Assembly: GCF_000348785.1 (NCBI RefSeq)
Contig: NC_020520.1
Location: 3,596,001 to 3,660,000 of the forward strand
Source: Ilumatobacter coccineus YM16-304
Lineage (GTDB): Bacteria; Actinomycetota; Acidimicrobiia; Acidimicrobiales; Ilumatobacteraceae
DNA length: 64,000 nt
Direction: 5' to 3'
Shown here: positions 1 to 64,000 of the stretch, one piece after another
Numbering within the stretch: position 1 is the stretch's first letter
Layout: each line of letters starts with the position of its first letter
Notes under the pieces: generated by a model
Databases searched by the model: none
The model's input: the letters and a program-made list of their open reading frames with translations, nothing else
What the model was told of the DNA's origin: nothing
Made by a program: the position numbers and the translations under genes

Positions 1-1
1 A

Positions 2-835
2 GCCCTGCAACTCGAGTTGGTCGAGCGAGCCGAGATCGAGGACGCGCTGTCGATCGCCTTGCGTTCCGACGACCAGCTCCGTCTCGAGTACCAACCGATC
101 GTCGATGCCACGACCGGACGCCTCGCCAGCGCCGAGGCACTGCTCCGATGGGAACGACCCGGCCATGGTCGAGTCCGTCCCGACGCGTTCATCCCGATCG
201 CCGAAGCCTCGAAGCTGATCATCGAGATCGACCGCTGGGTGCTCACCGCCGCGACCGCACAGCTCGCGGCGTGGTCGACGCTTCCCGACTTCGCCGACGT
301 CTCCGTCTCGATCAACGTGTCGGGGCGGCACATCCTCGACTCCGGATTCGTCTCGACCGTGGAGCGCGCCATCGAGCAGAGCGGCTGCCGAGCCGACCGC
401 CTGGTCATCGAGGTCACCGAGACCGTGCTCGTGGCCGACCTGGCGCGAGCGGCGACGCAGCTCGCCGCGCTCCGCGATCTCGGCGTGCGCGTCGCGGTCG
501 ACGACTTCGGCACCGGCTACACGAGCCTGGCGCATCTTCGGTCGCTGCCGATCGACGAGATCAAGATCGATCGCAGCTTCGTGTCGGGACTGCCCGATGC
601 GACCGACGACCACCGGCTCATCCAGATCGTCTGTGACCTGGCGCGTCACCTCGGCGTGCCCACGGTGGCCGAAGGCGTCGAGACCGAAGCTCAGCGAGCG
701 CTCCTCCAACTGATCGGCTGTCAGATGCTCCAGGGCTACCTGTTCTCCCCGTCGATGCATCCCGATGCGCTCGCCGAGTGGACCGTCGATCGCCATCGCG
801 CCATCGCCGCCGCCCTCACCGGCGTCTCCTCCTGA
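2..835 (+). CDS. EAL-domain cyclic-di-GMP phosphodiesterase, C-terminal part (5' end outside window)
   Basis: The visible part is a full EAL domain, the class that hydrolyses cyclic di-GMP to pGpG. Catalytic landmarks are present: EALLRW (the EAL signature), SINVSGR, EVTETV, DDFGTGYTSL, IKIDRSF, AEGVET and GYLFSP, so the domain looks active. The reading frame is open to the first base of the window and the residues before TTG at 17 look coding, so this is probably the end of a longer GGDEF-EAL or sensor-EAL protein. The next gene on the same strand starts 126 bp later. Confidence 0.85.
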   Translation, partial: ALQLELVERAEIEDALSIALRSDDQLRLEYQPIVDATTGRLASAEALLRWERPGHGRVRPDAFIPIAEASKLIIEIDRWVLTAATAQLAAWSTLPDFADVSVSINVSGRHILDSGFVSTVERAIEQSGCRADRLVIEVTETVLVADLARAATQLAALRDLGVRVAVDDFGTGYTSLAHLRSLPIDEIKIDRSFVSGLPDATDDHRLIQIVCDLARHLGVPTVAEGVETEAQRALLQLIGCQMLQGYLFSPSMHPDALAEWTVDRHRAIAAALTGVSS

Positions 836-933
836 CGCGCGTTCGACATCACGATCGTCCGCTCCCCCACTCCCCCGCTCCTCCGCTCCCCCGCCAGGTC
901 GCCGCGCTCGTCGGCGCGTCCACTGATCGAAAC

Positions 934-956
934 AAACCGTCCAGACGGTACAGTTT
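934..956. promoter_or_regulatory. Imperfect inverted repeat, likely TetR operator for the MFS/TetR pair
   Basis: A 23-bp imperfect palindrome of the form AAAC-n-GT-n-C ... G-n-AC-n-GTTT lies 5 bp before the MFS start codon. Position and symmetry suit an operator bound by the TetR-type protein encoded at 2502-3029. The 11-mer ACAAACCGTCC at 932-942 also occurs in the two long palindromes at 7576 and 18040, so this may be a diverged member of that family. Confidence 0.5.
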
Positions 957-961
957 GACGG

Positions 962-2500
962 ATGAACACGGCGACCGAAACACGGCGACGCTGGTGGGCA
1001 CTGATGGTGCTCACGCTGCCCGTACTGATCATCTCGATGGACGCGACGATCCTCGGATTCGCCGTTCCGTCGCTGAGCGAGACGCTCGAACCGTCGAGCT
1101 CCGAACTCCTCTGGATCGTCGACATCTACTCCTTCGTCCTCGCCGGGATGCTCGTCACGATGGGCGCGCTCGGCGACCGCATCGGCCGTCGACGACTGCT
1201 GATGATCGGCGCCGCCGGCTTCAGCGTCGCGTCGGTGCTCGCTGCGTTCTCCACGAATCCCGAGATGCTGATCGCCGCTCGGGCCATGCTCGGTGTCGCC
1301 GGCGCGACCCTCATGCCGTCGACGCTGTCGCTCATCCGCAACGTGTTCGCCGACGAGCGTGAACGCCAGACCGCCATCGCCATCTGGGCGTCGTCGTTCG
1401 CCTTCGGTTCGGCGCTCGGCCCCATCGTCGGCGGCTTCCTGCTCGAACACTTCTGGTGGGGCGCGGTGTTCCTCGTCGGGGTTCCGATCACCACGGCGCT
1501 GCTCGTCGTGGCACCGCGACTCGTTCCCGAATCGAGCGATCCGTCGCCGGCGCCGTTCGACGCGACGAGCGCGGCGCTGTCGCTCGTCACGATGCTCCCG
1601 ACCGTCTACGCCGTCAAGATGTTCACCGAGCACGGACTCGGGCCGATGGTGGTCGGCGCGGCCATCGTCGGTGTCTCGGCGGGCGTCGTGTTCGTCCGAC
1701 GCCAGCAGCGCATCACCGATCCGATGATCGACGTCTCGCTGTTCACGGTGCCCCGATTCCGCATGGCGGTCAGCGGCAACCTCATCGCCGCGTTCGGGTT
1801 CGCCGGGTCGCTGTTCTTCGTCACGCAGTATCTTCAACTCGTCGTCGGCATGTCACCGCTGCGAGCCGGGCTGCAACTCCTGCCCGCAGCCGGCTCGTCG
1901 ATCACGTTCACCCTCCTGGCTCCGGTGGTCGCTCGACGGCTCGGCGCGTTCAGCGTCATCGCCGGCGGGCTCGCGATGGGCAGCATCGGCTTCGCGATGC
2001 TCACCCAGGTGTCGGCCGACGGGTCGCTCGCGCTCACCACCGCAGCGGTGATCGTGCTCAACGCCGGGCTCGGCGCCTCGATGACCGTCGCCGTCGACGG
2101 CATCCTCGCGGCGATCCCTCCCGAGCGTGCCGGCGCAGGTGCCTCGGTCTCGGAAACGGCGATCGAGATCGGCATCGCGCTCGGCACGGCGGTGCTCGGT
2201 AGCATCGCCGCCGCCGTCTATCGAGGCGGTTTCGCCGACCTCGACGGAGTCCCCGACGAGGCCATCGACGCGTCTCGCGAGACGTTGGGCGCCGCGATCG
2301 CGATCGCCGACTCACTCGGCGGAGATTCGGCCGACGCGTTGCGTGCCGCTGCCGACTCGGCGTTCACCGACGGCTTCCACGCCGCAGCACTGACCGCGTC
2401 GGCGGCGATGGTCGTCGTGGCATGCTGGGCACTCGTCACGCGGCGGCGCGGTCCGGCGGCCGTTGCCCCCGCAGTCGTCGACGCCGAACGAGTTCACTGA
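962..2500 (+). CDS. MFS drug exporter, DHA2 (EmrB/QacA) family
   Basis: A 512-residue integral membrane protein of the length expected for 14-helix DHA2 drug:proton antiporters. The first helix holds MDATILGFAVPSL and the loop after helix 2 has the MFS signature GALGDRIGRRRLL. The segment LIAARAMLGVAGATLMPSTLSLI resembles antiporter motif C. It should expel a hydrophobic compound or drug across the membrane. The TetR gene begins 1 nt after the stop codon, and a palindrome lies just upstream of the start, so the pair is probably one autoregulated unit. The substrate cannot be read from sequence. Confidence 0.9.
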   Translation: MNTATETRRRWWALMVLTLPVLIISMDATILGFAVPSLSETLEPSSSELLWIVDIYSFVLAGMLVTMGALGDRIGRRRLLMIGAAGFSVASVLAAFSTNPEMLIAARAMLGVAGATLMPSTLSLIRNVFADERERQTAIAIWASSFAFGSALGPIVGGFLLEHFWWGAVFLVGVPITTALLVVAPRLVPESSDPSPAPFDATSAALSLVTMLPTVYAVKMFTEHGLGPMVVGAAIVGVSAGVVFVRRQQRITDPMIDVSLFTVPRFRMAVSGNLIAAFGFAGSLFFVTQYLQLVVGMSPLRAGLQLLPAAGSSITFTLLAPVVARRLGAFSVIAGGLAMGSIGFAMLTQVSADGSLALTTAAVIVLNAGLGASMTVAVDGILAAIPPERAGAGASVSETAIEIGIALGTAVLGSIAAAVYRGGFADLDGVPDEAIDASRETLGAAIAIADSLGGDSADALRAAADSAFTDGFHAAALTASAAMVVVACWALVTRRRGPAAVAPAVVDAERVH

Positions 2501-2501
2501 C

Positions 2502-3029
2502 ATGGCACGTCCCACGCAGCGCGAGGTCGTCCTCGACGCCTTCCAGGAGCTGATCGTCGAAGTCGGCGCGGGCAACGTCACGCTCGAGGCCACCGCGGCG
2601 CGTGCCGGTGTGTCGAAGGGCGGTCTGCTGTACCACTTCCCGTCGAAGTCCGACCTCTTCGCCGGGCTCGTCGAACGACTGGCCGGGGCGATCGACGCAG
2701 CGATCGCCAAAGCTCCCGCCGACCTGGTCGAGCTCGTTCACTGGTACATCGACGAAGCCACCGAAGTCGTCGCCGAGGAGAACACGGTGTGGCTCGCGCT
2801 GTTCGCAGCCACCGATGCCGTCGACGACGACGTCGCCGCGCTCCTCGGTGACCTGTTCGCCCGCTATTCGACGCCGCTCGATGCGCTGCCTCCCGTGTTG
2901 CGCGAGCACGTCCGCCTCGTTGGCGACGGGCTCTACTTCAACGCGCTCATCGGCGGGCCGGCACCGAGCGCCGAGCATCTGGCGCAGATCACCGAGTCGC
3001 TGGTCCGCAACGTCCCGCCATCGGCCTGA
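2502..3029 (+). CDS. TetR-family transcriptional regulator
   Basis: A 175-residue repressor with an N-terminal helix-turn-helix (VTLEATAARAGVSKGGLLYHFPSKSDLFAGLVERL) and a C-terminal ligand domain of AcrR/YcfQ type. The ATG at 2502 is chosen because it lies 1 nt after the exporter stop and begins MARPTQREVV, the usual TetR N-terminus; the frame also extends to TTG 2463 inside the exporter gene. Very likely represses the exporter by binding the palindrome at 934-956. Confidence 0.88.
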   Translation: MARPTQREVVLDAFQELIVEVGAGNVTLEATAARAGVSKGGLLYHFPSKSDLFAGLVERLAGAIDAAIAKAPADLVELVHWYIDEATEVVAEENTVWLALFAATDAVDDDVAALLGDLFARYSTPLDALPPVLREHVRLVGDGLYFNALIGGPAPSAEHLAQITESLVRNVPPSA

Positions 3030-3063
3030 GCCGACGTCGTGGCGCCGTGACGCCGGTCTGCGA

Positions 3064-5325
3064 TCAGGCCAGCGCGACCTCGACCGGAATGCCGTTGAGG
3101 GTGCAGTTGCCCGACAGGTCGTCGAGTGCCGCGTCGTCGGTGAGCACATTGGAGTTCACGCCTGGCTTGGTCTTGGCGGTGTGCATCTCGATGCCGTCTT
3201 CGTCGTAGCCCCAGCCGTGTGGGAGACACACCACACCGGGCATCACCTCGTCGGTGACCTCGACCGGGGCGACCACCTCGCCGACCCGCGACCGCACACT
3301 CGCCGACCCGCCATCGGTGAGGCCGAGACGGCTGGCGTCATCCGGGTGCACCTGCAACGTGCAATCGGTCTTGCCCTTGATGAGCACGTTGAGGTTGTGC
3401 ATCCACGAGTTGACGGTCTTGAGGTGACGCCGTCCCACCAGCACCAGTTGGTCGTTCGCCCGGCCGAGCGCCTCGAAGTGAGCAGCGAACCGCTCCATGT
3501 CGTCGACGATCGGTTGCGGCGCGAGTTCGACGGTGCCCGACACGGTCTTGATCGCATCGGGGAAACGCGACACCAGCGGACCGAAGTCGGCTCCACTCGG
3601 ATGCTCGTCGATCAGCTTGCGCAGCGTGAGCCCGTCGGGATTCGCGCCGAAACCGTCGCCGTGCTGGCCGACGCGCAGACGGAAGTCGATGATCTGCTCC
3701 GACCACTCCCAGTCGGCGAGCGCGTCGAGGATCTCCGCCTTGTCGCGACCGTGGATCGGCGACGACGTCCGCGCGATCTCGCCCTCGACGATCTGGTCCA
3801 TCATCTGGTCGTGCACCACCACCGGGTCGGTGTCGATCGGCTTGCCCTGGATGACGAGTGAGAGTCGGCTCAGGATCTGCTCCTCGCTCGGCGCATCGGT
3901 CGGGAAGACCGCGGGCGAGTACTTGGCGAACGAGCGGATCATGTTGGCTTCGAACGCGAAGTCGTAGTGGCTGCGTTCGAGCGCCGACGTCGGCGGCAGG
4001 ATCACATGAGCGTGGCGTGCCGTGGCCGTGATGTACGGGTCGACGACCACGAGCAGGTCGAGTTGCTGGAGCGCCTCGTCGATGCGATCGGTGTTGGGGA
4101 ACGAGCGGACCGGGTTGCACGCCAGCACGAAGAGCCCTTTGATGCCACCCTCGCCGTCGGTGATCTCCTCCGCCAACGTCGCGGCCGGGAGCTCGCCCTT
4201 GACCTCGGGCCGGCCCGATGCCCGGCCCTCCCAGCGGCCGAGCTTGAAGCCGCGTCCACCGGGCTTCGACGGCGCCAGGTTCTGCGTGGGCGCGCAGTTG
4301 AACATGATGCCGCCCGGCTCGTCGAGGTTGCCGGTGAGCACGTTGAGCACGTCGGTGGCCCAGCTCGCGACCGTGCCGAACTCGACGGTGTGCGCTCCCA
4401 TCCGCCCGTAGACCACAGCGGTCGGTGCCGCTGCGAGTTCGCGGGCGATGCGGCGCGTGGTGTCGGCGGCGATTCCACATCGCTCCGCAACCGCCTCGGC
4501 GGTGTACGGGGCGGTCATCTCGCGGACCTCGTCGACGCCGCTCACGTGGGGCGCCATGCGTCCGATGTCGACGAGACCTTCGTCGAAGAGGGTGTTGATC
4601 AAGGCCATCAACCAGAACGAGTCGGTGCCCGGAACGATCGACAGGTGCTCCGACGCGTGCTCGGCGGTCTTCGTCCGACGTGGGTCGACGACGACGAACC
4701 GCCCGCGCTCACGGATCGCTTCGAGACGTCGCGGCATGTCGGGGGCGGTGAGCAGGCTGCCGTTCGACACGTACGGGTTCGCACCGAGCATCAGCAGGTA
4801 GTCGGTGCGGTCGAGATCGGGCAGCGGGAACATGTCGGGCCGCCCCCACATCAGACCGGCGCTCACGTGCTTCGGCATCTGGTCGACGGTCGACGCCGAG
4901 AACGCGTTGGTGCTCCCGACGGCGGTCATGACCGGTCGGACGTAGAGCAGACCGCCGAGGTTGTGGGTGTTGGGGTTGCCGAGCACGGTGCCGAGCGCCT
5001 GACGCCCGTGCGTCTCGACGATGGGTGCGAGCCGCCGTTCGATCTCCGCGAAGGCTTCGTCCCACGTCGCCTCCTTCCAGCCGTCGTCGGTGCGGATGCG
5101 CGGCGACGTGAGCCGGTCGGGATCCTCGTGCAACTGTTTGAGCGTCGAGCCCTTCGGGCAGATGAACCCCTTCGAGTACGGGTCGTCCATGTCGCCGCGG
5201 ATGCGCAGCACCTGATCGCCCTTCGTGGTGATCTCGAGCCCGCAACAGGCTTCGCACAGCGGGCACGAGCGACGGTGTGTCACGGTCTCGGTCGTGTCGG
5301 TCACGTCGGCGGCGTCGGTTCCCAT
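3064..5325 (-). CDS. Molybdopterin-dependent oxidoreductase of the DMSO reductase superfamily
   Basis: About 753 residues. The N-terminus carries a textbook 4Fe-4S motif, C21-x2-C24-x3-C28-x27-C56 (CPLCEACC ... FICPKG). Molybdopterin-binding domains follow (MLGANPYVSNGS, VVVDPRRT, PGTDSFWLMALI) and a C-terminal molydop-binding domain (PDDASRLGLTDGGSASV ... CLPHGWG). Where formate dehydrogenases and NapA have Cys or Sec, the aligned stretch reads STVDQMPKHVSAGL, without Cys. There is no TAT signal and no electron-transfer subunit nearby, so it is probably cytoplasmic with an unknown donor or acceptor. ATG 5325 is preferred over an in-frame extension to 5361. Confidence 0.85.
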   Translation of the reverse strand: MGTDAADVTDTTETVTHRRSCPLCEACCGLEITTKGDQVLRIRGDMDDPYSKGFICPKGSTLKQLHEDPDRLTSPRIRTDDGWKEATWDEAFAEIERRLAPIVETHGRQALGTVLGNPNTHNLGGLLYVRPVMTAVGSTNAFSASTVDQMPKHVSAGLMWGRPDMFPLPDLDRTDYLLMLGANPYVSNGSLLTAPDMPRRLEAIRERGRFVVVDPRRTKTAEHASEHLSIVPGTDSFWLMALINTLFDEGLVDIGRMAPHVSGVDEVREMTAPYTAEAVAERCGIAADTTRRIARELAAAPTAVVYGRMGAHTVEFGTVASWATDVLNVLTGNLDEPGGIMFNCAPTQNLAPSKPGGRGFKLGRWEGRASGRPEVKGELPAATLAEEITDGEGGIKGLFVLACNPVRSFPNTDRIDEALQQLDLLVVVDPYITATARHAHVILPPTSALERSHYDFAFEANMIRSFAKYSPAVFPTDAPSEEQILSRLSLVIQGKPIDTDPVVVHDQMMDQIVEGEIARTSSPIHGRDKAEILDALADWEWSEQIIDFRLRVGQHGDGFGANPDGLTLRKLIDEHPSGADFGPLVSRFPDAIKTVSGTVELAPQPIVDDMERFAAHFEALGRANDQLVLVGRRHLKTVNSWMHNLNVLIKGKTDCTLQVHPDDASRLGLTDGGSASVRSRVGEVVAPVEVTDEVMPGVVCLPHGWGYDEDGIEMHTAKTKPGVNSNVLTDDAALDDLSGNCTLNGIPVEVALA

Positions 5326-5408
5326 CGGCTCACAGTACGCGGTTCGGCCGTGGTCGGGCACAGCCGATCCCCTTCACCGGTCGCACCGCACGAAAGTAGG
5401 GTCGCGGT

Positions 5409-6251
5409 GTGCCCATCGATCTCGCGCCGCACCATCAGCAACTCGTGGACGACGGCTACACGATCGTCGAGAACGCGATCGAACCCGATCTCGTCGACGC
5501 GCTGCTCGACGACGTGCACCGGCTCGAATCCGAACTCGGCAGCCGACCGGCGAACAACCGCTTCGAAGGAAACCTCACCACCCGCAGCTACAACCTGCTG
5601 GCCCACGGCGAGATCTGGCAGAAGGTGCCGACGCACCCGGTCGTGCTGGAGTTGATCGAGGGCGTGCTCGGGCCGCAGTGCCTGGTGTCGAGCCTCGCCT
5701 CGATCTCACTCGGCCCGGGCGAGACCGCGCAGGTCATCCACGCCGACGACCAGGTGCAGCCGCTCGCCAAGCCGCACGTCGCCACGGTCTGCAACTCGAT
5801 GTGGGCGCTCACCGACTTCACCGAGGCCAACGGCGCCACGCGAGTGGTGCCCGGCAGTCATCTGTGGCAGAACCCCGACTACTTCGCCGGCGATGCCGAG
5901 GTCGACACGATCGCGGCCGAGATGCCGAAGGGCAGCGTGCTGGTGTGGCACGGCAGCACCTGGCACGGCGGTGGCGCGAACGTGACCGACGACGAGGTGC
6001 GCGTCGGCGTGGCCATGAACTACTGCGCCGGGTTCATCCGCCAGCAGGAGAACCAGCAGCTCGGCATTCCGCCCGAGGTGATGACGACGTTCAGTCCGCA
6101 ACTGCGCCAGCTGTGCGGGCTCGGCATGTACCGCGGGCTCACCGGCAACATCGAGAAGAAGAGCCCCGCCGAACTGCTCTACGGCGACCCTGCCGAAGTG
6201 CAGCTGTGGGACGCCGAGCCGATCGATCCGGCCACGTCCCCGCCGGCCTGA
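5409..6251 (+). CDS. Phytanoyl-CoA dioxygenase (PhyH) family protein
   Basis: A 280-residue Fe(II)/2-oxoglutarate-dependent oxygenase of the PhyH family. The metal triad is visible as H-x-D in IHADDQVQP and a distal His in VWHGSTWHGGGAN, followed by a basic residue (EVRVGV) suited to 2-oxoglutarate. Such enzymes hydroxylate alkyl chains or small metabolites; the substrate is not predictable. It starts with GTG, 83 bp from the divergent molybdopterin enzyme, and precedes the thiolase by 154 bp. Confidence 0.85.
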   Translation: MPIDLAPHHQQLVDDGYTIVENAIEPDLVDALLDDVHRLESELGSRPANNRFEGNLTTRSYNLLAHGEIWQKVPTHPVVLELIEGVLGPQCLVSSLASISLGPGETAQVIHADDQVQPLAKPHVATVCNSMWALTDFTEANGATRVVPGSHLWQNPDYFAGDAEVDTIAAEMPKGSVLVWHGSTWHGGGANVTDDEVRVGVAMNYCAGFIRQQENQQLGIPPEVMTTFSPQLRQLCGLGMYRGLTGNIEKKSPAELLYGDPAEVQLWDAEPIDPATSPPA

Positions 6252-6405
6252 GTCGTGGCCGAGGTGACATGTGCCCGGTTCGGGTGGTGCCACTGAACTC
6301 GCAGCCAGGCGGCCGGATACGGTCGAGTCGACACCCCGAACCGTTTCGTGGCACGACGAAGCGAGCTCGGACCTCAGCAGACATCCACCTCAGTAAAGGA
6401 CGCAC

Positions 6406-7563
6406 ATGAACCCGAGCATCATCGGCTGGTCGCACCTCCCGTTCGGCCGCCTCGACGACACCCTCGAAGAGATGATCATCAAGGTGTCGCGCGGCGCCAT
6501 CGCCGATGCCGGCATCTCGGCCGGCGACGTCGACGCGACCTGGCTCGGTCACTTCAACAGCGGGCTCGTGTCCGACGGCTTCCCGGCGTCGCTCACCATC
6601 CAGGCCGATGAGGGACTGCGCTGGAAGCCGGTCACACGCGTCGAGAACGCCTGCGCCTCCGGGTCGGCCGCCATCTACAACGCGATCAACGCGATCAAGG
6701 CCGGTGAGGCCGACATCGCGCTCGTCGTCGGCGCCGAGAAGATGACGAACAACAGCACCAAGGACGTCACGACCGCCCTCGGTGGAGCGTCGTACCAGAA
6801 GGAAGAAGCCGGCGTCTCGTTCCCGCAGATCTTCGCTCGGTTCGCGCAGGCCTACTTCGACGAGTTCGGTGACCACTCCTCCACGCTCGCCGCGATCGCC
6901 GCCAAGAACCACGCCAACGGTGCGAAGAACCCGCTCGCACACATGCAGAAGGAAGTCAGCTTCGACTTCTGCAACACGGTCTCGGAGAAGAACCCGATGG
7001 TCGCCGAACCGCTCCGCGTCACCGACTGCTCGCTCATCTCCGACGGCGCCGCGGCGATCGTCATCGCCTCCGACGACGTGGCCAAGGCCCACGACCGTGC
7101 GGTTCGCTTCCGTTCGACGGCGCACGTGCAGGACGTGCTCCCCCTGTCGCGTCGCAAGCTCACCGACTTCGAAGGCCCGGCACGAGCGTTTGCTGCCGCG
7201 TTCGACCAGGCGGGCATCTCGGTGAACGACCTCGACTTCGCCGAGATCCACGACTGCTTCACCATCGCCGAACTGCTCGTGTACGAAGCGATGGGCCTCG
7301 CTCCGAAGGGCGCCGGCAAGTCGGCGATCGACGACGGCATCGTGCTTCCCGACGGCAGCCTGCCGGTCAACCTCTCGGGCGGCCTCAAGGCCAAGGGCCA
7401 CCCGGTCGGCGCGACCGGCGTCTCGATGCACGTGATGTCGGCGATGCAGCTCGTCGGCGAAGCCGGTGACCTCCAGAAGGCCGACGCCGATCTCGGCTGT
7501 GTCTTCAACATGGGCGGGTCCGGCGTCGCCAACTACTGCTCCGTCCTCGAACGACGCAACTGA
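6406..7563 (+). CDS. Thiolase / acetyl-CoA acetyltransferase (SCP2-thiolase type)
   Basis: A 385-residue thiolase. The nucleophilic cysteine is C83 in VENACASGSAA and the catalytic histidine is in GGLKAKGHPVGATG. The C-terminal segment reads FNMGGSGVANY, so the second cysteine (CxG) of classical biosynthetic and degradative thiolases is absent, as in the SCP2/SCPx-like lineage. It should thiolytically cleave or condense acyl-CoA chains in the cytoplasm. The start is supported by AAAGGA 7 nt upstream. It ends 12 bp before a perfect palindrome. Confidence 0.9.
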   Translation: MNPSIIGWSHLPFGRLDDTLEEMIIKVSRGAIADAGISAGDVDATWLGHFNSGLVSDGFPASLTIQADEGLRWKPVTRVENACASGSAAIYNAINAIKAGEADIALVVGAEKMTNNSTKDVTTALGGASYQKEEAGVSFPQIFARFAQAYFDEFGDHSSTLAAIAAKNHANGAKNPLAHMQKEVSFDFCNTVSEKNPMVAEPLRVTDCSLISDGAAAIVIASDDVAKAHDRAVRFRSTAHVQDVLPLSRRKLTDFEGPARAFAAAFDQAGISVNDLDFAEIHDCFTIAELLVYEAMGLAPKGAGKSAIDDGIVLPDGSLPVNLSGGLKAKGHPVGATGVSMHVMSAMQLVGEAGDLQKADADLGCVFNMGGSGVANYCSVLERRN

Positions 7564-7575
7564 CGCAACGCCTCG

Positions 7576-7614
7576 GGACCGGACGGTTTGTCTCTGAGAC
7601 AAACCGTCCGGTCC
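7576..7614. repeat. Perfect 39-bp palindrome, copy 1
   Basis: Two perfect 19-bp arms (GGACCGGACGGTTTGTCTC and its complement) flank a single T. It sits between the convergent thiolase and GAF-ANTAR genes, where it could end transcription from both sides. A near-identical 35-bp palindrome occurs at 18040-18074 between divergent genes, which argues for a dispersed repeat or a protein site rather than only a terminator. Confidence 0.85.
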
Positions 7615-7616
7615 GT

Positions 7617-8336
7617 TCACGTGTCGGGAAGCGGTGGGCGCAGTCCGAGGTCGACCACCGCTTCGGCGACCGCTCGGAGCGTCGCCTGCTTGCTGCGGGC
7701 GTGCTGACGCAACGCGGTGAACGCCGCGTCGAGTGCGATGCCGTGTTCGCCCGCGAGGATGCCCTTCGCCTGTTCGATCACGATTCGCGAATCGAGCGCG
7801 TGCTGCAACTGTTCGTTGAGCCGCTGCGCTTCGTCGAGGCGTGACGCGTGGAGGATGTAGCCGGTCGCGATGTCGGCGAGCACGTGCGCGGCGCCGATGA
7901 CGTTGTCGCTCCACTGCCGAGGCTGCTCGTTGTAGACCGTGAGCGCTCCGAGCGCGTTCCCACCGGCGACGAGCGGGATGCCGAGCACGGCGCTGAACCC
8001 CGCGTCGAGTGCGGTGCGGCGATACACGGGCCACTCGTCACGCGCCGAGACGTCGGCGACCGACACGGTCTGGCTGGACGTGAAGGCTTGATGGCACGGG
8101 CCCTCACGCGTGTTCTGCTGCACGAGCTCGAGGCTCGCTGCGGCGTCCGTGTTCGCGGAGACGAACTGGAGGCGCCCGTCCTCGTTCACGAGCGCGACGC
8201 CCGCTGCGGTCGCGTTGAGGGTCGCCACCGTGCTGTCGGTGAGGTTGTACAGCACGTCGGCGACGTCGAAACGGTCGGCGAGCGTCGCGGCGAAGCGACG
8301 AAGCACGTCGAAGAGTGCGCTCTGGTCGGCGGTCAT
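7617..8336 (-). CDS. GAF-ANTAR domain regulator
   Basis: A 239-residue protein with an N-terminal GAF sensor domain (about residues 15-165: FDVADVLYNLTDSTV ... GFSAVLGIPLVAGGNALGALTVY) and a C-terminal ANTAR domain (about 175-230: LQHALDSRIVIEQAKGILA, then the conserved alanine-rich helices). ANTAR domains bind paired-hexaloop RNA and prevent termination, so it probably regulates mRNAs post-initiation in response to a GAF ligand. ATG 8336 is chosen because upstream residues are non-conserved. It is divergent from the STAS gene. Confidence 0.88.
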   Translation of the reverse strand: MTADQSALFDVLRRFAATLADRFDVADVLYNLTDSTVATLNATAAGVALVNEDGRLQFVSANTDAAASLELVQQNTREGPCHQAFTSSQTVSVADVSARDEWPVYRRTALDAGFSAVLGIPLVAGGNALGALTVYNEQPRQWSDNVIGAAHVLADIATGYILHASRLDEAQRLNEQLQHALDSRIVIEQAKGILAGEHGIALDAAFTALRQHARSKQATLRAVAEAVVDLGLRPPLPDT

Positions 8337-8504
8337 CGGGTCAGCTCTCGTGTCGGGGTGACAGGAATCGGCGACGTTGTGCCAGTTGAGAGTAGCACCG
8401 CGGATTTTGGTCTGGTAAGAATGAACGGGTCGCCCCAGAACCACGGTGACGTTCCGCCAGACACCCCAGACTTCGGTGCACGATCCTCTGAAACGAGGTG
8501 CGAG

Positions 8505-9056
8505 ATGTACCCCACCTGTCAGGCCTCGCCTGCAGTCCTCCGTCTGCTCTGCTCACTTCCGGCCACCGCCCGCAGCTCGCGACACCGGGTGACCTTCCAC
8601 GCGAGCACACCCAGAAACGACTGCTCGTGCCGGCATCGGCACCGTGAGCGATCGTGCCGGGCCGAGCTCGTGATCGCCGGTGAACTCGACAGCTACGCGG
8701 CTGATGCAGCCGACGAGCGGTGCCGGGACTGGCTGACGAGCATCGGCCGGCTCGACGTGGTCGTCGACCTGTCGGCCGTGACGCTCATCGACAGTGCAGG
8801 CACCCGGCTCATCGAGCGACTCGCCGACGCCGTCCCGGGTCGGTTGACCGTGCGAGCACCGAGCCGGATCGTTCGCCGAGTGTTCGACCTGCTGAACGTC
8901 GCGATCGACGAGGAGCCGCCAGCGGTGATCGAACCGCTCGAGTCGCACTGGCAGGGCCGTGGCCTCGCGCTGCAACCCGGTCTGCGGCGATCGTCTCGCC
9001 GGGCTCCAGCGAGCACCAGCGGCGACCCTGGGGTGCTCGCCGACTGCGCGCGCTGA
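8505..9056 (+). CDS. STAS-domain protein, probable anti-sigma factor antagonist
   Basis: The central segment (RAELVIAGELDSY ... VVVDLSAVTLIDSAGTRLIERLAD ... VRRVFDLLNV) is a STAS domain of the RsbV/SpoIIAA type, with the phosphorylatable serine in IDSAGT. Such proteins release sigma factors by binding the anti-sigma kinase. About 45 N-terminal and 40 C-terminal residues are Arg-rich and not recognisable. ATG 8505 is preferred because GAGG precedes it; GTG 8589 is an alternative. It stands alone, so its partner may be the RsbW-like protein at 12250-12693 or one elsewhere. Confidence 0.75.
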   Translation: MYPTCQASPAVLRLLCSLPATARSSRHRVTFHASTPRNDCSCRHRHRERSCRAELVIAGELDSYAADAADERCRDWLTSIGRLDVVVDLSAVTLIDSAGTRLIERLADAVPGRLTVRAPSRIVRRVFDLLNVAIDEEPPAVIEPLESHWQGRGLALQPGLRRSSRRAPASTSGDPGVLADCAR

Positions 9057-9083
9057 CGAGACCGGCACGACGACAAGCACCGC

Positions 9084-10121
9084 TCACTCCCCCGGCGATG
9101 CGGTGGACGAAGCGGATGTCGACAGGAGTTTGGCGAGGGCGCTCTCGGATCGATCGAGCCACTTCGAGCGACGCGACGAACGCCACGCGTCGTCGATCTG
9201 CTCGTCGTCGGCCTGCAGCGCGACCGGATGGACGTACGAGTTGCGAGCGACGGCGCGCGTGTTGCCGAGGCTGTCGGCTGCTTCGTCGACGGCGTCGAGC
9301 GGACGCGAGCCGGCCGCGCGCGCCTCGACCACGACGCTCGACGCGCCCCACGTCCTGAAGTCCTTCGCCGAGAATGCCGGCCCGGCGTGTTCGACGATGA
9401 AATCGTTCACGTCCGACGCCGTCGCCCGGCGCCGCTCGCCTGCCGCGTCGCCGTCGAACCAGAACAGTTCGTCGTCGGCGTCGGATGCGAGTTCGGTCAG
9501 AATCGCGACGAGGTCTTCGTCGTCGATCACCACGGTCCGTTCCTGGCCGCTCTTGGCCGTGTACTCCAACGTCATCACGTCGTCGTCGATGACGTGTTCG
9601 ACCGTCAGCGTCGTGGCGCCGTAGTGGCCCTTCTCGGCCGACCCGTGATTGCCGACGCGCAGCAGGCACCGATCGATCAGAGCCACGGCTGCCGCCACGG
9701 CGTGCGAGCGGCTGCCCACCGGCTCCGTCAGCGCCTGCTCGATCGCGCGCCGCACGAGGACCACGGCGCGCCCGAAGTAGGGCAGACGGGCGTACTTGAG
9801 TCCGTCGCAGTGCTCACGGAAGTCGTCGTGATAGCGGTACTGCTTGCGGCCGGCCTGGTCGGTGCCCGACGCTTGCAGGTAGCCACGCTCGTGGGGTGAG
9901 ATCCACACGTCGTTCCACGCTGGCGGAATCGCCAGTGCCTCGATGCGGGCGCGCACGTCGTCGCCGACCGCGGCACCGAATGCGTCGTGGTAGCTGAAAC
10001 CGCTCCCTCTGCGGCGCCGCCCGATGCCCGGCTCGGCATCGGACAGGTGGACGAGTCCGGCTGCAGGGGCGAGCACCGCCGGGTCGCGTTCGATGAGTTC
10101 TTCGGGAACACGGACGACCAT
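9084..10121 (-). CDS. DNA topoisomerase IB (poxvirus/eukaryote-like type)
   Basis: A 345-residue bacterial TopIB. The N-terminal domain shows GSGFSYHDAFG and PPAWNDVWISPHERGYLQASGTDQAGRKQYRYH, the classic TopIB signature region. The catalytic domain has RVGN, the Lys-bearing strand, FSAKDFRTWGAS and the active-site tyrosine in TRAVARNSYVHP. It relaxes supercoils by forming a 3'-phosphotyrosyl intermediate. ATG 10121 (MVVRVPEELIERDP) is chosen over the extension to 10202. The 49-residue membrane peptide gene lies 52 bp upstream on the same strand, so they may be cotranscribed. Confidence 0.92.
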   Translation of the reverse strand: MVVRVPEELIERDPAVLAPAAGLVHLSDAEPGIGRRRRGSGFSYHDAFGAAVGDDVRARIEALAIPPAWNDVWISPHERGYLQASGTDQAGRKQYRYHDDFREHCDGLKYARLPYFGRAVVLVRRAIEQALTEPVGSRSHAVAAAVALIDRCLLRVGNHGSAEKGHYGATTLTVEHVIDDDVMTLEYTAKSGQERTVVIDDEDLVAILTELASDADDELFWFDGDAAGERRRATASDVNDFIVEHAGPAFSAKDFRTWGASSVVVEARAAGSRPLDAVDEAADSLGNTRAVARNSYVHPVALQADDEQIDDAWRSSRRSKWLDRSESALAKLLSTSASSTASPGE

Positions 10122-10173
10122 CGCCGATGTCAGCCCGCTGCCCGTGGTTGCATTCGTCCCGCCATCATCGGCG

Positions 10174-10323
10174 TCAACGTCGCTGGAAGATGCTGTATCC
10201 ACCGGGCCCGACGAGCAGGCCGACGACGATGAGGAGCAGCCCGAAGAGGAGCTGCCCTTGGATGATCTGCACGATGCCGACGATCACGAGGATGACGGCG
10301 ATGAGCCAGAGAATGAATGCCAC
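10174..10323 (-). CDS. Small hydrophobic membrane peptide with GPGGYSIF ending (49 aa)
   Basis: A short ORF starts with GTG at 10323 behind an excellent ribosome binding site (GCAGGAG, about 5 nt upstream). It encodes 49 residues: VAFILWLIAVILVIVG, a central IQGQ turn, LLFGLLLIVVGLLV and the tail GPGGYSIFQRR. Two membrane segments with the GPGGYS ending are typical of a small actinobacterial membrane peptide family of unknown function. The length, start signal and hydrophobic pattern together support it as a gene. It is just upstream of topoisomerase IB. Confidence 0.75.
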   Translation of the reverse strand: MAFILWLIAVILVIVGIVQIIQGQLLFGLLLIVVGLLVGPGGYSIFQRR

Positions 10324-10354
10324 GAATACTCCTGCGGTCGAGTGTGGTCACGCC

Positions 10355-10388
10355 TGCGGGTTCACCGCCCGGCGGCGGTGAACCCGCA
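10355..10388. other. 15-bp hairpin in the divergent intergenic region
   Basis: Perfect 15-bp arms (TGCGGGTTCACCGCC and complement) enclose a CGGC tetraloop. It lies in the 207-bp gap between the minus-strand membrane peptide and the plus-strand acidic peptide. It has no adjacent T-run, so it could be a structured leader, an operator or an intrinsic stop for read-through. No gene was found in this gap. Confidence 0.55.
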
Positions 10389-10515
10389 CCGGATCAGTAC
10401 CCGATGCAGACCGCTCTATTCGTCGAACGGCGCGGTTCTTGCAGGGGCTCGCTGCAGTGCTCGCGGGCACCGTGTCGTCCGCGTGTGGTCTCGATGAATC
10501 GTGTTCGGCGACGCT

Positions 10516-10521
10516 GGGTAC
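10516..10521 (+). promoter_or_regulatory. Possible SigB/F-type -10 element of the acidic peptide gene
   Basis: GGGTAC ends exactly 9 nt before the ATG at 10531. The same GGGTAC-N9-ATG geometry occurs at 20516, where a matching -35 is also present. Here no GTTT is found 14-17 nt upstream, so the call rests on the -10 alone. Confidence 0.35.
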
Positions 10522-10530
10522 ACGGACCGC

Positions 10531-10710
10531 ATGAGTACCGACAACGCATCCATCACCGACAACGACATCACGTCCGGCCCCACCGAGGACGACGAGAACC
10601 TCGACGCCCCCGGCGAACACTCGCAAGACACCGGCGACGAACCGACGGAGGACGACGAGAACCTCGACGCCCCCGGCGAACACTCCCAAGACACCGGCGA
10701 CGAGGCCTGA
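10531..10710 (+). CDS. Acidic 59-aa peptide built from two tandem 21-residue repeats
   Basis: After a 16-residue Ser/Thr/Asp lead, the protein consists of two identical 21-residue units beginning PTEDDENLDAPGEHSQDTG, then Ala. The DNA units (10579-10641 and 10642-10704) differ at four positions, all silent third bases, which argues that the peptide is translated and selected. It is highly acidic, without Cys, aromatic or hydrophobic residues, and is probably disordered. The function is unknown. The following oxygenase frame begins 1 nt after its stop, implying coupled translation. Confidence 0.65.
   Translation: MSTDNASITDNDITSGPTEDDENLDAPGEHSQDTGDEPTEDDENLDAPGEHSQDTGDEA
10579..10704 (+). 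repeat. Two 63-bp in-frame tandem repeats
   Basis: Adjacent 63-bp units, 59 of 63 positions identical, encode exactly the same 21 residues. They lie wholly inside the acidic peptide gene. Confidence 0.9.
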
Positions 10711-10711
10711 C

Positions 10712-11881
10712 CTGTCGCGTTCACCCCGACCCCCGCTCAGCGCGCCGTCGACCCGCACGGTCGGCGGCGCGCTGGCGCGCTGCGTCGGAGACGTCGAGGA
10801 GTTCGAGACCCGCTACTGGGGTCGCGAACCCCTGCTCCGTCGCGCGGGCTCCATCCCGGCCGACGCGTTCAGCGACGTCTTCTCGAGCAGCCACCTCGAC
10901 GACCTGCTCGCGAGCGGCATCCGCCGGCCGATCGTCCGCGTGGTCCGAGACGGTCAGCCCATCGCCGCCGAGAAGTACACCGAACGGGCACGGCTCGGCG
11001 GCTGGGACCTTCGCGACGTCATCGCTCCCGACCGCGTCGCCGAACAGTTCGCAGCCGGAGCGACCGTGGTCGCGCAGTCGCTGCACCGCACCCATCCGAC
11101 CGTTCGCTCCTTCGTCGACGATCTGCGTGCCGACGTGTCGCATCCCCTCCAGGCCAACGCCTACCTCACCCCGCCGAACTCGACCGGCCTCGCACCGCAC
11201 TCCGATCGTCACGACGTCATCGTGCTGCAACTGGAGGGTTCCAAGCAGTGGGCCGTGGACGGGCTCGGTGAGTTCGAGCTGCGACCTGGAGACGTGCTCT
11301 ACGTCCCCGCCGGTCACGAGCACGCAGCGACATCGACCGAACGATCGTCGCTCCACCTGACCATCGGGTTGTTGCGCGTGACCCATCGAGCCGTGATCGA
11401 ACGCGTCCTGCGGTCCGCGCCGAGCACGCTCGACGACCCGCTCCCCCTCCGCTACGCCGACGAGAGTGACGATCCGCTCGTCGCGAGCATCGACGCGGCC
11501 CTCGCCGACGTCCGGACACACCTCGAGTCTGTGGTCCCGAGCGAGGTCGCCCGCACCGAACGCCGGCGGCGCAGCACTTCGACCACGTCTGCTCGACGGC
11601 CGCTCACCGCCGCGATCGCGCTGCAGGATCTCGATGGTGCCGCCACGGTGGTGCGCGCCGGAAGTCCGTGGACGACGACCCGCCCCGACGACTCGACCAT
11701 CCGGGTCGAAGCCGACGGCCGAAGGCTCACGGCACCGCGATCGTGCGAGCGAGCGCTGGCGCTGGTTCGCACCGGCGACGGCGCGCGAGTCGACGAGTTG
11801 CCCGGCCTCGACCACGACAGCCGTGTGCTGCTGGCCCGTCGTCTCGTCTCGACCGGTCTGTGTCGACTGCTCGAACGCTGA
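10712..11881 (+). CDS. Cupin/JmjC-like 2-oxoglutarate oxygenase (ribosomal oxygenase type)
   Basis: About 389 residues of the cupin-4/JmjC group that includes bacterial ROXA, which hydroxylates ribosomal proteins. The N-terminal hallmark YWGREPLLRR is encoded near 10816, and the iron site is H-x-D in LAPHSDRHD plus a distal His in PAGHEHA. In this frame there is no ATG, GTG or TTG between the stop at 10532 and GTG 10940, which would cut off the conserved N-terminus. CTG 10712, preceded by GAGG and 1 nt after the acidic gene stop, is the best start. The C-terminal third has a winged-helix-like character typical of the group. Confidence 0.75.
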   Translation: MSRSPRPPLSAPSTRTVGGALARCVGDVEEFETRYWGREPLLRRAGSIPADAFSDVFSSSHLDDLLASGIRRPIVRVVRDGQPIAAEKYTERARLGGWDLRDVIAPDRVAEQFAAGATVVAQSLHRTHPTVRSFVDDLRADVSHPLQANAYLTPPNSTGLAPHSDRHDVIVLQLEGSKQWAVDGLGEFELRPGDVLYVPAGHEHAATSTERSSLHLTIGLLRVTHRAVIERVLRSAPSTLDDPLPLRYADESDDPLVASIDAALADVRTHLESVVPSEVARTERRRRSTSTTSARRPLTAAIALQDLDGAATVVRAGSPWTTTRPDDSTIRVEADGRRLTAPRSCERALALVRTGDGARVDELPGLDHDSRVLLARRLVSTGLCRLLER

Positions 11882-11905
11882 AGAGGCGACCGTCGATCAC
11901 GTGCG

Positions 11906-12253
11906 TCACGGCCGATCGCCGACCTCGACGCCGAGGAAGTCGAACAACCCGCTCACCCGCAACACCGTCTCCTGGAACGGTGTCGCCACCACCACGCGGA
12001 GGGTGCAGCCACGCCGGTCGAGTGCATGACGAAGGCGGACGAGACTGCCCAGCGCCGCCGAATCGATGATCGTCGTCCGGCTCAGGTCGACCGTGAGTTG
12101 CTCGATGGCCTCCGACAGCGCCGTGGCCGCCTTGTCGAAGCGACCGACCTGCAACCGATCGAACTCTCCGGCGACGCGCAGTTCGGCACGCGGGTGACCG
12201 ATCTCGCCACGCACGACGATCTCGAGGTCGAGCTGACCACTCGGTTCCCTCAT
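11906..12253 (-). CDS. Anti-sigma factor antagonist (STAS, RsbV-like)
   Basis: A 115-residue single STAS domain (AELRVAGEFDR ... LTVDLSRTTIIDSAALGSLVRL), with the phosphorylatable serine in IIDSAALGSL. In the dephosphorylated form it should bind the adjacent RsbW-like kinase and free the sigma factor. Its ATG overlaps the anti-sigma stop codon by 4 bp (ATGA). It is the last gene of the nine-gene operon. Confidence 0.9.
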   Translation of the reverse strand: MREPSGQLDLEIVVRGEIGHPRAELRVAGEFDRLQVGRFDKAATALSEAIEQLTVDLSRTTIIDSAALGSLVRLRHALDRRGCTLRVVVATPFQETVLRVSGLFDFLGVEVGDRP

Positions 12254-12693
12254 CGGACGATCCCGAATCCGGCGAGTGGCAGCGTGACCGTCGTGCCTCG
12301 TTCGGTCACGTCGAACTCGATCGCGGGAACCAGCGCTCGAGCCAGTTCGAGTCCTCGCCCGCGTTCGAGTGGGCCGTCGGCCGACGGTGCGTTGCCGGTC
12401 GACCCGCTGCGAGCTTGGAGTCCGGCGCCCGAGTCGATCACACGCACCACGTCACTGGCCCCGAACTCGATCTCGAGCGCGATCGACTCGTCCATCCCGA
12501 GGCGGACGTGTTCGTCGATCGCGTTGGCGACGATCTCGGTGAGCGCGACGAGGAACGCGCTCTCGGCATCGTCGTCACGAAACACGGTGACCCGGCGGAC
12601 GGCCGAGCGACTGATGGCGATCGACACCAGCGTCGGTGGGATGTGGATCCGACAACATCCGGTGGTGGGCACAGCGCGCACAGCCTCGGTCAC
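12250..12693 (-). CDS. Anti-sigma factor serine kinase (RsbW-like, GHKL ATPase)
   Basis: A 147-residue GHKL-fold kinase with an N-box (ALTEIVANAIDEHV), a G1 box (VIDSGAGL) and a glycine-rich GRGLELARALV segment. It should bind and inhibit the sigma factor encoded immediately upstream and phosphorylate the STAS protein immediately downstream. GTG 12693 overlaps the sigma stop by 4 bp (GTGA). The open frame upstream of this start runs antisense-like inside the sigma gene and is not coding. Confidence 0.9.
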   Translation of the reverse strand: MTEAVRAVPTTGCCRIHIPPTLVSIAISRSAVRRVTVFRDDDAESAFLVALTEIVANAIDEHVRLGMDESIALEIEFGASDVVRVIDSGAGLQARSGSTGNAPSADGPLERGRGLELARALVPAIEFDVTERGTTVTLPLAGFGIVR

Positions 12694-13397
12694 GACACGT
12701 CCTCCTGTTCTTCCAGTTCGCCGCGTAGCCGTTCGAGCGCCTCGGCGATGCGGCGATGCACCTGGGGTTGCGAGATCCCGATGAGGCGCCCGATCTCGGC
12801 CTGGGTCAGACCATCTCGGTATCGATACTCGATCAGCGCCCGTTGCTCGTCGTTCAGGGTCGAGAGCGAGTGCGACAGCAATGCCGCGTCCATCGCATCG
12901 GCGGGATCCGACACGTCGATCGAAGCGTGCTCGACCGACGACGGGAAACGGGCTTCGCGTGCACGAACCGCTTCCATGACCCGTTCGCGGTCGAAACCGG
13001 TCTCGTCGGCGACATCGCCGACCGTCGGCGACCGTCCGTTGCGCGACGTCAGCCGTTCCGAGGCTGCGGCGACCGTGATCGAATCCTCTTGGAGCGAACG
13101 CGGCACCCTGACACCCCACCCGTGCGTGCGCAGATGCTTCTTGAGCTCACCGTTGATCGTGACCACCGCGAAGCGGATGAACGCGCCCCGCTCCGGGTCG
13201 TATCGACGGCAGGCGAAGAGCAGACCGAGTCGTGCGACCTGCCGCAGATCGTCGTCGACGACCGCGCCGAAACTGAACCGACGGGCCAGGCGGTCGGCGA
13301 GGTCGAGGTGCCGCTCGAACAGTTCGTTCTCCGCGTCGGAGCCCGCCGGTTCCGCTGCGTCGCTGTCGTCGATCACGACGGTGTCGATCCCGCTCAT
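12690..13397 (-). CDS. SigB/SigF-type alternative RNA polymerase sigma factor
   Basis: A 235-residue group 3 sigma factor. Region 2 contains HLDLADRLARRFSF ... DDDLRQVARLGLLFACRRYDPERGAFIRFAV. Region 3 is RVPRSLQED ... PTVGDVADETGFDRERV, and region 4 ends with a helix-turn-helix (LTQAEIGRLIGISQPQVHRRIAEALERL). By family it should recognise GTTT-N14-17-GGGTA-type promoters for general stress or envelope genes. It lies between an unknown protein and its anti-sigma kinase, overlapping both by 4 bp. Confidence 0.92.
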   Translation of the reverse strand: MSGIDTVVIDDSDAAEPAGSDAENELFERHLDLADRLARRFSFGAVVDDDLRQVARLGLLFACRRYDPERGAFIRFAVVTINGELKKHLRTHGWGVRVPRSLQEDSITVAAASERLTSRNGRSPTVGDVADETGFDRERVMEAVRAREARFPSSVEHASIDVSDPADAMDAALLSHSLSTLNDEQRALIEYRYRDGLTQAEIGRLIGISQPQVHRRIAEALERLRGELEEQEDVS

Positions 13398-13798
13398 CCC
13401 AACGCCGCGGTCAGACTCACGTGCGGTGGATGTTCGGACACCTCCACCTCGAAGAACGACTCGACGAGCTCACGCTTGTCGCCGAGCGGGGCTGAGTCGC
13501 TGATGCCGTCTGCGGACTCCACGTCGAATGCGAGCACGAGGCGACGATCGTCGAGCCGGACGCTGGCCGACTCGATCCGGCGTTCCTGCAACGCGTCGAT
13601 GGTGTCTTCGAGCGGAAGATCGAGTGACTCGAGGGTCGCGAGGTCCGCATCGGCAACGGTTCCCACCTGGTCGACCACGGCGAGCAGCACGCGGAAGATC
13701 ATCGATGCGTCGCAGTCGCTGAACTCGCAGCGGACCTCGTCGACGTGTTCGCCGGGTGCGTCGCGTTCGCCGGGCGCGTCGCGTTCGTCAGCGGTCAC
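13394..13798 (-). CDS. Uncharacterised 134-aa protein in the partner-switching operon
   Basis: I do not recognise this family. It starts with GTG overlapping the phosphatase stop by 4 bp and ends overlapping the sigma start by 4 bp, so it is translated in the cascade. The N-terminus has a short direct repeat (ERDAPGERDAPGE). The rest is an acidic mixed alpha/beta domain with CEFSDCDASMIFRVLLAVVDQV and RLDDRRLVLAFDVES. Position suggests a modulator of the phosphatase or of the sigma/anti-sigma pair; this is inference only. Confidence 0.75.
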   Translation of the reverse strand: MTADERDAPGERDAPGEHVDEVRCEFSDCDASMIFRVLLAVVDQVGTVADADLATLESLDLPLEDTIDALQERRIESASVRLDDRRLVLAFDVESADGISDSAPLGDKRELVESFFEVEVSEHPPHVSLTAALG

Positions 13799-14925
13799 GC
13801 CGCGCTCGTCTCTCGTCGGACGACGACCGCGGTGATGTCGTCGGTCACCTTGCCGCTGCCGATGAATCCCAGGACGTCGGCGATCACCTCGTGCGCCGTG
13901 CGCAGCGGTGCCTTCCACCAGTGGGCTTCGAGCCGCTCGCGAAGTCGGTCGGCGCTGTACGCCGTGCCATCGGGAGCGTGCGAGTTCGTCGGACCGTCGG
14001 AGAACAGCACGATGCCGTCGCCACCGTCGAGCGGCCCCTGGCGCTGCAGTCGGTACTCGTGCGAGCCCACGACGCCGAGCGGGAGCTCCGCGGTGAGCTC
14101 GAGACGCGACGCCTGCGAGCCCGTGACCCTCCACGCCGGCTCGTGGCCGGCGTTGACGAACTCGACGCCGTCGGCGTCGATGCGACAGGCGAGGCCGGTC
14201 ACGAATCGATCGCCGCCGAACTCGTCGAACAGCGCGGCATCGGCTGCGGCCATCTGCGCGTCGAGCCCGCCCCCTCGTCGACGTTCGTTCCGGATCGCGG
14301 CGAGCGCCATGACACTCGCCGTGGCGGCAGCGAGCCCGTGGCCCATCCCGTCGAGCGAGTACACCCAGATGGCACCGTCGGCAGCCGCGTAGTCGAACGC
14401 GTCGCCGGCCACCTCGTACGCGGGTTCCAACACGCTGCCGATCGCGTAGTCGCCGAGTCGATCGGCGCGGTTCGGCAGCGAGGCCCACTGCATCTCGGCC
14501 GCCACGCTCATCGACGAGCGCCGGCGAATGCGTTCGAGCTCCTCGAAACGATTGCGATGGTCGTTGGCGATCGGCCCGAGTTGCGCCATGACATCGTCGG
14601 GCGGCAGGTCGGTCGTAACCGGCACGCGGACCACGAGCACCGGCTGCTCCCGGTCGGAGATCGGTACCCATCGCATCGAGCCGTCGACGTACGGGCGGTT
14701 CTCGAGCATCGACACACGGAGTTCGTCGTCGAGCAGTCGCGCCGATCCTCCGTTGGTGCCGGTCGTGACCTCGACCAGTTGCTCGAATGCGTGATCGATC
14801 ACGAACAGCGCCGCATCGTCACCGAAGATGCCGAGCAGTGCGTTCGCGACGTCGGCGTATCCGCGTGCTTCAACGACGCTCAGGAGATCAGACACGACGT
14901 CACCGTAATCCCCGCATCGGCTCAT
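13795..14925 (-). CDS. PP2C-family serine phosphatase (RsbU/SpoIIE-like)
   Basis: A 376-residue protein. The N-terminal 145 residues look like a PAS/GAF-type or phosphatase-regulatory sensor region (IFGDDAALFVIDHAFEQLVEV). A PP2C-type SpoIIE domain follows, with metal-binding aspartates in AGDAFDY, SLDGMGHG, FSDGP and VTDDITAVVV. It should dephosphorylate the STAS antagonist to activate the sigma factor. ATG 14925 overlaps the methyltransferase stop by 4 bp; the frame extends upstream but only over that gene. Confidence 0.88.
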   Translation of the reverse strand: MSRCGDYGDVVSDLLSVVEARGYADVANALLGIFGDDAALFVIDHAFEQLVEVTTGTNGGSARLLDDELRVSMLENRPYVDGSMRWVPISDREQPVLVVRVPVTTDLPPDDVMAQLGPIANDHRNRFEELERIRRRSSMSVAAEMQWASLPNRADRLGDYAIGSVLEPAYEVAGDAFDYAAADGAIWVYSLDGMGHGLAAATASVMALAAIRNERRRGGGLDAQMAAADAALFDEFGGDRFVTGLACRIDADGVEFVNAGHEPAWRVTGSQASRLELTAELPLGVVGSHEYRLQRQGPLDGGDGIVLFSDGPTNSHAPDGTAYSADRLRERLEAHWWKAPLRTAHEVIADVLGFIGSGKVTDDITAVVVRRETSAA

Positions 14926-15518
14926 CGGCAGCGCGTCCAGACCACGGCCTCGAAGGCTGCGTCGACGCATCGACTCGTCGGTTCGAGCCAGTCGAGTTCA
15001 TCGAGCCACGGCGCGATGTCGGCGCCGGCGCGCGGGTAGTTGGTCGGGCCGGTGTAGTGCACCGAGAGCAGGTGTCCGTCGAGTTCGAGCCAGTCGTCGA
15101 GCCGGTCGATCGCTCGACGGCCGTTGTCGTCGCCGAGGTAGTAGGCGACCTCGGACCACACGACGAGGTCGCCGGTGCCGTCGGGCCAGTAGTCGGGAAA
15201 CCGTTCGTGTCGCACCTCGACGTGAGGTTGCCCGGCGAGTCGCCGGCGAGCCTCCTCGACCGCGCCGGCGTGCAGATCGAAGGCGATCAGCCGGTCACAA
15301 CGATCGGCCAGGCGGCGGGTCAACGCACCGTTCGAGCAGCCCGGTTCGATCGCGCTCCGGTAGCGCTGACGCGGCAGCAGTGCGAGCGAGATCTCGTACT
15401 TGCGCTGTTCGTACCACGACGTGTCGAACCCCCACGGGTCGAGATCGTCGGCGTACATCGAGGTGAAGTACTCGTCGGGCATGTCGCTGGTCGGCTCGGG
15501 TTCGACGGTCGAGCTCAT
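14922..15518 (-). CDS. SAM-dependent methyltransferase (NodS-like)
   Basis: A 198-residue class I methyltransferase. The conserved N-terminal DPWGFDTSWYEQRKY is typical of NodS-like enzymes, followed by the SAM-binding strand AIEPGCSNGALTRRLA and LIAFDLHAGAVEEAR. NodS N-methylates deacetylated chito-oligosaccharides, and here a PIG-L deacetylase and a glycosyltransferase lie in the same operon, so a modified amino-sugar product is plausible. It starts at ATG 15518 with a 4-bp overlap onto the acyl-CoA dehydrogenase-like gene. Confidence 0.85.
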   Translation of the reverse strand: MSSTVEPEPTSDMPDEYFTSMYADDLDPWGFDTSWYEQRKYEISLALLPRQRYRSAIEPGCSNGALTRRLADRCDRLIAFDLHAGAVEEARRRLAGQPHVEVRHERFPDYWPDGTGDLVVWSEVAYYLGDDNGRRAIDRLDDWLELDGHLLSVHYTGPTNYPRAGADIAPWLDELDWLEPTSRCVDAAFEAVVWTRCR

Positions 15519-16474
15519 CGTGTCTCGCTGTCCGGGTTCGTGCACTCGACGCCATCGACGATCGCCCCGAGTTCTCGTTCGCCGTGGTGCTGTCGGAGGT
15601 ACAGGTGGACGTCGGCGAAGCGTGTCGCGAGCGCTGCGTCGGAGGCGAACGGACGAGGGCCGAACGCTCGGCTGAACCGATCGAGCACGTCGGAGCACGT
15701 GCGCTCGACCGCGTGGCGCAGCGATCGGGCGCGTCGCTGCGCCGCCACGCGGTCGTCCGGTGACGCGTCGATCTCGTTACCGGCTGCGGCGAGCAGCGCG
15801 TCGAGCGTCCAGCTCGCCGCTTCCAGCGCGCCTAGCTGAGCACGACGGTGTGGATCGGATGCTCCGAGACGGTGCGCAACATCGATCACGCCCAGCGTGC
15901 CACCGGCCCAGCACGCGGCCGGGCCGCAGGCACCGTGCCAGAACCCCACCCGGTCGAGGTACCAGCCGGGGCAGCCCACGATGCGATCGGCATCGAGCGG
16001 GTCGTCGTCGAACCGAACGGCACCGGTCGCCGTGTCTGCGAGCGCAACCGTCGACCAGCCGCTCGTGTCGAACGTGATACTCGAACGCATCTCGAGATCG
16101 ATGTCGATGAGCAGCGGACGTCCGGTCGCGTCCGACACCGACACGAGCGCTCGGTCGACGATGCCCAGGCCGCTGCAGAAGGGCGACGTTCCGCTGAGCG
16201 ACGCCCGGTCGCCGCTCAGCGACGCCGTCCCGGCAGATGCCCACACGCCGTACAACGCACCGCCGACCGGCGCGGTGCCCGCCTCGTGCAGGATCGACAT
16301 CGCGTCGCAGTGCGCCTCGGCCAAGCGGGCGACACCGACGGGCATCGTGCGAGCGATCCCGCTCAGCGCACGATGGCGATCGGCGGTGGCGCCGCAACCG
16401 GGGTGTGGCAGGTCGAGTCGTCCCGAGGCGAGCAGTTCTCGCACGGTGTCGACGCTGTTCCCGTTCACGGTCAC
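15515..16474 (-). CDS. Acyl-CoA dehydrogenase-like protein
   Basis: A 319-residue protein with weak but recognisable acyl-CoA dehydrogenase layout: an N-terminal helical part, a middle beta region (GTSPFCSGLGIVDRALVSV ... TSGWSTVALADTATGAVRF) and a helical C-terminal half (GACGPAACWAGGTLGVIDVAHRLG). It is shorter than standard members (about 380 residues) and I cannot place a catalytic glutamate, so it may be specialised. GTG 16474 overlaps the PIG-L stop by 4 bp. It groups with sugar-modifying genes, so a role in lipid or amino-sugar modification is inferred. Confidence 0.7.
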   Translation of the reverse strand: MTVNGNSVDTVRELLASGRLDLPHPGCGATADRHRALSGIARTMPVGVARLAEAHCDAMSILHEAGTAPVGGALYGVWASAGTASLSGDRASLSGTSPFCSGLGIVDRALVSVSDATGRPLLIDIDLEMRSSITFDTSGWSTVALADTATGAVRFDDDPLDADRIVGCPGWYLDRVGFWHGACGPAACWAGGTLGVIDVAHRLGASDPHRRAQLGALEAASWTLDALLAAAGNEIDASPDDRVAAQRRARSLRHAVERTCSDVLDRFSRAFGPRPFASDAALATRFADVHLYLRQHHGERELGAIVDGVECTNPDSETR

Positions 16475-17211
16475 GATCCCACCTCGCGCCGGTCGCTGCG
16501 TTCGACGTTCGCCGAGACGAAGTACTCCGCTAGCCACTCGGCCGGCTCGACCGTGGATTCGTCGAGAATCGGCGCGACCCCGTCACCCGCCTGGAACTGG
16601 CTGACGTGACAGCGGATGGCGTCGCGTTTGGCCGCTGCCGCCGAGGGGCCGAGATCCAACGCGACGAGCTCGCAGCCGTCGAACACGTCGCTCGAACGCC
16701 AGTGCCACGTCCAGAACAGCGAGAACACGAGCGTTGCCGACCGCGCGTCCGCCACCGCCAGTGCTGCACGTCCACACGCCTCGTGGTCCGGGTGTCCGTC
16801 GTTCGTCCAAGTCGTCACGACGAGATCGTCGGGTCGGACGATGTCGAGTAGGGCGTCGACGAGCGCCGACTCGTGTTCCGACACCCGGCCGTCGGGCAAC
16901 CCGAGTCGGTGGGTCGCCGACGGCGCCACGTTCAACTCGCGAAGCGCTGCACGTTGCTCCGATCGTCGGGTCGCTGCCAATGCGGGGTCGCCTGCAGGGT
17001 CGTACGCCGCGTCGCCGTCGGTGACCGCGACCACGATCACGTCGAGCCCGCGGGCGCGCTGCGTTGCGATGAGCCCGCCCGACGAGAGTGACTCGTCGTC
17101 GGGGTGCGGTGCGACAACGACGGTGCGGCGAGCGGGTGGCGTCCACGGGCGCGCTGCGGCCAGCGTGGTCGACCAACGATCTGCCAGCGTCGACATCGAG
17201 CTCGTCGTCAT
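16471..17211 (-). CDS. PIG-L family N-acetylglucosamine-type deacetylase
   Basis: A 246-residue LmbE/PIG-L protein. The zinc motif PHPDDE lies at residues 35-40, and the second metal site is in WTNDGHPDHEACGRAA. Family members deacetylate GlcNAc-linked substrates, for example MshB and BshB in thiol biosynthesis. The companions here (GT2, acyl-CoA dehydrogenase-like protein, NodS-like methyltransferase) do not match mycothiol genes, so the substrate is probably a different amino-sugar conjugate. ATG 17211 overlaps the GT2 stop by 4 bp. Confidence 0.88.
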   Translation of the reverse strand: MTTSSMSTLADRWSTTLAAARPWTPPARRTVVVAPHPDDESLSSGGLIATQRARGLDVIVVAVTDGDAAYDPAGDPALAATRRSEQRAALRELNVAPSATHRLGLPDGRVSEHESALVDALLDIVRPDDLVVTTWTNDGHPDHEACGRAALAVADARSATLVFSLFWTWHWRSSDVFDGCELVALDLGPSAAAAKRDAIRCHVSQFQAGDGVAPILDESTVEPAEWLAEYFVSANVERSDRREVGS

Positions 17212-17918
17212 GCAACCGGCTCGATCGACGCGTCGAGTGCAGCGAGGTTGGCGGCAAAGCCGTTCGGAGCTCGGCCTCGGATCCGTGCGCTCGTCGTGAC
17301 GCACAACGACGTCGTCGACTCGACCGGCCCGAAGAGCCGGAGGCGGTTCCACAGGTCGTGATCTTCCCCGGTCGCCAGCGCGTTCCACTCTCCGACCGCC
17401 AGGAAGGCGTCGGCTCGGAAGCCGAGGTTCGCGCCGTGCACGTGAGGATGGGAGCCGTCGTCGCCTCGTTCGTACGAACGCTCGAACGACTCGACCAGCG
17501 CGAGGCTGGTCGATTCGTAGCGCAGTCGGACGATGCCGGCGACGGCGACCACACCGCGGGCGGCGAGTTCGAGTTGCCTCGTCAACCAGTCGGGGTCGAC
17601 CGTGGTGTCGGCGTCGGTGTTGGCCATCCACACGCGACTCGGATCGTCGACGAGATCGGACAGCACACAGCGAGCACCGAATTGACGCGCCGCCCCGGCG
17701 TTGCCGCGATCGGTCTCGATGACGACATCGCCAGCGCGACCGGCGAGTCGATCGAGCGCTCGCCGCACGGTGTCGTCCCGGCATCGGTCGGCGACGACGA
17801 CCACGGTCGACCGCACGTCGGCGGGGAGCTGTGAGCGGGCGATGTTGATGCTGTCGAGGCAGTCGCCGATCGATGCTGCTTCATCTCTGGCGGGAACCAC
17901 GACGGCGATGTGCGACAT
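17208..17918 (-). CDS. Glycosyltransferase family 2 protein
   Basis: A 236-residue GT-A fold enzyme beginning SHIAVVVPARDEAASIGDCLDS, with the nucleotide-sugar/metal site in WMANTDADTTV and the acceptor region GEDHDLWNRL. It is probably cytoplasmic, since no membrane helices are visible. ATG 17918 is chosen because homology starts there; the frame runs on to 18134 only because the palindrome at 18040 is open in that frame. It is the first gene of the nine-gene overlapping operon. Confidence 0.87.
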   Translation of the reverse strand: MSHIAVVVPARDEAASIGDCLDSINIARSQLPADVRSTVVVVADRCRDDTVRRALDRLAGRAGDVVIETDRGNAGAARQFGARCVLSDLVDDPSRVWMANTDADTTVDPDWLTRQLELAARGVVAVAGIVRLRYESTSLALVESFERSYERGDDGSHPHVHGANLGFRADAFLAVGEWNALATGEDHDLWNRLRLFGPVESTTSLCVTTSARIRGRAPNGFAANLAALDASIEPVA

Positions 17919-18039
17919 CGTCGGGGCGGGTTGGTGACGGCGCGGGGGGAAACGCATGACCGGTGAGTACCCCGCCCGGCACGTTTTGATCGATCGAATG
18001 AAACCGACAGCTTCCGGGTACGTCCACGAGGTGATCCGC

Positions 18040-18074
18040 ACCGGACGGTTTGTCTCAGAGACAAACCGTCCGGT
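18040..18074. repeat. Perfect 35-bp palindrome, copy 2
   Basis: Two perfect 17-bp arms (ACCGGACGGTTTGTCTC and complement) flank a single A. It shares its arm sequence with the 39-bp palindrome at 7576-7614. It sits between the divergent GT2-led operon and the leader ORF/membrane protein pair, where a terminator is not expected. Confidence 0.85.
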
Positions 18075-18101
18075 CACCGACCGACCAGACAGGAGCGTGA
18101 C

Positions 18102-18149
18102 ATGCAACATCGCCATCGACCCATCGACCGCCACGTCGAGCTGTCGTGA
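18102..18149 (+). CDS. 15-codon leader ORF coupled to the next gene
   Basis: ATG 18102 follows a good ribosome binding site (CAGGAG, about 6 nt upstream) and encodes MQHRHRPIDRHVELS. Its TGA overlaps the GTG start of the following membrane protein by 4 bp (GTGA). No strong binding site precedes that GTG, so translation of the short ORF probably feeds the next gene. The peptide is His/Arg-rich. Confidence 0.5.
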   Translation: MQHRHRPIDRHVELS

Positions 18150-18388
18150 CCGGCGCGAGCGCTGTCGTCATCGTGCTGACGGTGATCGTCGCCGGTGCGG
18201 CCATCGTGTGGTTCATGGCGACGAAGCGGCATCCGGAGCGCACGGCTGGGCATTCCGATGCGCCGCCGACCACGACGTCGGACGAGCTCTACGACGGGGC
18301 CGACCGTCCCGCCGGCCCCGACGCCGAGGTCATGGATCCCGATCTCCTCGGCGGCGACGGTCGACCGCCGCGTGCCGACGACGCCTGA
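18146..18388 (+). CDS. Small single-pass membrane protein (80 aa)
   Basis: The N-terminus is one hydrophobic segment (SAVVIVLTVIVAGAAIVWFMA), followed by a KR anchor and an acidic, proline-rich, disordered cytoplasmic tail (about 50 residues ending DGRPPRADDA). No family is recognised. GTG 18146 overlaps the stop of the 15-codon leader ORF. It lies downstream of the 35-bp palindrome and opposite the sigma/glyco operon. Confidence 0.65.
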   Translation: MTGASAVVIVLTVIVAGAAIVWFMATKRHPERTAGHSDAPPTTTSDELYDGADRPAGPDAEVMDPDLLGGDGRPPRADDA

Positions 18389-18435
18389 CGCCGTCGGCGC
18401 CATCCGGCACCTCCGGCTCGCCTGCGAGCGAGTGT

Positions 18436-19014
18436 TCAGGAGTCGGCGGACGAGAACACCGACACGATCTTCGTGTTGAACGCCGGCAGATCGTCGGGGT
18501 TTCGACTCGTGATCAGCGAGTTCGAACCGTGCGTACACACGACGACCTCTTCGTCGACCCACTCACCGCCTGCGTTCTCGATGTCGGTGCGCAAGCTGGA
18601 CCAACTCGTGAGACGACGTCCGTCGACCAGGCCCGCCTCCACCAGGGTCCACGGGGCGTGGCAGATGGCAGCGACCGGTTTACCGGCGTCGAAGAACGAC
18701 GTGATGAAGCGAAGCGCCGCCTCGTCCATCCGCAACGCGTCCGGGTTCGCAACCCCACCGGGGAGCACCAACGCGTCGTAGTCACGCACGTCGGCGTCGC
18801 TGGTCGCGACGGTCGCTTGGAACACGTCGGCTTTGTCGAGGTGATCGAAACCCTGTACGTCGCCCGTCTCGATCGCCACCAGCACGGGCGTCCCGCCCGC
18901 TTGCTCGATGGCATCCCACGGCTTGGTCAACTCGACCTGCTCGACTCCCTCGTTCGCAGTGACGAACGCGATCGTCTTGCCGTTCAGTGGTTCAGCTGAG
19001 GTGTTGTTGCTCAT
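18436..19014 (-). CDS. DJ-1/PfpI family protein (YhbO/PfpI-like stress protein)
   Basis: A 192-residue class I glutamine amidotransferase-like protein. The nucleophile elbow AAICHAPW places the reactive Cys at residue 118 and His at 119; an acidic residue in ANEGVEQVEL matches the PfpI triad. Family members repair glycated or methylglyoxal-damaged macromolecules or act as chaperones and proteases under stress. It is preceded by TTGGAG about 10 nt before the ATG. Its stress role suits the surrounding island. Confidence 0.9.
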   Translation of the reverse strand: MSNNTSAEPLNGKTIAFVTANEGVEQVELTKPWDAIEQAGGTPVLVAIETGDVQGFDHLDKADVFQATVATSDADVRDYDALVLPGGVANPDALRMDEAALRFITSFFDAGKPVAAICHAPWTLVEAGLVDGRRLTSWSSLRTDIENAGGEWVDEEVVVCTHGSNSLITSRNPDDLPAFNTKIVSVFSSADS

Positions 19015-19145
19015 GTTGTTTCGACTCCAATCTGTTGGGCCGCAGTTGCGGCGTTCGATGTTGAACTCGGATTCCGAAGCGGTACCCGGTTCCAGTGATT
19101 TGATGCGTGACGCAGGTTCCGTTGCGGAGGCCTCGCTCCTTGCGT

Positions 19146-19865
19146 TCAGGCGATGAAGGAGACGTCGGCGATGTCGCCGCGCCCCGTCGCGAGCATTGCG
19201 TTGAGCTGATCGATCACCGGTTGCGCCGGGCGCGTCCAGAACTCGATCGCCAGTGTGAGCGACCCGCCCTCGTCGGGGGTCAGTCGTGTGACCTTGATCG
19301 GCGGAAGCGCGAGCGTCTGGATCTCGGAGAGCACCGCCGCACCGTCACCTGACGGGTTGACCTCGACGACCAATGTGGCCGGAGCGTGGCGTCGAGCATC
19401 GACCCAGTTCGAGAGCGGCTTGAGCACGGCGAGGGCGACGAGCGCGATGGTCGTCGCGACGGCTGCGGCGATCCAGAACCCGACGCCGCTCGCCAGTCCG
19501 ACGGCGGCAGCGGTCCAGAGCGACGTCGCGGTCGTGATGCCGCGCACCGTGCCTCGGTGTTTGAGGATGGCTCCGCCACCGATGAACCCGACGCCCGGCG
19601 CCACATACGAGGCGATGCGAGACACGTCGACGGTGACGTTGTTCGAGCCGCCGTCGGTGATGAAGTCGTCGAACGCCCCGACCGAGATGACACCGAAGAG
19701 GGCGGCGCCGACGCTGAGCAGCAGGTGCGTGCGAAAGCCCGCGTCCTGGCCGGCGTACTCGCGCTCGAGACCCACCGCTCCTCCGAGCAGTGCGCCGACG
19801 CCGAGCCGCAGCACGATCTCCCAGACGCCGAGGTCACTCATGGCGACCCGTCTGGTGTCTCGCAC
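19146..19865 (-). CDS. MgtC/SapB family membrane protein
   Basis: A 239-residue protein. The N-terminal 130 residues form the MgtC membrane domain with the signature ALLGGAVGLEREYAGQDAGFRTHLLLSVGAALF and GVGFIGGGAILKHRGTVRGITTATSLW. A soluble ACT-like C-terminal domain follows (about residues 165-239). Family members support growth in low magnesium or acid and modulate ATP synthase. GTG 19865 has GGAG five bases upstream; ATG 19841 is an alternative start. Confidence 0.88.
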   Translation of the reverse strand: MRDTRRVAMSDLGVWEIVLRLGVGALLGGAVGLEREYAGQDAGFRTHLLLSVGAALFGVISVGAFDDFITDGGSNNVTVDVSRIASYVAPGVGFIGGGAILKHRGTVRGITTATSLWTAAAVGLASGVGFWIAAAVATTIALVALAVLKPLSNWVDARRHAPATLVVEVNPSGDGAAVLSEIQTLALPPIKVTRLTPDEGGSLTLAIEFWTRPAQPVIDQLNAMLATGRGDIADVSFIA

Positions 19866-19914
19866 TCACGGTGGCTCCGCGTCGGCGGTTCGTGGCTGCT
19901 CGTCCGGTCGTGGC

Positions 19915-20151
19915 TCAGCCGGTGGTGCTGATGCGATCGGCGGCTGCGTCGCCGACGTCGTCGATCTTGCCGGTGACTTCGCTCACGGCGGTGTCGGCCA
20001 CCTGACCGATGTTGCTCTTCACCTCGTCGACGACCGGTTTGGTCTTGCTCTTCACGCTCGAGGTGATCTGTGCCCGCTGCTTCTCGCTGAGTCCGGCGCC
20101 CACGGCAAAGCCGAGCACGCCACCCATCACGAGACCCTTCAAGAACTTCAC
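19915..20151 (-). CDS. YtxH-like small membrane-associated protein
   Basis: A 78-residue protein with a short hydrophobic N-terminus (VKFLKGLVMGGVLGFAVGAGL) followed by a Lys/Asp/Val-rich amphipathic helix region (SVKSKTKPVVDEVKSNIGQVADTAVSEV) resembling YtxH and LEA-like stress proteins. GTG 20151 overlaps the stop of the preceding gene by 4 bp (GTGA), so both are made from the SigB/F-type promoter at 20526-20552. Confidence 0.65.
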   Translation of the reverse strand: MKFLKGLVMGGVLGFAVGAGLSEKQRAQITSSVKSKTKPVVDEVKSNIGQVADTAVSEVTGKIDDVGDAAADRISTTG

Positions 20152-20516
20152 GCCGCCACCTTCAGGTCGGTCTGCGCACTGGGCGCAGCGTCGCGGCCGC
20201 GGTACCACGTGAGGGCACCGGCGAGTCCGAGGATCATGAGCACCGAAACGAGCGCTCCCTTGGGATGGCTGGCCACGAAACGACCGCTTCGGCGAGCGGT
20301 GCGAGCGACGAAGCGTCCACTGACGACGGTCGCGGTGCCAGCGGCATCGGCGAGATCGGTGGCGGCGTCGACGACGGACGAGCCAGCTCCCTCGACCGAA
20401 TCGATCACGTTCGACAGGTCAATGCTGCTCACGTCGATCGTGTCGACGGTTGATCTGACAGCGTCTGCAACGCCGCCAAGCTTGTTCGAGAGTGTGTCGG
20501 CGGAAAGTGTGTCCAT
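20148..20516 (-). CDS. Putative stress-induced single-pass membrane protein (122 aa)
   Basis: No named family is recognised. The N-terminal 75 residues are an amphipathic, Val/Asp/Ser-rich region (LGGVADAVRSTVDTIDVSSIDL). A basic stretch follows (GRFVARTARRSGRFVASHPKG), then one membrane helix (ALVSVLMILGLAGALTWY). The gene begins 9 nt after a GGGTAC -10 box with GTTT 15 nt further up, so its mRNA is probably leaderless and made by a SigB/F-type sigma factor such as the one at 12690-13397. Confidence 0.65.
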   Translation of the reverse strand: MDTLSADTLSNKLGGVADAVRSTVDTIDVSSIDLSNVIDSVEGAGSSVVDAATDLADAAGTATVVSGRFVARTARRSGRFVASHPKGALVSVLMILGLAGALTWYRGRDAAPSAQTDLKVAA

Positions 20517-20525
20517 GACAGATCA

Positions 20526-20552
20526 GTACCCGGATGAGGCGCGATCAAACCC
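20526..20552 (-). promoter_or_regulatory. SigB/SigF-type promoter
   Basis: On the minus strand the sequence reads GGGTTT, 15 nt, then GGGTAC, a close match to the actinobacterial SigF/SigB consensus GTTT-N14-17-GGGTAT. The -10 ends 9 nt before ATG 20516, placing the start site about 2-4 nt before the codon. Confidence 0.65.
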
Positions 20553-20630
20553 GTCGAGCCGGTGGCACGAGCACTCGCGGCACCGTCGGAGCACCCGATC
20601 GAGGGCGGCGTTTCGACCGATCCGACGGCG

Positions 20631-21797
20631 TCAGGACCAGATGGAGAGGCGCGTCGATGGATCGAAGAAGTGCATGTTCTCCGTTGCCACGGCGACCGCC
20701 ACCTCGTCACGCATCCGGGCCCGAGACCGCGGGTTGAAGCGACCGACGGCGTTCGATCCGCTGTCGGACTCTTCGACGGCGTCGGGGTCGCCGGAGTCGA
20801 CCGTGCGGGCGTCGATGTTGAAGTGCACCATGATCTCCGAACCGAGCGCCTCGGTGAGCGACACCGTCGACTCGAGCGTTCGGCCGGTCACGTCGTGCGA
20901 CACCATCGATGCATCCTCGAAGTCCTCGGGCCGGATACCGATGATGACGTTGCCGAGGTGGTTTCTCAGCGCTGGCCGCGCGCCGAACACCTCGTCGCCG
21001 ATCGTGAGGCTCTGGCTGCCGATGCGAACCACGCCGCTGCCGTCGTCGGCCATGTCGATCGTTGCTTCGTACAGGTTCATCGAGGGCGACCCGATGAACG
21101 CAGCGACGAAGACGTTGTCGGGGCGGTCGTAGAGGTTCTGCGGCGTGTCGACCTGCTGGAGGTAACCGTCCTTGAGCACCGCCACTCGGTCGCCCATCGT
21201 CATCGCTTCGACCTGGTCGTGGGTGACGTACACGGTGGTGACCGCGAGCTCACGCTGCAACGCCGCGATCTCGGCACGCATCTGCACACGCAACTTCGCA
21301 TCGAGGTTCGACAACGGCTCATCCATCAAGAACGCCGCCGGCTGACGCACGATCGCCCGACCCATCGCCACACGCTGACGCTGACCGCCCGACAACTGGC
21401 CGGGCTTACGATCGAGATTCGCGTCGAGCTCGAGGATCTTCGACGCATGCCGCACACGACGATCGATCTCGTCCTTGGGCACCTTCGCCAACTTCAACGC
21501 AAAACCGATGTTGTCGTACACCGTCATGTGCGGATAGAGCGCATAGTTCTGGAACACCATGGCGATGTCGCGGTCCTTCGGCTCCACGTCGTTGACGACC
21601 TTGTCGCCGATCTTCATCTCGCCACCCGAGATCGACTCGAGCCCCGCGATCATCCGCAACGCCGTCGACTTACCGCAACCCGACGGCCCCACCAACACCA
21701 GGAACTCCTTGTCGGCGATCTCGAGGTCGAGGTCGTGGATGGCGTGATAGCCGTTCTCGTAGATCTTGTCGATCCCATTGAGTTGCACGGTTGCCAT
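20631..21797 (-). CDS. ABC sugar transporter ATP-binding protein (MsmX/UgpC type)
   Basis: A 388-residue CUT1-type ATPase. Walker A is GPSGCGKST, the signature is [17 protein letters not shown], Walker B ends in [11 protein letters not shown] and the switch is VTHDQ. The C-terminal 120 residues form the MalK-type regulatory OB domain ([13 protein letters not shown]). It powers the importer encoded upstream. ATG 21797 is preferred because AAGGAG lies 8 nt before it; ATG 21803 is too close to that site. Confidence 0.92.
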
Positions 21798-21874
21798 CGT
21801 CATGGCTCCTTCTTGGTCAGGCGTCGGATGACGCATCCAGTGAGTGTGTGAGACACGCGGTGAGCGGCGAGTCG

Positions 21875-22924
21875 TCAGGCGTCGGCAGTCGCCGTCGACC
21901 GAGCACCGCACGATTCCCTGATCACGATCCGTCCGTCGACATGTTGCGACGTGACGGTCTCGCCGGCGATCTGGCGGTTGAGCTTGTCGATCAGCACGCC
22001 GATGCCGTCGGCGAGTCCCTGGTCGATCGTGGTGAGCGGCGATCGCGCATACTGCGCCATCTGGATGTTGTCGAAGCCGACCATCGCGACATCATCCGGC
22101 ACCGAGATACCTTGCCTGAAGAACTCGTGCTGTGCCGCCATCGCGACTGCGTCGCTGTACGCCACGAAGACACCGTCGATGGCCCGATCGGCGTCGAGAA
22201 TCTCTCCGACGGCGGCAGCGGCAGACACGTTCTGGACCGCATCGCTGGCGCTCACGACGATGGAGTCGTCGACGGCGATGTCGGCCTCTCGCAGTGCGTC
22301 GCAGTAGCCCTGATACCGCTGGAAGCCCTCGGATCGAGGGTCGTCGAGATCGCCCGAGATCAACGCGATCCGACGGCGGCCTCCGGCGATGAGATGCGCT
22401 GTGGCCTCGCGGGCCAGCTTCACGTTGTCGACCCCGACGGCGCAGTACGCCCGGTCGGTGGCCGGCGGCATCCACACGGCGAGGGGAATTCCGGCCTCCG
22501 CCGCTTCGACGAGCACGGAGTCGTCGAGGCCGAAGCCGAGCTGGATGTAACCGTCGACGAGGCCAGACCGATGCAGCGACAGGTCGACCGACTTCGAGTG
22601 CGAGACGAGCATGTCGAGGTCGGCGTTCCCGAGCGCGCTTCCGACCGTCGCCAGGAACTCCAGCAGAAACGGATTCGTCAGGGAGCTCGTACTCCCGGGG
22701 TCGACGAAGGGAACGTGCACCGCGACGAGCCCGGTTCGCTGCAGACGGAGCGCCCGCGCCTGGCGCTGCATGACGTAACCCAACTCGGTCGCCGCCTCCA
22801 GCACACGGCTGCGCGTCCCCTCGGCGACCGACGGGTCGAGCTTGAGCGCACGCGACACCGTGGCGATCGACACGTTCGCGTGCCGAGCGACAGCCTCCAT
22901 CGTGACGGGACGAGTGCGTTGCAT
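21875..22924 (-). CDS. LacI-family transcriptional regulator of the sugar locus
   Basis: A 349-residue repressor. The N-terminal helix-turn-helix is [21 protein letters not shown] with the hinge helix near residues 48-60, followed by a periplasmic-binding-like sugar domain. Its start directly abuts the stop codon of the permease gene (no gap). The likely targets are the two TGTAATCGATTACA palindromes at 26278-26291 and 26344-26357, which have the central CG typical of LacI operators. Confidence 0.92.
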
Positions 22925-23740
22925 CTACTTCACCGAGCCGCTGGAGATACCCGAAACGATGTGTCGTTGCATGACGAGATAGAAGAGCAGGATCGGAAGG
23001 GTGGCCAGCAGGACCCCGGCCATGGCCAGTCCGAGCTCGGTCGTGAACTGCCCGAAGAACGTCACCGTTTCCAAGGGCAGCGTACGCGATCCCGATTGCA
23101 GCACGAGCGACGGGAGCAGATAGTCGTTCCAGATCCACAGGCCGTTCAACACGATCACCGTGGCCGTGATCGGCTTCAGCATCGGGAACACCACCTTCCA
23201 GAACACCTGGAACCTCGTGGCGCCGTCGATGATCGCTGCTTCTTCGATCGCGATCGGCACACTCTTGATGTAGCCGTGGTACAAGAAGGTCGACAGCGAC
23301 GTACCGAAGCCGAGGTAGAACAAGATGAGATATCCGCGGCTGTTCAGCAGTTCCAACTGGCCGTAGATGCTCACGAACGGGATCATCAGCGCCTGGAACG
23401 GGATGATCATCGACGCGATGATCAACGCCAGCAGCAAGCGATTGCTGCGGTAGTCGAACCGGGCGAGGTAGTACCCGAACATCGCCGGGAAGATCACCAG
23501 CAACACGCCAGCGCCCACGGTGATGACGAGCGAGTTCGTCACCGCGGACACGAAACTCATCCGGTCGAACGCCGTCTCGAAGTTCTCGGTACCGAAGCTC
23601 TCCGGGAGCGACAACGGACTTCCGACGATCTCGGACTTCGTCTTGAACGAGTTGAGGACGAGCAGCACGAACGGGAAGACCCAGAAGAGTGCGACCACCG
23701 CGGTGAGGAGGAATCGGACGGAGAGGAAACGCTGCTTCAT
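22925..23740 (-). CDS. ABC sugar transporter permease (MalG/UgpE type)
   Basis: A 271-residue inner-membrane protein with six predicted helices and the EAA loop in EEAAIIDGATRFQVFWKVVFPMLKP. It forms half of the translocation pore with the gene just upstream, whose stop overlaps this ATG by 4 bp. Confidence 0.92.
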   Translation of the reverse strand: MKQRFLSVRFLLTAVVALFWVFPFVLLVLNSFKTKSEIVGSPLSLPESFGTENFETAFDRMSFVSAVTNSLVITVGAGVLLVIFPAMFGYYLARFDYRSNRLLLALIIASMIIPFQALMIPFVSIYGQLELLNSRGYLILFYLGFGTSLSTFLYHGYIKSVPIAIEEAAIIDGATRFQVFWKVVFPMLKPITATVIVLNGLWIWNDYLLPSLVLQSGSRTLPLETVTFFGQFTTELGLAMAGVLLATLPILLFYLVMQRHIVSGISSGSVK

Positions 23741-24729
23741 TCGCTGTGCTCGAATCTACGAGAGACGGCAACTTGGATCACCGCGATGACGGCGATGATC
23801 AGGAAGAGGATGACCGCCTTGGCTTGACCGGTCTCGAAGTTCTGGAAGCGGAACGCCTCGAGGAAGATGTTGAGCGGCAGCAACTCGGTCGACCGGAACG
23901 GTCCGCCGTTGGTCAGCGTCAGGTTGACATCGAATGCGAGGAAGGCGTTTCTCAACGCCAGGAACACGCCGACCGTGATCGAGGGGACGATGAGGGGCAG
24001 CTTCACGTAGAAGAGTTGCTGCCACGGCTTGGCACCATCGACCGTCGAGGCTTCGATGACGTCGCTCGATATCGACACCAGTCCGGCGATGTAGATGAGC
24101 ATGAGGTAGCCGGAGAGTTGCCAGACCGTCACGATGACGAGGGCGGCGAGCCCCTTCTTCTCGTCGACCAGCCACGATTGTTCGAGGAAGCCGATGCCGG
24201 TCGACTCACCGACCCAGGTGAACATCTGGCGGAACACGAAGACCCAGATGAACCCGAGGATGACGCCGCCGATGAGATTCGGCGTGAAGAACACCGCTCG
24301 GAAGAAGTTCTGGGCTCTCAGCTTCGACGTGACGAGCAGCGCGAGGCCGAAGGCGATCAGGTTGGAGAAGACGACGACGCCGAGGACGTAGACGAACGTT
24401 CGAGTCATCGTGGCTCGGAACGCTTCGTCACCGAGCGCATCGCTGTAATTCTCGATACCGGTGTACTCGTAGTCCCCCGACGTCACCGAGTCGATGCCGT
24501 TCCAGTTCGTGAACGACAGGACCACGCCGACGAGAAACGGCAGCACGACCACGACAAGGAAGGCGAAGGTCGGGATCGCCGCGAACTTGAGGAACCCGGA
24601 GAGCGGTCTCGCTCCGGCTTCCTTGCTGTAGATGTGCGCTGTCGGCGACTTACTGCGGCTGCTCTTCTTGCTCGCAGCGCCCGCGTCGGCGACGTCGTCC
24701 ACCGCATCGGCGATGATCGGATCTGCCAC
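23737..24729 (-). CDS. ABC sugar transporter permease (MalF/UgpA type)
   Basis: A 330-residue permease. A charged cytoplasmic N-terminus (about 45 residues) precedes six or more membrane helices, and the EAA motif is EASTVDGAKPWQQLFYVKLPLI. GTG 24729 is chosen because AAGGGGAG precedes it; the frame continues upstream without homology. Pairs with the MalG-type permease and follows the solute-binding protein across a hairpin. Confidence 0.92.
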   Translation of the reverse strand: MADPIIADAVDDVADAGAASKKSSRSKSPTAHIYSKEAGARPLSGFLKFAAIPTFAFLVVVVLPFLVGVVLSFTNWNGIDSVTSGDYEYTGIENYSDALGDEAFRATMTRTFVYVLGVVVFSNLIAFGLALLVTSKLRAQNFFRAVFFTPNLIGGVILGFIWVFVFRQMFTWVGESTGIGFLEQSWLVDEKKGLAALVIVTVWQLSGYLMLIYIAGLVSISSDVIEASTVDGAKPWQQLFYVKLPLIVPSITVGVFLALRNAFLAFDVNLTLTNGGPFRSTELLPLNIFLEAFRFQNFETGQAKAVILFLIIAVIAVIQVAVSRRFEHSE

Positions 24730-24768
24730 AACACTCCCCTTCCGTGTCCTCGAGTTGTCATTCGGGCG

Positions 24769-24799
24769 CTCGGGCCGACCTGCGAGAGGTCGGCCCGAG
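24769..24799 (-). terminator. Hairpin between solute-binding protein and permease genes
   Basis: A perfect 13-bp stem (CTCGGGCCGACCT and complement) with a 5-nt loop lies in the 114-bp gap. There is no T-run, so partial termination or mRNA protection is likelier than full termination. Such elements commonly raise binding-protein output over permease output. Confidence 0.6.
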
Positions 24800-24843
24800 A
24801 GCCCCATGATCGTTCACCCGACGAGGTCAGGTGAACGTCGTGA

Positions 24844-26202
24844 TCATTCGACCGTTGTCCAGTAGTCCTGGAACTCGCCGGCGAGGCCGTCGCGGTCGAT
24901 GTTGCCCGAGATGTACTTCTGCATCGACGCACCGAACGTCGGCCACCCGTCGATCGGGTACACGCTGTTCATCCATTCGAGCGTTGCACCGCTCGAGGCG
25001 TAGTCGACGATCTGCTGGTTCATCGACGCCGTCGGGTCAGCCATGTCGGCATACGCCGGCAGGAACTCGAACTTCTCGCTGTAGAAGACCTTGCCCTCAT
25101 CGGTGGTGGTGAGCCAGTTGATGAAGTCGATCGCGCCCGCCTGCTGCTCGGCGCTGGACTGTTCGGCGTCGACCACGATGTACGCCGGCACGCCGACGGC
25201 GACCTGCGTGTTGCCGTAGTCGGCGGGATCATCGCTGACCGGGAGCGGCAGGATGCCGAACGAGCCGTCCGGAGCCGCCTCCAGGAGGTTCGGAACCGCC
25301 CAGTTGCCCATGAACCAGAATCCGACCTCGCCGCTCGACAGAGCGAGCACCGCTGGGTCGTAGTCACCGTCGAGCGGCGACGACTTCAACTGGTTGTACT
25401 CGAGCATCAGGTCGACGGTGTCGAGCCAGCCGGTGAACACCGGATCGTCGGTGAGCGTGACCGAGCCGGCTTTGAGTTCGTCCATGAACGCGAGGCGCTC
25501 CCCGCGATCGGCCGACTGGGCCGCATACATCGAGTTGGTGAGGTGGGCGCCGAGCGACCAGTCCATCGGCGACACCTGGATGGCCGCCTGGGTGCTGTCG
25601 AGTGCATCGATCTGCTCGAAGAGTGCGGCGAGATCGGATCGCGTGGCGATCGACGCGGGGTCGAAGGTGCCACCCACGGCTTCGTCGAGCACCGCCTGGT
25701 TGTAGAGCAGGCCGTACGCCTCGATGGTCTGCGGGGCGCCGACGATGCGGCCGTCGTCGAGCGTGGCCAGGTCGAGGGTGCCCGGAAGTGCGGCCTCGAT
25801 CGCAGCGGTGCCGGCCAGGTCGAGCAGCCGATCTTGGAACTCGGGGATCTCCTGCTGCATGACCATGATGGTCGGAGCGTTGCCGCTCGAGTACAGGCCG
25901 GTGGCGGTCTGCAGGAACTCACCGCCGCCGAGCGGCAGGCTCTCGAGCTCGTAGGCACTCTGCGAGGCGTTGTAGGCCTCGACCGCTTCTGCGAACGGTT
26001 CCTCGATCTCGGCCTTGAGCGTGCCGAGAATCGTGATGCCGACGGTCTCGCCCGAGTTGGCGGGCTCGTCGGTGCCGGTGGAGTCGGCAGAGGCGGCGGT
26101 CGTGTCGCCGGCGGAGCTGTCGTCGTCGCTGCCACACGCAGCGGCGACGAGCCCCAAGCACGCCGTGACGGCTGCAACGCGGAAAAGCTTCGTGGATCTC
26201 AT
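24844..26202 (-). CDS. ABC sugar-binding lipoprotein
   Basis: A 452-residue extracellular solute-binding protein (family 1). The signal peptide ends in a lipobox LVAAACG with lipidated Cys 23, followed by a Ser/Asp/Thr linker. The mature part shows VGITILGTLKAEIEEPFAEAV and aromatic-rich binding-cleft segments. It captures a sugar or oligosaccharide for the two permeases downstream. It is the first gene of the importer operon and is transcribed away from the LacI operators. Confidence 0.93.
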   Translation of the reverse strand: MRSTKLFRVAAVTACLGLVAAACGSDDDSSAGDTTAASADSTGTDEPANSGETVGITILGTLKAEIEEPFAEAVEAYNASQSAYELESLPLGGGEFLQTATGLYSSGNAPTIMVMQQEIPEFQDRLLDLAGTAAIEAALPGTLDLATLDDGRIVGAPQTIEAYGLLYNQAVLDEAVGGTFDPASIATRSDLAALFEQIDALDSTQAAIQVSPMDWSLGAHLTNSMYAAQSADRGERLAFMDELKAGSVTLTDDPVFTGWLDTVDLMLEYNQLKSSPLDGDYDPAVLALSSGEVGFWFMGNWAVPNLLEAAPDGSFGILPLPVSDDPADYGNTQVAVGVPAYIVVDAEQSSAEQQAGAIDFINWLTTTDEGKVFYSEKFEFLPAYADMADPTASMNQQIVDYASSGATLEWMNSVYPIDGWPTFGASMQKYISGNIDRDGLAGEFQDYWTTVE

Positions 26203-26275
26203 GGTTTCCCCCTATGGGATCTTTGTTGGTGTGATGCATCCCCGCTTCGCCCACAACTGCGTTGACGACTTCGAG

Positions 26276-26293
26276 AATGTAATCGATTACATT
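26276..26293. promoter_or_regulatory. LacI-type operator 1 (18-bp perfect palindrome)
   Basis: AATGTAATCGATTACATT is a perfect palindrome with a central CG, the hallmark of LacI-family sites. It lies 74 bp upstream of the binding-protein start. Most likely bound by the LacI regulator at 21875-22924. Confidence 0.8.
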
Positions 26294-26342
26294 GCAGGTT
26301 CACGTGACGCTTGTCAAGTCGAATTATTACTTTGCGTGGTCG

Positions 26343-26358
26343 ATGTAATCGATTACAC
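26343..26358. promoter_or_regulatory. LacI-type operator 2
   Basis: A second copy of the TGTAATCGATTACA core (26344-26357), centred 66 bp from operator 1 and 114 bp before the glycoside hydrolase start. Two sites in the divergent region suit repression of both operons, possibly through a DNA loop. Confidence 0.8.
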
Positions 26359-26471
26359 TCACGCTGCGACGCGTGTCGACCGTCACTGCCTGCGGCGATG
26401 CCACCAAACTGCCGCCCGCGCAACAACTCGTTCCCCTCGATGACCATTCCGCTTCCGAACAAGGTTGACCA

Positions 26472-27440
26472 ATGACTCTCAAACTCGACGACCACTGGAT
26501 CTGGGATTTCTGGCTCGTCACCGACGGCGCCGAACACCACGTCTTCTTTCTCAAGGCGCCGAAGTCGCTCGGCGACCCCGATCTGCGACATTGGAACGCC
26601 TCGATCGGCCATGCGATCTCCACCGATCTCCACACCTGGACCGTCGTGCAGGACGCGCTGGGCCCCGCCGACGTCGATGCCTGGGACGACAAGTCGACCT
26701 GGACGGGGAGCGTGGTTCGACACGGCGACGCGTGGCTGATGATGTACACCGGTACCTCCCACGCCGAGGACGGGCTGGTGCAGCGCATCGGTGTGGCGAC
26801 GTCCCACGACCTCCACCACTGGACTCGCCGCCCGCATCCGATCATCGAGGCCGATCCCGAGTTCTACGAGAAGCTGTCCGACGAGCTGTGGCACGACGAA
26901 GCATGGCGAGACCCGTGGCTCCTTCCCGACCCCGCGACCGGTCAGATGGACGTGTTCGTCACGGCACGATCGAAGCGGGGCGAGCGGTTCGACCGCGGCG
27001 TGATCGGCCGTGCACGGCTGTCCGACGACTTGACGGACTGGGAGGTGCTGCCGCCGATCGAGATGCCGTCGGGGTTCGGCCAACTGGAGGTACCCCAGCT
27101 GATCGAGATCGACGACCGGTGGTATCTCGTCTTCTGCAGCGACGTCGAGACGCAGAGCCCGCAGCGCCGGTCCGACGGGCCTGGCACCGGGACGTACTAC
27201 CTCGTCGGCGACTCCCCGTTCGGGCCGTTCTCCATGATCGGCGATGGCGTCCTCGAGGCCGACGCGCTCGGATCCACCTACGCTGGCCGCATCCACCGCA
27301 CCAGCGACGACACGGTTCACTTCATGGCGTGGAACCGGGCGGACGAGGCAGGCGCCTTCGTCGGCGACCTCACCGCCCCTCGCCGAGTGGCAGTGCGCGC
27401 CGACGGCTCGCTCGTCGTCTCCGATCTCGTCGTCTCGTGA
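26472..27440 (+). CDS. Clan GH-J-like glycoside hydrolase (GH32/GH68 beta-fructosidase type)
   Basis: A 322-residue five-bladed beta-propeller enzyme. The three acidic residues of clan GH-J are in place: Asp 12 in WIWDFW (nucleophile), Asp 147 in WRDPW (transition-state stabiliser) and Glu 206 in GQLEVPQL (acid/base). There is no signal peptide, so it works in the cytoplasm on imported sugar, probably a fructoside. The GH43 family has a related fold and cannot be excluded. AAGG precedes the start, and the LacI operators lie upstream. Confidence 0.75.
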   Translation: MTLKLDDHWIWDFWLVTDGAEHHVFFLKAPKSLGDPDLRHWNASIGHAISTDLHTWTVVQDALGPADVDAWDDKSTWTGSVVRHGDAWLMMYTGTSHAEDGLVQRIGVATSHDLHHWTRRPHPIIEADPEFYEKLSDELWHDEAWRDPWLLPDPATGQMDVFVTARSKRGERFDRGVIGRARLSDDLTDWEVLPPIEMPSGFGQLEVPQLIEIDDRWYLVFCSDVETQSPQRRSDGPGTGTYYLVGDSPFGPFSMIGDGVLEADALGSTYAGRIHRTSDDTVHFMAWNRADEAGAFVGDLTAPRRVAVRADGSLVVSDLVVS

Positions 27441-27499
27441 CCATTCGCCCCTGAAAACCCACTCCTGAACACCAGCGACTCTCGAAGGGATCATCAATC

Positions 27500-28153
27500 A
27501 TGAAAGGCGACGTCATCGTGGTCGAGGAGCACCACGTCCGAGCAGCCCAGGCGATCGTTCCCGACCTCATCGATGCGATCACGAATGCGCCGAGCCGCTA
27601 CGTCATCACGGTCGCCGGTGAATCCGGGAGCGGGAAGTCCGAGACCGGAAAAGCGATCGCCGACGAACTCGCAGCGCACGACCTCACCGCGGTCTTGCTC
27701 GGGCAGGACGACTACTTCGTCCTACCTCCGAAGTCGAACGACGCGAAGCGGCGTGACGACGACACCTGGCTCGGCCCGCACGTCGAAGTTCGTCTCGATC
27801 TGCTCGAACAGAACCTGGTCGACGCCCTGGAAGGCGCCGACGAGATCGTCAAACCGCTGATCGACTACGACGCGAACTCCGTCGAGGAGGAGACCATCGA
27901 CCTCCGTGGCGTCGAGGTCGTCATCGCCGAAGGCACGTACACCTCGCTGCTCAAGCACGTCGACACGCGAGTGTTCATCGCCCGCAACCGACTCGACACG
28001 CTCGAGCACCGCCAGAAGCGCAACCGCGGCAGCGAGGTCGGCGATCCGTTCATCGAGAACGTCCTCGAGCTCGAGCACAAGATCATCGCCGGCCACCGCC
28101 AACTCGCCGACTTCGTCATCACCCGCGACTACGACGTGATCCCGGTCTCGTGA
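27500..28153 (+). CDS. Uridine kinase-like P-loop kinase
   Basis: A 217-residue NMP/phosphoribulokinase-uridine kinase superfamily protein with Walker A GESGSGKS (residues 40-47), the substrate region LLGQDDYFVLPPKSND and the lid RNRLDTLEHRQKRNRG. In this locus it may phosphorylate a sugar released by the neighbouring enzymes rather than uridine; that is inference. AAGGGA precedes the ATG, and its TGA overlaps the next gene's GTG by 4 bp. Confidence 0.75.
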   Translation: MKGDVIVVEEHHVRAAQAIVPDLIDAITNAPSRYVITVAGESGSGKSETGKAIADELAAHDLTAVLLGQDDYFVLPPKSNDAKRRDDDTWLGPHVEVRLDLLEQNLVDALEGADEIVKPLIDYDANSVEEETIDLRGVEVVIAEGTYTSLLKHVDTRVFIARNRLDTLEHRQKRNRGSEVGDPFIENVLELEHKIIAGHRQLADFVITRDYDVIPVS

Positions 28154-29721
28154 CGCACGCGGGCATGAAGGCCAGCCTCCCGAACCGCGTGATGCTCAAC
28201 GCGTACCCGGACAGCATCGACGGCGATCTCGCGGGCACGGTGCGGATGCTCCAGCGACCCGAGTTCACCGACGCGTTCGGTCTGTTCTACGTGCTCCCCT
28301 CGATCTTCAACAGCGACCTCGACCGAGGATTCTCGATCATCGACTACGACCTGAACTCCGACCTCGCGTCAGCCGAAGACCTCGCGGCGCTCGACGAACT
28401 CGGGATCATGCTCAAGTTCGACATGGTGCTCAACCACCTCTCGGTCGGATCCCCGCAGTTCCAGGACCTGCTGAAGCACGGTGACGACTCTGCGTTCCGC
28501 GACTTCTTCATCGACTGGAACGAGTTCTGGGAGGGTGAAGGCGAACTCCACGCAGACGGACACGTCGTCCCGTCTCCCGAGCACCTCGACCGGTTGTTCA
28601 TGCGCAAGCCCGGCCTGCCCATCCTGCAGGTTCGGTTCCCCGACGGCTCCGACCGGTTCTACTGGAACACCTTCTACCAACGGGTCGAGACCATCGACGG
28701 CGAGCGCTCCTACCTCGGCCAGATGGACCTCAACGCCGAGTCACCTCGGGTCTGGACGTTCTACCGCGAGACGTTCGAGAAGCTGGCCCGATACGGCGCC
28801 AAGATCGTGCGCCTCGACGCCTTCGCGTACCTCCACAAGGCGGTCGGTGACACCAACTTCTTCAATACCCCCGGCACGTGGGACCACCTCGACCGGCTCC
28901 GGACCATCTCCGAAGAGAACGGCCTCGTCCTGCTTCCCGAGATCCACGGCGAGTACGGCACCAAGATCCACGAGGAACTGTCGGATCGCGACTACCCCGT
29001 CTACGACTTCTTCTTCCCCGGGCTCGTCATCGATGCGATCGATTCGGCGAGCAACACGCATCTTCTTCGCTGGATCGACGAGATCATCGAGCGCGACATC
29101 GCCACCGTCAACATGCTCGGTTGCCACGACGGCATTCCGGTGATCGACCTCAAGGGCGGTCCGACCGGTCAGGGCTTGCTGCCCGACGCGACGATCGAGG
29201 CGATGATCTCACGGCTCCTGGAGCGAGGCGGCAGAGTGAAGAACCTCTACGGCGCCGACGGCACGAAGGTCTCCTACTACCAGGTCAACGCCACCTTCTT
29301 CAGCGCGCTCGGCGAGAGCGACGCCAGGCTGCGCCTCGCACGCGCGATCCAACTGTTCGTGCCCGGCACCCCACAGGTCTGGTACCTCGATCTGTTCGCC
29401 GGCGCCAACGACGTCGAGGCCGCCGATCGTGCAGGCGCCGACGGCCACAAGGAGATCAACCGCACCAACCTGAGCGCCGCCGACGTCGAAGCCGGCCTCG
29501 CTCGGCCGATCGTCCTCGACCAACTGGAGATGATCCGTCTCCGCAACGCGTCCCCCGCGTTCGACGGCCGCTTCGAGGTCGTGCCGACCGACGACACTCG
29601 ACTGCAGCTGCGCTGGCAGAACGGCTCGACCGTCGCACTGCTCGACGCCGACCTGGCGACCGAGAGGTTCACGATCACCCACGAACACGACGGCCACACC
29701 GAGATCCTCGGCTACGACTGA
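28150..29721 (+). CDS. GH13 sucrose phosphorylase-like enzyme
   Basis: A 523-residue alpha-amylase-superfamily protein of the sucrose phosphorylase/glucosylglycerate phosphorylase subfamily. Catalytic residues are Asp 223 (nucleophile, VRLDAFAY), Glu 264 (acid/base, LPEIHGEY) and Asp 327 (GCHDGIPV). It should split a glucoside with phosphate to glucose 1-phosphate. With the fructosidase-like enzyme and kinase it forms a coherent intracellular disaccharide pathway. GTG 28150 overlaps the kinase stop. Confidence 0.85.
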   Translation: MTHAGMKASLPNRVMLNAYPDSIDGDLAGTVRMLQRPEFTDAFGLFYVLPSIFNSDLDRGFSIIDYDLNSDLASAEDLAALDELGIMLKFDMVLNHLSVGSPQFQDLLKHGDDSAFRDFFIDWNEFWEGEGELHADGHVVPSPEHLDRLFMRKPGLPILQVRFPDGSDRFYWNTFYQRVETIDGERSYLGQMDLNAESPRVWTFYRETFEKLARYGAKIVRLDAFAYLHKAVGDTNFFNTPGTWDHLDRLRTISEENGLVLLPEIHGEYGTKIHEELSDRDYPVYDFFFPGLVIDAIDSASNTHLLRWIDEIIERDIATVNMLGCHDGIPVIDLKGGPTGQGLLPDATIEAMISRLLERGGRVKNLYGADGTKVSYYQVNATFFSALGESDARLRLARAIQLFVPGTPQVWYLDLFAGANDVEAADRAGADGHKEINRTNLSAADVEAGLARPIVLDQLEMIRLRNASPAFDGRFEVVPTDDTRLQLRWQNGSTVALLDADLATERFTITHEHDGHTEILGYD

Positions 29722-29757
29722 CGATCCGCTGCCGCCGCCCGACCCGTCGCCTGGTGG

Positions 29758-31047
29758 TCAGCCGCCCGAACGGCGGGCCATCGGGCGCGAGCTCCGCAGT
29801 CCGGTGATCAGCCGGGCGTTTCTGCGGCCTGTCCAGTACTGCCATCCCCATCCCGACATCGCTCGCAGCTTCGAACGGAAGTCGACGAGTGACCAGATGT
29901 GCACGAGCCACCAGATCAGCCAGGCGAGGTACCCACCGAACCGCAGCTTCGGGCCGAGGTCGGCCACTGCTTTCGAGCGACCGATCGTGGCCAACGATCC
30001 CTTGTCGACGTACGCGAACGTCGGGCGCGGCTCGTCGGCGAGGTCGGCCCGAATGCAGCGGGCGACGTGTCGGCCACCTTGCTGTGCGGCAGGAGCGACG
30101 CCCGGCACCGGTCGGCCGTCGACGACGGCGTGCGCGAGGTCTCCGATCACGAACACGTTCGAATGATCGGCGACGGTCAGTTGGCCCGTGACCTCGACGC
30201 GTCCGGCGCGATCGGTGCCGCTGGTGACGTCACGGCCCAGTGGTGAGGCAGCCACGCCCGCACCCCAGAGCACCGTTGCCGCCGGAATCGTCCCGGCCGA
30301 GGTGGTGACGCCGTGCTCGTCGATGTCGGTCACCGGCGTCGACGTCCTGACATCGATCCCGAGCTTCACGAGCTGGCGCTCGGCCGAGCTGGAGAGCTTC
30401 TCGGGGAACGCGCCGAGCACTCGGTCGCTGGCTTCGACGAGCACGACCTTGCTGGTCGTCGTGTCGATGGATCGGAAGTCGCTGCGCAACGTTCTCGTCG
30501 CGATCTCCTTGACGGCTCCGGCGAGTTCGACTCCGGTCGGTCCGGCGCCGACCACGACGAACGTCATCTGACGCTCTCGTTCGGCCGGGTCGTCGGCCGC
30601 CTCGGCCCGTTCGAACGCGAGCAAGATCCGCCGCCGGATGTCGAGCGCGTCGTCGATCGACTTCAGGCCGGGCGCGTGGACCGCCCACTCGTCGTGACCG
30701 AAGTAGGAGTGCGTGGCCCCGGTGGCGAGCACGAGGTAGTCGAAGGAGATGCTGCGGTCGGGCGTCTGAATCGTCCGCGAGTCGAGATCGACCGACACCA
30801 CCTCGTCGAGGAGCACCGCCGCGTTGGCCTGCTTGCGGAGAATGTGACGAATCGGCTGAGCGATGTCGGACGGGTTCAATCCGGCCGTCGCCACCTGGTA
30901 CAGCAGCGGTTGGAACGTGTGGTGATTCGCTCGATCGACGACCGTGATGTCGACCTCGGTGTCGGCGAGCGACTGGGCAGCGGCCAGGCCACCGAATCCG
31001 CAGCCGACGATCACGACGTGCGGACGCGCGACGGACGAGTCGCTCAT
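29758..31047 (-). CDS. Type II NADH dehydrogenase-like FAD oxidoreductase
   Basis: A 429-residue protein with two dinucleotide-binding motifs, VVIVGCGFGGLAAA (FAD) and FVVVGAGPTGVELAGA (NAD(P)H). The quinone-side motif is APAAQQGGRHVA, and a C-terminal hydrophobic helix (YLAWLIWWLVHIWSLVDF) anchors it to the membrane as in Ndh. It should pass electrons from NADH to quinone without pumping protons. ATG 31047 is chosen from homology; the extension to 31125 is unconserved. Confidence 0.9.
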   Translation of the reverse strand: MSDSSVARPHVVIVGCGFGGLAAAQSLADTEVDITVVDRANHHTFQPLLYQVATAGLNPSDIAQPIRHILRKQANAAVLLDEVVSVDLDSRTIQTPDRSISFDYLVLATGATHSYFGHDEWAVHAPGLKSIDDALDIRRRILLAFERAEAADDPAERERQMTFVVVGAGPTGVELAGAVKEIATRTLRSDFRSIDTTTSKVVLVEASDRVLGAFPEKLSSSAERQLVKLGIDVRTSTPVTDIDEHGVTTSAGTIPAATVLWGAGVAASPLGRDVTSGTDRAGRVEVTGQLTVADHSNVFVIGDLAHAVVDGRPVPGVAPAAQQGGRHVARCIRADLADEPRPTFAYVDKGSLATIGRSKAVADLGPKLRFGGYLAWLIWWLVHIWSLVDFRSKLRAMSGWGWQYWTGRRNARLITGLRSSRPMARRSGG

Positions 31048-31153
31048 GGTCGGCCCGTCATCTCGTCGGGTCCACGATGCTTCGACGTTCTCGACTCGGA
31101 TGCCATGAGGTCGGAGCGTACGCACGTCGAACCCGGAGCCGAGCCCGGCTCGC

Positions 31154-32413
31154 TCAGGTGAGCTCGTAGCGGATCGGCAGGTGCTTGTAGCCGCTCACGA
31201 ATGCCGAGCGGCTGAGCGCAGCACCGTCCGCGAGTTCGATCGACTTGATGCGCGGCGCCAGGGCAGCGAACAGGTTCTTGATCTCCATCTTCGCCAGGAT
31301 CGCTCCGAGGCAGTAGTGCGCCCCGAACCCGAAGCCGATCTGGCTGTTCGGCTTGCGTCCGACGTCGAACGACCACGGATTCTCGAAGACGTCCTCGTCG
31401 AAGTTCGCCGACCAGTACGACAAGAACACGTCTTCACCTTCCCGGATGGTCTTGCCGCCGAGCGGGTAGTCACAGGTGGCCGTGCGCATGAAGTGCTTGA
31501 CCGGCGACGTCCACCGCACGATCTCGTCGACCGTGTTGTCCAACAGGCCGGGGTCGTCCTGCAGGCGGGCGAGCTGCTCGGGATGCTCGATGAGCGCGTG
31601 GAGGCCACCGGTCATCGAGTGCGAGGTCGTGTCGTGCCCCGCCGTGGCCAGGATCACGTAGAGGCCGAGCTGCTCCATGACGCCGATGGGCTCACCATCG
31701 ATCTCGGCGTTGGCCACGACCGAGCAGAAGTCGTCGGTGGGATTGGCCTTGCGGTCCTCGGTGATAGCGGTGAAGTACGCGAAGTACTCCATGACCGTCT
31801 CCTCGAGCCCCGCCGCGACGTCGTCGGCGTTGCGCCCGAGCTCGGGGTCCTCGGCGCCGAACAGCTCTTGCGTGAGCTTGAGCATCCGCGGGTAGTCGCT
31901 CTCGGGCAGGCCCATCATCGCCAGGATCACCTGCAGCGGATACTCCATCGCGACCTCGGTGGCGAAGTCGATCTCACCATCGGCAGCTTCGAGCTTGGCG
32001 ATCGCCCGCGCGGTGAGCTCGTCGAGGCGGCTCTCCATCTTGCGAAGGTTGCTCGGCCGAAACCAGCTCGCAGCGAGGTCGCGGATCGACTTGTGCTCGT
32101 CGCCGTCCATCACCACGAGCGACTTGATGCGGTGGCCTCCTTCGGCCTCCCGCTGAGCGTCGCCGGCCTTGGTAGTGAGGATCCCTCTCGGGTTGGCGAG
32201 GAACTCGACGTTGGAATGACGCTCGACGTTCATCACGTCGGCGTGCTTCGACACCACCCAGAAGGGGTTGAAGTCGTCGTGTTCCAGCCAGTGCACCGGA
32301 TCCTCCGCGCGGATCTTGGCCGCGCTCGCATGCCACTGCTCGGCGTCGGTGTACTGCACCCCCTCGACGAACGCGGTCGCCGCGTTCTCCAGGCTCGCAT
32401 CGATGTCGGTCAT
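31154..32413 (-). CDS. Cytochrome P450
   Basis: A 419-residue soluble bacterial P450. The I-helix oxygen site is ATAGHDTTSH, the ExxR motif is DEIVR, and the heme loop FGFGAHYCLG holds the cysteine ligand. The overall character (conserved MEYPLQVILAMMGLPE) resembles CYP125/142-like sterol or lipid hydroxylases, though the exact family is not certain. ATG 32413 has AAGG about 8 nt upstream. It is divergent from a TetR regulator 73 bp away. No ferredoxin gene is adjacent. Confidence 0.92.
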   Translation of the reverse strand: MTDIDASLENAATAFVEGVQYTDAEQWHASAAKIRAEDPVHWLEHDDFNPFWVVSKHADVMNVERHSNVEFLANPRGILTTKAGDAQREAEGGHRIKSLVVMDGDEHKSIRDLAASWFRPSNLRKMESRLDELTARAIAKLEAADGEIDFATEVAMEYPLQVILAMMGLPESDYPRMLKLTQELFGAEDPELGRNADDVAAGLEETVMEYFAYFTAITEDRKANPTDDFCSVVANAEIDGEPIGVMEQLGLYVILATAGHDTTSHSMTGGLHALIEHPEQLARLQDDPGLLDNTVDEIVRWTSPVKHFMRTATCDYPLGGKTIREGEDVFLSYWSANFDEDVFENPWSFDVGRKPNSQIGFGFGAHYCLGAILAKMEIKNLFAALAPRIKSIELADGAALSRSAFVSGYKHLPIRYELT

Positions 32414-32485
32414 GGTGTGGGCCTTTCGGTGCACGGTTCAGGATCGGCGCGGGACGATACCCGAAACTGAATTTGGGTTCAAGTT

Positions 32486-33184
32486 GTGGCTACCCTCGGT
32501 GAGATGCGCACCTCTGGCACGAGCGATAAGCCACGGTCTCCGTGGATCGCCGACCTGCGGTGGGCGCGCGAGACGCAGCAGGATCGAAGCAAGCAGACAC
32601 AGGCCGCCTTGCTCGATGCCGTCGAGGCGGAGCTGGGCACTTCGACGATCGACGCGCTCAGCGTCAACGCCATCGCCGAACGTGCGGGCGTGTCGGTCGG
32701 GTCGGTCTACTTCCACTTCACGAACAAGCAGGCGCTCATCCATGCGATGGTCGACCGATTCGTCGCCGAGTGGATCGTCACGACCGACGACGCCACCGAC
32801 CCCGAGCGCTGGGTCGGCGCGTCGTTCCTGGACGTGCTTCGTGGATTCGCCGAGTTCTCGCTGCGCGGGATGCGCCAGGCGGAGGGGGTCACCAAGGCGC
32901 GCCTCCAACTGGCCCTCGTCGACCCCGAGATCGCCGCGCAGGAGGAGAAGGGTGCGATGCACATGGTCGATCGAGTCTTCGATCTGCTGTGGGCCCGCCG
33001 CAGCGAGATCGGTCGGCCGGACCCCGGAGCGGGTATCGGCTACGTGATCGACCAGACGATCGCCATGACGCGTCTGCGCGCCAGTGTTCCCGGCACGCGC
33101 ATCGCGACCGACACCGATGCGACGTTCATCGACGCCACGATCGAATCGGCGCAGGCCTTCCTGCAGATCGACGCACGACGATGA
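32486..33184 (+). CDS. TetR-family regulator, divergent from P450
   Basis: A 232-residue protein with an N-terminal helix-turn-helix (IDALSVNAIAERAGVSVGSVYFHFTNKQALIHAMVDRF). It probably controls itself and the P450. The 72-bp gap contains TGAA-N6-TTCA at 32467-32480, a weak operator candidate. The start is uncertain: GTG 32486 or ATG 32504. Confidence 0.85.
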   Translation: MATLGEMRTSGTSDKPRSPWIADLRWARETQQDRSKQTQAALLDAVEAELGTSTIDALSVNAIAERAGVSVGSVYFHFTNKQALIHAMVDRFVAEWIVTTDDATDPERWVGASFLDVLRGFAEFSLRGMRQAEGVTKARLQLALVDPEIAAQEEKGAMHMVDRVFDLLWARRSEIGRPDPGAGIGYVIDQTIAMTRLRASVPGTRIATDTDATFIDATIESAQAFLQIDARR

Positions 33185-33205
33185 GTGTTCGATCCGACCG
33201 CACCG

Positions 33206-34078
33206 TCACACGGCCGGCGTCGAAGCTCGGCCCGGACTCGACGTTCTGACGGTCACGTCGACCGCGTGACGGTACCCATCGGTCTCTGCCGAGCACGTGA
33301 GGCGACCCGAGTAGCGAGTTCCGGGCGACAGCGTTCCGCTCACGGCGACGTCGCCCACCCTGCCGGTGAAGCTCGCCTCGGCTTCGTCCCACTCGACACG
33401 GACGGGAACGTCGAGGTCGTGCACACCCGTGTGACGCCGGATCTCGGCCTCGACGGCAGCGTCGTGGGGAGCCTGCCCACCTCTCCCCCGGAACATCCTC
33501 GGGTCGACCGACCCCGACCGGATGGTCGACGCCAGATCGGGCGCACTCACGGCATCGAGACGTCCGAGCAGAATGCCGGAGGGGAGCATCAGGCCGTTCG
33601 GGGCGAACCGATCACCGCCGAGATGACTGCACTCGAGCGTGGCCGGCAGATGCGGACGCAACGCCGTCACGAGGCTCGCGCCGTAGCGACCGCAGCACAG
33701 ATCCTGCCGGGCGTGCGTGCAGACCGCGAGCATCGGCCCGTCGAGCGGTGACTCGATCGCGAGCGCTCCCTCGTCGGCGCGTTCGTACCAGTCGATGCCG
33801 CCGTCGGCGACCACCGCCCGGTGCGCTCGGGTGAGCATCGGATGCCGGACGAGCACGAGACGGGCTCGTGCCGCGACAGCTTCGGCCTGAATGCCCTCGG
33901 CGTAGTCGACGGCCTCCGCTGGCCAGGGTCCGGGAGCACCGACCAGGAGAAATCGCCGGTCCAGCCCGGGCGTACCCGCGCATGGCTCCCCACAGCTCCG
34001 ACTCCGGTCGGCGCAGTAACGATCGATCGGAAACGACGTCGCCGTCGGCCCGGAATCACTGGAGGGGGCCGGCGTCAT
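33206..34078 (-). CDS. Sucrase/ferredoxin-like family protein
   Basis: A 290-residue thioredoxin-fold protein of the Suc_Fer-like family. The cysteine signatures CTHARQDLCCGRYG and ECSHLGGDRFAPNG are typical and suggest a 2Fe-2S cluster. Another Cys cluster near the N-terminus reads CADRSRSCGEPCAG. The function is not established, and the sucrase label is historical. It is divergent from an iron-siderophore-type binding lipoprotein 56 bp away, hinting at an iron-linked redox role. Confidence 0.8.
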   Translation of the reverse strand: MTPAPSSDSGPTATSFPIDRYCADRSRSCGEPCAGTPGLDRRFLLVGAPGPWPAEAVDYAEGIQAEAVAARARLVLVRHPMLTRAHRAVVADGGIDWYERADEGALAIESPLDGPMLAVCTHARQDLCCGRYGASLVTALRPHLPATLECSHLGGDRFAPNGLMLPSGILLGRLDAVSAPDLASTIRSGSVDPRMFRGRGGQAPHDAAVEAEIRRHTGVHDLDVPVRVEWDEAEASFTGRVGDVAVSGTLSPGTRYSGRLTCSAETDGYRHAVDVTVRTSSPGRASTPAV

Positions 34079-34134
34079 TGCGCCCAGGGTAGGCAATAGT
34101 GCCGCGATTCGTAAAGCACCCCTATCATCGGCCC

Positions 34135-35202
34135 GTGCATCGCCCCCTCGCCACCGTCCTCACGCTCGCCATCGTCACCGCGGCCGGCTGCTCCAGCAGC
34201 GGCGGCGGTCAGGGGCTCCCCGACTTCCAACTCGCAACGACCATTGCCGACGACGCGGCACCGACAACGGAACCGACCGACGCGACGGCAGCACCAGACA
34301 GCACCGTCGCTCCGACGACGACGGCCGACACCACCCCCGACACGGCGCCCACCGCGCCGGCCGAGCCGGCGTACCCTCGCACCGTCGACAATGCACTCGG
34401 CAGCACCGAGATCGCCGAGCAGCCCGAACGGGTGGTCGCCGTGTCGGGCGTTGCCGACATCGATGCGCTGTTGAGTCTCGGCGTGGTGCCGCACGCGGCT
34501 GCGGCGTTCTTCCCGGTGAACGCTGCGGGCGACATGTCGTTCGCTCCGTGGAACCAAGAGTACTGGGGCGAGGTGCAGAGCTTCTTGAACCGACCGCAGG
34601 TGAACCTCGAAGAACTCGCCACGTTCGATCCCGACATGATCGTCGGTCAGATCGGTTCGGTGGAGTCGAACGACACGATGGCGGCGATCGCTCCGGTCGT
34701 CGCGTACGACTATCCGGCCGACTGGCGCGAACCGGTGCGCATCTTCGGTGAGGCACTCGACCGCGAGGCCGAGGCCGAGGCGGCCATCGCCGACGTCGAG
34801 GCACGGATCGCCGAAATCGCGGAGCGCGTCCCCGACGGCGGATTGACCCTCGCCCTGATCACCAACGGCCGCGATGGCAACTTCACGGTGTACACGCCCG
34901 AACACGGTGCCGGAATCGCACGAGCGCTCGACGAGATCGGCATCTCCTACGTCGACGTGCCGACCGACCTGTCGAAGGAGCGCATGGGCGACCTCGCGCC
35001 GGCTGACTGGATCGTCGTGTACGACTTCTCGGTGTTCGACGTGAACGAACTACTCGACGACCCGTTGTTCCAGCAGCTTCCGGCGGTTCAAGCGGGCAAT
35101 GTGGTCAGCTACGACCCGATCCAGACGTTCGCGACGCTGTACGAGACGTCCCGCAGCCTGCCGTACGTCCTCGACACCGTCCTGACGTCGATCGGACTCT
35201 GA
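34135..35202 (+). CDS. Iron-siderophore-type substrate-binding lipoprotein (FepB/FhuD fold)
   Basis: A 355-residue lipoprotein with the lipobox TAAGCSS (Cys 19), a Thr/Ala/Pro-rich linker of about 60 residues, then a class III binding-protein domain (YPRTVDNALGSTEIAEQPERVVAVSG ... LATFDPDMIVGQIG ... LAPADWIVVYDFSVF). GTG 34135 gives a proper short signal peptide; an in-frame ATG lies at 34099. No permease or ATPase genes are adjacent, so it must work with a transporter encoded elsewhere. Confidence 0.85.
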   Translation: MHRPLATVLTLAIVTAAGCSSSGGGQGLPDFQLATTIADDAAPTTEPTDATAAPDSTVAPTTTADTTPDTAPTAPAEPAYPRTVDNALGSTEIAEQPERVVAVSGVADIDALLSLGVVPHAAAAFFPVNAAGDMSFAPWNQEYWGEVQSFLNRPQVNLEELATFDPDMIVGQIGSVESNDTMAAIAPVVAYDYPADWREPVRIFGEALDREAEAEAAIADVEARIAEIAERVPDGGLTLALITNGRDGNFTVYTPEHGAGIARALDEIGISYVDVPTDLSKERMGDLAPADWIVVYDFSVFDVNELLDDPLFQQLPAVQAGNVVSYDPIQTFATLYETSRSLPYVLDTVLTSIGL

Positions 35203-35320
35203 CGCCCGTCGAAACGAACGCACGCACCGGATCGAACAGAACGCTCCTGCCGCATCCGGAGCTGCGTTACCTCCTGCTCTGCACGTGAAGCGAAGCAGTC
35301 CGGCCAGGCGCGCTGCCTCC

Positions 35321-35347
35321 CGCTGCCGACTTCCGTAGTCGGCGGCG
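35321..35347. terminator. Hairpin between convergent genes
   Basis: Eleven-position arms (CGCTGCCGACT and AGTCGGCGGCG, one G-T mismatch) with a 5-nt loop lie between the binding lipoprotein and the TetR gene. It is likely a two-way terminator, though no T-run is present. Confidence 0.5.
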
Positions 35348-35353
35348 CGGGCA

Positions 35354-36010
35354 TCAGCCGTCGCTCACGACTCCTTGGTCGCGTACGGCGAGGGTGAGTG
35401 CGATCACTTCGTCGGCGACCGCGTGAGGGTCGAGGGTGTCGGGGGTGAAGATCGCCCGGTGGAAGACGAGGGCGGGCCCGAGTTCGGCGAGCAGGTCTGT
35501 GTGCTCGTGATCGGGTCCGATGATGCGACCGATCGCGCCGATGAACACCGGGACGGTATAGCGGCTGCGCACGGCGGCGTCGATGACGGGGTGCGCGCGC
35601 ATGGCGGCGACGAGTCCGGAGACGAGATCGGGTTCGCTGCAGATGTCGGCGAGCTTGCCGACGATGAGGGCGTGCAGGTCGGCGACGGGGTCATCGGTCG
35701 CTTCGACCGTCGGGTCTGGCATGGTGCGGATCGCGTCGGCCAAGAGGTCTTCTTTGCTGGCCCATCGGCGGTAGATCGCGCCGGTACCGCAACCGGCGTG
35801 AGCTGCGACGTCCTGGATGCGGAATCGGTCGAATCCGTGCTCGAGCAGCACGGCTTGGGCAGCTTCGAGGATCGCTCCCGTTCGATCTTCGTCACGCTTA
35901 CGACCGCGGACAGCGGCCGGACGACGGTCGATGTCGTCGGCGCCGGCGACGCGGCCGTCGGACGGGCTGATGGAGGGAGCGGCGGGATCCATGTGCACAC
36001 GATAGCGCAT
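35354..36010 (-). CDS. TetR-family regulator of the adjacent MFS exporter
   Basis: A 218-residue TetR protein with the helix-turn-helix FRIQDVAAHAGCGTGAIYRRWASKEDLLADAI near residues 62-94. The start is either ATG 36010 or ATG 35992. It is divergent from the MFS exporter across a short region packed with TTCCGGAA-type sites, which are its probable operators. Confidence 0.88.
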   Translation of the reverse strand: MRYRVHMDPAAPSISPSDGRVAGADDIDRRPAAVRGRKRDEDRTGAILEAAQAVLLEHGFDRFRIQDVAAHAGCGTGAIYRRWASKEDLLADAIRTMPDPTVEATDDPVADLHALIVGKLADICSEPDLVSGLVAAMRAHPVIDAAVRSRYTVPVFIGAIGRIIGPDHEHTDLLAELGPALVFHRAIFTPDTLDPHAVADEVIALTLAVRDQGVVSDG

Positions 36011-36013
36011 TAT

Positions 36014-36072
36014 GGAAGTGTTGACTTCCGGAAGCAGCCATGTCTATGCTACCGGAATACACATTTCCGGAA
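36014..36072. promoter_or_regulatory. Operator cluster: GGAAGT-N4-ACTTCC and TTCCGGAA repeats
   Basis: Between the divergent TetR and MFS genes lie a 16-bp palindrome GGAAGT-GTTG-ACTTCC (36014-36029), overlapping CTTCCGGAAG (36025-36034), a half site CCGGAA (36052-36057) and TTCCGGAA (36065-36072). The density of related sites points to TetR binding. Confidence 0.6.
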
Positions 36073-36101
36073 TGCCGCATTCCCCTTCTCGAAAGCCACC
36101 C

Positions 36102-37703
36102 ATGTCGAACCCAACCACCCCCCACCACGCCGACCCGGCGTCACACCACGAAGTCGAGGTCGTCGAGACCTCCGCAAGCCAGCGTCGCTGGATCCTGATC
36201 GCCACCTGCCTCGGACTGTTGGCGATCATGGTCTCGGTCTCCGGACTCAACGTCGCACAGCAGGCGTTGGCCGCTGACCTCGGCGCCTCGCAGGGCCAAC
36301 TCCTGTGGATCATCAACGGCTTCACCGTCGCCCTGGCCGCCACCCTGCTACCGCTCGGCGCGCTCGGCGATCGCATCGGTCGCCGAACCGTCCTGGTCGT
36401 CGGCCTCGTCAGCTTCGCCGCGATCAACCTCGCCTCCGCATTCGCCGGCGACCCGTGGGTGCTCGTCGGACTGCGAGTCGCGATGGGAGTGGCCGCCGCG
36501 CTCGTGATGCCCGCCACGCTGTCCACGATCACCGCAGCGTTCCCCGCAGACGAGCGAGGCCGAGCGATCGGGATCTGGACCGGCGTGGCCGGCGGCGGCG
36601 GCGTGATCGGACTCCTCAGTTCCGCCCTCGTGGTCGACAACGTCACCTGGCCCTGGGTGTTCGCCGCCCCGATCGGCATCGCGATCGCCGCACTCGTCAT
36701 CACGCTCACCCAGGTCCCCGACACCCGCGAAGCCCAAGAAGGCCGCTTCGACCTCATCGGGTCGTTCCTGTCGGTACTCGCCATCGGCGGCATCGTGCTG
36801 GGCATCCACGAAGGCCCCGAACAGGGTTGGGTCGCGCCGATCACGGTCGCCGGCTTCATGGTCGGCATCGCTGCGCTCGTCGGCTTCGTCGCCTGGGAAC
36901 GACGAGAGGCAAACCCGCTGCTCGACGTTCGCGTGTTCTCCAACCGAACGCTGTCGGCCGGGGCCTTCTCGCTGACCGTGATGTTCGCCGTGATCGTCGG
37001 CATGTTCCTCGTGATGATCCAACTGCTCCAGGCCGTACTCGGCTTCAGCGCCGTCCGCTCCGCGGTGGCCCTCATCCCGATGATCGCGACGCTGATGGCC
37101 GCCGCACCGATCGCACCGAACATCTCGGCCCGCTTCGGCTACCGCCGCACCATGGTCGCCAGCCTGCTCGTCGTCACCGGCGCCCTCGTGTGGTTGGCCG
37201 TGCTCCCCGCATCGCCCGCCTACCTCGACGTCCTACCTGGCATGCTCCTGCTCGGCCTCGGTCTCGGCGTCGCGATGACGCCGTCCACGACCGCGATCAC
37301 CGAGTCACTCCCCGCCCACCAGCAGGGCGTGGCGTCGGCGCTCAACGACACCGTCCGCGAGGTCGGCGGTGCGATCGGCGTCGCACTCATCGGCTCGGTG
37401 CTCGCCGCCGGCTACCGATCCGGTGTCGCCGCAACCGCCGACACCCTCGACCCCGAACTCGGCCACATGGTCGAAGAAGGCATCGGCGGCGCCTACACCG
37501 CAGCCGCCCAAGCCGGCGACGCCGCGCCACAGATCATCACAGCGGCCCAGCAGGGCTTCATCGACGGCTGGGGAACCGCCATGTGGATCGCAGCCGGTCT
37601 CACCGCCGTCACCGCGGTCGTCGCACACCGACTGATTCCCGCAACCGCCACGAACAACGTCATCGCGACCACCGACGAGCTGCTCGTCCCCGCCCGAACG
37701 TGA
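36102..37703 (+). CDS. MFS drug exporter, DHA2 family
   Basis: A 533-residue antiporter with 14 predicted helices. Family marks are SGLNVAQQALAADLGASQGQLLWIINGFTVA in and after helix 1 and GALGDRIGRRTVLVVGL after helix 2. The paralogue at 962-2500 shares the overall design but has different flanks. ATG 36102 is taken as the start because the upstream frame covers the operator region. A hairpin follows the gene. Confidence 0.9.
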   Translation: MSNPTTPHHADPASHHEVEVVETSASQRRWILIATCLGLLAIMVSVSGLNVAQQALAADLGASQGQLLWIINGFTVALAATLLPLGALGDRIGRRTVLVVGLVSFAAINLASAFAGDPWVLVGLRVAMGVAAALVMPATLSTITAAFPADERGRAIGIWTGVAGGGGVIGLLSSALVVDNVTWPWVFAAPIGIAIAALVITLTQVPDTREAQEGRFDLIGSFLSVLAIGGIVLGIHEGPEQGWVAPITVAGFMVGIAALVGFVAWERREANPLLDVRVFSNRTLSAGAFSLTVMFAVIVGMFLVMIQLLQAVLGFSAVRSAVALIPMIATLMAAAPIAPNISARFGYRRTMVASLLVVTGALVWLAVLPASPAYLDVLPGMLLLGLGLGVAMTPSTTAITESLPAHQQGVASALNDTVREVGGAIGVALIGSVLAAGYRSGVAATADTLDPELGHMVEEGIGGAYTAAAQAGDAAPQIITAAQQGFIDGWGTAMWIAAGLTAVTAVVAHRLIPATATNNVIATTDELLVPART

Positions 37704-37737
37704 CCTCCTGACAGCCCCCGTCCAGCACGCTCGGGCC

Positions 37738-37771
37738 GCCGTCGCCGACCGTCGATCGGTTCGGCGACGGC
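37738..37771. terminator. Two-way hairpin between convergent genes
   Basis: Perfect 11-bp arms (GCCGTCGCCGA and complement) surround a 12-nt loop in the 151-bp gap between the MFS exporter and the SDR gene. Nothing else was seen in that gap. Confidence 0.6.
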
Positions 37772-37854
37772 AGTCGAGCCTCGACCGCACTCGCCGAGGC
37801 CCACCGCTCGGTTCGTTTCTCTTGGCCAGCAGGCCGACCGGCCCGCCGCGCGAG

Positions 37855-38610
37855 CTATCGGCCGCCGCCGTCGACGCGCATGAGCGTGCCGGTGGTGAAC
37901 GAGCTGGTGCGGCTGGCGAGGTAGAGGGCTGCGCCGACGATCTCGTCGGGTTCGCCACCGCGCTGCAGCGCCTGGTTGATCTTCGCGTCCTTCTCGAAGG
38001 CGTCCATGTCCCAGTGATCCGAGATGTCGGTGAGGAACGGTCCGGCGAGGATGCAGTTCACTCGCACCGCCGGGCCGAGCGCGAACGCGAAGGAACGGGT
38101 GAGCGCGTTCAACCCGGCTTTGGCGGCACCGTACGGTTCGGCTCCAGGCATGGGACGCTCGGACGCGATGCTGCTGACGTTGATGATCGATCCGCCACCA
38201 TCGGCGACCATCCGCTCGCCGACGACGGCCATCAAGCGGAACGGCCCCTTGAGGTTGACCCCGACCACCTTGTCGAACAGCTCCGACGAGAGATCGCTGA
38301 TCTTGTCGTACAGCGGCGACATGCCGGCGTTGTTGATCAGGACGTCGACCTTGCCGAATCGCTCGTAGGCCGCCTCGACGAGTCCATCGATCTGATCCCA
38401 GTCCGCAACGTGGCACCCGTACGGGAGGGCTTGTCTCCCCATCGCCTCGATCTCGCCGGCGACCTCGACGCATGCGTCGAGGTTGCGACTGGTGACGACG
38501 ACGTCGGCGCCTCGGGCGGCGAGGGCGAGGGCCATCTGCCGGCCGAGGCCGCGGCTGCCGCCGGTGATGAGTGCGACCTGGCCCGTGAAGTCCAGGAGTT
38601 CGTCGGTCAT
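37855..38610 (-). CDS. Short-chain dehydrogenase/reductase
   Basis: A 251-residue classical SDR. The NAD(P) motif is TGGSRGLGRQMA, NNAG is present, and the catalytic set is Ser in INVSSIASE with Y-x3-K in YGAAKAGL. It should oxidise or reduce an alcohol/ketone substrate of unknown identity. Its ATG overlaps the stop of the TetR gene by 4 bp (ATGA), so they are cotranscribed. Confidence 0.9.
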   Translation of the reverse strand: MTDELLDFTGQVALITGGSRGLGRQMALALAARGADVVVTSRNLDACVEVAGEIEAMGRQALPYGCHVADWDQIDGLVEAAYERFGKVDVLINNAGMSPLYDKISDLSSELFDKVVGVNLKGPFRLMAVVGERMVADGGGSIINVSSIASERPMPGAEPYGAAKAGLNALTRSFAFALGPAVRVNCILAGPFLTDISDHWDMDAFEKDAKINQALQRGGEPDEIVGAALYLASRTSSFTTGTLMRVDGGGR

Positions 38611-39287
38611 GGTGCTGCCTTTTCGGTGGGAGTGTCGAGTTGCTTCTGTGTGCGTTGTCGTTCTCGCTCGTCGAGTAGTTGTCGCGTCTCATCGGACACG
38701 TCGGCGAGGAGGACGCCGGTCACGAGGTCGATCAGGTCGCTGACGAAGAGACGGTGATCCGGACGGCGGCGGGTGGCAGCCCGCCGTCCGAGTTCGCCGA
38801 AGCAGAGCGAGATGGCGGCGTAGCGACGGTGCAGCGGGAGCGTGGTGTCGGCCATGTTCGAACGGGCCAGACGATCCCATTCGACCAGGTGGTTGTCGGC
38901 GCCACCGGTCGATGCGTTGAACCGGTCCATGTCGACGATCAGTTCGGCAACGATGCGCAGGTGTGCGCGCCCCTCCGGCGCTTCGAGCATTGCCGCCGAT
39001 GGGCGCACCAGCGCACCGGCGATCGAACGCATCGGCGGAACCGCTTCCGAGGCGAGGACGTCGACGAGTGCGGCTCGTCGGGCGCCGACATCGTGCTCGA
39101 ACGGTTCGACGACCGCTGCGACGAGCGCATCGCGATCCCCGAAGTGGTATTGCACCGCGTTGGTGTTGCGGTGACCCGCCGCGCGGGCGACCTCGCGTAA
39201 TGAGACGGCGTCGATGCCCTGCTCGGCGAAGAGATGCCGAGCACTGCTGATCAGTGCGTCCCGTCCACTCGCGCCGTTGCCGTCCAT
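38607..39287 (-). CDS. TetR-family regulator in operon with SDR
   Basis: A 226-residue TetR protein (helix-turn-helix IDAVSLREVARAAGHRNTNAVQYHFGDRDALVAAVV). The C-terminal ligand domain is Arg-rich. ATG 39287 is chosen as the point where homology begins; the frame extends far upstream over the acyl-CoA dehydrogenase gene as a shadow. It is divergent from the dehydrogenase at 39381, so it may control both directions. Confidence 0.87.
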   Translation of the reverse strand: MDGNGASGRDALISSARHLFAEQGIDAVSLREVARAAGHRNTNAVQYHFGDRDALVAAVVEPFEHDVGARRAALVDVLASEAVPPMRSIAGALVRPSAAMLEAPEGRAHLRIVAELIVDMDRFNASTGGADNHLVEWDRLARSNMADTTLPLHRRYAAISLCFGELGRRAATRRRPDHRLFVSDLIDLVTGVLLADVSDETRQLLDERERQRTQKQLDTPTEKAAP

Positions 39288-39380
39288 TCGGCAACCGTAA
39301 CACAGCAAGTCGCCATTTTGAAACAGGTGTGTTAACATACCGATCGCTTGACTGAGCGACCGAACTGACTGGAGAACGCC

Positions 39381-40679
39381 ATGGCCTGGGATTTCGAGAC
39401 CGACCCCGAATTTCAAGAACACCTCGACTGGATGGACGAGTTCGTCACCAACGAGGTGCAGCCTCTCGACCTCGTACTCGACGACCCCTACGACAAGTCC
39501 GACACCGCCGGCCTGGAGCTCATCACCCCGCTGCAAGAACAGGTCCGCGAACGCGGGCTGTGGGCCTGTCACCTCGGCCCCGAACTCGGCGGCCCCGGCT
39601 ACGGACAGGTCAAGCTCGCGCTGATGAACCAGATCCTCGGACGGTCCCGGTTCGCACCGACCGTGTTCGGCTGTCAGGCCCCCGACAGCGGCAACGCCGA
39701 GATCCTCGCCCACTACGGCAGCGACGCCCAGAAGGAGCGCTATCTCCAACCGCTGCTCGACGGCAAGATCAGCTCGTGCTACTCGATGACCGAACCTCAG
39801 GGCGGCGCAGATCCGACCATGTTCACCACCACCGCCGTGAAGGATGGCGACGAGTGGGTCATCAACGGTGAGAAGTGGTTCTCGTCCAACGCCAAGTTCG
39901 CCAGCTTCTTCATCGTCATGGTGGTCACCAATCCCGACGTGAGCGCGTACGAAGGCATGTCGATGTTCATCGTCCCGGCAGAGACGCCGGGCGTGAAGAT
40001 CATCCGCAACACCGGGATCGGCAACGAGACCGAAGCGGAAGGCAGCCACGCCTACATGCACTACGACAACGTCCGCGTGAGCAACGACCACCTCCTCGGC
40101 GACCCGGGCGCCGCGTTCGCCATCGCCCAGACCCGCCTCGGCGGCGGTCGCATCCACCACGCGATGCGCACCATCGCCCAGGTCGAAGCAGCGTTCGCGA
40201 TGATGTGCGAACGAGCGCTGTCACGTGAGACTCGCAACGGCCCGCTCGCCTCGCTCGGCGTCGTGCAGGAGCAGATCGCCGACACGTGGATCGAGATCGA
40301 GCAGTTCAAACTGCTCGTCCTTCGCACGGCGTGGCGCATCGACAAGTACAACGACTACCGCAAGGTCCGCAAAGACATCTCCGCCGTCAAGGTCGCGATG
40401 CCGAAGGTGTACCACGACGTCGCACTGCGGGCGATGCATCTGCACGGCGCACTCGGCGTGTCGAACGAGATGCCCTTCACCGGCATGCTCATCGCGTCCG
40501 AGGTCATGGCGCTCGCCGACGGCCCCACCGAGGTCCACAAGACCACCGTCGCCCGCCAGGTCCTCCGCGAACACAAGCCCGTCGACGGGCTCTGGCCGAG
40601 CGCTCACATCCCGGCCCGCAAGGCTGCCGCTCGGGAGAAGTACGCCGCGTACTTCGAGCGCGAGGCGGCCGATCACTGA
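39381..40679 (+). CDS. Acyl-CoA dehydrogenase (ACAD10/11-like)
   Basis: A 432-residue FAD enzyme. Features include CYSMTEPQGGADPTMF (FAD/substrate loop), GEKWFSSNAKFASF, and ADGPTEVHKTTVARQVL near the C-terminus, as in ACAD10/11. The next gene encodes an APH-like kinase. In human ACAD10/11 those two domains are fused and act on 4-hydroxy acyl-CoAs by phosphorylation and elimination, so the same split pathway is plausible here. GGAG precedes the start. Confidence 0.9.
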   Translation: MAWDFETDPEFQEHLDWMDEFVTNEVQPLDLVLDDPYDKSDTAGLELITPLQEQVRERGLWACHLGPELGGPGYGQVKLALMNQILGRSRFAPTVFGCQAPDSGNAEILAHYGSDAQKERYLQPLLDGKISSCYSMTEPQGGADPTMFTTTAVKDGDEWVINGEKWFSSNAKFASFFIVMVVTNPDVSAYEGMSMFIVPAETPGVKIIRNTGIGNETEAEGSHAYMHYDNVRVSNDHLLGDPGAAFAIAQTRLGGGRIHHAMRTIAQVEAAFAMMCERALSRETRNGPLASLGVVQEQIADTWIEIEQFKLLVLRTAWRIDKYNDYRKVRKDISAVKVAMPKVYHDVALRAMHLHGALGVSNEMPFTGMLIASEVMALADGPTEVHKTTVARQVLREHKPVDGLWPSAHIPARKAAAREKYAAYFEREAADH

Positions 40680-40704
40680 TCGTCTGACTGCAGACCGACC
40701 AGTC

Positions 40705-41748
40705 ATGAATCCGAACGAGACCGTCGACGGCGTCGACCTGGATCGCCTGCGCCAGTGGATGGACGATCACCACCTCGGGTCCGGTGACCTCACCGACGTC
40801 GCCTTGCTGACGGGCGGCACGCAGAACGTGCTGGTCCGCTTCCGACGAGACGGTCGCGACTACGTGCTGCGGCGCCCGCCGGTCCACAAGCGGGCGAACA
40901 GCGACGAGACGATGCGGCGCGAATCTCGAGTGCTCGCAGCGCTCGCCGGCACCGACGTTCCGCACCCGGGGTTCATCGCGGGCGAATCCGATGTCGAGGT
41001 GCTCGGCGCGAGCTTCTACCTGATGGAGCCGGTCGACGGCTTCAACGCGGCAGCGGGGCTCCCCGAGCCACACCGGTCCGACCCGACGATGCAACGCGAG
41101 ATGGGTCTCGCTCTCGTCGATGGCGCGGCGACGCTCAGTACGGTCGATCACGAGCAGGTCGGTCTCGGCGACCTCGGCCGACCCGACGGGTACCTCGAAC
41201 GACAGGTCGGGCGCTGGCGAAAGGAGCTGGCGGGCTACCGCGAGATCAGCGACCAGTGGGTGCCCGACATTCCGGGCGTCGACGAGGTCGGGAACTGGCT
41301 CGATGCGAATCGCCCGGAGAACTCGGCGCCGGGCATCATCCACGGCGACTATCACACCGCCAACGTCATGTACCGACATGACGGCCCACAGTTGGCGGCG
41401 ATCGTCGACTGGGAGCTCGCGACGATCGGCGATCCACTGATCGACCTGGGCCTGATCATCGCGTTCCGCACTCACGACGACCAGGCGAGCGTGGGACCCG
41501 GCGCCGACCTCGTCCAGGCGTTCCCACCGGTCGATGACCTCGTCGCCCGCTACGCACAACGTTCGGGGCGCGACGTCTCGGCGGCTGCCTGGTACGGCGT
41601 CCTCGCCTGCTACAAGACCGGCATCATCTTGGAGGGCACCCACGCTCGCGCGATCGCAGGCAAGGCTGCGAAGGCCACGGGCGACACCCTCCACGCCATC
41701 ACGCTCAGCCTGTTCCGCAAGGCCGACCGGCTCATCCGTGAGTCCTGA
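40705..41748 (+). CDS. APH-like kinase, partner of the ACAD10/11-like dehydrogenase
   Basis: A 347-residue aminoglycoside phosphotransferase-fold kinase. The nucleotide loop is ALLTGGTQNVLVRF, the catalytic loop IIHGDYHTANVMY and the metal site IVDWELATIGDP; the last closely follows the ACAD11 kinase domain. It probably phosphorylates a hydroxyacyl-CoA or similar metabolite rather than an antibiotic. ATG 40705 lies 25 bp after the dehydrogenase stop. Confidence 0.85.
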   Translation: MNPNETVDGVDLDRLRQWMDDHHLGSGDLTDVALLTGGTQNVLVRFRRDGRDYVLRRPPVHKRANSDETMRRESRVLAALAGTDVPHPGFIAGESDVEVLGASFYLMEPVDGFNAAAGLPEPHRSDPTMQREMGLALVDGAATLSTVDHEQVGLGDLGRPDGYLERQVGRWRKELAGYREISDQWVPDIPGVDEVGNWLDANRPENSAPGIIHGDYHTANVMYRHDGPQLAAIVDWELATIGDPLIDLGLIIAFRTHDDQASVGPGADLVQAFPPVDDLVARYAQRSGRDVSAAAWYGVLACYKTGIILEGTHARAIAGKAAKATGDTLHAITLSLFRKADRLIRES

Positions 41749-41757
41749 AAGGACACC

Positions 41758-42804
41758 ATGAATGCACTCGTCTTCAACGGTCCACGCGACATTCGCTACG
41801 AGGACTACGCCGACCCCGAGTTGACCGTCGACAACGGCGTCATCGTCAAGGTCCAGATGTGCAGCATCTGCGGATCGGATCTGCACATCTACCACGGCGA
41901 CGCGATCGGCAGCGTCGACTACACGACCGGGCTCGACCCGTTCTGCGTCGGGCACGAGTTCATCGGCGAAGTCGTCGAAGCAGGACCGATGGTGTACAAC
42001 TCGGCAGTCGGCGACCGCGTCTTCGTCGCTGGTGGCACCGGCTGCGGCAGTTGTGGTGCCTGCCGCTCGGGCATCGGAAAATGCCCGGCCACAACAGCAT
42101 TCGGCTGTTCGACGCGACTCCAAGGAGGGCAAGCCGAGTTCGTCCAGGTCCCGAACGCCGATCGCACGATTCGCACGATTCCCGATCACCTCGGCGACGA
42201 GCAGGCACTCCTCCTCACCGACGCCATGGCCACAGCCAAATTCGGGATCGACCGGTGCGAGATCACGCCGGGCGACACGGTCGCCGTCGTCGGCCTTGGG
42301 CCGATCGGCCTGCTCGGTGTGGAACTCGCCCACCTCAGTGGCGCAGCGCAGGTCATCGCGATCGACCCGGTCGCTGGGCGCCGCGACCATGCTGCTGGGC
42401 TCGGTGCCAGTGCGTTACCGCCGGGCGACGATCTGGTTGCTGCGATTCGCCAGTTGACCGGCGGCCGTCTCGTCGACCGGTGCTTCGAAGCATCCGGAGC
42501 AGCCGCCGCGATCGCCTCGGTTCCGCGCCTCATGCGCAGCGGCGGTACCGCATCGTTCATCGGCCTGCCGCAGGGTGGCACCGGGCTCGACATGGCACAA
42601 CTGATCTACCGCAACCTCACCGTGCGGGCCGGCGTGGCTCCGGTCCCCCAACTCTGGCCATCGCTGCTGCCGCTGCTGGAGAGCGGACGGCTCCGAGCGG
42701 AGGGCCTGTTCTCCCACCGAATGCCACTCTCCGCAGGAGCCGAGGGATATCGCCTGTTCGACAGCCGCGACGACGGTGTGCTCAAGATCCTGTTCGAACT
42801 CTGA
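41758..42804 (+). CDS. Zinc-dependent alcohol dehydrogenase
   Basis: A 348-residue medium-chain dehydrogenase. Catalytic zinc ligands are in CSICGSDLHIYHGD (Cys 38) and GHEF (His 66, Glu 67); the structural zinc site uses Cys 96, 99, 102 and 109. The Rossmann motif is VVGLGPIGLLG. AAAGGA precedes the ATG. It follows the kinase by 9 bp and is probably in the same operon. Confidence 0.92.
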   Translation: MNALVFNGPRDIRYEDYADPELTVDNGVIVKVQMCSICGSDLHIYHGDAIGSVDYTTGLDPFCVGHEFIGEVVEAGPMVYNSAVGDRVFVAGGTGCGSCGACRSGIGKCPATTAFGCSTRLQGGQAEFVQVPNADRTIRTIPDHLGDEQALLLTDAMATAKFGIDRCEITPGDTVAVVGLGPIGLLGVELAHLSGAAQVIAIDPVAGRRDHAAGLGASALPPGDDLVAAIRQLTGGRLVDRCFEASGAAAAIASVPRLMRSGGTASFIGLPQGGTGLDMAQLIYRNLTVRAGVAPVPQLWPSLLPLLESGRLRAEGLFSHRMPLSAGAEGYRLFDSRDDGVLKILFEL

Positions 42805-42855
42805 GCCAGCCCGACGCCGTGACACCCTCGCCCAGCCACACCTGAAGGACCACCG

Positions 42856-43566
42856 ATGACCGACAACGACCCGAACTCCACACCCGGCACGCGCCATCCG
42901 CGGACCGGCTTCGATCTCGCCGAAGCCGACCGCCTCTTGAAGACGACCAAGCAGGTCCGTCGACGGCTCGACCTCAGCCGAGCTGTACCCCACGACGAGA
43001 TCCTCGAGTGCATCGATGTCGCCAGCCACGCACCGATGGGAGGCAACCTCGAACGCAACCGATGGATGATCATCGAAGACCCAGCAACCAAGCAGGAGAT
43101 CGCCGAACGATACGTCGCCGTCGGCGCCCCGTACCTCGACGGACACTCCCAAGCCACGCAGGATCAGCGCGCCGAACGAGTCATCGAATCGGGCAAGTTC
43201 CTGATCGAGCACCTCGCCGATGTCCCCGCGCTCGTGCTGGCACTGCGCCTCGATCGTCCACCGCCCGCCGAAGCGCTCGGTGCCACCGCCGCGTACTACG
43301 GGTCGGTACTTCCGGGCGTGTGGAGCTTCCAACTCGCCGCTCGCGCACGAGGCCTCGGCTCGGCGTGGACGACGTTCCATCTCGAACACGAGGCCGACGT
43401 CGCGGACGTCCTCGGTATTCCGCCGACGGTGACCCAGGTGTGCCTGCTCCCGGTCGCCTACTACACCGGCGACACCTTCAGCCCGGCACCCCGTCGCCCG
43501 GCGCGCGAGGTGACCTATCTCAACCGCTGGAAGCAGCCGGTCGAGCCGCCCGGCGACGCGACCTGA
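42856..43566 (+). CDS. Nitroreductase family protein
   Basis: A 236-residue FMN flavoprotein. The family start motif appears as TTKQVRRRLDLSRAVPHDEILECIDVASHAPMGGNLERNRWMIIED, and the C-terminal FMN loop is LGIPPTVTQVCLLPVAYYTG. It should reduce nitro, quinone or enone substrates with NAD(P)H. AAGGA precedes the ATG. It is in line with the dehydrogenase/kinase/ADH genes. Confidence 0.88.
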   Translation: MTDNDPNSTPGTRHPRTGFDLAEADRLLKTTKQVRRRLDLSRAVPHDEILECIDVASHAPMGGNLERNRWMIIEDPATKQEIAERYVAVGAPYLDGHSQATQDQRAERVIESGKFLIEHLADVPALVLALRLDRPPPAEALGATAAYYGSVLPGVWSFQLAARARGLGSAWTTFHLEHEADVADVLGIPPTVTQVCLLPVAYYTGDTFSPAPRRPAREVTYLNRWKQPVEPPGDAT

Positions 43567-43634
43567 CGCTACGTGACAGACCGATCCACGTGAGCCGACA
43601 CCCGACAACCAACCCATGCAAGGATGACTGACCG

Positions 43635-44564
43635 ATGAGCTTTCCTGCCCCAGTTCCAACGGTGACCGACGACGACCTGGCTGCGCTCGAAATCGAGATA
43701 CAGACCGCGATCGCGTCGAGGAGCTTCGGGACGCTGAAGGTCATCGGCTACGGCGAGACCGGCGTGGCGGTCGCCCATCCGGCAGAAGAACCGGTCGCCG
43801 TGGTCAAGCGACTCGGCTCGTGCGTCACGCGCGAGGAGATCGACGAGTGGTTCGATTTCCTCCGCGCGTACGAAGACTCGTTGGCACGGTTCGTGGCGAT
43901 CGCCCCCACCGAGAAACGAATCGTCGAAGGAGGTCCCGACGGTCGACTCGTCCCGTTCTTGATCCAACCGTTGTTCTCTCGTTCTCAGCTCGTCGAGAAG
44001 ATCCTGGAGGAGACCGACCCGGTCGTCGATCATCCGATGTTGGTCGCCGTTCGTGATGCAGCGCTCGACGCGCTCGTCGATGGTCGCCAAGTGATCGACT
44101 CGCAACTGTCGAACTTCGCGTGGGATGGAGAGCGACTCGCGCTGTTCGACTGCGGTACGCCGTTCGTCTTTCACGCAGACGGTGAGCCCGACTACCGATT
44201 GGGCGTGTTCAAGAGCGCCTTCCCCGCCGTGCTTCGGCCCGTGGCGGTCAAGGCCGCCGAGAAGGTGATGCGCGACTTCCGCACCCCGAACGGCAATCTG
44301 GCTCACTCAGCGCTCAGTGCTGTCCGCCTCGGACAAGAGCGTTGGCTCGACGCCATCATCGAGACCTTCAACGCCGGAATGGAGCAACGAGGTGTCGGAG
44401 AGCCGCTCGATCGCAAGCACGTGCTCGATCAACTCGACGGCATCCAGCGAGACATGAAGCTCATCAAAGTCGTCGGCCGCGTGAACCGGGCGTACGTCGA
44501 GAAGATCCGACGCAAGACCTACGACTTCTTCATCACCGACAGTTTCACCAAGAAGCTGCTCTGA
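43635..44564 (+). CDS. Uncharacterised 309-aa protein with kinase-like traits
   Basis: I cannot name the family with certainty; it resembles the actinobacterial DUF6206 type. The N-terminal part has YGETGVAVAHPAEEPVAVVKRLGS, like a nucleotide-loop plus VAVVK lysine, and the middle has VIDSQLSNFAWDGERLALFDCGTPF, like a kinase N...D active site. These traits suggest a divergent protein-kinase-like fold; the catalytic HxD is not visible, so it may be a pseudokinase. AAGGATG precedes the start. Confidence 0.6.
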   Translation: MSFPAPVPTVTDDDLAALEIEIQTAIASRSFGTLKVIGYGETGVAVAHPAEEPVAVVKRLGSCVTREEIDEWFDFLRAYEDSLARFVAIAPTEKRIVEGGPDGRLVPFLIQPLFSRSQLVEKILEETDPVVDHPMLVAVRDAALDALVDGRQVIDSQLSNFAWDGERLALFDCGTPFVFHADGEPDYRLGVFKSAFPAVLRPVAVKAAEKVMRDFRTPNGNLAHSALSAVRLGQERWLDAIIETFNAGMEQRGVGEPLDRKHVLDQLDGIQRDMKLIKVVGRVNRAYVEKIRRKTYDFFITDSFTKKLL

Positions 44565-44627
44565 CCGAGGCTGATCGCCTGCGGCCAACCCGTCATCCGA
44601 CTCGAGTGTCCTGCGGGTGCTGAGCGG

Positions 44628-47426
44628 TCACCGACCGGCGGCTGCGGAATCGCCGGCGTTCTCCCTGACGAACTCGGCGATGTCGCGGTGGACCTTCTCG
44701 GCGAGGTGGCTGCCGTCAGCGACCGTGAACCATCCGTGCATGGCGCCGAGATAGTCGCGGTACACCACCGGGACACCTGCTGCACGGAGGGCATCGCGGT
44801 AGCGCACCCCTTCCTGCCGGAAGAGGTCGAACTCTGCGGTCACGATCAACGCAGGAGCGACATCCGCGTGGGAGTCGGCCAACAAGGGAGCGAAGTCGGG
44901 GTCGGTGCGGTCATCGCGGCGCGGCACGTACTGGTCGTAGAACCACTGGATCTCGGCCTTGGTGAGGAATGGCGACGAGAACTCGTCGAGGTACGGCGCC
45001 TCGGCGTCTCCCGAGACGCTCGGGTACAGCAGGACCTGACCGGCGAGTTCGATGTCGTGGTCACGAGCGCGCAGCGCCATGACGGCTGCCAGGTTGGCCC
45101 CAGCGCTGTCTCCGGCGACGGTCAACGAACCTCGCTCGCCACCGAGCTCATCCATGTGCGCTGCGGCCCAGCGAAGCGACGTCCAGGCATCGTCGACGGC
45201 CGCCGGGAAGGGGTCTTCGGGAGCGAGGCGGTACCCGACCGACAAGACGGCGGCGCCGGTCGTCGCCGCGAGCCGGCGCATCGGCGCGTCGTAGTCGTCG
45301 ACCGAACCGACGGTCCACCCACCACCGTGGAAATACACGATGACGTCGCTCGCCGAGGCGCCGTCGACGTAGAGCCGGGCAGGGATCGACCCCTCGGCCG
45401 ATTCGATCTCGATGTCTCGCACCTCTTCGATGGAGGGGCCCGACCGACCGGCCTTGGCGGCAGCGGCGAACCCCTGACGCGCCACGTCGACGCCGAGTTC
45501 TGGCAGGGGTGGGCGGGCGTGCGAGGCCCTGGCCTCGATGATGCGCCGCATCTCAGGGGCCAGCCTGACGTGCACCGACTCGAGCGAACGAACGTGCCGG
45601 TCGTCGTCGGGTGTCGCCTCCAATGCCTTGCCGTCGACGAGGAGGCCGGGAAGGTGTTTCGTCGCACGCCAATCACGGAGGATCTCGAAGAAGTCGAGCG
45701 CCGTGCCGGCGAATTCGTGTTCCCAGAACCCTTTCGCGCCGCCTTCGCCACCTTCGCCGTTGTAGTAGCCGGGGGTGCACGACCCGAGGAAGTCGCGCCT
45801 CGTTTCGACGCCCGACAGGCGAATTCGTTCGACCCAGGCTGCCTCGGCGTCGGCCGTCACCTCGATGACCTGCGCGTCGAGTTCGTGACCGCGGCCGATC
45901 GCGTGCGCGATGTGCTGCGCCTGTTCGTCGAGTGTCTGCGTCAGATTGATGCCGGTGGAGCCCTGGATCGAGCTGGTGAAGAACAGGTTGGGAAAGTCGG
46001 CTGCTTGGATTCCGAAGAACGTGCTGGGTGCGTCGGCCCACTTCTCGGAGAGACGAACGCCGTCGGTGCCGACGATGTCGTAGCCGGAACGGCGGGTGTA
46101 GGTCGTACCGACTTCGAACCCGGTCGCGAAGATGATGCAGTCGACCTCGTAGTGGGCGCCATCGACGACGAAACCGGTCTCGTCGATTCGCTCGACACCT
46201 TGCCCGTTGGTGTCGACGAGGGTCACGTTCTCCCGGTTGAACGTCGGGAGGTACTCGTCGTGGAAGGCCGGCCGCTTGCAGAGCTTGCGATAGTACGGCT
46301 TCAGCATCTCGGCCGTCTCGGGGTCCTCGACGAGCCGCTCGACGCGGTCTCGGATCGATTGCATCGATTCGAAGTCGACCCGCTCCGCAAGCTCGGGGAC
46401 GTCATCGAGCGTCGCTTCGCCGCTGGCGATCTTGGGCACGATGTCGCTCGAGACCCGACGTCGGAGGTCGCACCACATGTCGTCGACGAGATCCTCGGGT
46501 TCGTCTCGCATCGACCACAGTGCCAAGAAGTTGTCGGCTCGGTGGCGCTGCCAGCCCGGTTCGAGCGACGCCACCCACTCGGGATCGGTCGGCTTGTTGT
46601 TGCGCTCATCGACCGCACTCGGTGTGCGCTGCACGACGTAGAGGTGCTCGGCGCCCTCCGCGACGTGAGGGATGCACTGCAGCGCCGTCGCCCCGGTACC
46701 GACCACTGCGACCTTCTTGTCGGCGAGGCGATCGAGTCCTCCGTGCTGATTGCCGCCCGTGTACTCGTAGTCCCAGCGCGACGTGTGGAACATGTGGCCG
46801 CCGAACGTCGTGATGCCCGGGATGCCCGGCAGTTTTGGTCGGTTCAACGGACCGTTGGCCATCACCACGTGCCGTGCTCGCATCGCATCGCCGTTGCTCG
46901 TGTGAACCGTCCACTCCTTTGCGGCCGGATCCCATGCGACTTCGGTGACCTCGGTGGAGAACACCGCCTGGTCGTACAGGTCGAAATGCTGGGCGATGCG
47001 CTCGCAGTGCTGGCGGATCTCGTCGCCGAACGCGTACTTGAGCGACGGCATGTAGCCGGTCTCCTCGAGCAGCGGGAGGTAGATGTAGGACTCGATGTCG
47101 CACTGGACTCCGGGGTAGCGGTTCCAGTACCACGCTCCCCCGACGTTGCTGCCCTTCTCCACGATCCGCAGGTCCGTCACCCCGGCCGCCTTGAGGCGCC
47201 CCGCAACCGTCAGTCCTCCGAAGCCGGCTCCGATGATCACCACCTCGGTCCAGTCGGTGATGGGCTCGGTCCGGGTGCTCCCGTCGGCGTGGGGGTCGGC
47301 CCCGAATTCCTCGAGATCGCCGGCGATCGGCGTGAACTGATCATTGCCGTCTCGGCGGATGCGCTTGTCGCGCTCGGCGTCGTACTTCGCACGCACCTCG
47401 GCGAGCGGGCTGTTCGAGTTGAGCAT
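44628..47426 (-). CDS. Baeyer-Villiger monooxygenase fused to an alpha/beta-hydrolase (esterase)
   Basis: One 932-residue frame with two enzymes. Residues 1-600 are a type I Baeyer-Villiger monooxygenase: FAD motif GAGFGG (66-71), fingerprint F208-x-G-x3-H214-x3-W218-D, NADPH motif GTGATA (243-248). Residues about 620-932 are a hormone-sensitive-lipase-type esterase with HGGGW and nucleophile serine in GDSAGAN (near 773), then Asp in TAEFD and His in AMHGWF. The monooxygenase turns a ketone into an ester that the esterase could split at once. ATG 47426 has AAGGGAA upstream. Confidence 0.9.
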   Translation of the reverse strand: MLNSNSPLAEVRAKYDAERDKRIRRDGNDQFTPIAGDLEEFGADPHADGSTRTEPITDWTEVVIIGAGFGGLTVAGRLKAAGVTDLRIVEKGSNVGGAWYWNRYPGVQCDIESYIYLPLLEETGYMPSLKYAFGDEIRQHCERIAQHFDLYDQAVFSTEVTEVAWDPAAKEWTVHTSNGDAMRARHVVMANGPLNRPKLPGIPGITTFGGHMFHTSRWDYEYTGGNQHGGLDRLADKKVAVVGTGATALQCIPHVAEGAEHLYVVQRTPSAVDERNNKPTDPEWVASLEPGWQRHRADNFLALWSMRDEPEDLVDDMWCDLRRRVSSDIVPKIASGEATLDDVPELAERVDFESMQSIRDRVERLVEDPETAEMLKPYYRKLCKRPAFHDEYLPTFNRENVTLVDTNGQGVERIDETGFVVDGAHYEVDCIIFATGFEVGTTYTRRSGYDIVGTDGVRLSEKWADAPSTFFGIQAADFPNLFFTSSIQGSTGINLTQTLDEQAQHIAHAIGRGHELDAQVIEVTADAEAAWVERIRLSGVETRRDFLGSCTPGYYNGEGGEGGAKGFWEHEFAGTALDFFEILRDWRATKHLPGLLVDGKALEATPDDDRHVRSLESVHVRLAPEMRRIIEARASHARPPLPELGVDVARQGFAAAAKAGRSGPSIEEVRDIEIESAEGSIPARLYVDGASASDVIVYFHGGGWTVGSVDDYDAPMRRLAATTGAAVLSVGYRLAPEDPFPAAVDDAWTSLRWAAAHMDELGGERGSLTVAGDSAGANLAAVMALRARDHDIELAGQVLLYPSVSGDAEAPYLDEFSSPFLTKAEIQWFYDQYVPRRDDRTDPDFAPLLADSHADVAPALIVTAEFDLFRQEGVRYRDALRAAGVPVVYRDYLGAMHGWFTVADGSHLAEKVHRDIAEFVRENAGDSAAAGR

Positions 47427-47498
47427 CGGGAGTTCCCTTCGAGAGAGGAGGCACGGTCGAGCAGGCAGGGACCGGCATGCACGGCCATCTTGACATTT

Positions 47499-47520
47499 TA
47501 TTTGCGTAGATGCAAATAAG
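47499..47520. promoter_or_regulatory. TetR-type operator (TTATTTGC-N6-GCAAATAA)
   Basis: Perfect 8-bp arms with a 6-bp spacer lie between the divergent monooxygenase-esterase and TetR genes. TTGACA at 47491-47496 abuts it, and on the minus strand CAACTT-N17-TAAAAT overlaps it, so binding would block promoters on both sides. Confidence 0.7.
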
Positions 47521-47530
47521 TTGGCCGTGC

Positions 47531-47562
47531 GCTTCCGATGTGGCACGCTTCCGATGTGGCCG
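47531..47562 (+). repeat. 16-bp tandem duplication across the TetR start
   Basis: CGCTTCCGATGTGGCA is followed directly by CGCTTCCGATGTGGCC (15 of 16 identical). Each copy contains an ATG, at 47538 and 47554; only the first is in the TetR frame. Confidence 0.8.
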
Positions 47563-48161
47563 CACGTGCTCGAGCAAGCCAAGCAGAACGGGTTGCGACC
47601 TCCCGCGAGCGCTTGCTCGACGCCGCCGCCACCCTGTTCGTCGAACACGGCTACCACGCCACCACCGCTGCGCTCATCGCCAGTCGAGCCGGCTACAGCC
47701 GCGAGATGGTGAGGGTTCGATTCGGGTCGAAGCTCGGCCTCGCCCAGACCCTCATACGCACCAGCTATCGCCAGAGCCTCGAGATCGAACGCACGAGCGA
47801 CATGACCGGCATCGAGGTGCTGAGCGCCAAAGCGGACCGACTCGCCGAACTCGGCCGAACCGCCCCCATCCGGGTACGCGCGGCGTTCGTCCTCGGCTTC
47901 GAGTCAGCAACCTCGGCTCGCGAACTCGAACCCGAGTTCGGCCCCTGGATGACACTCGTCGAGGCTCACTTCGTCGCCGACGTCGAGCAGGCGATCGCTG
48001 ACGGATCAGCCCGCGACGTCGATGCAAACAAGGCCGGGCAGCTGCTGCTCACCGCCGCCACCGGCGGCGCGTACACCGCGCTTCGATCGGGAGACGCAGC
48101 CGCTGCCGCCGACGCGTTCCGATCAGTTCTCGAACTCATCGCAAACGATCCCGAGTCCTGA
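47538..48161 (+). CDS. TetR-family regulator, divergent from the monooxygenase-esterase
   Basis: A 207-residue TetR protein (helix-turn-helix HATTAALIASRAGYSREMVRVRFGSKLGLAQTLI). It probably represses the monooxygenase-esterase and itself through the palindrome at 47499-47520. The start codon lies in a short tandem duplication, and no clear ribosome binding site precedes it, so a start slightly downstream is possible. Confidence 0.85.
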   Translation: MWHASDVAARARASQAERVATSRERLLDAAATLFVEHGYHATTAALIASRAGYSREMVRVRFGSKLGLAQTLIRTSYRQSLEIERTSDMTGIEVLSAKADRLAELGRTAPIRVRAAFVLGFESATSARELEPEFGPWMTLVEAHFVADVEQAIADGSARDVDANKAGQLLLTAATGGAYTALRSGDAAAAADAFRSVLELIANDPES

Positions 48162-48333
48162 CCAGGTTCCAGCCGCCGCTCCGCGGTCCCTCGGCATCAA
48201 GCGAGTCAATCCGGCTCCGCCTGAGAGAAGAAATCGAGATTTCTGCGCGACTTCCGCAACCGGACGTCGTTAGAGCCCATGTCAACCAAACACCGCTCAC
48301 CAATGAGTGGACCTTCCGAAGGAGCACACCGCC

Positions 48334-48774
48334 ATGGCCACCGCCACCGAAACCCGCACCGACGCCAAGACGAGCAGCGCCGACACCAACACGGGTCTCA
48401 CCCTCGAGACCGACAAGGGCATCACCACCGTCGCCGACGGTGTCGTTGCCAAGCTCGCCGGTCAGGCGGTACGCGAGATCGACGGCGTCGCCGGCATGGG
48501 CAAGTCGTTCCGCCGCCTCCTGGGTCGCGCCAAGCCCGGCCAGGAGTCCCTCGCGCAGGGCGTCAACGTGGAGGTCGGCAAGAAGGAAGCCGCCATCGAC
48601 GTCGTCATCATGGTCCGCTACGGATTCCCGATCCCGACCCTCGCCCAGGAAGTCCGAGAGAACGTGATCGCCCGCGTGGAGAACGGCACCGGCCTGATCG
48701 TCAAGGAAGTCAACATCGAGGTCGACGACATGCTTTTCGACGACGACACCCCCGCCGAATCCCGCGTCCAGTAG
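48334..48774 (+). CDS. Asp23/Gls24 family envelope stress protein
   Basis: A 146-residue alkaline-shock protein of the Asp23 family: ITTVADGVVAKLAGQAVREIDGVAGM, then GVNVEVGKKEAAIDVVIMVRYGFPIP and a C-terminal helix. Asp23 proteins form membrane-tethered clusters and answer cell-wall stress. ATG 48334 follows GAAGGAG. The next three genes encode the membrane anchors usual for this operon type. Confidence 0.9.
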   Translation: MATATETRTDAKTSSADTNTGLTLETDKGITTVADGVVAKLAGQAVREIDGVAGMGKSFRRLLGRAKPGQESLAQGVNVEVGKKEAAIDVVIMVRYGFPIPTLAQEVRENVIARVENGTGLIVKEVNIEVDDMLFDDDTPAESRVQ

Positions 48775-48819
48775 TCCCGGCCGAAATCTCGCTCGACATC
48801 CACTGTCCCTCCTGAACCG

Positions 48820-49383
48820 ATGACCATCGCCTGGTACCGCGCCATCACCCGACTCGTCGGGTTCGCCACGTGCGCGCTGGTGGTGCTCATCGCAGCTCAG
48901 TGGCTCAGCTTGAGTTTCGGCTGGAAGCCAGTCGTCGACACGGACACGGTCGCCACACGAACCGACCGCTTTCGATCGACACTGAGAGAGGGCCCCGCGA
49001 TCCTGATCGCGGTGACCCTCATCATCGGGGGAGTCGTGTTGTTCGTCGCCTGGCTGCTGGCCGGGCGACGAACACGCGACGACGGCACGTTTCGCGTCGG
49101 CACACGTCAACGCCGCCTGCGTATCGACCGCAACACACTCGCGGCCAGCATCGAACGACACCTGGAGCCGATCGACCGACGGGTCGACGCGACCGTCAGC
49201 GTCACGCGCCGCGGTCAGGTCGACCTGCGCCTCGTCACTCCCGACACGTCTGCCACCGGCACCGTGTCAGAGCACACTGCGGCGGTCACCGGCCTCCTGT
49301 CCGAACGCAGCCTCCCTTGCACGCTGCGCAGCGTCGACGTCATCGACGTCCGAAAGCTCAAGTCGCGCCATCGCGCTCGCTGA
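48820..49383 (+). CDS. AmaP/DUF6286-like membrane protein of the Asp23 operon
   Basis: A 187-residue protein with two membrane helices (LVGFATCALVVLIAAQWLSL and AILIAVTLIIGGVVLFVAWLLAG) and a soluble C-terminal domain (residues about 100-187) that has an Asp23-like alternating pattern (RRVDATVSVTRRGQVDLRLVTP). It likely anchors the Asp23 protein to the membrane. It starts 45 bp after Asp23. Confidence 0.7.
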   Translation: MTIAWYRAITRLVGFATCALVVLIAAQWLSLSFGWKPVVDTDTVATRTDRFRSTLREGPAILIAVTLIIGGVVLFVAWLLAGRRTRDDGTFRVGTRQRRLRIDRNTLAASIERHLEPIDRRVDATVSVTRRGQVDLRLVTPDTSATGTVSEHTAAVTGLLSERSLPCTLRSVDVIDVRKLKSRHRAR

Positions 49384-49386
49384 CCC

Positions 49387-49935
49387 ATGACTCTCATCCG
49401 CCGGGCGACACAACTCGCATTCATCGCCGCCGTCACCGCACTCGGCGTGTTCCTCGCGCTCGAAGCCACCGAGGTCGACGGCGACACCTGGCGCGCCAAC
49501 CTCGCCGACACCACGCGCAACCTCTTCGCCCCAGACCGGGCTGCATGGCAGATCGCACTCATCGGCGCCGCGCTGGCCATCGGCGGCATCATCCTCATCG
49601 CTGCCCAACTCGCCCCCGCCCGGAAAGGCACCTCTCGCATGCTCGAAGTCGGATCCAACGAGGACGGCGCTACACACCTCACCGGGCGCGCAACCCTGCG
49701 CTCGGTGGAGCACGAACTCCGCCAGATCGAAGGCGTCACAGGCTCCGCCGCCGTCATGCCCACCGCCAAGAAGATCCACGCCACCATCCGCGTCGACGAT
49801 CGCTGCGATCTCGCCGACATCGAAACCCAAGCCCACGAGCGGCTCGACACCGGCTTCTGGATCAACCTCGGCGTCCCCGACATCGCCATCGCCATCACCG
49901 TCGAATTCGACCCCCGCCCGCCACGCGTCCGCTGA
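49387..49935 (+). CDS. Second AmaP-like membrane protein of the Asp23 operon
   Basis: A 182-residue protein with the same layout as its upstream neighbour: two membrane helices (LAFIAAVTALGVFLALEA and IALIGAALAIGGIILIAAQLA) and a soluble C-terminal domain with VEHELRQIEGVTGSAAVMPTAKKIHATIRV. The two are probably diverged duplicates. It begins 3 bp after the previous stop. Confidence 0.7.
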   Translation: MTLIRRATQLAFIAAVTALGVFLALEATEVDGDTWRANLADTTRNLFAPDRAAWQIALIGAALAIGGIILIAAQLAPARKGTSRMLEVGSNEDGATHLTGRATLRSVEHELRQIEGVTGSAAVMPTAKKIHATIRVDDRCDLADIETQAHERLDTGFWINLGVPDIAIAITVEFDPRPPRVR

Positions 49936-49976
49936 CCGCACCCGAACCAACCGTCACAACCGACTGGAGCCACACC

Positions 49977-50180
49977 GTGGACGAACCCACCAACATCATC
50001 CGCAACACCGGACTCATCGGCGCAGCGCTGGGCGCAATCATTGCCATCGTCTGGGTCGCCTTCGGCGGCCTCGCCGTCCTTCTCGTCCTCGGCCTCGCCC
50101 TCGCCGGCTGGCTCGTCGGCATGATATTCCAACGGCCCGACTTCGTCATCGGTCTGCTCCAACGGCTCCAGCAACGCTGA
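49977..50180 (+). CDS. Small DUF2273-like membrane protein
   Basis: A 67-residue protein starting at GTG 49977 behind CTGGAG. A short polar lead (DEPTNIIRNTG) precedes one or two hydrophobic helices (LIGAALGAIIAIVWVAFGG, LAVLLVLGLALAGWLVGMIF). Small proteins of this type accompany Asp23 and AmaP. The frame continues upstream only as a shadow. Confidence 0.7.
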   Translation: MDEPTNIIRNTGLIGAALGAIIAIVWVAFGGLAVLLVLGLALAGWLVGMIFQRPDFVIGLLQRLQQR

Positions 50181-50278
50181 ACCGGCAGTATCAGACACTG
50201 AGACAACCGCTGCCGACGCCGACAAGGACTCTCACCCACGACCGTGCTCTGGCAGCGTCGGAGGTCGACGCGATGGTG

Positions 50279-51535
50279 TCATCCGTCGCGGACGACGTCT
50301 CGAAACGGCCGGTCCCTGTCGGCTCCTGGTTCGCGTGGCAGCCCGAGGACGTTCTCGCCGATGATGTTGCGTTGGATCTCGTCGGTTCCGCCGGCGATGG
50401 ATTGCGCGACGGTTGACACGAGGACTTCGGCGATGGTCGTGTCGTGAGGTCGACCTGCGTCGGTGATCATGCCGCCCGCGCCCCCGATGAGGGTGTGCAC
50501 GTTCGCGGCGCGGCGCGCCACCTCTGACGCAGCCAACTTGCCGAGCGAGCCCTCGGCACCAGGCGGCCGCCCGAGTAGCCGGGCCGCTCGCGCTCGGGCG
50601 GCGGTCCATTCGTTGACGCGAACGAATGAGATCAGATCGGCGATTGCCTGTCGCACGATCGGACGGTCGGCGACGCCGAGCGTTCTTGCTCGTTCGATCG
50701 CCAGGTCGGCTCGCCCGGCACGCTGCGGATACCAGACGTAGGTGCTGAAGTACTCGTCCGCCTCCGCAGCGGCCTCGGAGATCACGCGTCCTTGCGGAAG
50801 CCCGTCGCGGCCGAACTGCGGTCTGCGCATCGTGGCGAAGCTGCGTTCGTGCGCGAGGGTCGTGCGTGCGATGCGCCATCCTTCGCCGAGGTCACCGACC
50901 TGATTCGATGCGGGGATTTGCGCGTCGGTGAGGAAGACCTCGCTGAACGACGCATAGCCGTTCATCTGGCGGATCGGTCGGACCTCCACGCCGGGCTGGT
51001 TCATCGGCAGGACGAAATACGAGATGCCCTGATGCTTGGGAACATCCCAGTCGGTTCGGGCGACCAGCATGCCGAAGTCCGCGTGGTGCGCGCTCGTGTT
51101 CCACACCTTCTGACCGTTGACGATCCATTCGTCACCGTCCAGGACGGCGGTGGCCTTGAGGCCGGCGAGATCGGATCCGGCAGTTGGCTCGCTGAACAAC
51201 TGGCACCAGGTCAGCTCGCCGGTGAGGGTCGGCCGAAGCACGCGACGTTTGAGCTCGTCGGATGCGTGTGTGGCAAGCGTAGGCGCTGCGAGGTTCATGC
51301 CGCTGCCGAGCGGCGGGCCGACGGCGCCGGCCGCACGTAGCTCGGTGGCCACGACGGTGTCGGCCCAGGCAGGCAGCCCGCGTCCATACCATTCACTCGA
51401 CCAGGACGGCACCGCCCAACCTGATGCAACGAGCCGCTCGCGCCAGTCGAGGAGCCCGATGTCGGGATCCCACGCTTCGGCGAGCCATGCGCTGACCTCG
51501 CTTCGGACCTGATCTGCTGTGGACGGTGAACTCAT
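50279..51535 (-). CDS. Acyl-CoA dehydrogenase
   Basis: A 418-residue FAD dehydrogenase with WCQLFSEPTAGSDLAGLKATAV (FAD site), GQKVWNTSAHHADFGMLVARTD and the C-terminal VAQSIAGGTDEIQRNIIGENVLGLPR. The length and motifs match actinobacterial FadE-type enzymes acting on branched or steroid-derived acyl-CoAs. ATG 51535 overlaps the TetR stop by 4 bp. Confidence 0.92.
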   Translation of the reverse strand: MSSPSTADQVRSEVSAWLAEAWDPDIGLLDWRERLVASGWAVPSWSSEWYGRGLPAWADTVVATELRAAGAVGPPLGSGMNLAAPTLATHASDELKRRVLRPTLTGELTWCQLFSEPTAGSDLAGLKATAVLDGDEWIVNGQKVWNTSAHHADFGMLVARTDWDVPKHQGISYFVLPMNQPGVEVRPIRQMNGYASFSEVFLTDAQIPASNQVGDLGEGWRIARTTLAHERSFATMRRPQFGRDGLPQGRVISEAAAEADEYFSTYVWYPQRAGRADLAIERARTLGVADRPIVRQAIADLISFVRVNEWTAARARAARLLGRPPGAEGSLGKLAASEVARRAANVHTLIGGAGGMITDAGRPHDTTIAEVLVSTVAQSIAGGTDEIQRNIIGENVLGLPREPGADRDRPFRDVVRDG

Positions 51536-52206
51536 GGGGCTACTCCTCGCAGGCCGCACGCTTTGACCCAGATGCGAGTCATGGCTGCAGCGGCTTCGCC
51601 GTGGTCGTGAATGTCGCCGGCGACGTGGTTCCATCGGGCGAAACCGGCGATCATCGCAACCAGTGCGGCGGCGGTGACGGCGGGGTCGACGTCGGGGTCG
51701 GCGTAGCCGTTGGTCTGCCACCGCCGAATCGACGACTCGACGCGAGCGATGTGCCGCTGCCGAGACCTCAGCTGCGCCTGCGCGATCTCAGGATCGTGGC
51801 TGGCGACCTGCTCGGCGAGTTGATAGAGATCGGCGTTGCGTCGAACGAAGTCGAGGTAGTTGCGGTTGGAGCGGTCGAGATTCTCGATCGGGTCGCCGGC
51901 CCGTCGGCGATCGAACTTCACGACGTCGCGGTCGAATTCGTCGTCGATCGTCGCAGCAAGGTGTTTGAAGAGATCGGTCTTCGAGTCGAAGTAGGTGTAG
52001 AAGCTGCCCCGGGCGAGCCCCGCCGCGGCGACGACCAGTTCGACGGTGGTGTCGATGTAGCCGTGCCGAGCGAACACCGTTCTTGCTGCGGTCAACAGCT
52101 TCGCTCGAGTGGCGGCGGCTTTCCGGCCTGGGGTCGCGTTGAGTGCAGTTCGTCGGTCGGCCGAGACGCCGGTCGGTTCGAATCCCCCGCGAGTTCGAGT
52201 TGTCAC
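51532..52206 (-). CDS. TetR-family regulator
   Basis: A 224-residue TetR protein (helix-turn-helix IDTTVELVVAAAGLARGSFYTYFDSKTDLFKHL). GTG 52206 overlaps the stop of the luciferase-like gene and its own stop overlaps the dehydrogenase start, so the three genes form one operon that it probably regulates. Confidence 0.87.
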   Translation of the reverse strand: MTTRTRGGFEPTGVSADRRTALNATPGRKAAATRAKLLTAARTVFARHGYIDTTVELVVAAAGLARGSFYTYFDSKTDLFKHLAATIDDEFDRDVVKFDRRRAGDPIENLDRSNRNYLDFVRRNADLYQLAEQVASHDPEIAQAQLRSRQRHIARVESSIRRWQTNGYADPDVDPAVTAAALVAMIAGFARWNHVAGDIHDHGEAAAAMTRIWVKACGLRGVAP

Positions 52207-53071
52207 GTCGCCATCTCGACACCGGCGCAGCGGAACAGTTCGGCCAACGCTTCGACCGATTGGAGGTATCCGTCGAGGGTTCGCTGGCTCGGTTCGGCGA
52301 CGAAGTGATCGACACCGATGTCGAGGTACTGCTCGAGTTCGGCGACGATCTCGTCGCGGTCGTCGACGAGTGGATCCCAACGTGTCCTCATCGAGATCGT
52401 GAAGTCGGACTCGGGGCGAGCCGACCGCAACGTGGCGACTCGAGTGCGGGTCTCGTCCGGTGTGAGGAACGCTCCGTGCCAGCCGTCGCCGACCCGGATC
52501 GCCCGATCGATCGCCACGCCGGCATGCCCGCCGATCCAGATCGGCAGATGACCGACCGGCTGGGGCAGCGCTCGCATCGAACGGAACCGCGCACCGTGAA
52601 CCGGGTAGTCGGCATCGATGTGGTCGTCGGTCCACACCCGTCGCATCATCTCGAGGGCCTCGTCCGTTCGGGCTCCACGCTCGTCGAAGGGAACGCCCAG
52701 TGCATCGAACTCCGCCTCCAACCAGCCGCCGCTCCGAGGATCACCCGTCCGCCGCTCATCTGATCGATCGACGCGAGCGCTTTGGCGACGAAGAGCGGAT
52801 TACGCATCGGGAGCACCAGGACCGTGGTCCCGATGCGGACCCGATTCGTCGCTGCGGCGACCCACGCCATCGCCACCAGCGGCTCGTACACGTACGCCGA
52901 GGGCGGGTACACCGCATCCGTCGGCACGACGAGATGATCACTCAACCACACGTCTGCGTAGCCCAACTCTTCGGCGAGCACCGCCACACGGCGCATCGCC
53001 TCACCCGACGCCGCCGGACCAGCCTGAGGGAGATGGATACCGGCCGTCGACGCTGCTCGATCTGACATCAT
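52203..53071 (-). pseudogene. LLM-class (luciferase-like F420/FMN) oxidoreductase, frameshifted
   Basis: The first half (start ATG 53071 or 53068: HLPQAGPAASGEAMRRVAVLAEELGYADVWLSDHLVVP ... SGGRVILGAAAGW) and second half (EAEFDALGVPFDERGARTDEALEMMRRVW ... PIWIGGHAG) of one LLM-family oxidoreductase lie in different frames. The break is at about 52718-52723. The usual family text GWLEAEF could be restored by 4 nt, consistent with slippage between TGG repeats. Either a real inactivation or a sequence error. It heads the operon with TetR and the acyl-CoA dehydrogenase. Confidence 0.8.
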
Positions 53072-53137
53072 CCCAGGATAGAACAGAAATTGACACCAAT
53101 GTCGAATCGGTCCGCTCACTCGTCTAGAGTTCCGCAT

Positions 53138-53905
53138 GTGCTGGACACGACGCTGAACGAACGCCACCTCGACCTCGCAACGGACGACGGGACGATGCAG
53201 ACCTACGTCGTTCACCCCGAGTCCGGCGGCCCGCACCCCGTCGTGCTGTTCTTGATGGACGCCCCTGGCAAACGCGAACTGCTCCACGCGATGGCGCGCA
53301 GAATCGCCGCCCACGGCTACTTCGTCATGCTCCCGAACCTCTATTACCGACAAGTGGACTCGTTCGAACTCGACTTCTCGAGCAAGGACTCACTCGCCCG
53401 GATGAGCGAACTCATGCGCGGCGTCGGGAACCGCATGGTCGGTCGAGACGCCGCAGCACTGCTCCAGGCAGCGGAAAGCGACGTCGATGCCGACGCCGAA
53501 CGGGTCGGCGTCGTGGGCTACTGCATGAGCGGCCCGTTCGCCGTCTGGATCGCCGCCGAGTATGCCGAACGAGTCAAGGCGGCCGCCTCGTTCTACGGAG
53601 TCCGTCTCCACGTCGACAGCGCCGACTCTCCACACACCCGGCTCAGCGAAATCGACGGTGAGCTCTACATCGCAGCGGCAGAACACGACGACTACGTCCC
53701 GCTCGACATGATCGACCGATTCGAAGCCGCGATGCAGAACACCGAGGCACGCGGACGCGTCGAGCGCTACTGGGGCATGCACCACGGCTTCGCCTTCGAT
53801 GACCGCCCCGCACACGATCCCGTCGGCGAAGCACGCCATTGGGCCCGCCTGTTCGATCTGCTCGACCGCAACCTCCAGCCACAGCAGCAAGGGCTCCCGT
53901 CATGA
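53138..53905 (+). CDS. Dienelactone hydrolase family protein
   Basis: A 255-residue alpha/beta-hydrolase. The triad is Cys in VGYCMSGPFAVW, Asp in AAAEHDDYVP and His in MHHGFAF, as in true dienelactone hydrolases. It hydrolyses lactone or ester bonds. GTG 53138 is chosen because homology begins there; in-frame starts at 53090-53099 are possible. The enoyl-CoA hydratase start overlaps its stop by 4 bp. Confidence 0.87.
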   Translation: MLDTTLNERHLDLATDDGTMQTYVVHPESGGPHPVVLFLMDAPGKRELLHAMARRIAAHGYFVMLPNLYYRQVDSFELDFSSKDSLARMSELMRGVGNRMVGRDAAALLQAAESDVDADAERVGVVGYCMSGPFAVWIAAEYAERVKAAASFYGVRLHVDSADSPHTRLSEIDGELYIAAAEHDDYVPLDMIDRFEAAMQNTEARGRVERYWGMHHGFAFDDRPAHDPVGEARHWARLFDLLDRNLQPQQQGLPS

Positions 53906-54666
53906 GCGATCAGGACGCGATCGACGTGTCACGAGAACCCGGACACATCGGACACGTCCGCCTGCAACGGCCGCCCAACAACTTCTTCTCCCTCGACATG
54001 ATCGCCGGCATCGCTGATGCGCTCGAGACCATGGACGACGACGATGACTGCCGAGTCGTCGTGCTCAGTGCGCAAGGCAAGCACTTCTGCGCCGGAGCGG
54101 ACCTGACCTCGTCCAACTCCGGATACACGGCCGAAGATCTGTACGCGGCGGCGGTGCGGCTCTTCCGCACACGAAAGCCGATCGTCGCAGCAGTACAAGG
54201 AGCCGTGATCGGCGGCGGAGTCGGCCTCTGCCTCGCCGCGGACTTCCGCGTCGCCGCACCCGACGCCCGGTTCAGCGTCAACTTCGCAAAGCTCGGCTTT
54301 CACCACGGATTCGGCTTGTCCGTCACACTCCCCGCACTCGTCGGACAGCAGATGGCAGCACAGTTGCTGTACACCGGCCGTCGTATCGACGCCGTCGAGG
54401 CCACGCGCATCGGACTGGTCGATGCCCTCGCTCCGGACGATGACGTCCTCCATGCAGCCACCGCGCTCGCGTCCGAGATCGCGGCCGCTGCTCCGCTCGC
54501 AGTCGAATCGATTCGTGCAACTCTCCGCGCCGACCTCGCCGACCGCATCGCCGTGGCAACCGCCCACGAGGCCAGAGAACAGGCCCGTCTGCGCGCCACC
54601 GACGACTTCGTGGAAGGTGTTACGGCCACGGCCCAACGCCGGCCACCACGCTTCACTCGCCGCTGA
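53902..54666 (+). CDS. Enoyl-CoA hydratase/isomerase family protein
   Basis: A 254-residue crotonase-fold protein. The oxyanion hole lies in SAQGKHFCAGADL and QGAVIGGGVGLCLAADFRV. The segment LGFHHGFGLSVTLPALVG replaces the usual catalytic Glu pair region, so hydratase activity is not certain and isomerase or hydrolase action is possible. ATG 53902 overlaps the dienelactone hydrolase stop (ATGA). Confidence 0.9.
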   Translation: MSDQDAIDVSREPGHIGHVRLQRPPNNFFSLDMIAGIADALETMDDDDDCRVVVLSAQGKHFCAGADLTSSNSGYTAEDLYAAAVRLFRTRKPIVAAVQGAVIGGGVGLCLAADFRVAAPDARFSVNFAKLGFHHGFGLSVTLPALVGQQMAAQLLYTGRRIDAVEATRIGLVDALAPDDDVLHAATALASEIAAAAPLAVESIRATLRADLADRIAVATAHEAREQARLRATDDFVEGVTATAQRRPPRFTRR

Positions 54667-54718
54667 GAACGCACTCCCTACCGCGCCAGCGTCGCAATCG
54701 AAGACACCGGCGTGTACG

Positions 54719-54804
54719 TGCCCGGGGCGGGATTTGAACCCGCACTCCACGCGAGTGGAAGGGGGGTTTAAGCCCCCCGCGTCTGCCAGTTTCGCCACCC
54801 GGGC
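54719..54804 (-). tRNA. tRNA-Leu (anticodon TAA)
   Basis: An 86-nt class II tRNA on the minus strand. The acceptor stem pairs GCCCGGG with CCCGGGC, followed by discriminator A. The D-arm has TGGCGAAACTGGCAGA, the anticodon loop is CTTAAAC within a GGGGG/CCCCC stem, a long variable arm is present, and the T-arm is GGGTTCAAATCCC. CCA is not encoded. Confidence 0.95.
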
Positions 54805-54838
54805 CGGATGCAGGCTCAGGCTACGTGGACGAACCGCG

Positions 54839-55174
54839 TCAGGCTGCGCCGAGCTTGTCGTCGGAGAACGAGACCGGGGCGATGACCTGCCACAGCTCGG
54901 TGCGTACCCGATCAGCCACCGGCGGCTTGAGCTCGTTGGTGGCGACGATGCCTTCGATCATGTCGGCGAGCACCGCCTCCCGAGGCCGACCCTTGACTCG
55001 CACGGCCACCACCGCTCCCCCACCATCGGCATCACGCCGCCGGCGAATCGACCGATCGACACCCACCAGCCTGGGCGGGCACCGGAAGCTCGGCCCGACG
55101 AGACCGCGCCGAACCGCAGCGCGCGTCAGGCGACGGGCGGCGTGTGCGAAATCGACGGTCGAGGCGAACTCCAT
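54839..55174 (-). CDS. Hypothetical 111-aa protein
   Basis: Begins MEFASTVDFAHAARRLTRAAVRRGLVGPSF and is rich in Arg in the first half, with a C-terminal VRTELWQVIAPVSFSDD. No family is recognised. Codon use and position between the LytR-C gene and the tRNA on the same strand support it, as does a start just 26 bp after the previous stop. The frame runs much further upstream only as a shadow of the genes at 55201-56827. Confidence 0.6.
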   Translation of the reverse strand: MEFASTVDFAHAARRLTRAAVRRGLVGPSFRCPPRLVGVDRSIRRRRDADGGGAVVAVRVKGRPREAVLADMIEGIVATNELKPPVADRVRTELWQVIAPVSFSDDKLGAA

Positions 55175-55200
55175 GCATCCATGATGCGCAGAGCCCTGTC

Positions 55201-55755
55201 TCAGAGTTCCGGGAGCGGCTCCGGCCCCAGGTAGACGATGACTTTCGCTTCGAGCACGCCCGACACGGGCGGCGCGTCCTCGAACAGCTCGATCGGGATC
55301 TCGCCGGGCTCGTAGCCGAGGTCGGCGGCCACGACGTCGGCCTCGGCACGGAACGTCTCGTCGATCGCGTAGATCACGGTCTGCTGCGCCACCACGGCGC
55401 CGCCGGTCCCGCGGACCTGGCCGTAGCCGGCGCTGCGCAACCGGTCGACGGCCGGCTGCACTCGCTCGCCCGCGGTCGTGCCGTTCACCACGAGAATGCC
55501 CACGAAGAAGCGGTCGTCGGGTGCCTCGGTCGAGGGCGGGACGATCGATGGCGCGGTCGACGACGTCGTGGTGGTCGAGGTGGTCGTCGACGTCGAGGTC
55601 GTCGGCGGAACCGTCGTCGAGGTGGTCGTGGTCGTCGACGTGGTGGTCGTGGTCGGCGCCGGCGGATCCTCGTTGGTCTCGAGCACGACGAGGATGGTGA
55701 CGAGGCTCGCCGCGATACCGCCGAGGATGATGTTCAGAATGGCGATCCGGCTCAT
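55201..55755 (-). CDS. LytR C-terminal domain (LytR_C) cell-wall protein
   Basis: A 184-residue protein with one N-terminal membrane anchor (IAILNIILGGIAASLVTILVVL), a Thr/Ser/Pro linker of about 45 residues, and a LytR_C domain (about 83-184: FFVGILVVNGTTAGERVQPAVDRLRSAGYGQV ... AKVIVYLGPEPLP). It is probably extracytoplasmic and linked to envelope polymer attachment. It lacks the catalytic LCP domain. Confidence 0.82.
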   Translation of the reverse strand: MSRIAILNIILGGIAASLVTILVVLETNEDPPAPTTTTTSTTTTTSTTVPPTTSTSTTTSTTTTSSTAPSIVPPSTEAPDDRFFVGILVVNGTTAGERVQPAVDRLRSAGYGQVRGTGGAVVAQQTVIYAIDETFRAEADVVAADLGYEPGEIPIELFEDAPPVSGVLEAKVIVYLGPEPLPEL

Positions 55756-55855
55756 GGCGACGCGCTGAGACTATCGACCGGGCCGCCCGGAGCACGCGAA
55801 CCATCGTCGACTTCCTCCCCGGCTGCCGCACCGTCGCTCGGTATGGTGCAGGTGC

Positions 55856-56827
55856 ATGCCCGACGCCTTCGCCGATGCCGAGCCGGTCGGTGACGACACC
55901 GCTCCCTCCGGCCTCGACGCGCTGACCCCGACCCAGCTCCGCACGCTCGAGACGCTGAAGCGTTCGGGCGATCCGGTGGTGTTCGATCCCGAGCTGATCG
56001 CCACCCTGCGCGACGAGATGCGAGCGGCCCTCGACCACTTCGCGAGCCGGCTCGACGACCGCACCGATCTGTGGATCAGCAAGCACAAGATCGCCTCGGT
56101 GCTCGACTGCGAAGAGCACCACCTCGTCCCCGACGACTTCCAGTGGTCTCCCGCCAACGCGAAGGGCACCATCGCTCACCGGGCGATCCAGCTCATGCTG
56201 ACGTGGCGCGGCGAACCCACGCCGACCGATCTGGTCGACGAGGCGATGGCCCGTCTGGCCGACGAGGAACGCGGGATCGGCCAGTGGATCGACACCTTGT
56301 CGGCCGGTGACGACGCCGACGTCCGCGGGCAGACGATCGACCGGGTCACCAAGTTCATGGAGGACTTCCCGCCGCTGTCGAAGAAGTGGAACCCGATGAC
56401 CGAGTCGTCCGTGCGCTGGCCCAACGCGGGGCAGATCGTGCTGTCGGGAAAGGTCGACCTCGTGTTCGGCCGCCCAGCACATCGCGAGAGCCGCAAGGTC
56501 ATCATCGACCTCAAGACCGGCCGCCCTCGTCCGCAACATCGCCAAGACCTCGGTTTCTACGCCCTGCTCGAAACGCTGGCGAGAGAGGTGCCGCCGCGCA
56601 AGGTCGCCACCTTCTACCTCGACGCCGGAGAAGCGCACGCCGAAGACGTGTCGGAGCGGATGTTGCGATCGGCCGTGCGACGGACGCTCGACGGCATCAA
56701 CGCCATCGTCGAACTCAACGCCGGCCGCACCCCGGTGAGGCGCACCGGTGTCAGCTGCCGCTGGTGCCCACTCGCCGACGGCTGCGACGACGGCCGCGCC
56801 TACCTCGACGGCATCGACGACGTCTGA
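55856..56827 (+). CDS. RecB-like PD-(D/E)XK nuclease family protein
   Basis: A 323-residue protein. The nuclease core is GKVDLVFG followed by KVIIDLKTGRPRP, matching D...(D/E)xK, with Gln/Tyr in QDLGFYALL. The C-terminal CRWCPLADGCDDG resembles the Cys cluster of AddB/Cas4-type iron-sulfur nucleases, although only three Cys are close together. A DNA-repair exonuclease role is likely; no helicase partner is nearby. Confidence 0.78.
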   Translation: MPDAFADAEPVGDDTAPSGLDALTPTQLRTLETLKRSGDPVVFDPELIATLRDEMRAALDHFASRLDDRTDLWISKHKIASVLDCEEHHLVPDDFQWSPANAKGTIAHRAIQLMLTWRGEPTPTDLVDEAMARLADEERGIGQWIDTLSAGDDADVRGQTIDRVTKFMEDFPPLSKKWNPMTESSVRWPNAGQIVLSGKVDLVFGRPAHRESRKVIIDLKTGRPRPQHRQDLGFYALLETLAREVPPRKVATFYLDAGEAHAEDVSERMLRSAVRRTLDGINAIVELNAGRTPVRRTGVSCRWCPLADGCDDGRAYLDGIDDV

Positions 56828-56898
56828 GACCGCGCCGCTGGACAGCGCCGACCGAACGCCGCCCGCCACCCGCGAATCGCCTCGGATAGCGTGATGCC

Positions 56899-57864
56899 AT
56901 GGCGAACAACGCGCCCATCGACCGCAACGCTCGGGTCTTCGTAGCAGGCCACCGCGGCCTCGTCGGCTCGGCGATCGTCCGACGTCTCGAAGCCGACGGG
57001 TTCACCGACGTGGTCACCGCCACGCGTGACGAGGTCGACCTCCGCAACCAACTCGAGGTGTCGAAGTGGTTCGACGCCAACCGCCCCGACTACGTGTTCC
57101 TCGTCGCCGGAACGGTGGGCGGCATCATGGCCAACAGCACTCGACCGGCCGAGTTCATCTACGACAACATGATGATCCACGGCACCGTGGTCCACGCCGC
57201 GCACGAGAGCGACGTCACCAAGCTCCTGTACCTCGGGTCGTCGTGCATCTACCCGCGCCACGCCAACCAGCCCATCAACGAGGATCAACTCCTGAACGGG
57301 CCGCTGGAGCCGACCAACGAGGCGTACGCCATCGCGAAGATCGCCGGCATCAAGATGTGCGAGGCGTATCGCGAGCAGTACGGCCGCGACTTCATCTCGG
57401 CGATGCCGACCAACCTCTACGGCCCGAACGACAACTTCGACCTCACGTCGAGCCACGTCCTCCCGGCACTCATCCGCAAGTTCCACGAGTCCCGGACGTC
57501 CGACCAGCCTGAGGTCGAAGTGTGGGGCACCGGTTCACCGATGCGCGAGTTCCTCCACGTCGACGACCTGGCCGACGCCTGCCTCTACCTGATGGACCAC
57601 TACAGCCAGGCCGGGCACGTCAACGTCGGTACCGGCGAAGACCTGCCGATCCGCGAACTCGCCGAGAAGATCCGCGACGTGGTCTGTCCCGACGCCGAAC
57701 TCCGGTTCGACGCCACCAAGCCCGACGGCATGCCGCGCAAGGTGCTCGACGTGTCGAAGCTCCGCGGTCTGGGCTGGTCGCCGTCGATCGAACTCGAGGC
57801 CGGCATCAAGTCGACCTACGACTGGTTCCTCGAACAAGCCGCCGGCGACCTCCGCGGCATCTGA
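56899..57864 (+). CDS. fcl: GDP-L-fucose synthase
   Basis: A 321-residue extended SDR with AGHRGLVGSAIVRRL (NADP site), LGSSCIYPR, and YAIAK (Tyr and Lys of the active site), typical of GDP-4-keto-6-deoxymannose epimerase/reductase. It makes GDP-L-fucose for surface glycans. The GDP-mannose dehydratase partner is not in this window. Confidence 0.92.
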   Translation: MANNAPIDRNARVFVAGHRGLVGSAIVRRLEADGFTDVVTATRDEVDLRNQLEVSKWFDANRPDYVFLVAGTVGGIMANSTRPAEFIYDNMMIHGTVVHAAHESDVTKLLYLGSSCIYPRHANQPINEDQLLNGPLEPTNEAYAIAKIAGIKMCEAYREQYGRDFISAMPTNLYGPNDNFDLTSSHVLPALIRKFHESRTSDQPEVEVWGTGSPMREFLHVDDLADACLYLMDHYSQAGHVNVGTGEDLPIRELAEKIRDVVCPDAELRFDATKPDGMPRKVLDVSKLRGLGWSPSIELEAGIKSTYDWFLEQAAGDLRGI

Positions 57865-57908
57865 ACACCGGCGCGTCTCCCTCCGGCCTGGTCCGAAGGG
57901 AACACGGG

Positions 57909-59720
57909 TCAGGTGTAGGCGATGGGGAGGATGATGGCTGAGGTCACGAGCGTCGACAGGGTGAGCGGCAGACCGACCCGGGTGAAGTCGGTGAAGCGGT
58001 AGCCGCCGAGGCCGTACACCATCAGGTTCGTCTGATACCCCACCGGCGACAGGAACGAGCACGACGCGCCGATGAGCACGGCGATGGCGAGCATTCGCGG
58101 ATCGCCTCCGACGTCGGCGGCGACCGAGAGCGCGACCGGCACCATCAGCGCGGCGGCAGCGGTGTTGGTGAGCAACTCGGTGAGCACGAGCGTGGCGAGC
58201 ATGGTCACAACGACGAGGCCCACGTCACCCAAGCCGAGCGAATCGGCGTTCGCGACGAGGCTCGCGACCTCGGCTGCCAGACCACTCGACGACACCGCAC
58301 CGCCGAGGCTGATCGCGACGGCCATGGTCAGCGTCACATTGAGATTGATCGCCCGCCAGGCCTCGCTGACCGAGATCGCTCGACCGGCGACCACGACGAT
58401 CGCCGCGGCCACGGCGGCCTCGAACAGCGACAACACCCCGGCCGTCGCCACGACGATGAGGCCGATCGTGGCGGCAACGACGAGCAGCGAGTGGCTGCGC
58501 CGCTCGGGTGGAGACTCGTCGACCGCGGCCACCAGCGAGAAGTCGGCGTGGTTCCTCCAGCGTCGGGCGAACGACTCGTCGGCGAGGACCAGCAACACGT
58601 CGCCGGCCTTGAGCACTCGCCGACCGAGTTGGCCGCCGAGGTCGCCATCGGCGCGGTGGATCGCCATGACCGCTCCCCCGTACCGGCCGCGGAAGGCGAC
58701 CGACTTCAACGTGGCGCCGACGAGTTCGGATGCGGGAGCGATCACCGCTTCGAACATCATCGTGCCGGCGCCCTGGGCGCTCGCCACGTGTTGCTCTTCG
58801 AGCGGTTCGAGCCCGTCGAACGCGTGCAGGTCGACCACTCGCCCGACCTCGCCGACGAAGCAGCAGACGTCGCCGGCGAGCAGCACGGTGTGGGGAGACG
58901 CCGCGAGCGCCGTGGGCGAGTCGCCGGCCGCGTCGTCGTCGGTCGCCGAGCCGCTGATGCCGCCTGCGGACCCGCCGCGTTCGACGAGCGCCAGGAAGAC
59001 GCCGTCGAGGTTGCGAAGACCGGAGTCCGCGATCGTGCGACCGACGAGCGGACCTCCCGACACGACACGCGCCGCGACCTGGAACTCGCGGCCGCGACGG
59101 TCGATGGAGTCGACCGCTGCGACGCGTTCCGGGAGCAGGCGCTGGCCGACGGTGGCGAGCAGCGCAATGCCGATCACGGCCACCGGGAGACCGACGGCGG
59201 TGATCTCGAGGACGTGGAGCGGCTCGGCACCCGATTGCTCGAGCAGATCGGACACCACGAGGTTGGTCGACGTACCGATGAGCGTGACCACTCCCCCGAG
59301 AATGCTGGCGAACGACAGCGGGAGCAGGAAGCGCGAGGCGTTGGCGCCGTGCCGCTGCGACCACCTCACGACGCGCGGTGCGAACATCGCGACGAGAGGT
59401 GTATTCGGCACGACCGACGAGATACTCGCCGTGGCCGCCGCGAGGGCGACGACCGGGTTCTTGCGTTCGAGCAGACGGTCGACGACGTTGGCGAACGTGC
59501 CCGTCGCCGTCACCGCTCCCGCCAGAACGTAGAGGGCGGCGATCGTGGCCGGTGCCGGGCTCGACAGACCGCTGAGCGCGATGTCGGTGTCGATGACGTC
59601 GGCGAACATCAGCGCGCCCACGGCTCCGCCCAGCACGAAGACCGGCGGATACCGGTCGAGCAGCAACACACCGACCGTGACGATCATCGCCACCAAGGTG
59701 ATCCACGCATCAGCGCTCAT
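57909..59720 (-). CDS. SLC13/DASS-family transporter with TrkA-C domains, probable sulfate permease
   Basis: A 603-residue membrane protein with about ten or more helices in two halves, linked by a soluble segment holding two RCK/TrkA-C-like domains (FQVAARVVSGGPLVGRTIADSGLRNL ... VIAPASELVGATLKSVAFRGRYGGAVMAIHR). The repeats NTPLVAMFAP and LTNTAAAALMVPVALS are SNT-type motifs. Relatives with TrkA-C domains carry sulfate. Its place after the sulfate activation genes supports sulfate import. Confidence 0.8.
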   Translation of the reverse strand: MSADAWITLVAMIVTVGVLLLDRYPPVFVLGGAVGALMFADVIDTDIALSGLSSPAPATIAALYVLAGAVTATGTFANVVDRLLERKNPVVALAAATASISSVVPNTPLVAMFAPRVVRWSQRHGANASRFLLPLSFASILGGVVTLIGTSTNLVVSDLLEQSGAEPLHVLEITAVGLPVAVIGIALLATVGQRLLPERVAAVDSIDRRGREFQVAARVVSGGPLVGRTIADSGLRNLDGVFLALVERGGSAGGISGSATDDDAAGDSPTALAASPHTVLLAGDVCCFVGEVGRVVDLHAFDGLEPLEEQHVASAQGAGTMMFEAVIAPASELVGATLKSVAFRGRYGGAVMAIHRADGDLGGQLGRRVLKAGDVLLVLADESFARRWRNHADFSLVAAVDESPPERRSHSLLVVAATIGLIVVATAGVLSLFEAAVAAAIVVVAGRAISVSEAWRAINLNVTLTMAVAISLGGAVSSSGLAAEVASLVANADSLGLGDVGLVVVTMLATLVLTELLTNTAAAALMVPVALSVAADVGGDPRMLAIAVLIGASCSFLSPVGYQTNLMVYGLGGYRFTDFTRVGLPLTLSTLVTSAIILPIAYT

Positions 59721-59798
59721 CGGTTCTCTCGTTTCTCGGGGCCGCCGTCACCGACCGGTGTCGGCGTCGGACTCGTTGCGGCCGGATGGCCGCTCGAC

Positions 59799-61700
59799 TC
59801 AGGTGACGATGCCCTTGGAGCGCAACGACTCGATGATCCGGTCGGCTGCGTCCTCGGGGGACGTGGTGCCCGTGTCGACGTACACCTCGGGTTGCTCGGG
59901 TGCTTCGTACGGCGAATCGATGCCGGTGAAGTTCGACAGCTCACCGGCACGCGCCTTCGCGTACAGACCCTTCGGATCTCGCGACTCGGCGAGTTCGAGC
60001 GACGCGTCGACGTGCACTTCGATGAACTCGTCGTCGTCGACACGGTCTCGCGCCAACTGTCGCTCGGCTCGGAACGGCGAGATGAACGACACGAGCACGA
60101 CGAGGCCGGCGTCGACCATGAGGCCGGTCACCTCGGCGATACGACGGATGTTCTCGACGCGATCGGCGTCGGTGAAGCCGAGATCGCGGTTGAGACCGTG
60201 GCGCACGTTGTCGCCGTCGAGCAGGTAGGTGCGCACGCCCATCGCGTGCAACTTCGACTCGACGATGTTGGCCACGGTCGACTTGCCCGATCCCGACAGA
60301 CCGGTCAGCCACACGACGCCCGGGCGGTGATCGTTCATCTCCGACCGGGCCGCCTTGTCGACCCGCACGTCCTGCCAGTGGATGTTGTGCGAGCGACGCA
60401 ACGCGAAGTGCAGCAGTCCGGCACCGACGGTGTTCTGAGTGAGCTTGTCGATGATGATGAAGCCGCCCATGTCGCGGCTGGCTTCGTACGGGTCGAACGG
60501 GATGGCGCGGTCGAGGCCGATGTTGCAGACACCGATCTCGTTCAGCGACAGGGTGTCGGCGGCGAGGTGTTCGAGCGTGTTCACGTCGACCCGGTACTTC
60601 GGGTTGTCGATCGTGAGGCCGACCGTGCGGGCACCGATCTTCATCAAGTACGGACGACCCGGGAGCATCTCGTCTTCGTGCATCCAGACGATGTGCGCCT
60701 CGAACTGGTCGGCCACCTCGGCCGGGGCGTCGGCCGCGCAGATCACGTCGCCACGGGAGGCGTCGATCTCGTCGGTCAGGGTCAGCGTGACCGACTGGCC
60801 GGCGATGGCCTCGTCGAGGTCGCCGTCCATCGTGACGATGCGGTCGACGGTGCTGGTGGTGCCGGCCGGAAGCACCCGGATCGGATCGCCCGGGCGAACG
60901 CTGCCGCCGACGATCTGCCCCGAGAAGCCACGGAAGTCGAGGTTCGGCCGATTGACCCACTGCACCGGCATCCGCAGCGCTTGGGTCTCGGGATGGGCTT
61001 CGACGTCGACCGTCTCCAGGAACTCCATCAGCGACGGCCCCTCGTACCAGGGCGTGTTCGCGCTGGATTCGGTGACGTTGTCGCCCTTCAGCGCCGAGAG
61101 TGGGATGAACGTGATGTCGCTCAGCCCGATCTGCCCGGCGAAGTCGAGGTACTCCTGGCGAATCGTGTCGAACGTGTCCTCGGCGTAGTCGACGAGATCC
61201 ATCTTGTTGATCGCCACCACGACCTTCTCGATCCCGAGCAGCGACACGAGGTAACTGTGTCGACGGGTCTGCGTGAGCACGCCCTTGCGAGCGTCGGCGA
61301 GAATCACCGCGACATCGGCCGTGGAGGCACCGGTGACCATGTTGCGCGTGTACTGCTCGTGGCCCGGCGTGTCGGCGACGATGAACTTGCGCTTCTCGGT
61401 CGAGAAGAAGCGGTACGCGACGTCGATCGTGATGCCCTGCTCGCGCTCGGCGGTCAGCCCGTCGAGCAGCAGGGCGAAGTCGAGATCGGTGCCCTGCGTG
61501 CCGACCCGAGCGGAGTCGGCTTCGAGCGACGCCAGATGATCTTCGAACACCAGGTGCGATTCGTACAGCAGGCGGCCGATGAGCGTGGACTTGCCATCGT
61601 CGACCGAGCCGCAGGTGATGAAGCGCAGCAGCGACTTGTACTGGTGCGACGTGAGGTAGGCCTCGATGTCTTCGCCGATGAGTTCAGATGAGTGCGCCAT
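59799..61700 (-). CDS. cysNC: Bifunctional sulfate adenylyltransferase subunit 1 / adenylylsulfate kinase
   Basis: A 633-residue fusion. The CysN part has the GTPase motifs [16 protein letters not shown] and NKMD and later beta-barrel domains. The CysC part begins near residue 455 with Walker [10 protein letters not shown] and ends near 630. It couples GTP hydrolysis to APS formation, then phosphorylates APS to PAPS. GAGGAAG precedes the ATG. It follows cysD by 78 bp. Confidence 0.96.
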
Positions 61701-61778
61701 GTCAGTGCTTCCTCGAGTCGATCGTCGCGGTCATTCGGTGTCTGACACCGGATGACGGGTGGGGAAGGGAGATGAGCA

Positions 61779-62744
61779 TCAGAAGTAGCCCTCCTGCTTC
61801 TTCTTCTCCATCGAACCGTCGGAGTCGGTGTCGATGAGACGGCCCTGGCGTTCGGACGTGGTGGCGAGCAGCATCTCCTGCACGACGTCGAGCAGCGTGG
61901 TCGCCTCGCTCTCGATCGCACCCGACAGCGGGTAGCAGCCGAGGGTGCGGAAGCGCACCGACTTGATCTCGGGCGTCTCGCCCTCCCGGAACTGGAAGCG
62001 ATCGTCGTCGACCATGATCAGCGTGCCGTCACGCTCGACCACGGGGCGCGGCGCCGACAGGTACAACGGCACGATCGGAATCTGCTCGAGGTGGATGTAC
62101 TGCCACACGTCGAGTTCGGTCCAGTTCGAGATCGGGAACACCCGCAGCGACTCGCCCGGGCTGCGGCGCCCGTTGTAGATCCGCCACAGTTCAGGGCGCT
62201 GGCGCTTCGGATCCCACTGGTGCTGCGGCGAGCGGATCGAGAACACTCGCTCCTTGGCTCGCGACTTCTCCTCGTCGCGTCGAGCGCCGCCGAAGCAGAG
62301 GTCGAACTTGTTGAGGTCGATGGCCTGCTTCAGCCCTTGGGTCTTCCACATGTCGGTGTGCACCGACGAGCCGTGGTCGAACGGGTTGATGCCCCGCTCG
62401 ACGCACTCCGGGTTCTGGTGCACGACGAGGTCCATGCCGACCTCCGCCGCCGTGCGGTCGCGGAACTCGTACATGTCGCTGAACTTCCACGTCGTGTCGA
62501 CGTGGACGAGCGGGAACGGAGGGATGCTCGGGAAGAACGCTTTGCGGGCGAGGTGCAACATCACCGAGCTGTCTTTGCCGATCGAGTAGAGCATCGCCGG
62601 CCGGTTGGACTCCGACACGGCTTCACGCATGATCTGGATCGCCTCGGCCTCGAGCCGTTGCAGGTGCGTCAGGCGTGCAGCGGTGAGTCCTCCCGCTGCC
62701 GTATCACCGGTCGCGGTACTCGTCTGGTTCGAGGATGCGCTCAT
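61779..62744 (-). CDS. cysD: Sulfate adenylyltransferase subunit 2
   Basis: A 321-residue PAPS-reductase-fold enzyme with [20 protein letters not shown] (PP-loop), [20 protein letters not shown] and the C-terminal KKKQEGYF. It forms APS from ATP and sulfate with CysN. The start at 62744 is only 4 nt after a 31-bp palindrome, so the operator overlaps the transcription start. Confidence 0.96.
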
Positions 62745-62748
62745 AGTT

Positions 62749-62779
62749 CATATTGTCTACCGTTTCGGTAGACAATATG
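62749..62779. promoter_or_regulatory. 31-bp palindromic operator before cysD
   Basis: Perfect 14-bp arms (CATATTGTCTACCG and complement) with a TTT spacer end 4 nt before the cysD start codon. On the minus strand it includes the probable -10 region. Position indicates a repressor or activator site for sulfur control; the protein is not in this window. Confidence 0.75.
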
Positions 62780-62784
62780 CAATA

Positions 62785-62839
62785 GCGACGTTCTGCAAGA
62801 GCAACGTTCTGCAAGAGCGACGCTCTAGAAGAGCGACGG
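62785..62839. repeat. Three and a half 16-bp direct repeats upstream of cysD
   Basis: GCGACGTTCTGCAAGA, GCAACGTTCTGCAAGA and GCGACGCTCTAGAAGA follow each other exactly, then GCGACGG starts a fourth. They fill the gap between the cysQ-like gene and the cysD operator. Confidence 0.85.
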
Positions 62840-62867
62840 ATCGGCTGTCGACCGTTGTCTGGTTCGG

Positions 62868-63875
62868 TCAGAGGTCGAGGACGGCGCCGACCGCGTCGAG
62901 CACCTGCTCGTGGAATCGGCCGTTCGTCGCCACCACGCCCCGGTTGGCCTGCAGCAACTTGCCGTGGGAGAAGTCGAGCGGCGCACCGGCCACGTCGGTG
63001 ACCACGCCCCCGGCGCACTCGACCACGAACTTGCCGGCTGCGTGGTCCCAGATCTTCTCGACGTAGTCGGCACGGGTCGGCAGCCGGAGGTAGATCGACG
63101 CGTCGCCACGAGCGACGGCGGCGTACTTGCATTGGCTGTCGATGCGATACGGCTCTGCGGTGATGCCCAACCGTTGGGCGATCGCGACCGAGTGCGTCTG
63201 GTCGGAGTGGCCCGACTCGACCGATTCGCAGAAGCGCGCCTCGCTGAGCACCGCCGCGGCGTCGACACGGATCGGTCGTCCCTCCGAAGCGCTGACGCCA
63301 TCACCCCCAGCAGCGTCGTCGAGGGGGTACATCACGGCGCCCTCCCCCGAGCCGACGAGCAGCGCTCCCCGGGTTCCGTCGGGGTTGGGCAGGTTCGGGC
63401 AGCCGAGCACGCCGAACACGACGCGGCCGCCCTCGATCAACGCCAGGGCGATGGCGTACTGGTCGCCACGAACGAATCCCTTGGTGCCGTCGATCGGATC
63501 GAGCGTCCAATACGTGCCGTCGCGCGGCGCGTCCGACGCTCCTCGCCCGACCGCTTCGATCACATCGGTCGCCGTGACGTTCGACGTCCCGACGCCCATG
63601 GCGACGAGCGACGCGACTCCGTCCAGCAGGTCGGGCCGATCGACCAGGTCGTCGGGCGTCTCCTCGCCGACCACCGCCACATCGCCGAGTTCCTCGGCCA
63701 ACGTGTTGCACACGATCGCCTGCGCAGCGAAGTCGGCGACGGTGACCGGGCTGTCGTCGCTCTTGGTCAGTGTGTTCCCGCTGACGAGACGGCCCTGCGC
63801 CCACCTCGTTGCGATGGCGGCTCGGCGCACGGCACGAACGGCTGCATCGACGGTGGCGGGGCTGATCGAGCTCAT
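62868..63875 (-). CDS. 3'(2'),5'-bisphosphate nucleotidase (HAL2/CysQ-like)
   Basis: A 335-residue inositol-monophosphatase-superfamily enzyme. Metal and catalytic motifs are VVGEETPDD, LDPIDGTKGF and IWDHAAGKF; the length and GTYWTLDPIDGTKGF match the HAL2/SAL1 branch. It should remove the 3'-phosphate from PAP, the by-product of PAPS use. It starts with an ATG that overlaps the stop of the upstream gene by 4 bp. Confidence 0.88.
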   Translation of the reverse strand: MSSISPATVDAAVRAVRRAAIATRWAQGRLVSGNTLTKSDDSPVTVADFAAQAIVCNTLAEELGDVAVVGEETPDDLVDRPDLLDGVASLVAMGVGTSNVTATDVIEAVGRGASDAPRDGTYWTLDPIDGTKGFVRGDQYAIALALIEGGRVVFGVLGCPNLPNPDGTRGALLVGSGEGAVMYPLDDAAGGDGVSASEGRPIRVDAAAVLSEARFCESVESGHSDQTHSVAIAQRLGITAEPYRIDSQCKYAAVARGDASIYLRLPTRADYVEKIWDHAAGKFVVECAGGVVTDVAGAPLDFSHGKLLQANRGVVATNGRFHEQVLDAVGAVLDL

Positions 63876-64000
63876 GGGGTCCTCGTGGTGTGGGAGGGCA
63901 GGCCGCGCCCCTGGCTGGTTTCAGGTGCGTCGGATCCCGATGCGTACCGCGTGTCGTTGCCGTACTCGGCTGCGAGCGCGACCACCTCGTCGGGCAGTTC
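63872..64000 (-). CDS. C-terminal end of an unidentified gene (5' part outside window)
   Basis: The minus-strand frame is open from the window edge for 42 codons (ELPDEVVALAAEYGNDTRY ...) and stops overlapping the bisphosphate nucleotidase start by 4 bp (ATGA). That coupling marks it as a real gene in the sulfur operon. The piece is too short to name; a PAPS-using enzyme would fit the context. Confidence 0.6.
   Translation of the reverse strand, partial: ELPDEVVALAAEYGNDTRYASGSDAPETSQGRGLPSHTTRTP

Follow-up and report, generated by a model that had tools for sequence, protein, structure and literature searches.

The partner switches encoded by rsbV-rsbW-sigB, spoIIA and mycobacterial usfX-sigF are the closest described systems to one half of the locus considered here, which resembles them in its kinase, STAS antagonist, PP2C phosphatase, putative SigB/F-type sigma factor and key residues. 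For the other half, the nearest precedents are NodB-NodS and the mycothiol/bacillithiol deacetylases, where an amino sugar is deacetylated and its amine then modified. The SigF promoter consensus of M. smegmatis is GTTT-N14-19-GGGTA, as given in PMC4694148.

In Ilumatobacter coccineus YM16-304, four enzyme genes and a SigB/SigF-type partner switch form a string of nine minus-strand genes made up of these two separable cassettes. Direct reading of the window (the whole 64,000-nucleotide stretch that was analysed) bore out the nine ORFs and the gene order proposed in a sequence-only reading, and Pfam supports seven of the nine families:

17208..17918, minus strand: GT2-family glycosyltransferase, first gene (Pfam PF00535, 49 bits, cut-off 23.3)
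16471..17211, minus strand: PIG-L/LmbE-type N-deacetylase (Pfam PF02585, 97.2 bits)
15515..16474, minus strand: short (319 aa) acyl-CoA-dehydrogenase-fold (ACAD) flavoenzyme, the module marker (AlphaFold2 pLDDT 93.8)
14922..15518, minus strand: NodS-like SAM methyltransferase (MT; Pfam PF05401, 57 bits, cut-off 24)
13795..14925, minus strand: SpoIIE/RsbU-type PP2C phosphatase, likely start GTG 14895 (Pfam PF07228, 114 bits)
13394..13798, minus strand: 134-aa protein, 'unknown' in the sequence-only reading, predicted RsbW/SpoIIAB (GHKL) fold (AlphaFold2 pLDDT 81)
12690..13397, minus strand: putative SigB/SigF-type sigma factor (Pfam sigma-70 regions 2, 3 and 4 over cut-off)
12250..12693, minus strand: RsbW-type anti-sigma kinase (Pfam PF13581, HATPase_c_2, 39.9 bits, cut-off 27.4)
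11906..12253, minus strand: RsbV-type STAS anti-anti-sigma protein, DSAA with Ser65 (Pfam PF13466/PF01740)

The partner switch and its additional protein of predicted RsbW fold

The assignment of the second cassette to a partner switch appears sound, judging by residues that are invariant in three homologues. These comprise the N box (N57), G1 (D87/G89/G91) and G2 (G112/G114) of the putative kinase, as expected of the ATP boxes of a GHKL protein, the phosphatase residues D175, D192, D310, D362 and D363, in keeping with SpoIIE-type metal-site aspartates, and S65 of the putative STAS antagonist. The best NCBIfam match of the SigB/F-type sigma factor is TIGR02980, at 164.6 bits, below the cut-off of 234.35.

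The 134-aa protein has no Pfam match at all, and a profile search of PDB sequences returned nothing meaningful. Five AlphaFold2 models were obtained (pLDDT 81 to 38). The model matched RsbW 6m36_G in Foldseek with an E value of 3.3e-5, all 17 matches at E<=0.001 being RsbW, UsfX or SpoIIAB chains, and aligned with RsbW 6m37_C over 106 residues (VIA Z 12.8, rmsd 2.2). The protein is thus predicted to have the RsbW/SpoIIAB fold; a novel fold, also considered, was ruled out by the match of the model to RsbW. None of the N box, DxGxG or GxG motifs is conserved in the two Ilumatobacter proteins of this type or in the protein at the same place in a distant Acidimicrobiales genome (G263). Such a protein, RsbW-like in fold but devoid of ATP boxes, would be unusual in a textbook switch. 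The hhalign probability against the operon's own RsbW was below 0.1%, with very shallow profiles of three rows. A single-sequence search of 296 genomes of the class returned the genome itself and five weak matches (E 3.8e-4 to 0.0097), the G263 counterpart not being among them, and BLAST gave no match between the two (E 4.1); their kinship is argued from position and overall alignment shape, at 19% identity. The three-row profile, which matches its own genome and G263 by construction, yielded one further, weak match (G007), in a short locus that contains no sigma-cassette gene.

Junctions, relatives and candidate promoters

All eight junctions are readable as 4-base overlaps: 17208-17211 (ATGA), 16471-16474 (GTGA), 15515-15518 (ATGA), 14922-14925 (ATGA), 13795-13798 (GTGA), 13394-13397 (ATGA), 12690-12693 (GTGA) and 12250-12253 (ATGA). 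By a crude gene-calling procedure, the window contains 32 pairs of adjacent genes on the same strand, and such an overlap is possible in three of the 28 pairs outside the operon; seven or eight in succession is far beyond this background. Tightly packed operons nevertheless commonly have short overlaps, and these do not show the stoichiometric production that had been proposed. The overlap that joins the two halves is doubtful because homology places the phosphatase start at GTG 14895: the N-terminus of the I. nonamiensis phosphatase, MADLL, aligns with VSDLL at this internal codon (codon 11), and the sequence directly 5' of it can be aligned to the leader of the I. nonamiensis gene (GGGATTACGGTG vs GGGATACGGTG). 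The overlap at 14922-14925 is therefore probably a false start, and a gap of 26 bases is likely to follow the methyltransferase gene.

In I. nonamiensis, whose nine proteins are 54-74% identical to those of I. coccineus and whose five-gene switch has the same order, the cassettes are adjacent, so that the enzymes and the sigma module are neighbours there too. The methyltransferase and SpoIIE genes are separated there by a STAS-PAS gene on the opposite strand, and the interval also has its own SigF-type site; the MT/PP2C junction is broken, six of the seven others retaining the 4-base overlap (ACAD/MT is the exception). The uninterrupted nine-gene string is thus not found in the nearest relative. 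In G263, the switch stands alone with the same gene order; each cassette has a SigF-type site, and the two occupy separate contigs, where their distances to the contig ends imply a separation of at least 13 kb. The unbroken coupling read from the I. coccineus junctions is therefore not a conserved feature, and conserved single-operon coupling was ruled out by the I. nonamiensis arrangement. The phosphatase gene is preceded by its own promoter-like site in both the sister species and the distant genome, so that the arrangement as one operon is probably the derived state. Between the methyltransferase and the phosphatase start, I. coccineus itself has no right-strand GGGTAC and, in a scan whose range excludes SigF-type promoters, no sigma-70 promoter or terminator; an intervening promoter thus has a candidate in the sister species only.

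Sites resembling SigF-type promoters were found at the following positions:

17967..17991, minus strand: candidate operon promoter, GATC-N15-GGGTAC, -10 word ~50 nt before the GT2 start
17996..18021, plus strand: candidate divergent promoter, GAAT-N16-GGGTAC, one of eight such N16 sites in 4.83 Mb
10496..10521, plus strand: site before a small acidic ORF (genome pattern search)
10397..10421, minus strand: site ~200 nt before a topoisomerase IB ORF (9084-10202; Pfam)
20526..20550, minus strand: GTTT-N15-GGGTAC, -10 word starting 15 nt before ORF 20148-20516

The operon's own -35 element, GATC, is weak. Right-strand GGGTAC is present in seven of the nine upstream regions examined, namely those of GT2 (I. 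coccineus, I. nonamiensis and G263), SpoIIE (I. nonamiensis and G263), and katE and csbD (G263), with G-W-W 16-17 nt before it in six of the seven; both regions from a further genome, G153, have GGGTA but not GGGTAC. A genome-wide search of I. coccineus for GWWT-N15/16-GGGTAC gave 14 sites (8 and 6), fewer than the ~40 that base composition alone would predict (20 per spacer), and the reversed-pattern control gave 0. Because this total is below expectation, only clustering and placement argue for function. Four of the 14 lie within a 10-kb stretch around the operon, against ~0.03 expected under an even spread; two are in a csbD divergent region, one precedes a PRC-barrel-like gene and one an LLM-like oxidoreductase gene, and for six (L197, L198, L201, L205, L207, L208) no evident target lies downstream. 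An earlier genome-wide pattern with a trailing T had one match. Upstream of the module, GTT-N13-19-GGGTA was found in 13 of 106 regions (shuffle mean 0.85, maximum 4), three of 109 (L090, L115, L120) having been dropped as too short or too long. The antisense strand bears it in 22 of the 106, more than the sense strand, an excess that reflects neighbourhoods rich in stress genes and not the module by itself.

Alternatively, the cassettes may be chance neighbours in a stress island, both consisting of stress genes without a specific functional tie and brought together by a deletion that removed the spacer. The STAS-PAS gene that separates them in I. nonamiensis and their location on different contigs in G263 would fit this account, as would the finding that, among 296 Acidimicrobiia searched, a SigB/F gene adjoins the module in only two of six ACAD-bearing genomes (I. 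coccineus and G153). We nevertheless regard it as unlikely, since matches to the sigma factor (E<=1e-25) occur in only 73 of the 296 genomes, which makes proximity by chance unexpected, and since the GGGTAC site precedes the enzyme genes even where the cassettes are unlinked, as in G263.

The four-enzyme module

The PIG-L assignment agrees with both Pfam and the HPDD motif of the translation, in which HPDH is also present. For the third protein, Pfam gave nothing above cut-off; among the best 50 rows of PDB matches to its model, TdsC/DszC monooxygenases and acyl-CoA dehydrogenases reach Z 30.0 to 28.1, which places it by predicted fold in the acyl-CoA dehydrogenase superfamily. The two groups tie in this comparison, so that the enzyme may be either a monooxygenase or a dehydrogenase. 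Two residues vary little or not at all, S101 (90% or more) and H297, and may correspond to the Ser/His pair of group D monooxygenases; the dehydrogenases have a catalytic Glu.

The module stands as an independent unit. It occurs in Actinomycetota (mycobacteria included), Acidobacteriota, Acinetobacter (A. baylyi included) and Legionella with permuted gene order, the GT2 homologue adjoining PIG-L/ACAD/MT in relatives, and in three cases PIG-L and the methyltransferase are fused as a single ORF; in the phylum-level search, 25 of the 48 matching genomes gave weak, partial matches (1e-11 to 1e-17). All four genes are together at 70 of 108 ACAD loci: 48 of 80 from named species among the matches listed (not a random sample, Mycobacterium being heavily represented), three of four on plasmids and 19 of the remaining 24. 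Two loci (L016 and L121) are probably one genome counted twice. The commonest neighbours, with contigs under 9 kb left out, are a long catalase (29 loci; 19 of 53 groups, each locus without a species name being its own group), an SDR (25 loci) and topoisomerase IB (21 loci). Combinations of terms retrieved no open-access paper on the module or its stress setting, and it is widespread yet apparently unstudied.

A link between the enzymes and stress regulation, as first proposed from sequence, gains support from the I. nonamiensis adjacency, the SigF-type sites and these stress-gene neighbours. A feedback, with the phosphatase or the RsbW-fold protein sensing either the product of the enzymes or an intermediate, would suit the co-operonic placement and the SpoIIE genes that also adjoin the module in Aquihabitans (L125) and G394 (L103). 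It is nonetheless most improbable: the N-terminal part of the phosphatase contains no ligand domain found by Pfam, the switch is apart from the module in G263, and only seven of 108 loci (the window itself not among them) have a SigB/F or SpoIIE gene within 5 kb of the module, a scarcity that also counts against the enzymes being an output of the switch. For the product as a sensed ligand we thus found no support, the module occurring widely without a switch beside it. After the Aquihabitans module there is an RsbW-like gene, read from its translation rather than by family search.

Instead of a soluble metabolite, the product of the enzymes may also be a glycolipid of the envelope or a decoration of the cell wall. 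GT2 and NodS-like families use membrane or oligosaccharide substrates in other systems, which lends this some appeal; the recurring unit, however, consists of the four enzymes, and no transporter or lipid-carrier gene is among the most widely shared neighbour clusters, part of which are annotated. We consider an envelope product possible but rather doubtful.

Proposed function and comparison with known systems

The explanation that we favour, and think on the whole probable, is that a general-stress sigma switch and an operon under its control have become fused; the comparison of relatives suggests that the enzymes are turned on by the switch rather than making a signal that it senses. By the known mechanism of these families, RsbW would hold the sigma factor and phosphorylate RsbV; under stress the phosphatase would dephosphorylate RsbV, which would then displace RsbW. 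Starting at the GGGTAC-type site that precedes GT2, the freed sigma factor could drive transcription of the operon, switch and enzymes rising together in a positive loop, and the RsbW-fold protein without ATP boxes would probably modulate the RsbW-sigma or RsbW-RsbV contact. The module itself is best read as a pathway, active under stress, to an N-methylated amino-sugar product that is so far undescribed. GT2 would put an N-acetylamino sugar on an acceptor, PIG-L would take off the acetyl group, the NodS-like enzyme would methylate the amine and the short flavoenzyme might oxidise the product by amine N-oxidation or dehydrogenation, to give a small stress metabolite or glycolipid. By tying the module directly to a stress sigma factor, the Ilumatobacter fusion offers a testable prediction for the timing of the product. 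It is tempting to speculate, with considerable reserve, that a multi-phylum cassette makes one undescribed N-methylated, flavin-oxidised amino-sugar stress protectant, SigB/SigF-controlled in Actinomycetota, and that the switch in Ilumatobacter works with an RsbW-fold partner blind to ATP, which might form one half of an asymmetric anti-sigma dimer.

Among known systems, the logic of NodB-NodS and of mycothiol/bacillithiol synthesis is shared in so far as deacetylation precedes amine modification, but here the deacetylase is PIG-L and not of NodB fold, there is no acyltransferase or ligase, and a flavoenzyme is added; the operon proteins do not reach the NCBIfam equivalog cut-offs for BshB, MshB and NodS. 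Group D flavin monooxygenases (DszC/TdsC and the nitrososynthases DnmZ/KijD3) and acyl-CoA dehydrogenases have the same predicted fold over ~300 residues (Z 28-30), whereas the present protein, at 319 aa, is shorter than the solved chains listed (roughly 360-420) and stays below the Pfam cut-offs. The M. smegmatis SigF regulon, as far as the excerpted text of PMC4694148 extends, is alike in promoter consensus and stress-gene targets and does not name the four-enzyme module; here, the -10 word is GGGTAC and the -35 word GAA, GAT or GTT/GTA. In contrast to rsbV-rsbW-sigB, spoIIA and usfX-sigF, the order in Ilumatobacter is phosphatase, RsbW-like protein, sigma factor, RsbW and RsbV, an extra RsbW-fold protein without ATP boxes is present, and four metabolic genes lie upstream in the same string.

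A probable regulatory link between the enzyme and switch cassettes

On sequence comparison, the link between the enzyme half of the operon and its stress-sigma switch half looks regulatory, the enzyme module having the appearance of an output of the stress sigma, and the single nine-gene string is probably a derived fusion. The genome is one contig of 4,830,181 bases containing the window, and the nine frames and all eight junction words, read from the sequence, match the description in the sequence-only reading.

17918 to 11906, minus strand: nine frames of the operon

GT2, PIG-L, NodS-like methyltransferase, SpoIIE phosphatase, SigB/F-type sigma, HATPase_c_2 and STAS were assigned by Pfam and NCBIfam. 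Elsewhere in the window, a 4-base overlap is allowed in 3 of 28 same-strand gene pairs. Seven of the eight 4-bp overlaps claimed for the operon are solid, but the key enzyme/switch junction is doubtful, since the I. nonamiensis phosphatase start corresponds by homology to GTG 14895 in the window and the I. nonamiensis leader matches the bases preceding it. Judging from this alignment, the methyltransferase and phosphatase genes are probably separated by a 26-base gap rather than overlapping.

Unbroken coupling of the two halves, as previously proposed, is not supported as a conserved feature by the relatives compared. Among the matches listed, the closest named relative of the ACAD-like marker protein (the short acyl-CoA-dehydrogenase-fold flavoenzyme) is that of I. 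nonamiensis (67% identity), in which the cassettes are neighbours (GT2–PIG-L–ACAD–MT, then SpoIIE–unknown–sigma–RsbW–RsbV; proteins 54–74% identical to their window counterparts), but an opposite-strand gene intervenes, whose product is possibly a further input to the switch.

L113:11529-12203, opposite strand: STAS-PAS protein gene between the I. nonamiensis enzyme and switch cassettes

In G263, a genome of the same order, the five-gene switch stands alone in unchanged order (overlaps of 4, 8, 4 and 4 bases), while the enzyme module lies on another contig, at least 13 kb away by the distances to contig ends, with a catalase-cluster gene separating GT2 from PIG-L. G153, of the same family, has katE–MT–ACAD–PIG-L with GT2 divergent and a sigma homologue; the other switch genes were not found within this 19.9-kb locus. 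At the Aquihabitans locus, a SpoIIE phosphatase precedes the module (Pfam), and HATPase and STAS genes follow it (translations read by eye). A SigB/F (≥80 bits) or SpoIIE (≥40 bits) gene lies within 5 kb of the module in 7 of 108 loci, the window itself being outside this set.

Distribution of the enzyme module

Within the class, 6 of 296 genomes encode the ACAD-like protein; across the phylum, 48 of 396 genomes match at E≤1e-10, 25 of these matches being weak and partial. It also occurs in 51 plasmid records and at no fewer than 80 named loci. All four genes occur together at 70 of the 108 loci, three at 18, two at 11 and ACAD alone at nine, of which seven are from Mycobacterium and two are short contigs from acidobacteria. 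The genes come in permuted orders, and at three loci a single ORF encodes both PIG-L and MT. The commonest neighbour is a long catalase (19 of 53 groups, 29 loci), followed by an SDR (13 groups, 25 loci), a CheR-PAS protein (11 groups, 30 loci) and topoisomerase IB (8 groups, 21 loci); on plasmids, the annotated genes also include those for trehalose, DUF421, ferritin-like and PRC-barrel proteins. The window operon is likewise flanked by topoisomerase IB, DJ-1/PfpI and MgtC genes (Pfam). Loci L019, L180 and L206 contain an LLM-like oxidoreductase (ISDHFHPW, by eye), which recurs in the neighbourhood of the module and also, elsewhere in the Ilumatobacter coccineus genome, follows a SigF-type site.

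SigF-type sites and the divergent region

The M. smegmatis SigF promoter consensus was taken from PMC4694148. GGGTAC occurs on the right strand in 7 of 9 upstream regions examined: in G263 it precedes GT2, SpoIIE, katE and csbD, in I. nonamiensis GT2 and SpoIIE, and in I. coccineus GT2; the two G153 regions contain GGGTA only. The pattern GWWT-N15/16-GGGTAC, derived from the I. nonamiensis and G263 sites, has 8 and 6 matches in the genome containing the window (reversed control, 0). Because this total is below the base-composition expectation (~20 per spacer) and 6 of the 14 sites are without a clear downstream target, the promoter argument rests on clustering: four of the 14 lie within window positions 10397-20550, where ~0.03 would be expected under even spread. 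The operon's own candidate site, with GATC at -35, falls outside the strict pattern.

20148-20516: 122-aa ORF, no Pfam match, GTTT-N15-GGGTACT 15 nt before the start
G000:C1:692120-692328 (same genome; L193, L195): CsbD gene and small membrane-like protein gene, common divergent region with two SigF-type sites
18045-18069 (just upstream of the operon) and 7583-7607: perfect palindrome ACGGTTTGTCTC-W-GAGACAAACCGT

Of 106 regions upstream of the module across loci, 13 contain GTT-N13-19-GGGTA, against a mean of 0.85 and a maximum of 4 in shuffled sequence, but it is also present in 22 of 106 antisense regions; overall GTT-N-GGGTA density is 0.084 per kb and strand. Mycobacterium loci (e.g. L145, L149 and L185) carry the motif ~85–90 nt upstream, pointing away from the module, and these sites probably serve a divergent gene.

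The palindrome, found at 55 places in the genome with up to 3 mismatches, may be either a dispersed repeat or a terminator; its exact core is absent from the 16.6-kb I. nonamiensis locus searched. The transcript predicted from the divergent plus-strand candidate site (17996..18021) would include the palindrome and then, within 18102-18388, an apparent 15-codon frame whose stop overlaps, on sequence reading, the GTG at which an 80-aa protein begins; the N-terminus of this protein looks membrane-like.

Structural likenesses of the third and sixth gene products

The modelled flavoenzyme has an acyl-CoA dehydrogenase fold (pLDDT 93.8), and by sequence and fold group D monooxygenases (TdsC, DszC, MsuC, nitrososynthases) tie with dehydrogenases as its matches. 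As a guess, it might oxidise the freed amine.

Genome searches gave a clear homologue of the 'unknown' sixth protein in I. nonamiensis only; pairwise BLAST found no link to the similarly sized G263 protein in the same place, nor did sequence profiles link the sixth protein to the operon's RsbW. The sixth protein is without ATP boxes in alignments, whereas the true RsbW retains them. Its AlphaFold2 models, from a two-sequence alignment, ranged from pLDDT 81 (best) to 38 (worst of five). The best PDB matches were RsbW-type structures (Foldseek E 3.3e-5; VIA Z 12.8, rmsd 2.2, 106 residues), namely B. subtilis RsbW, mycobacterial UsfX and SpoIIAB.
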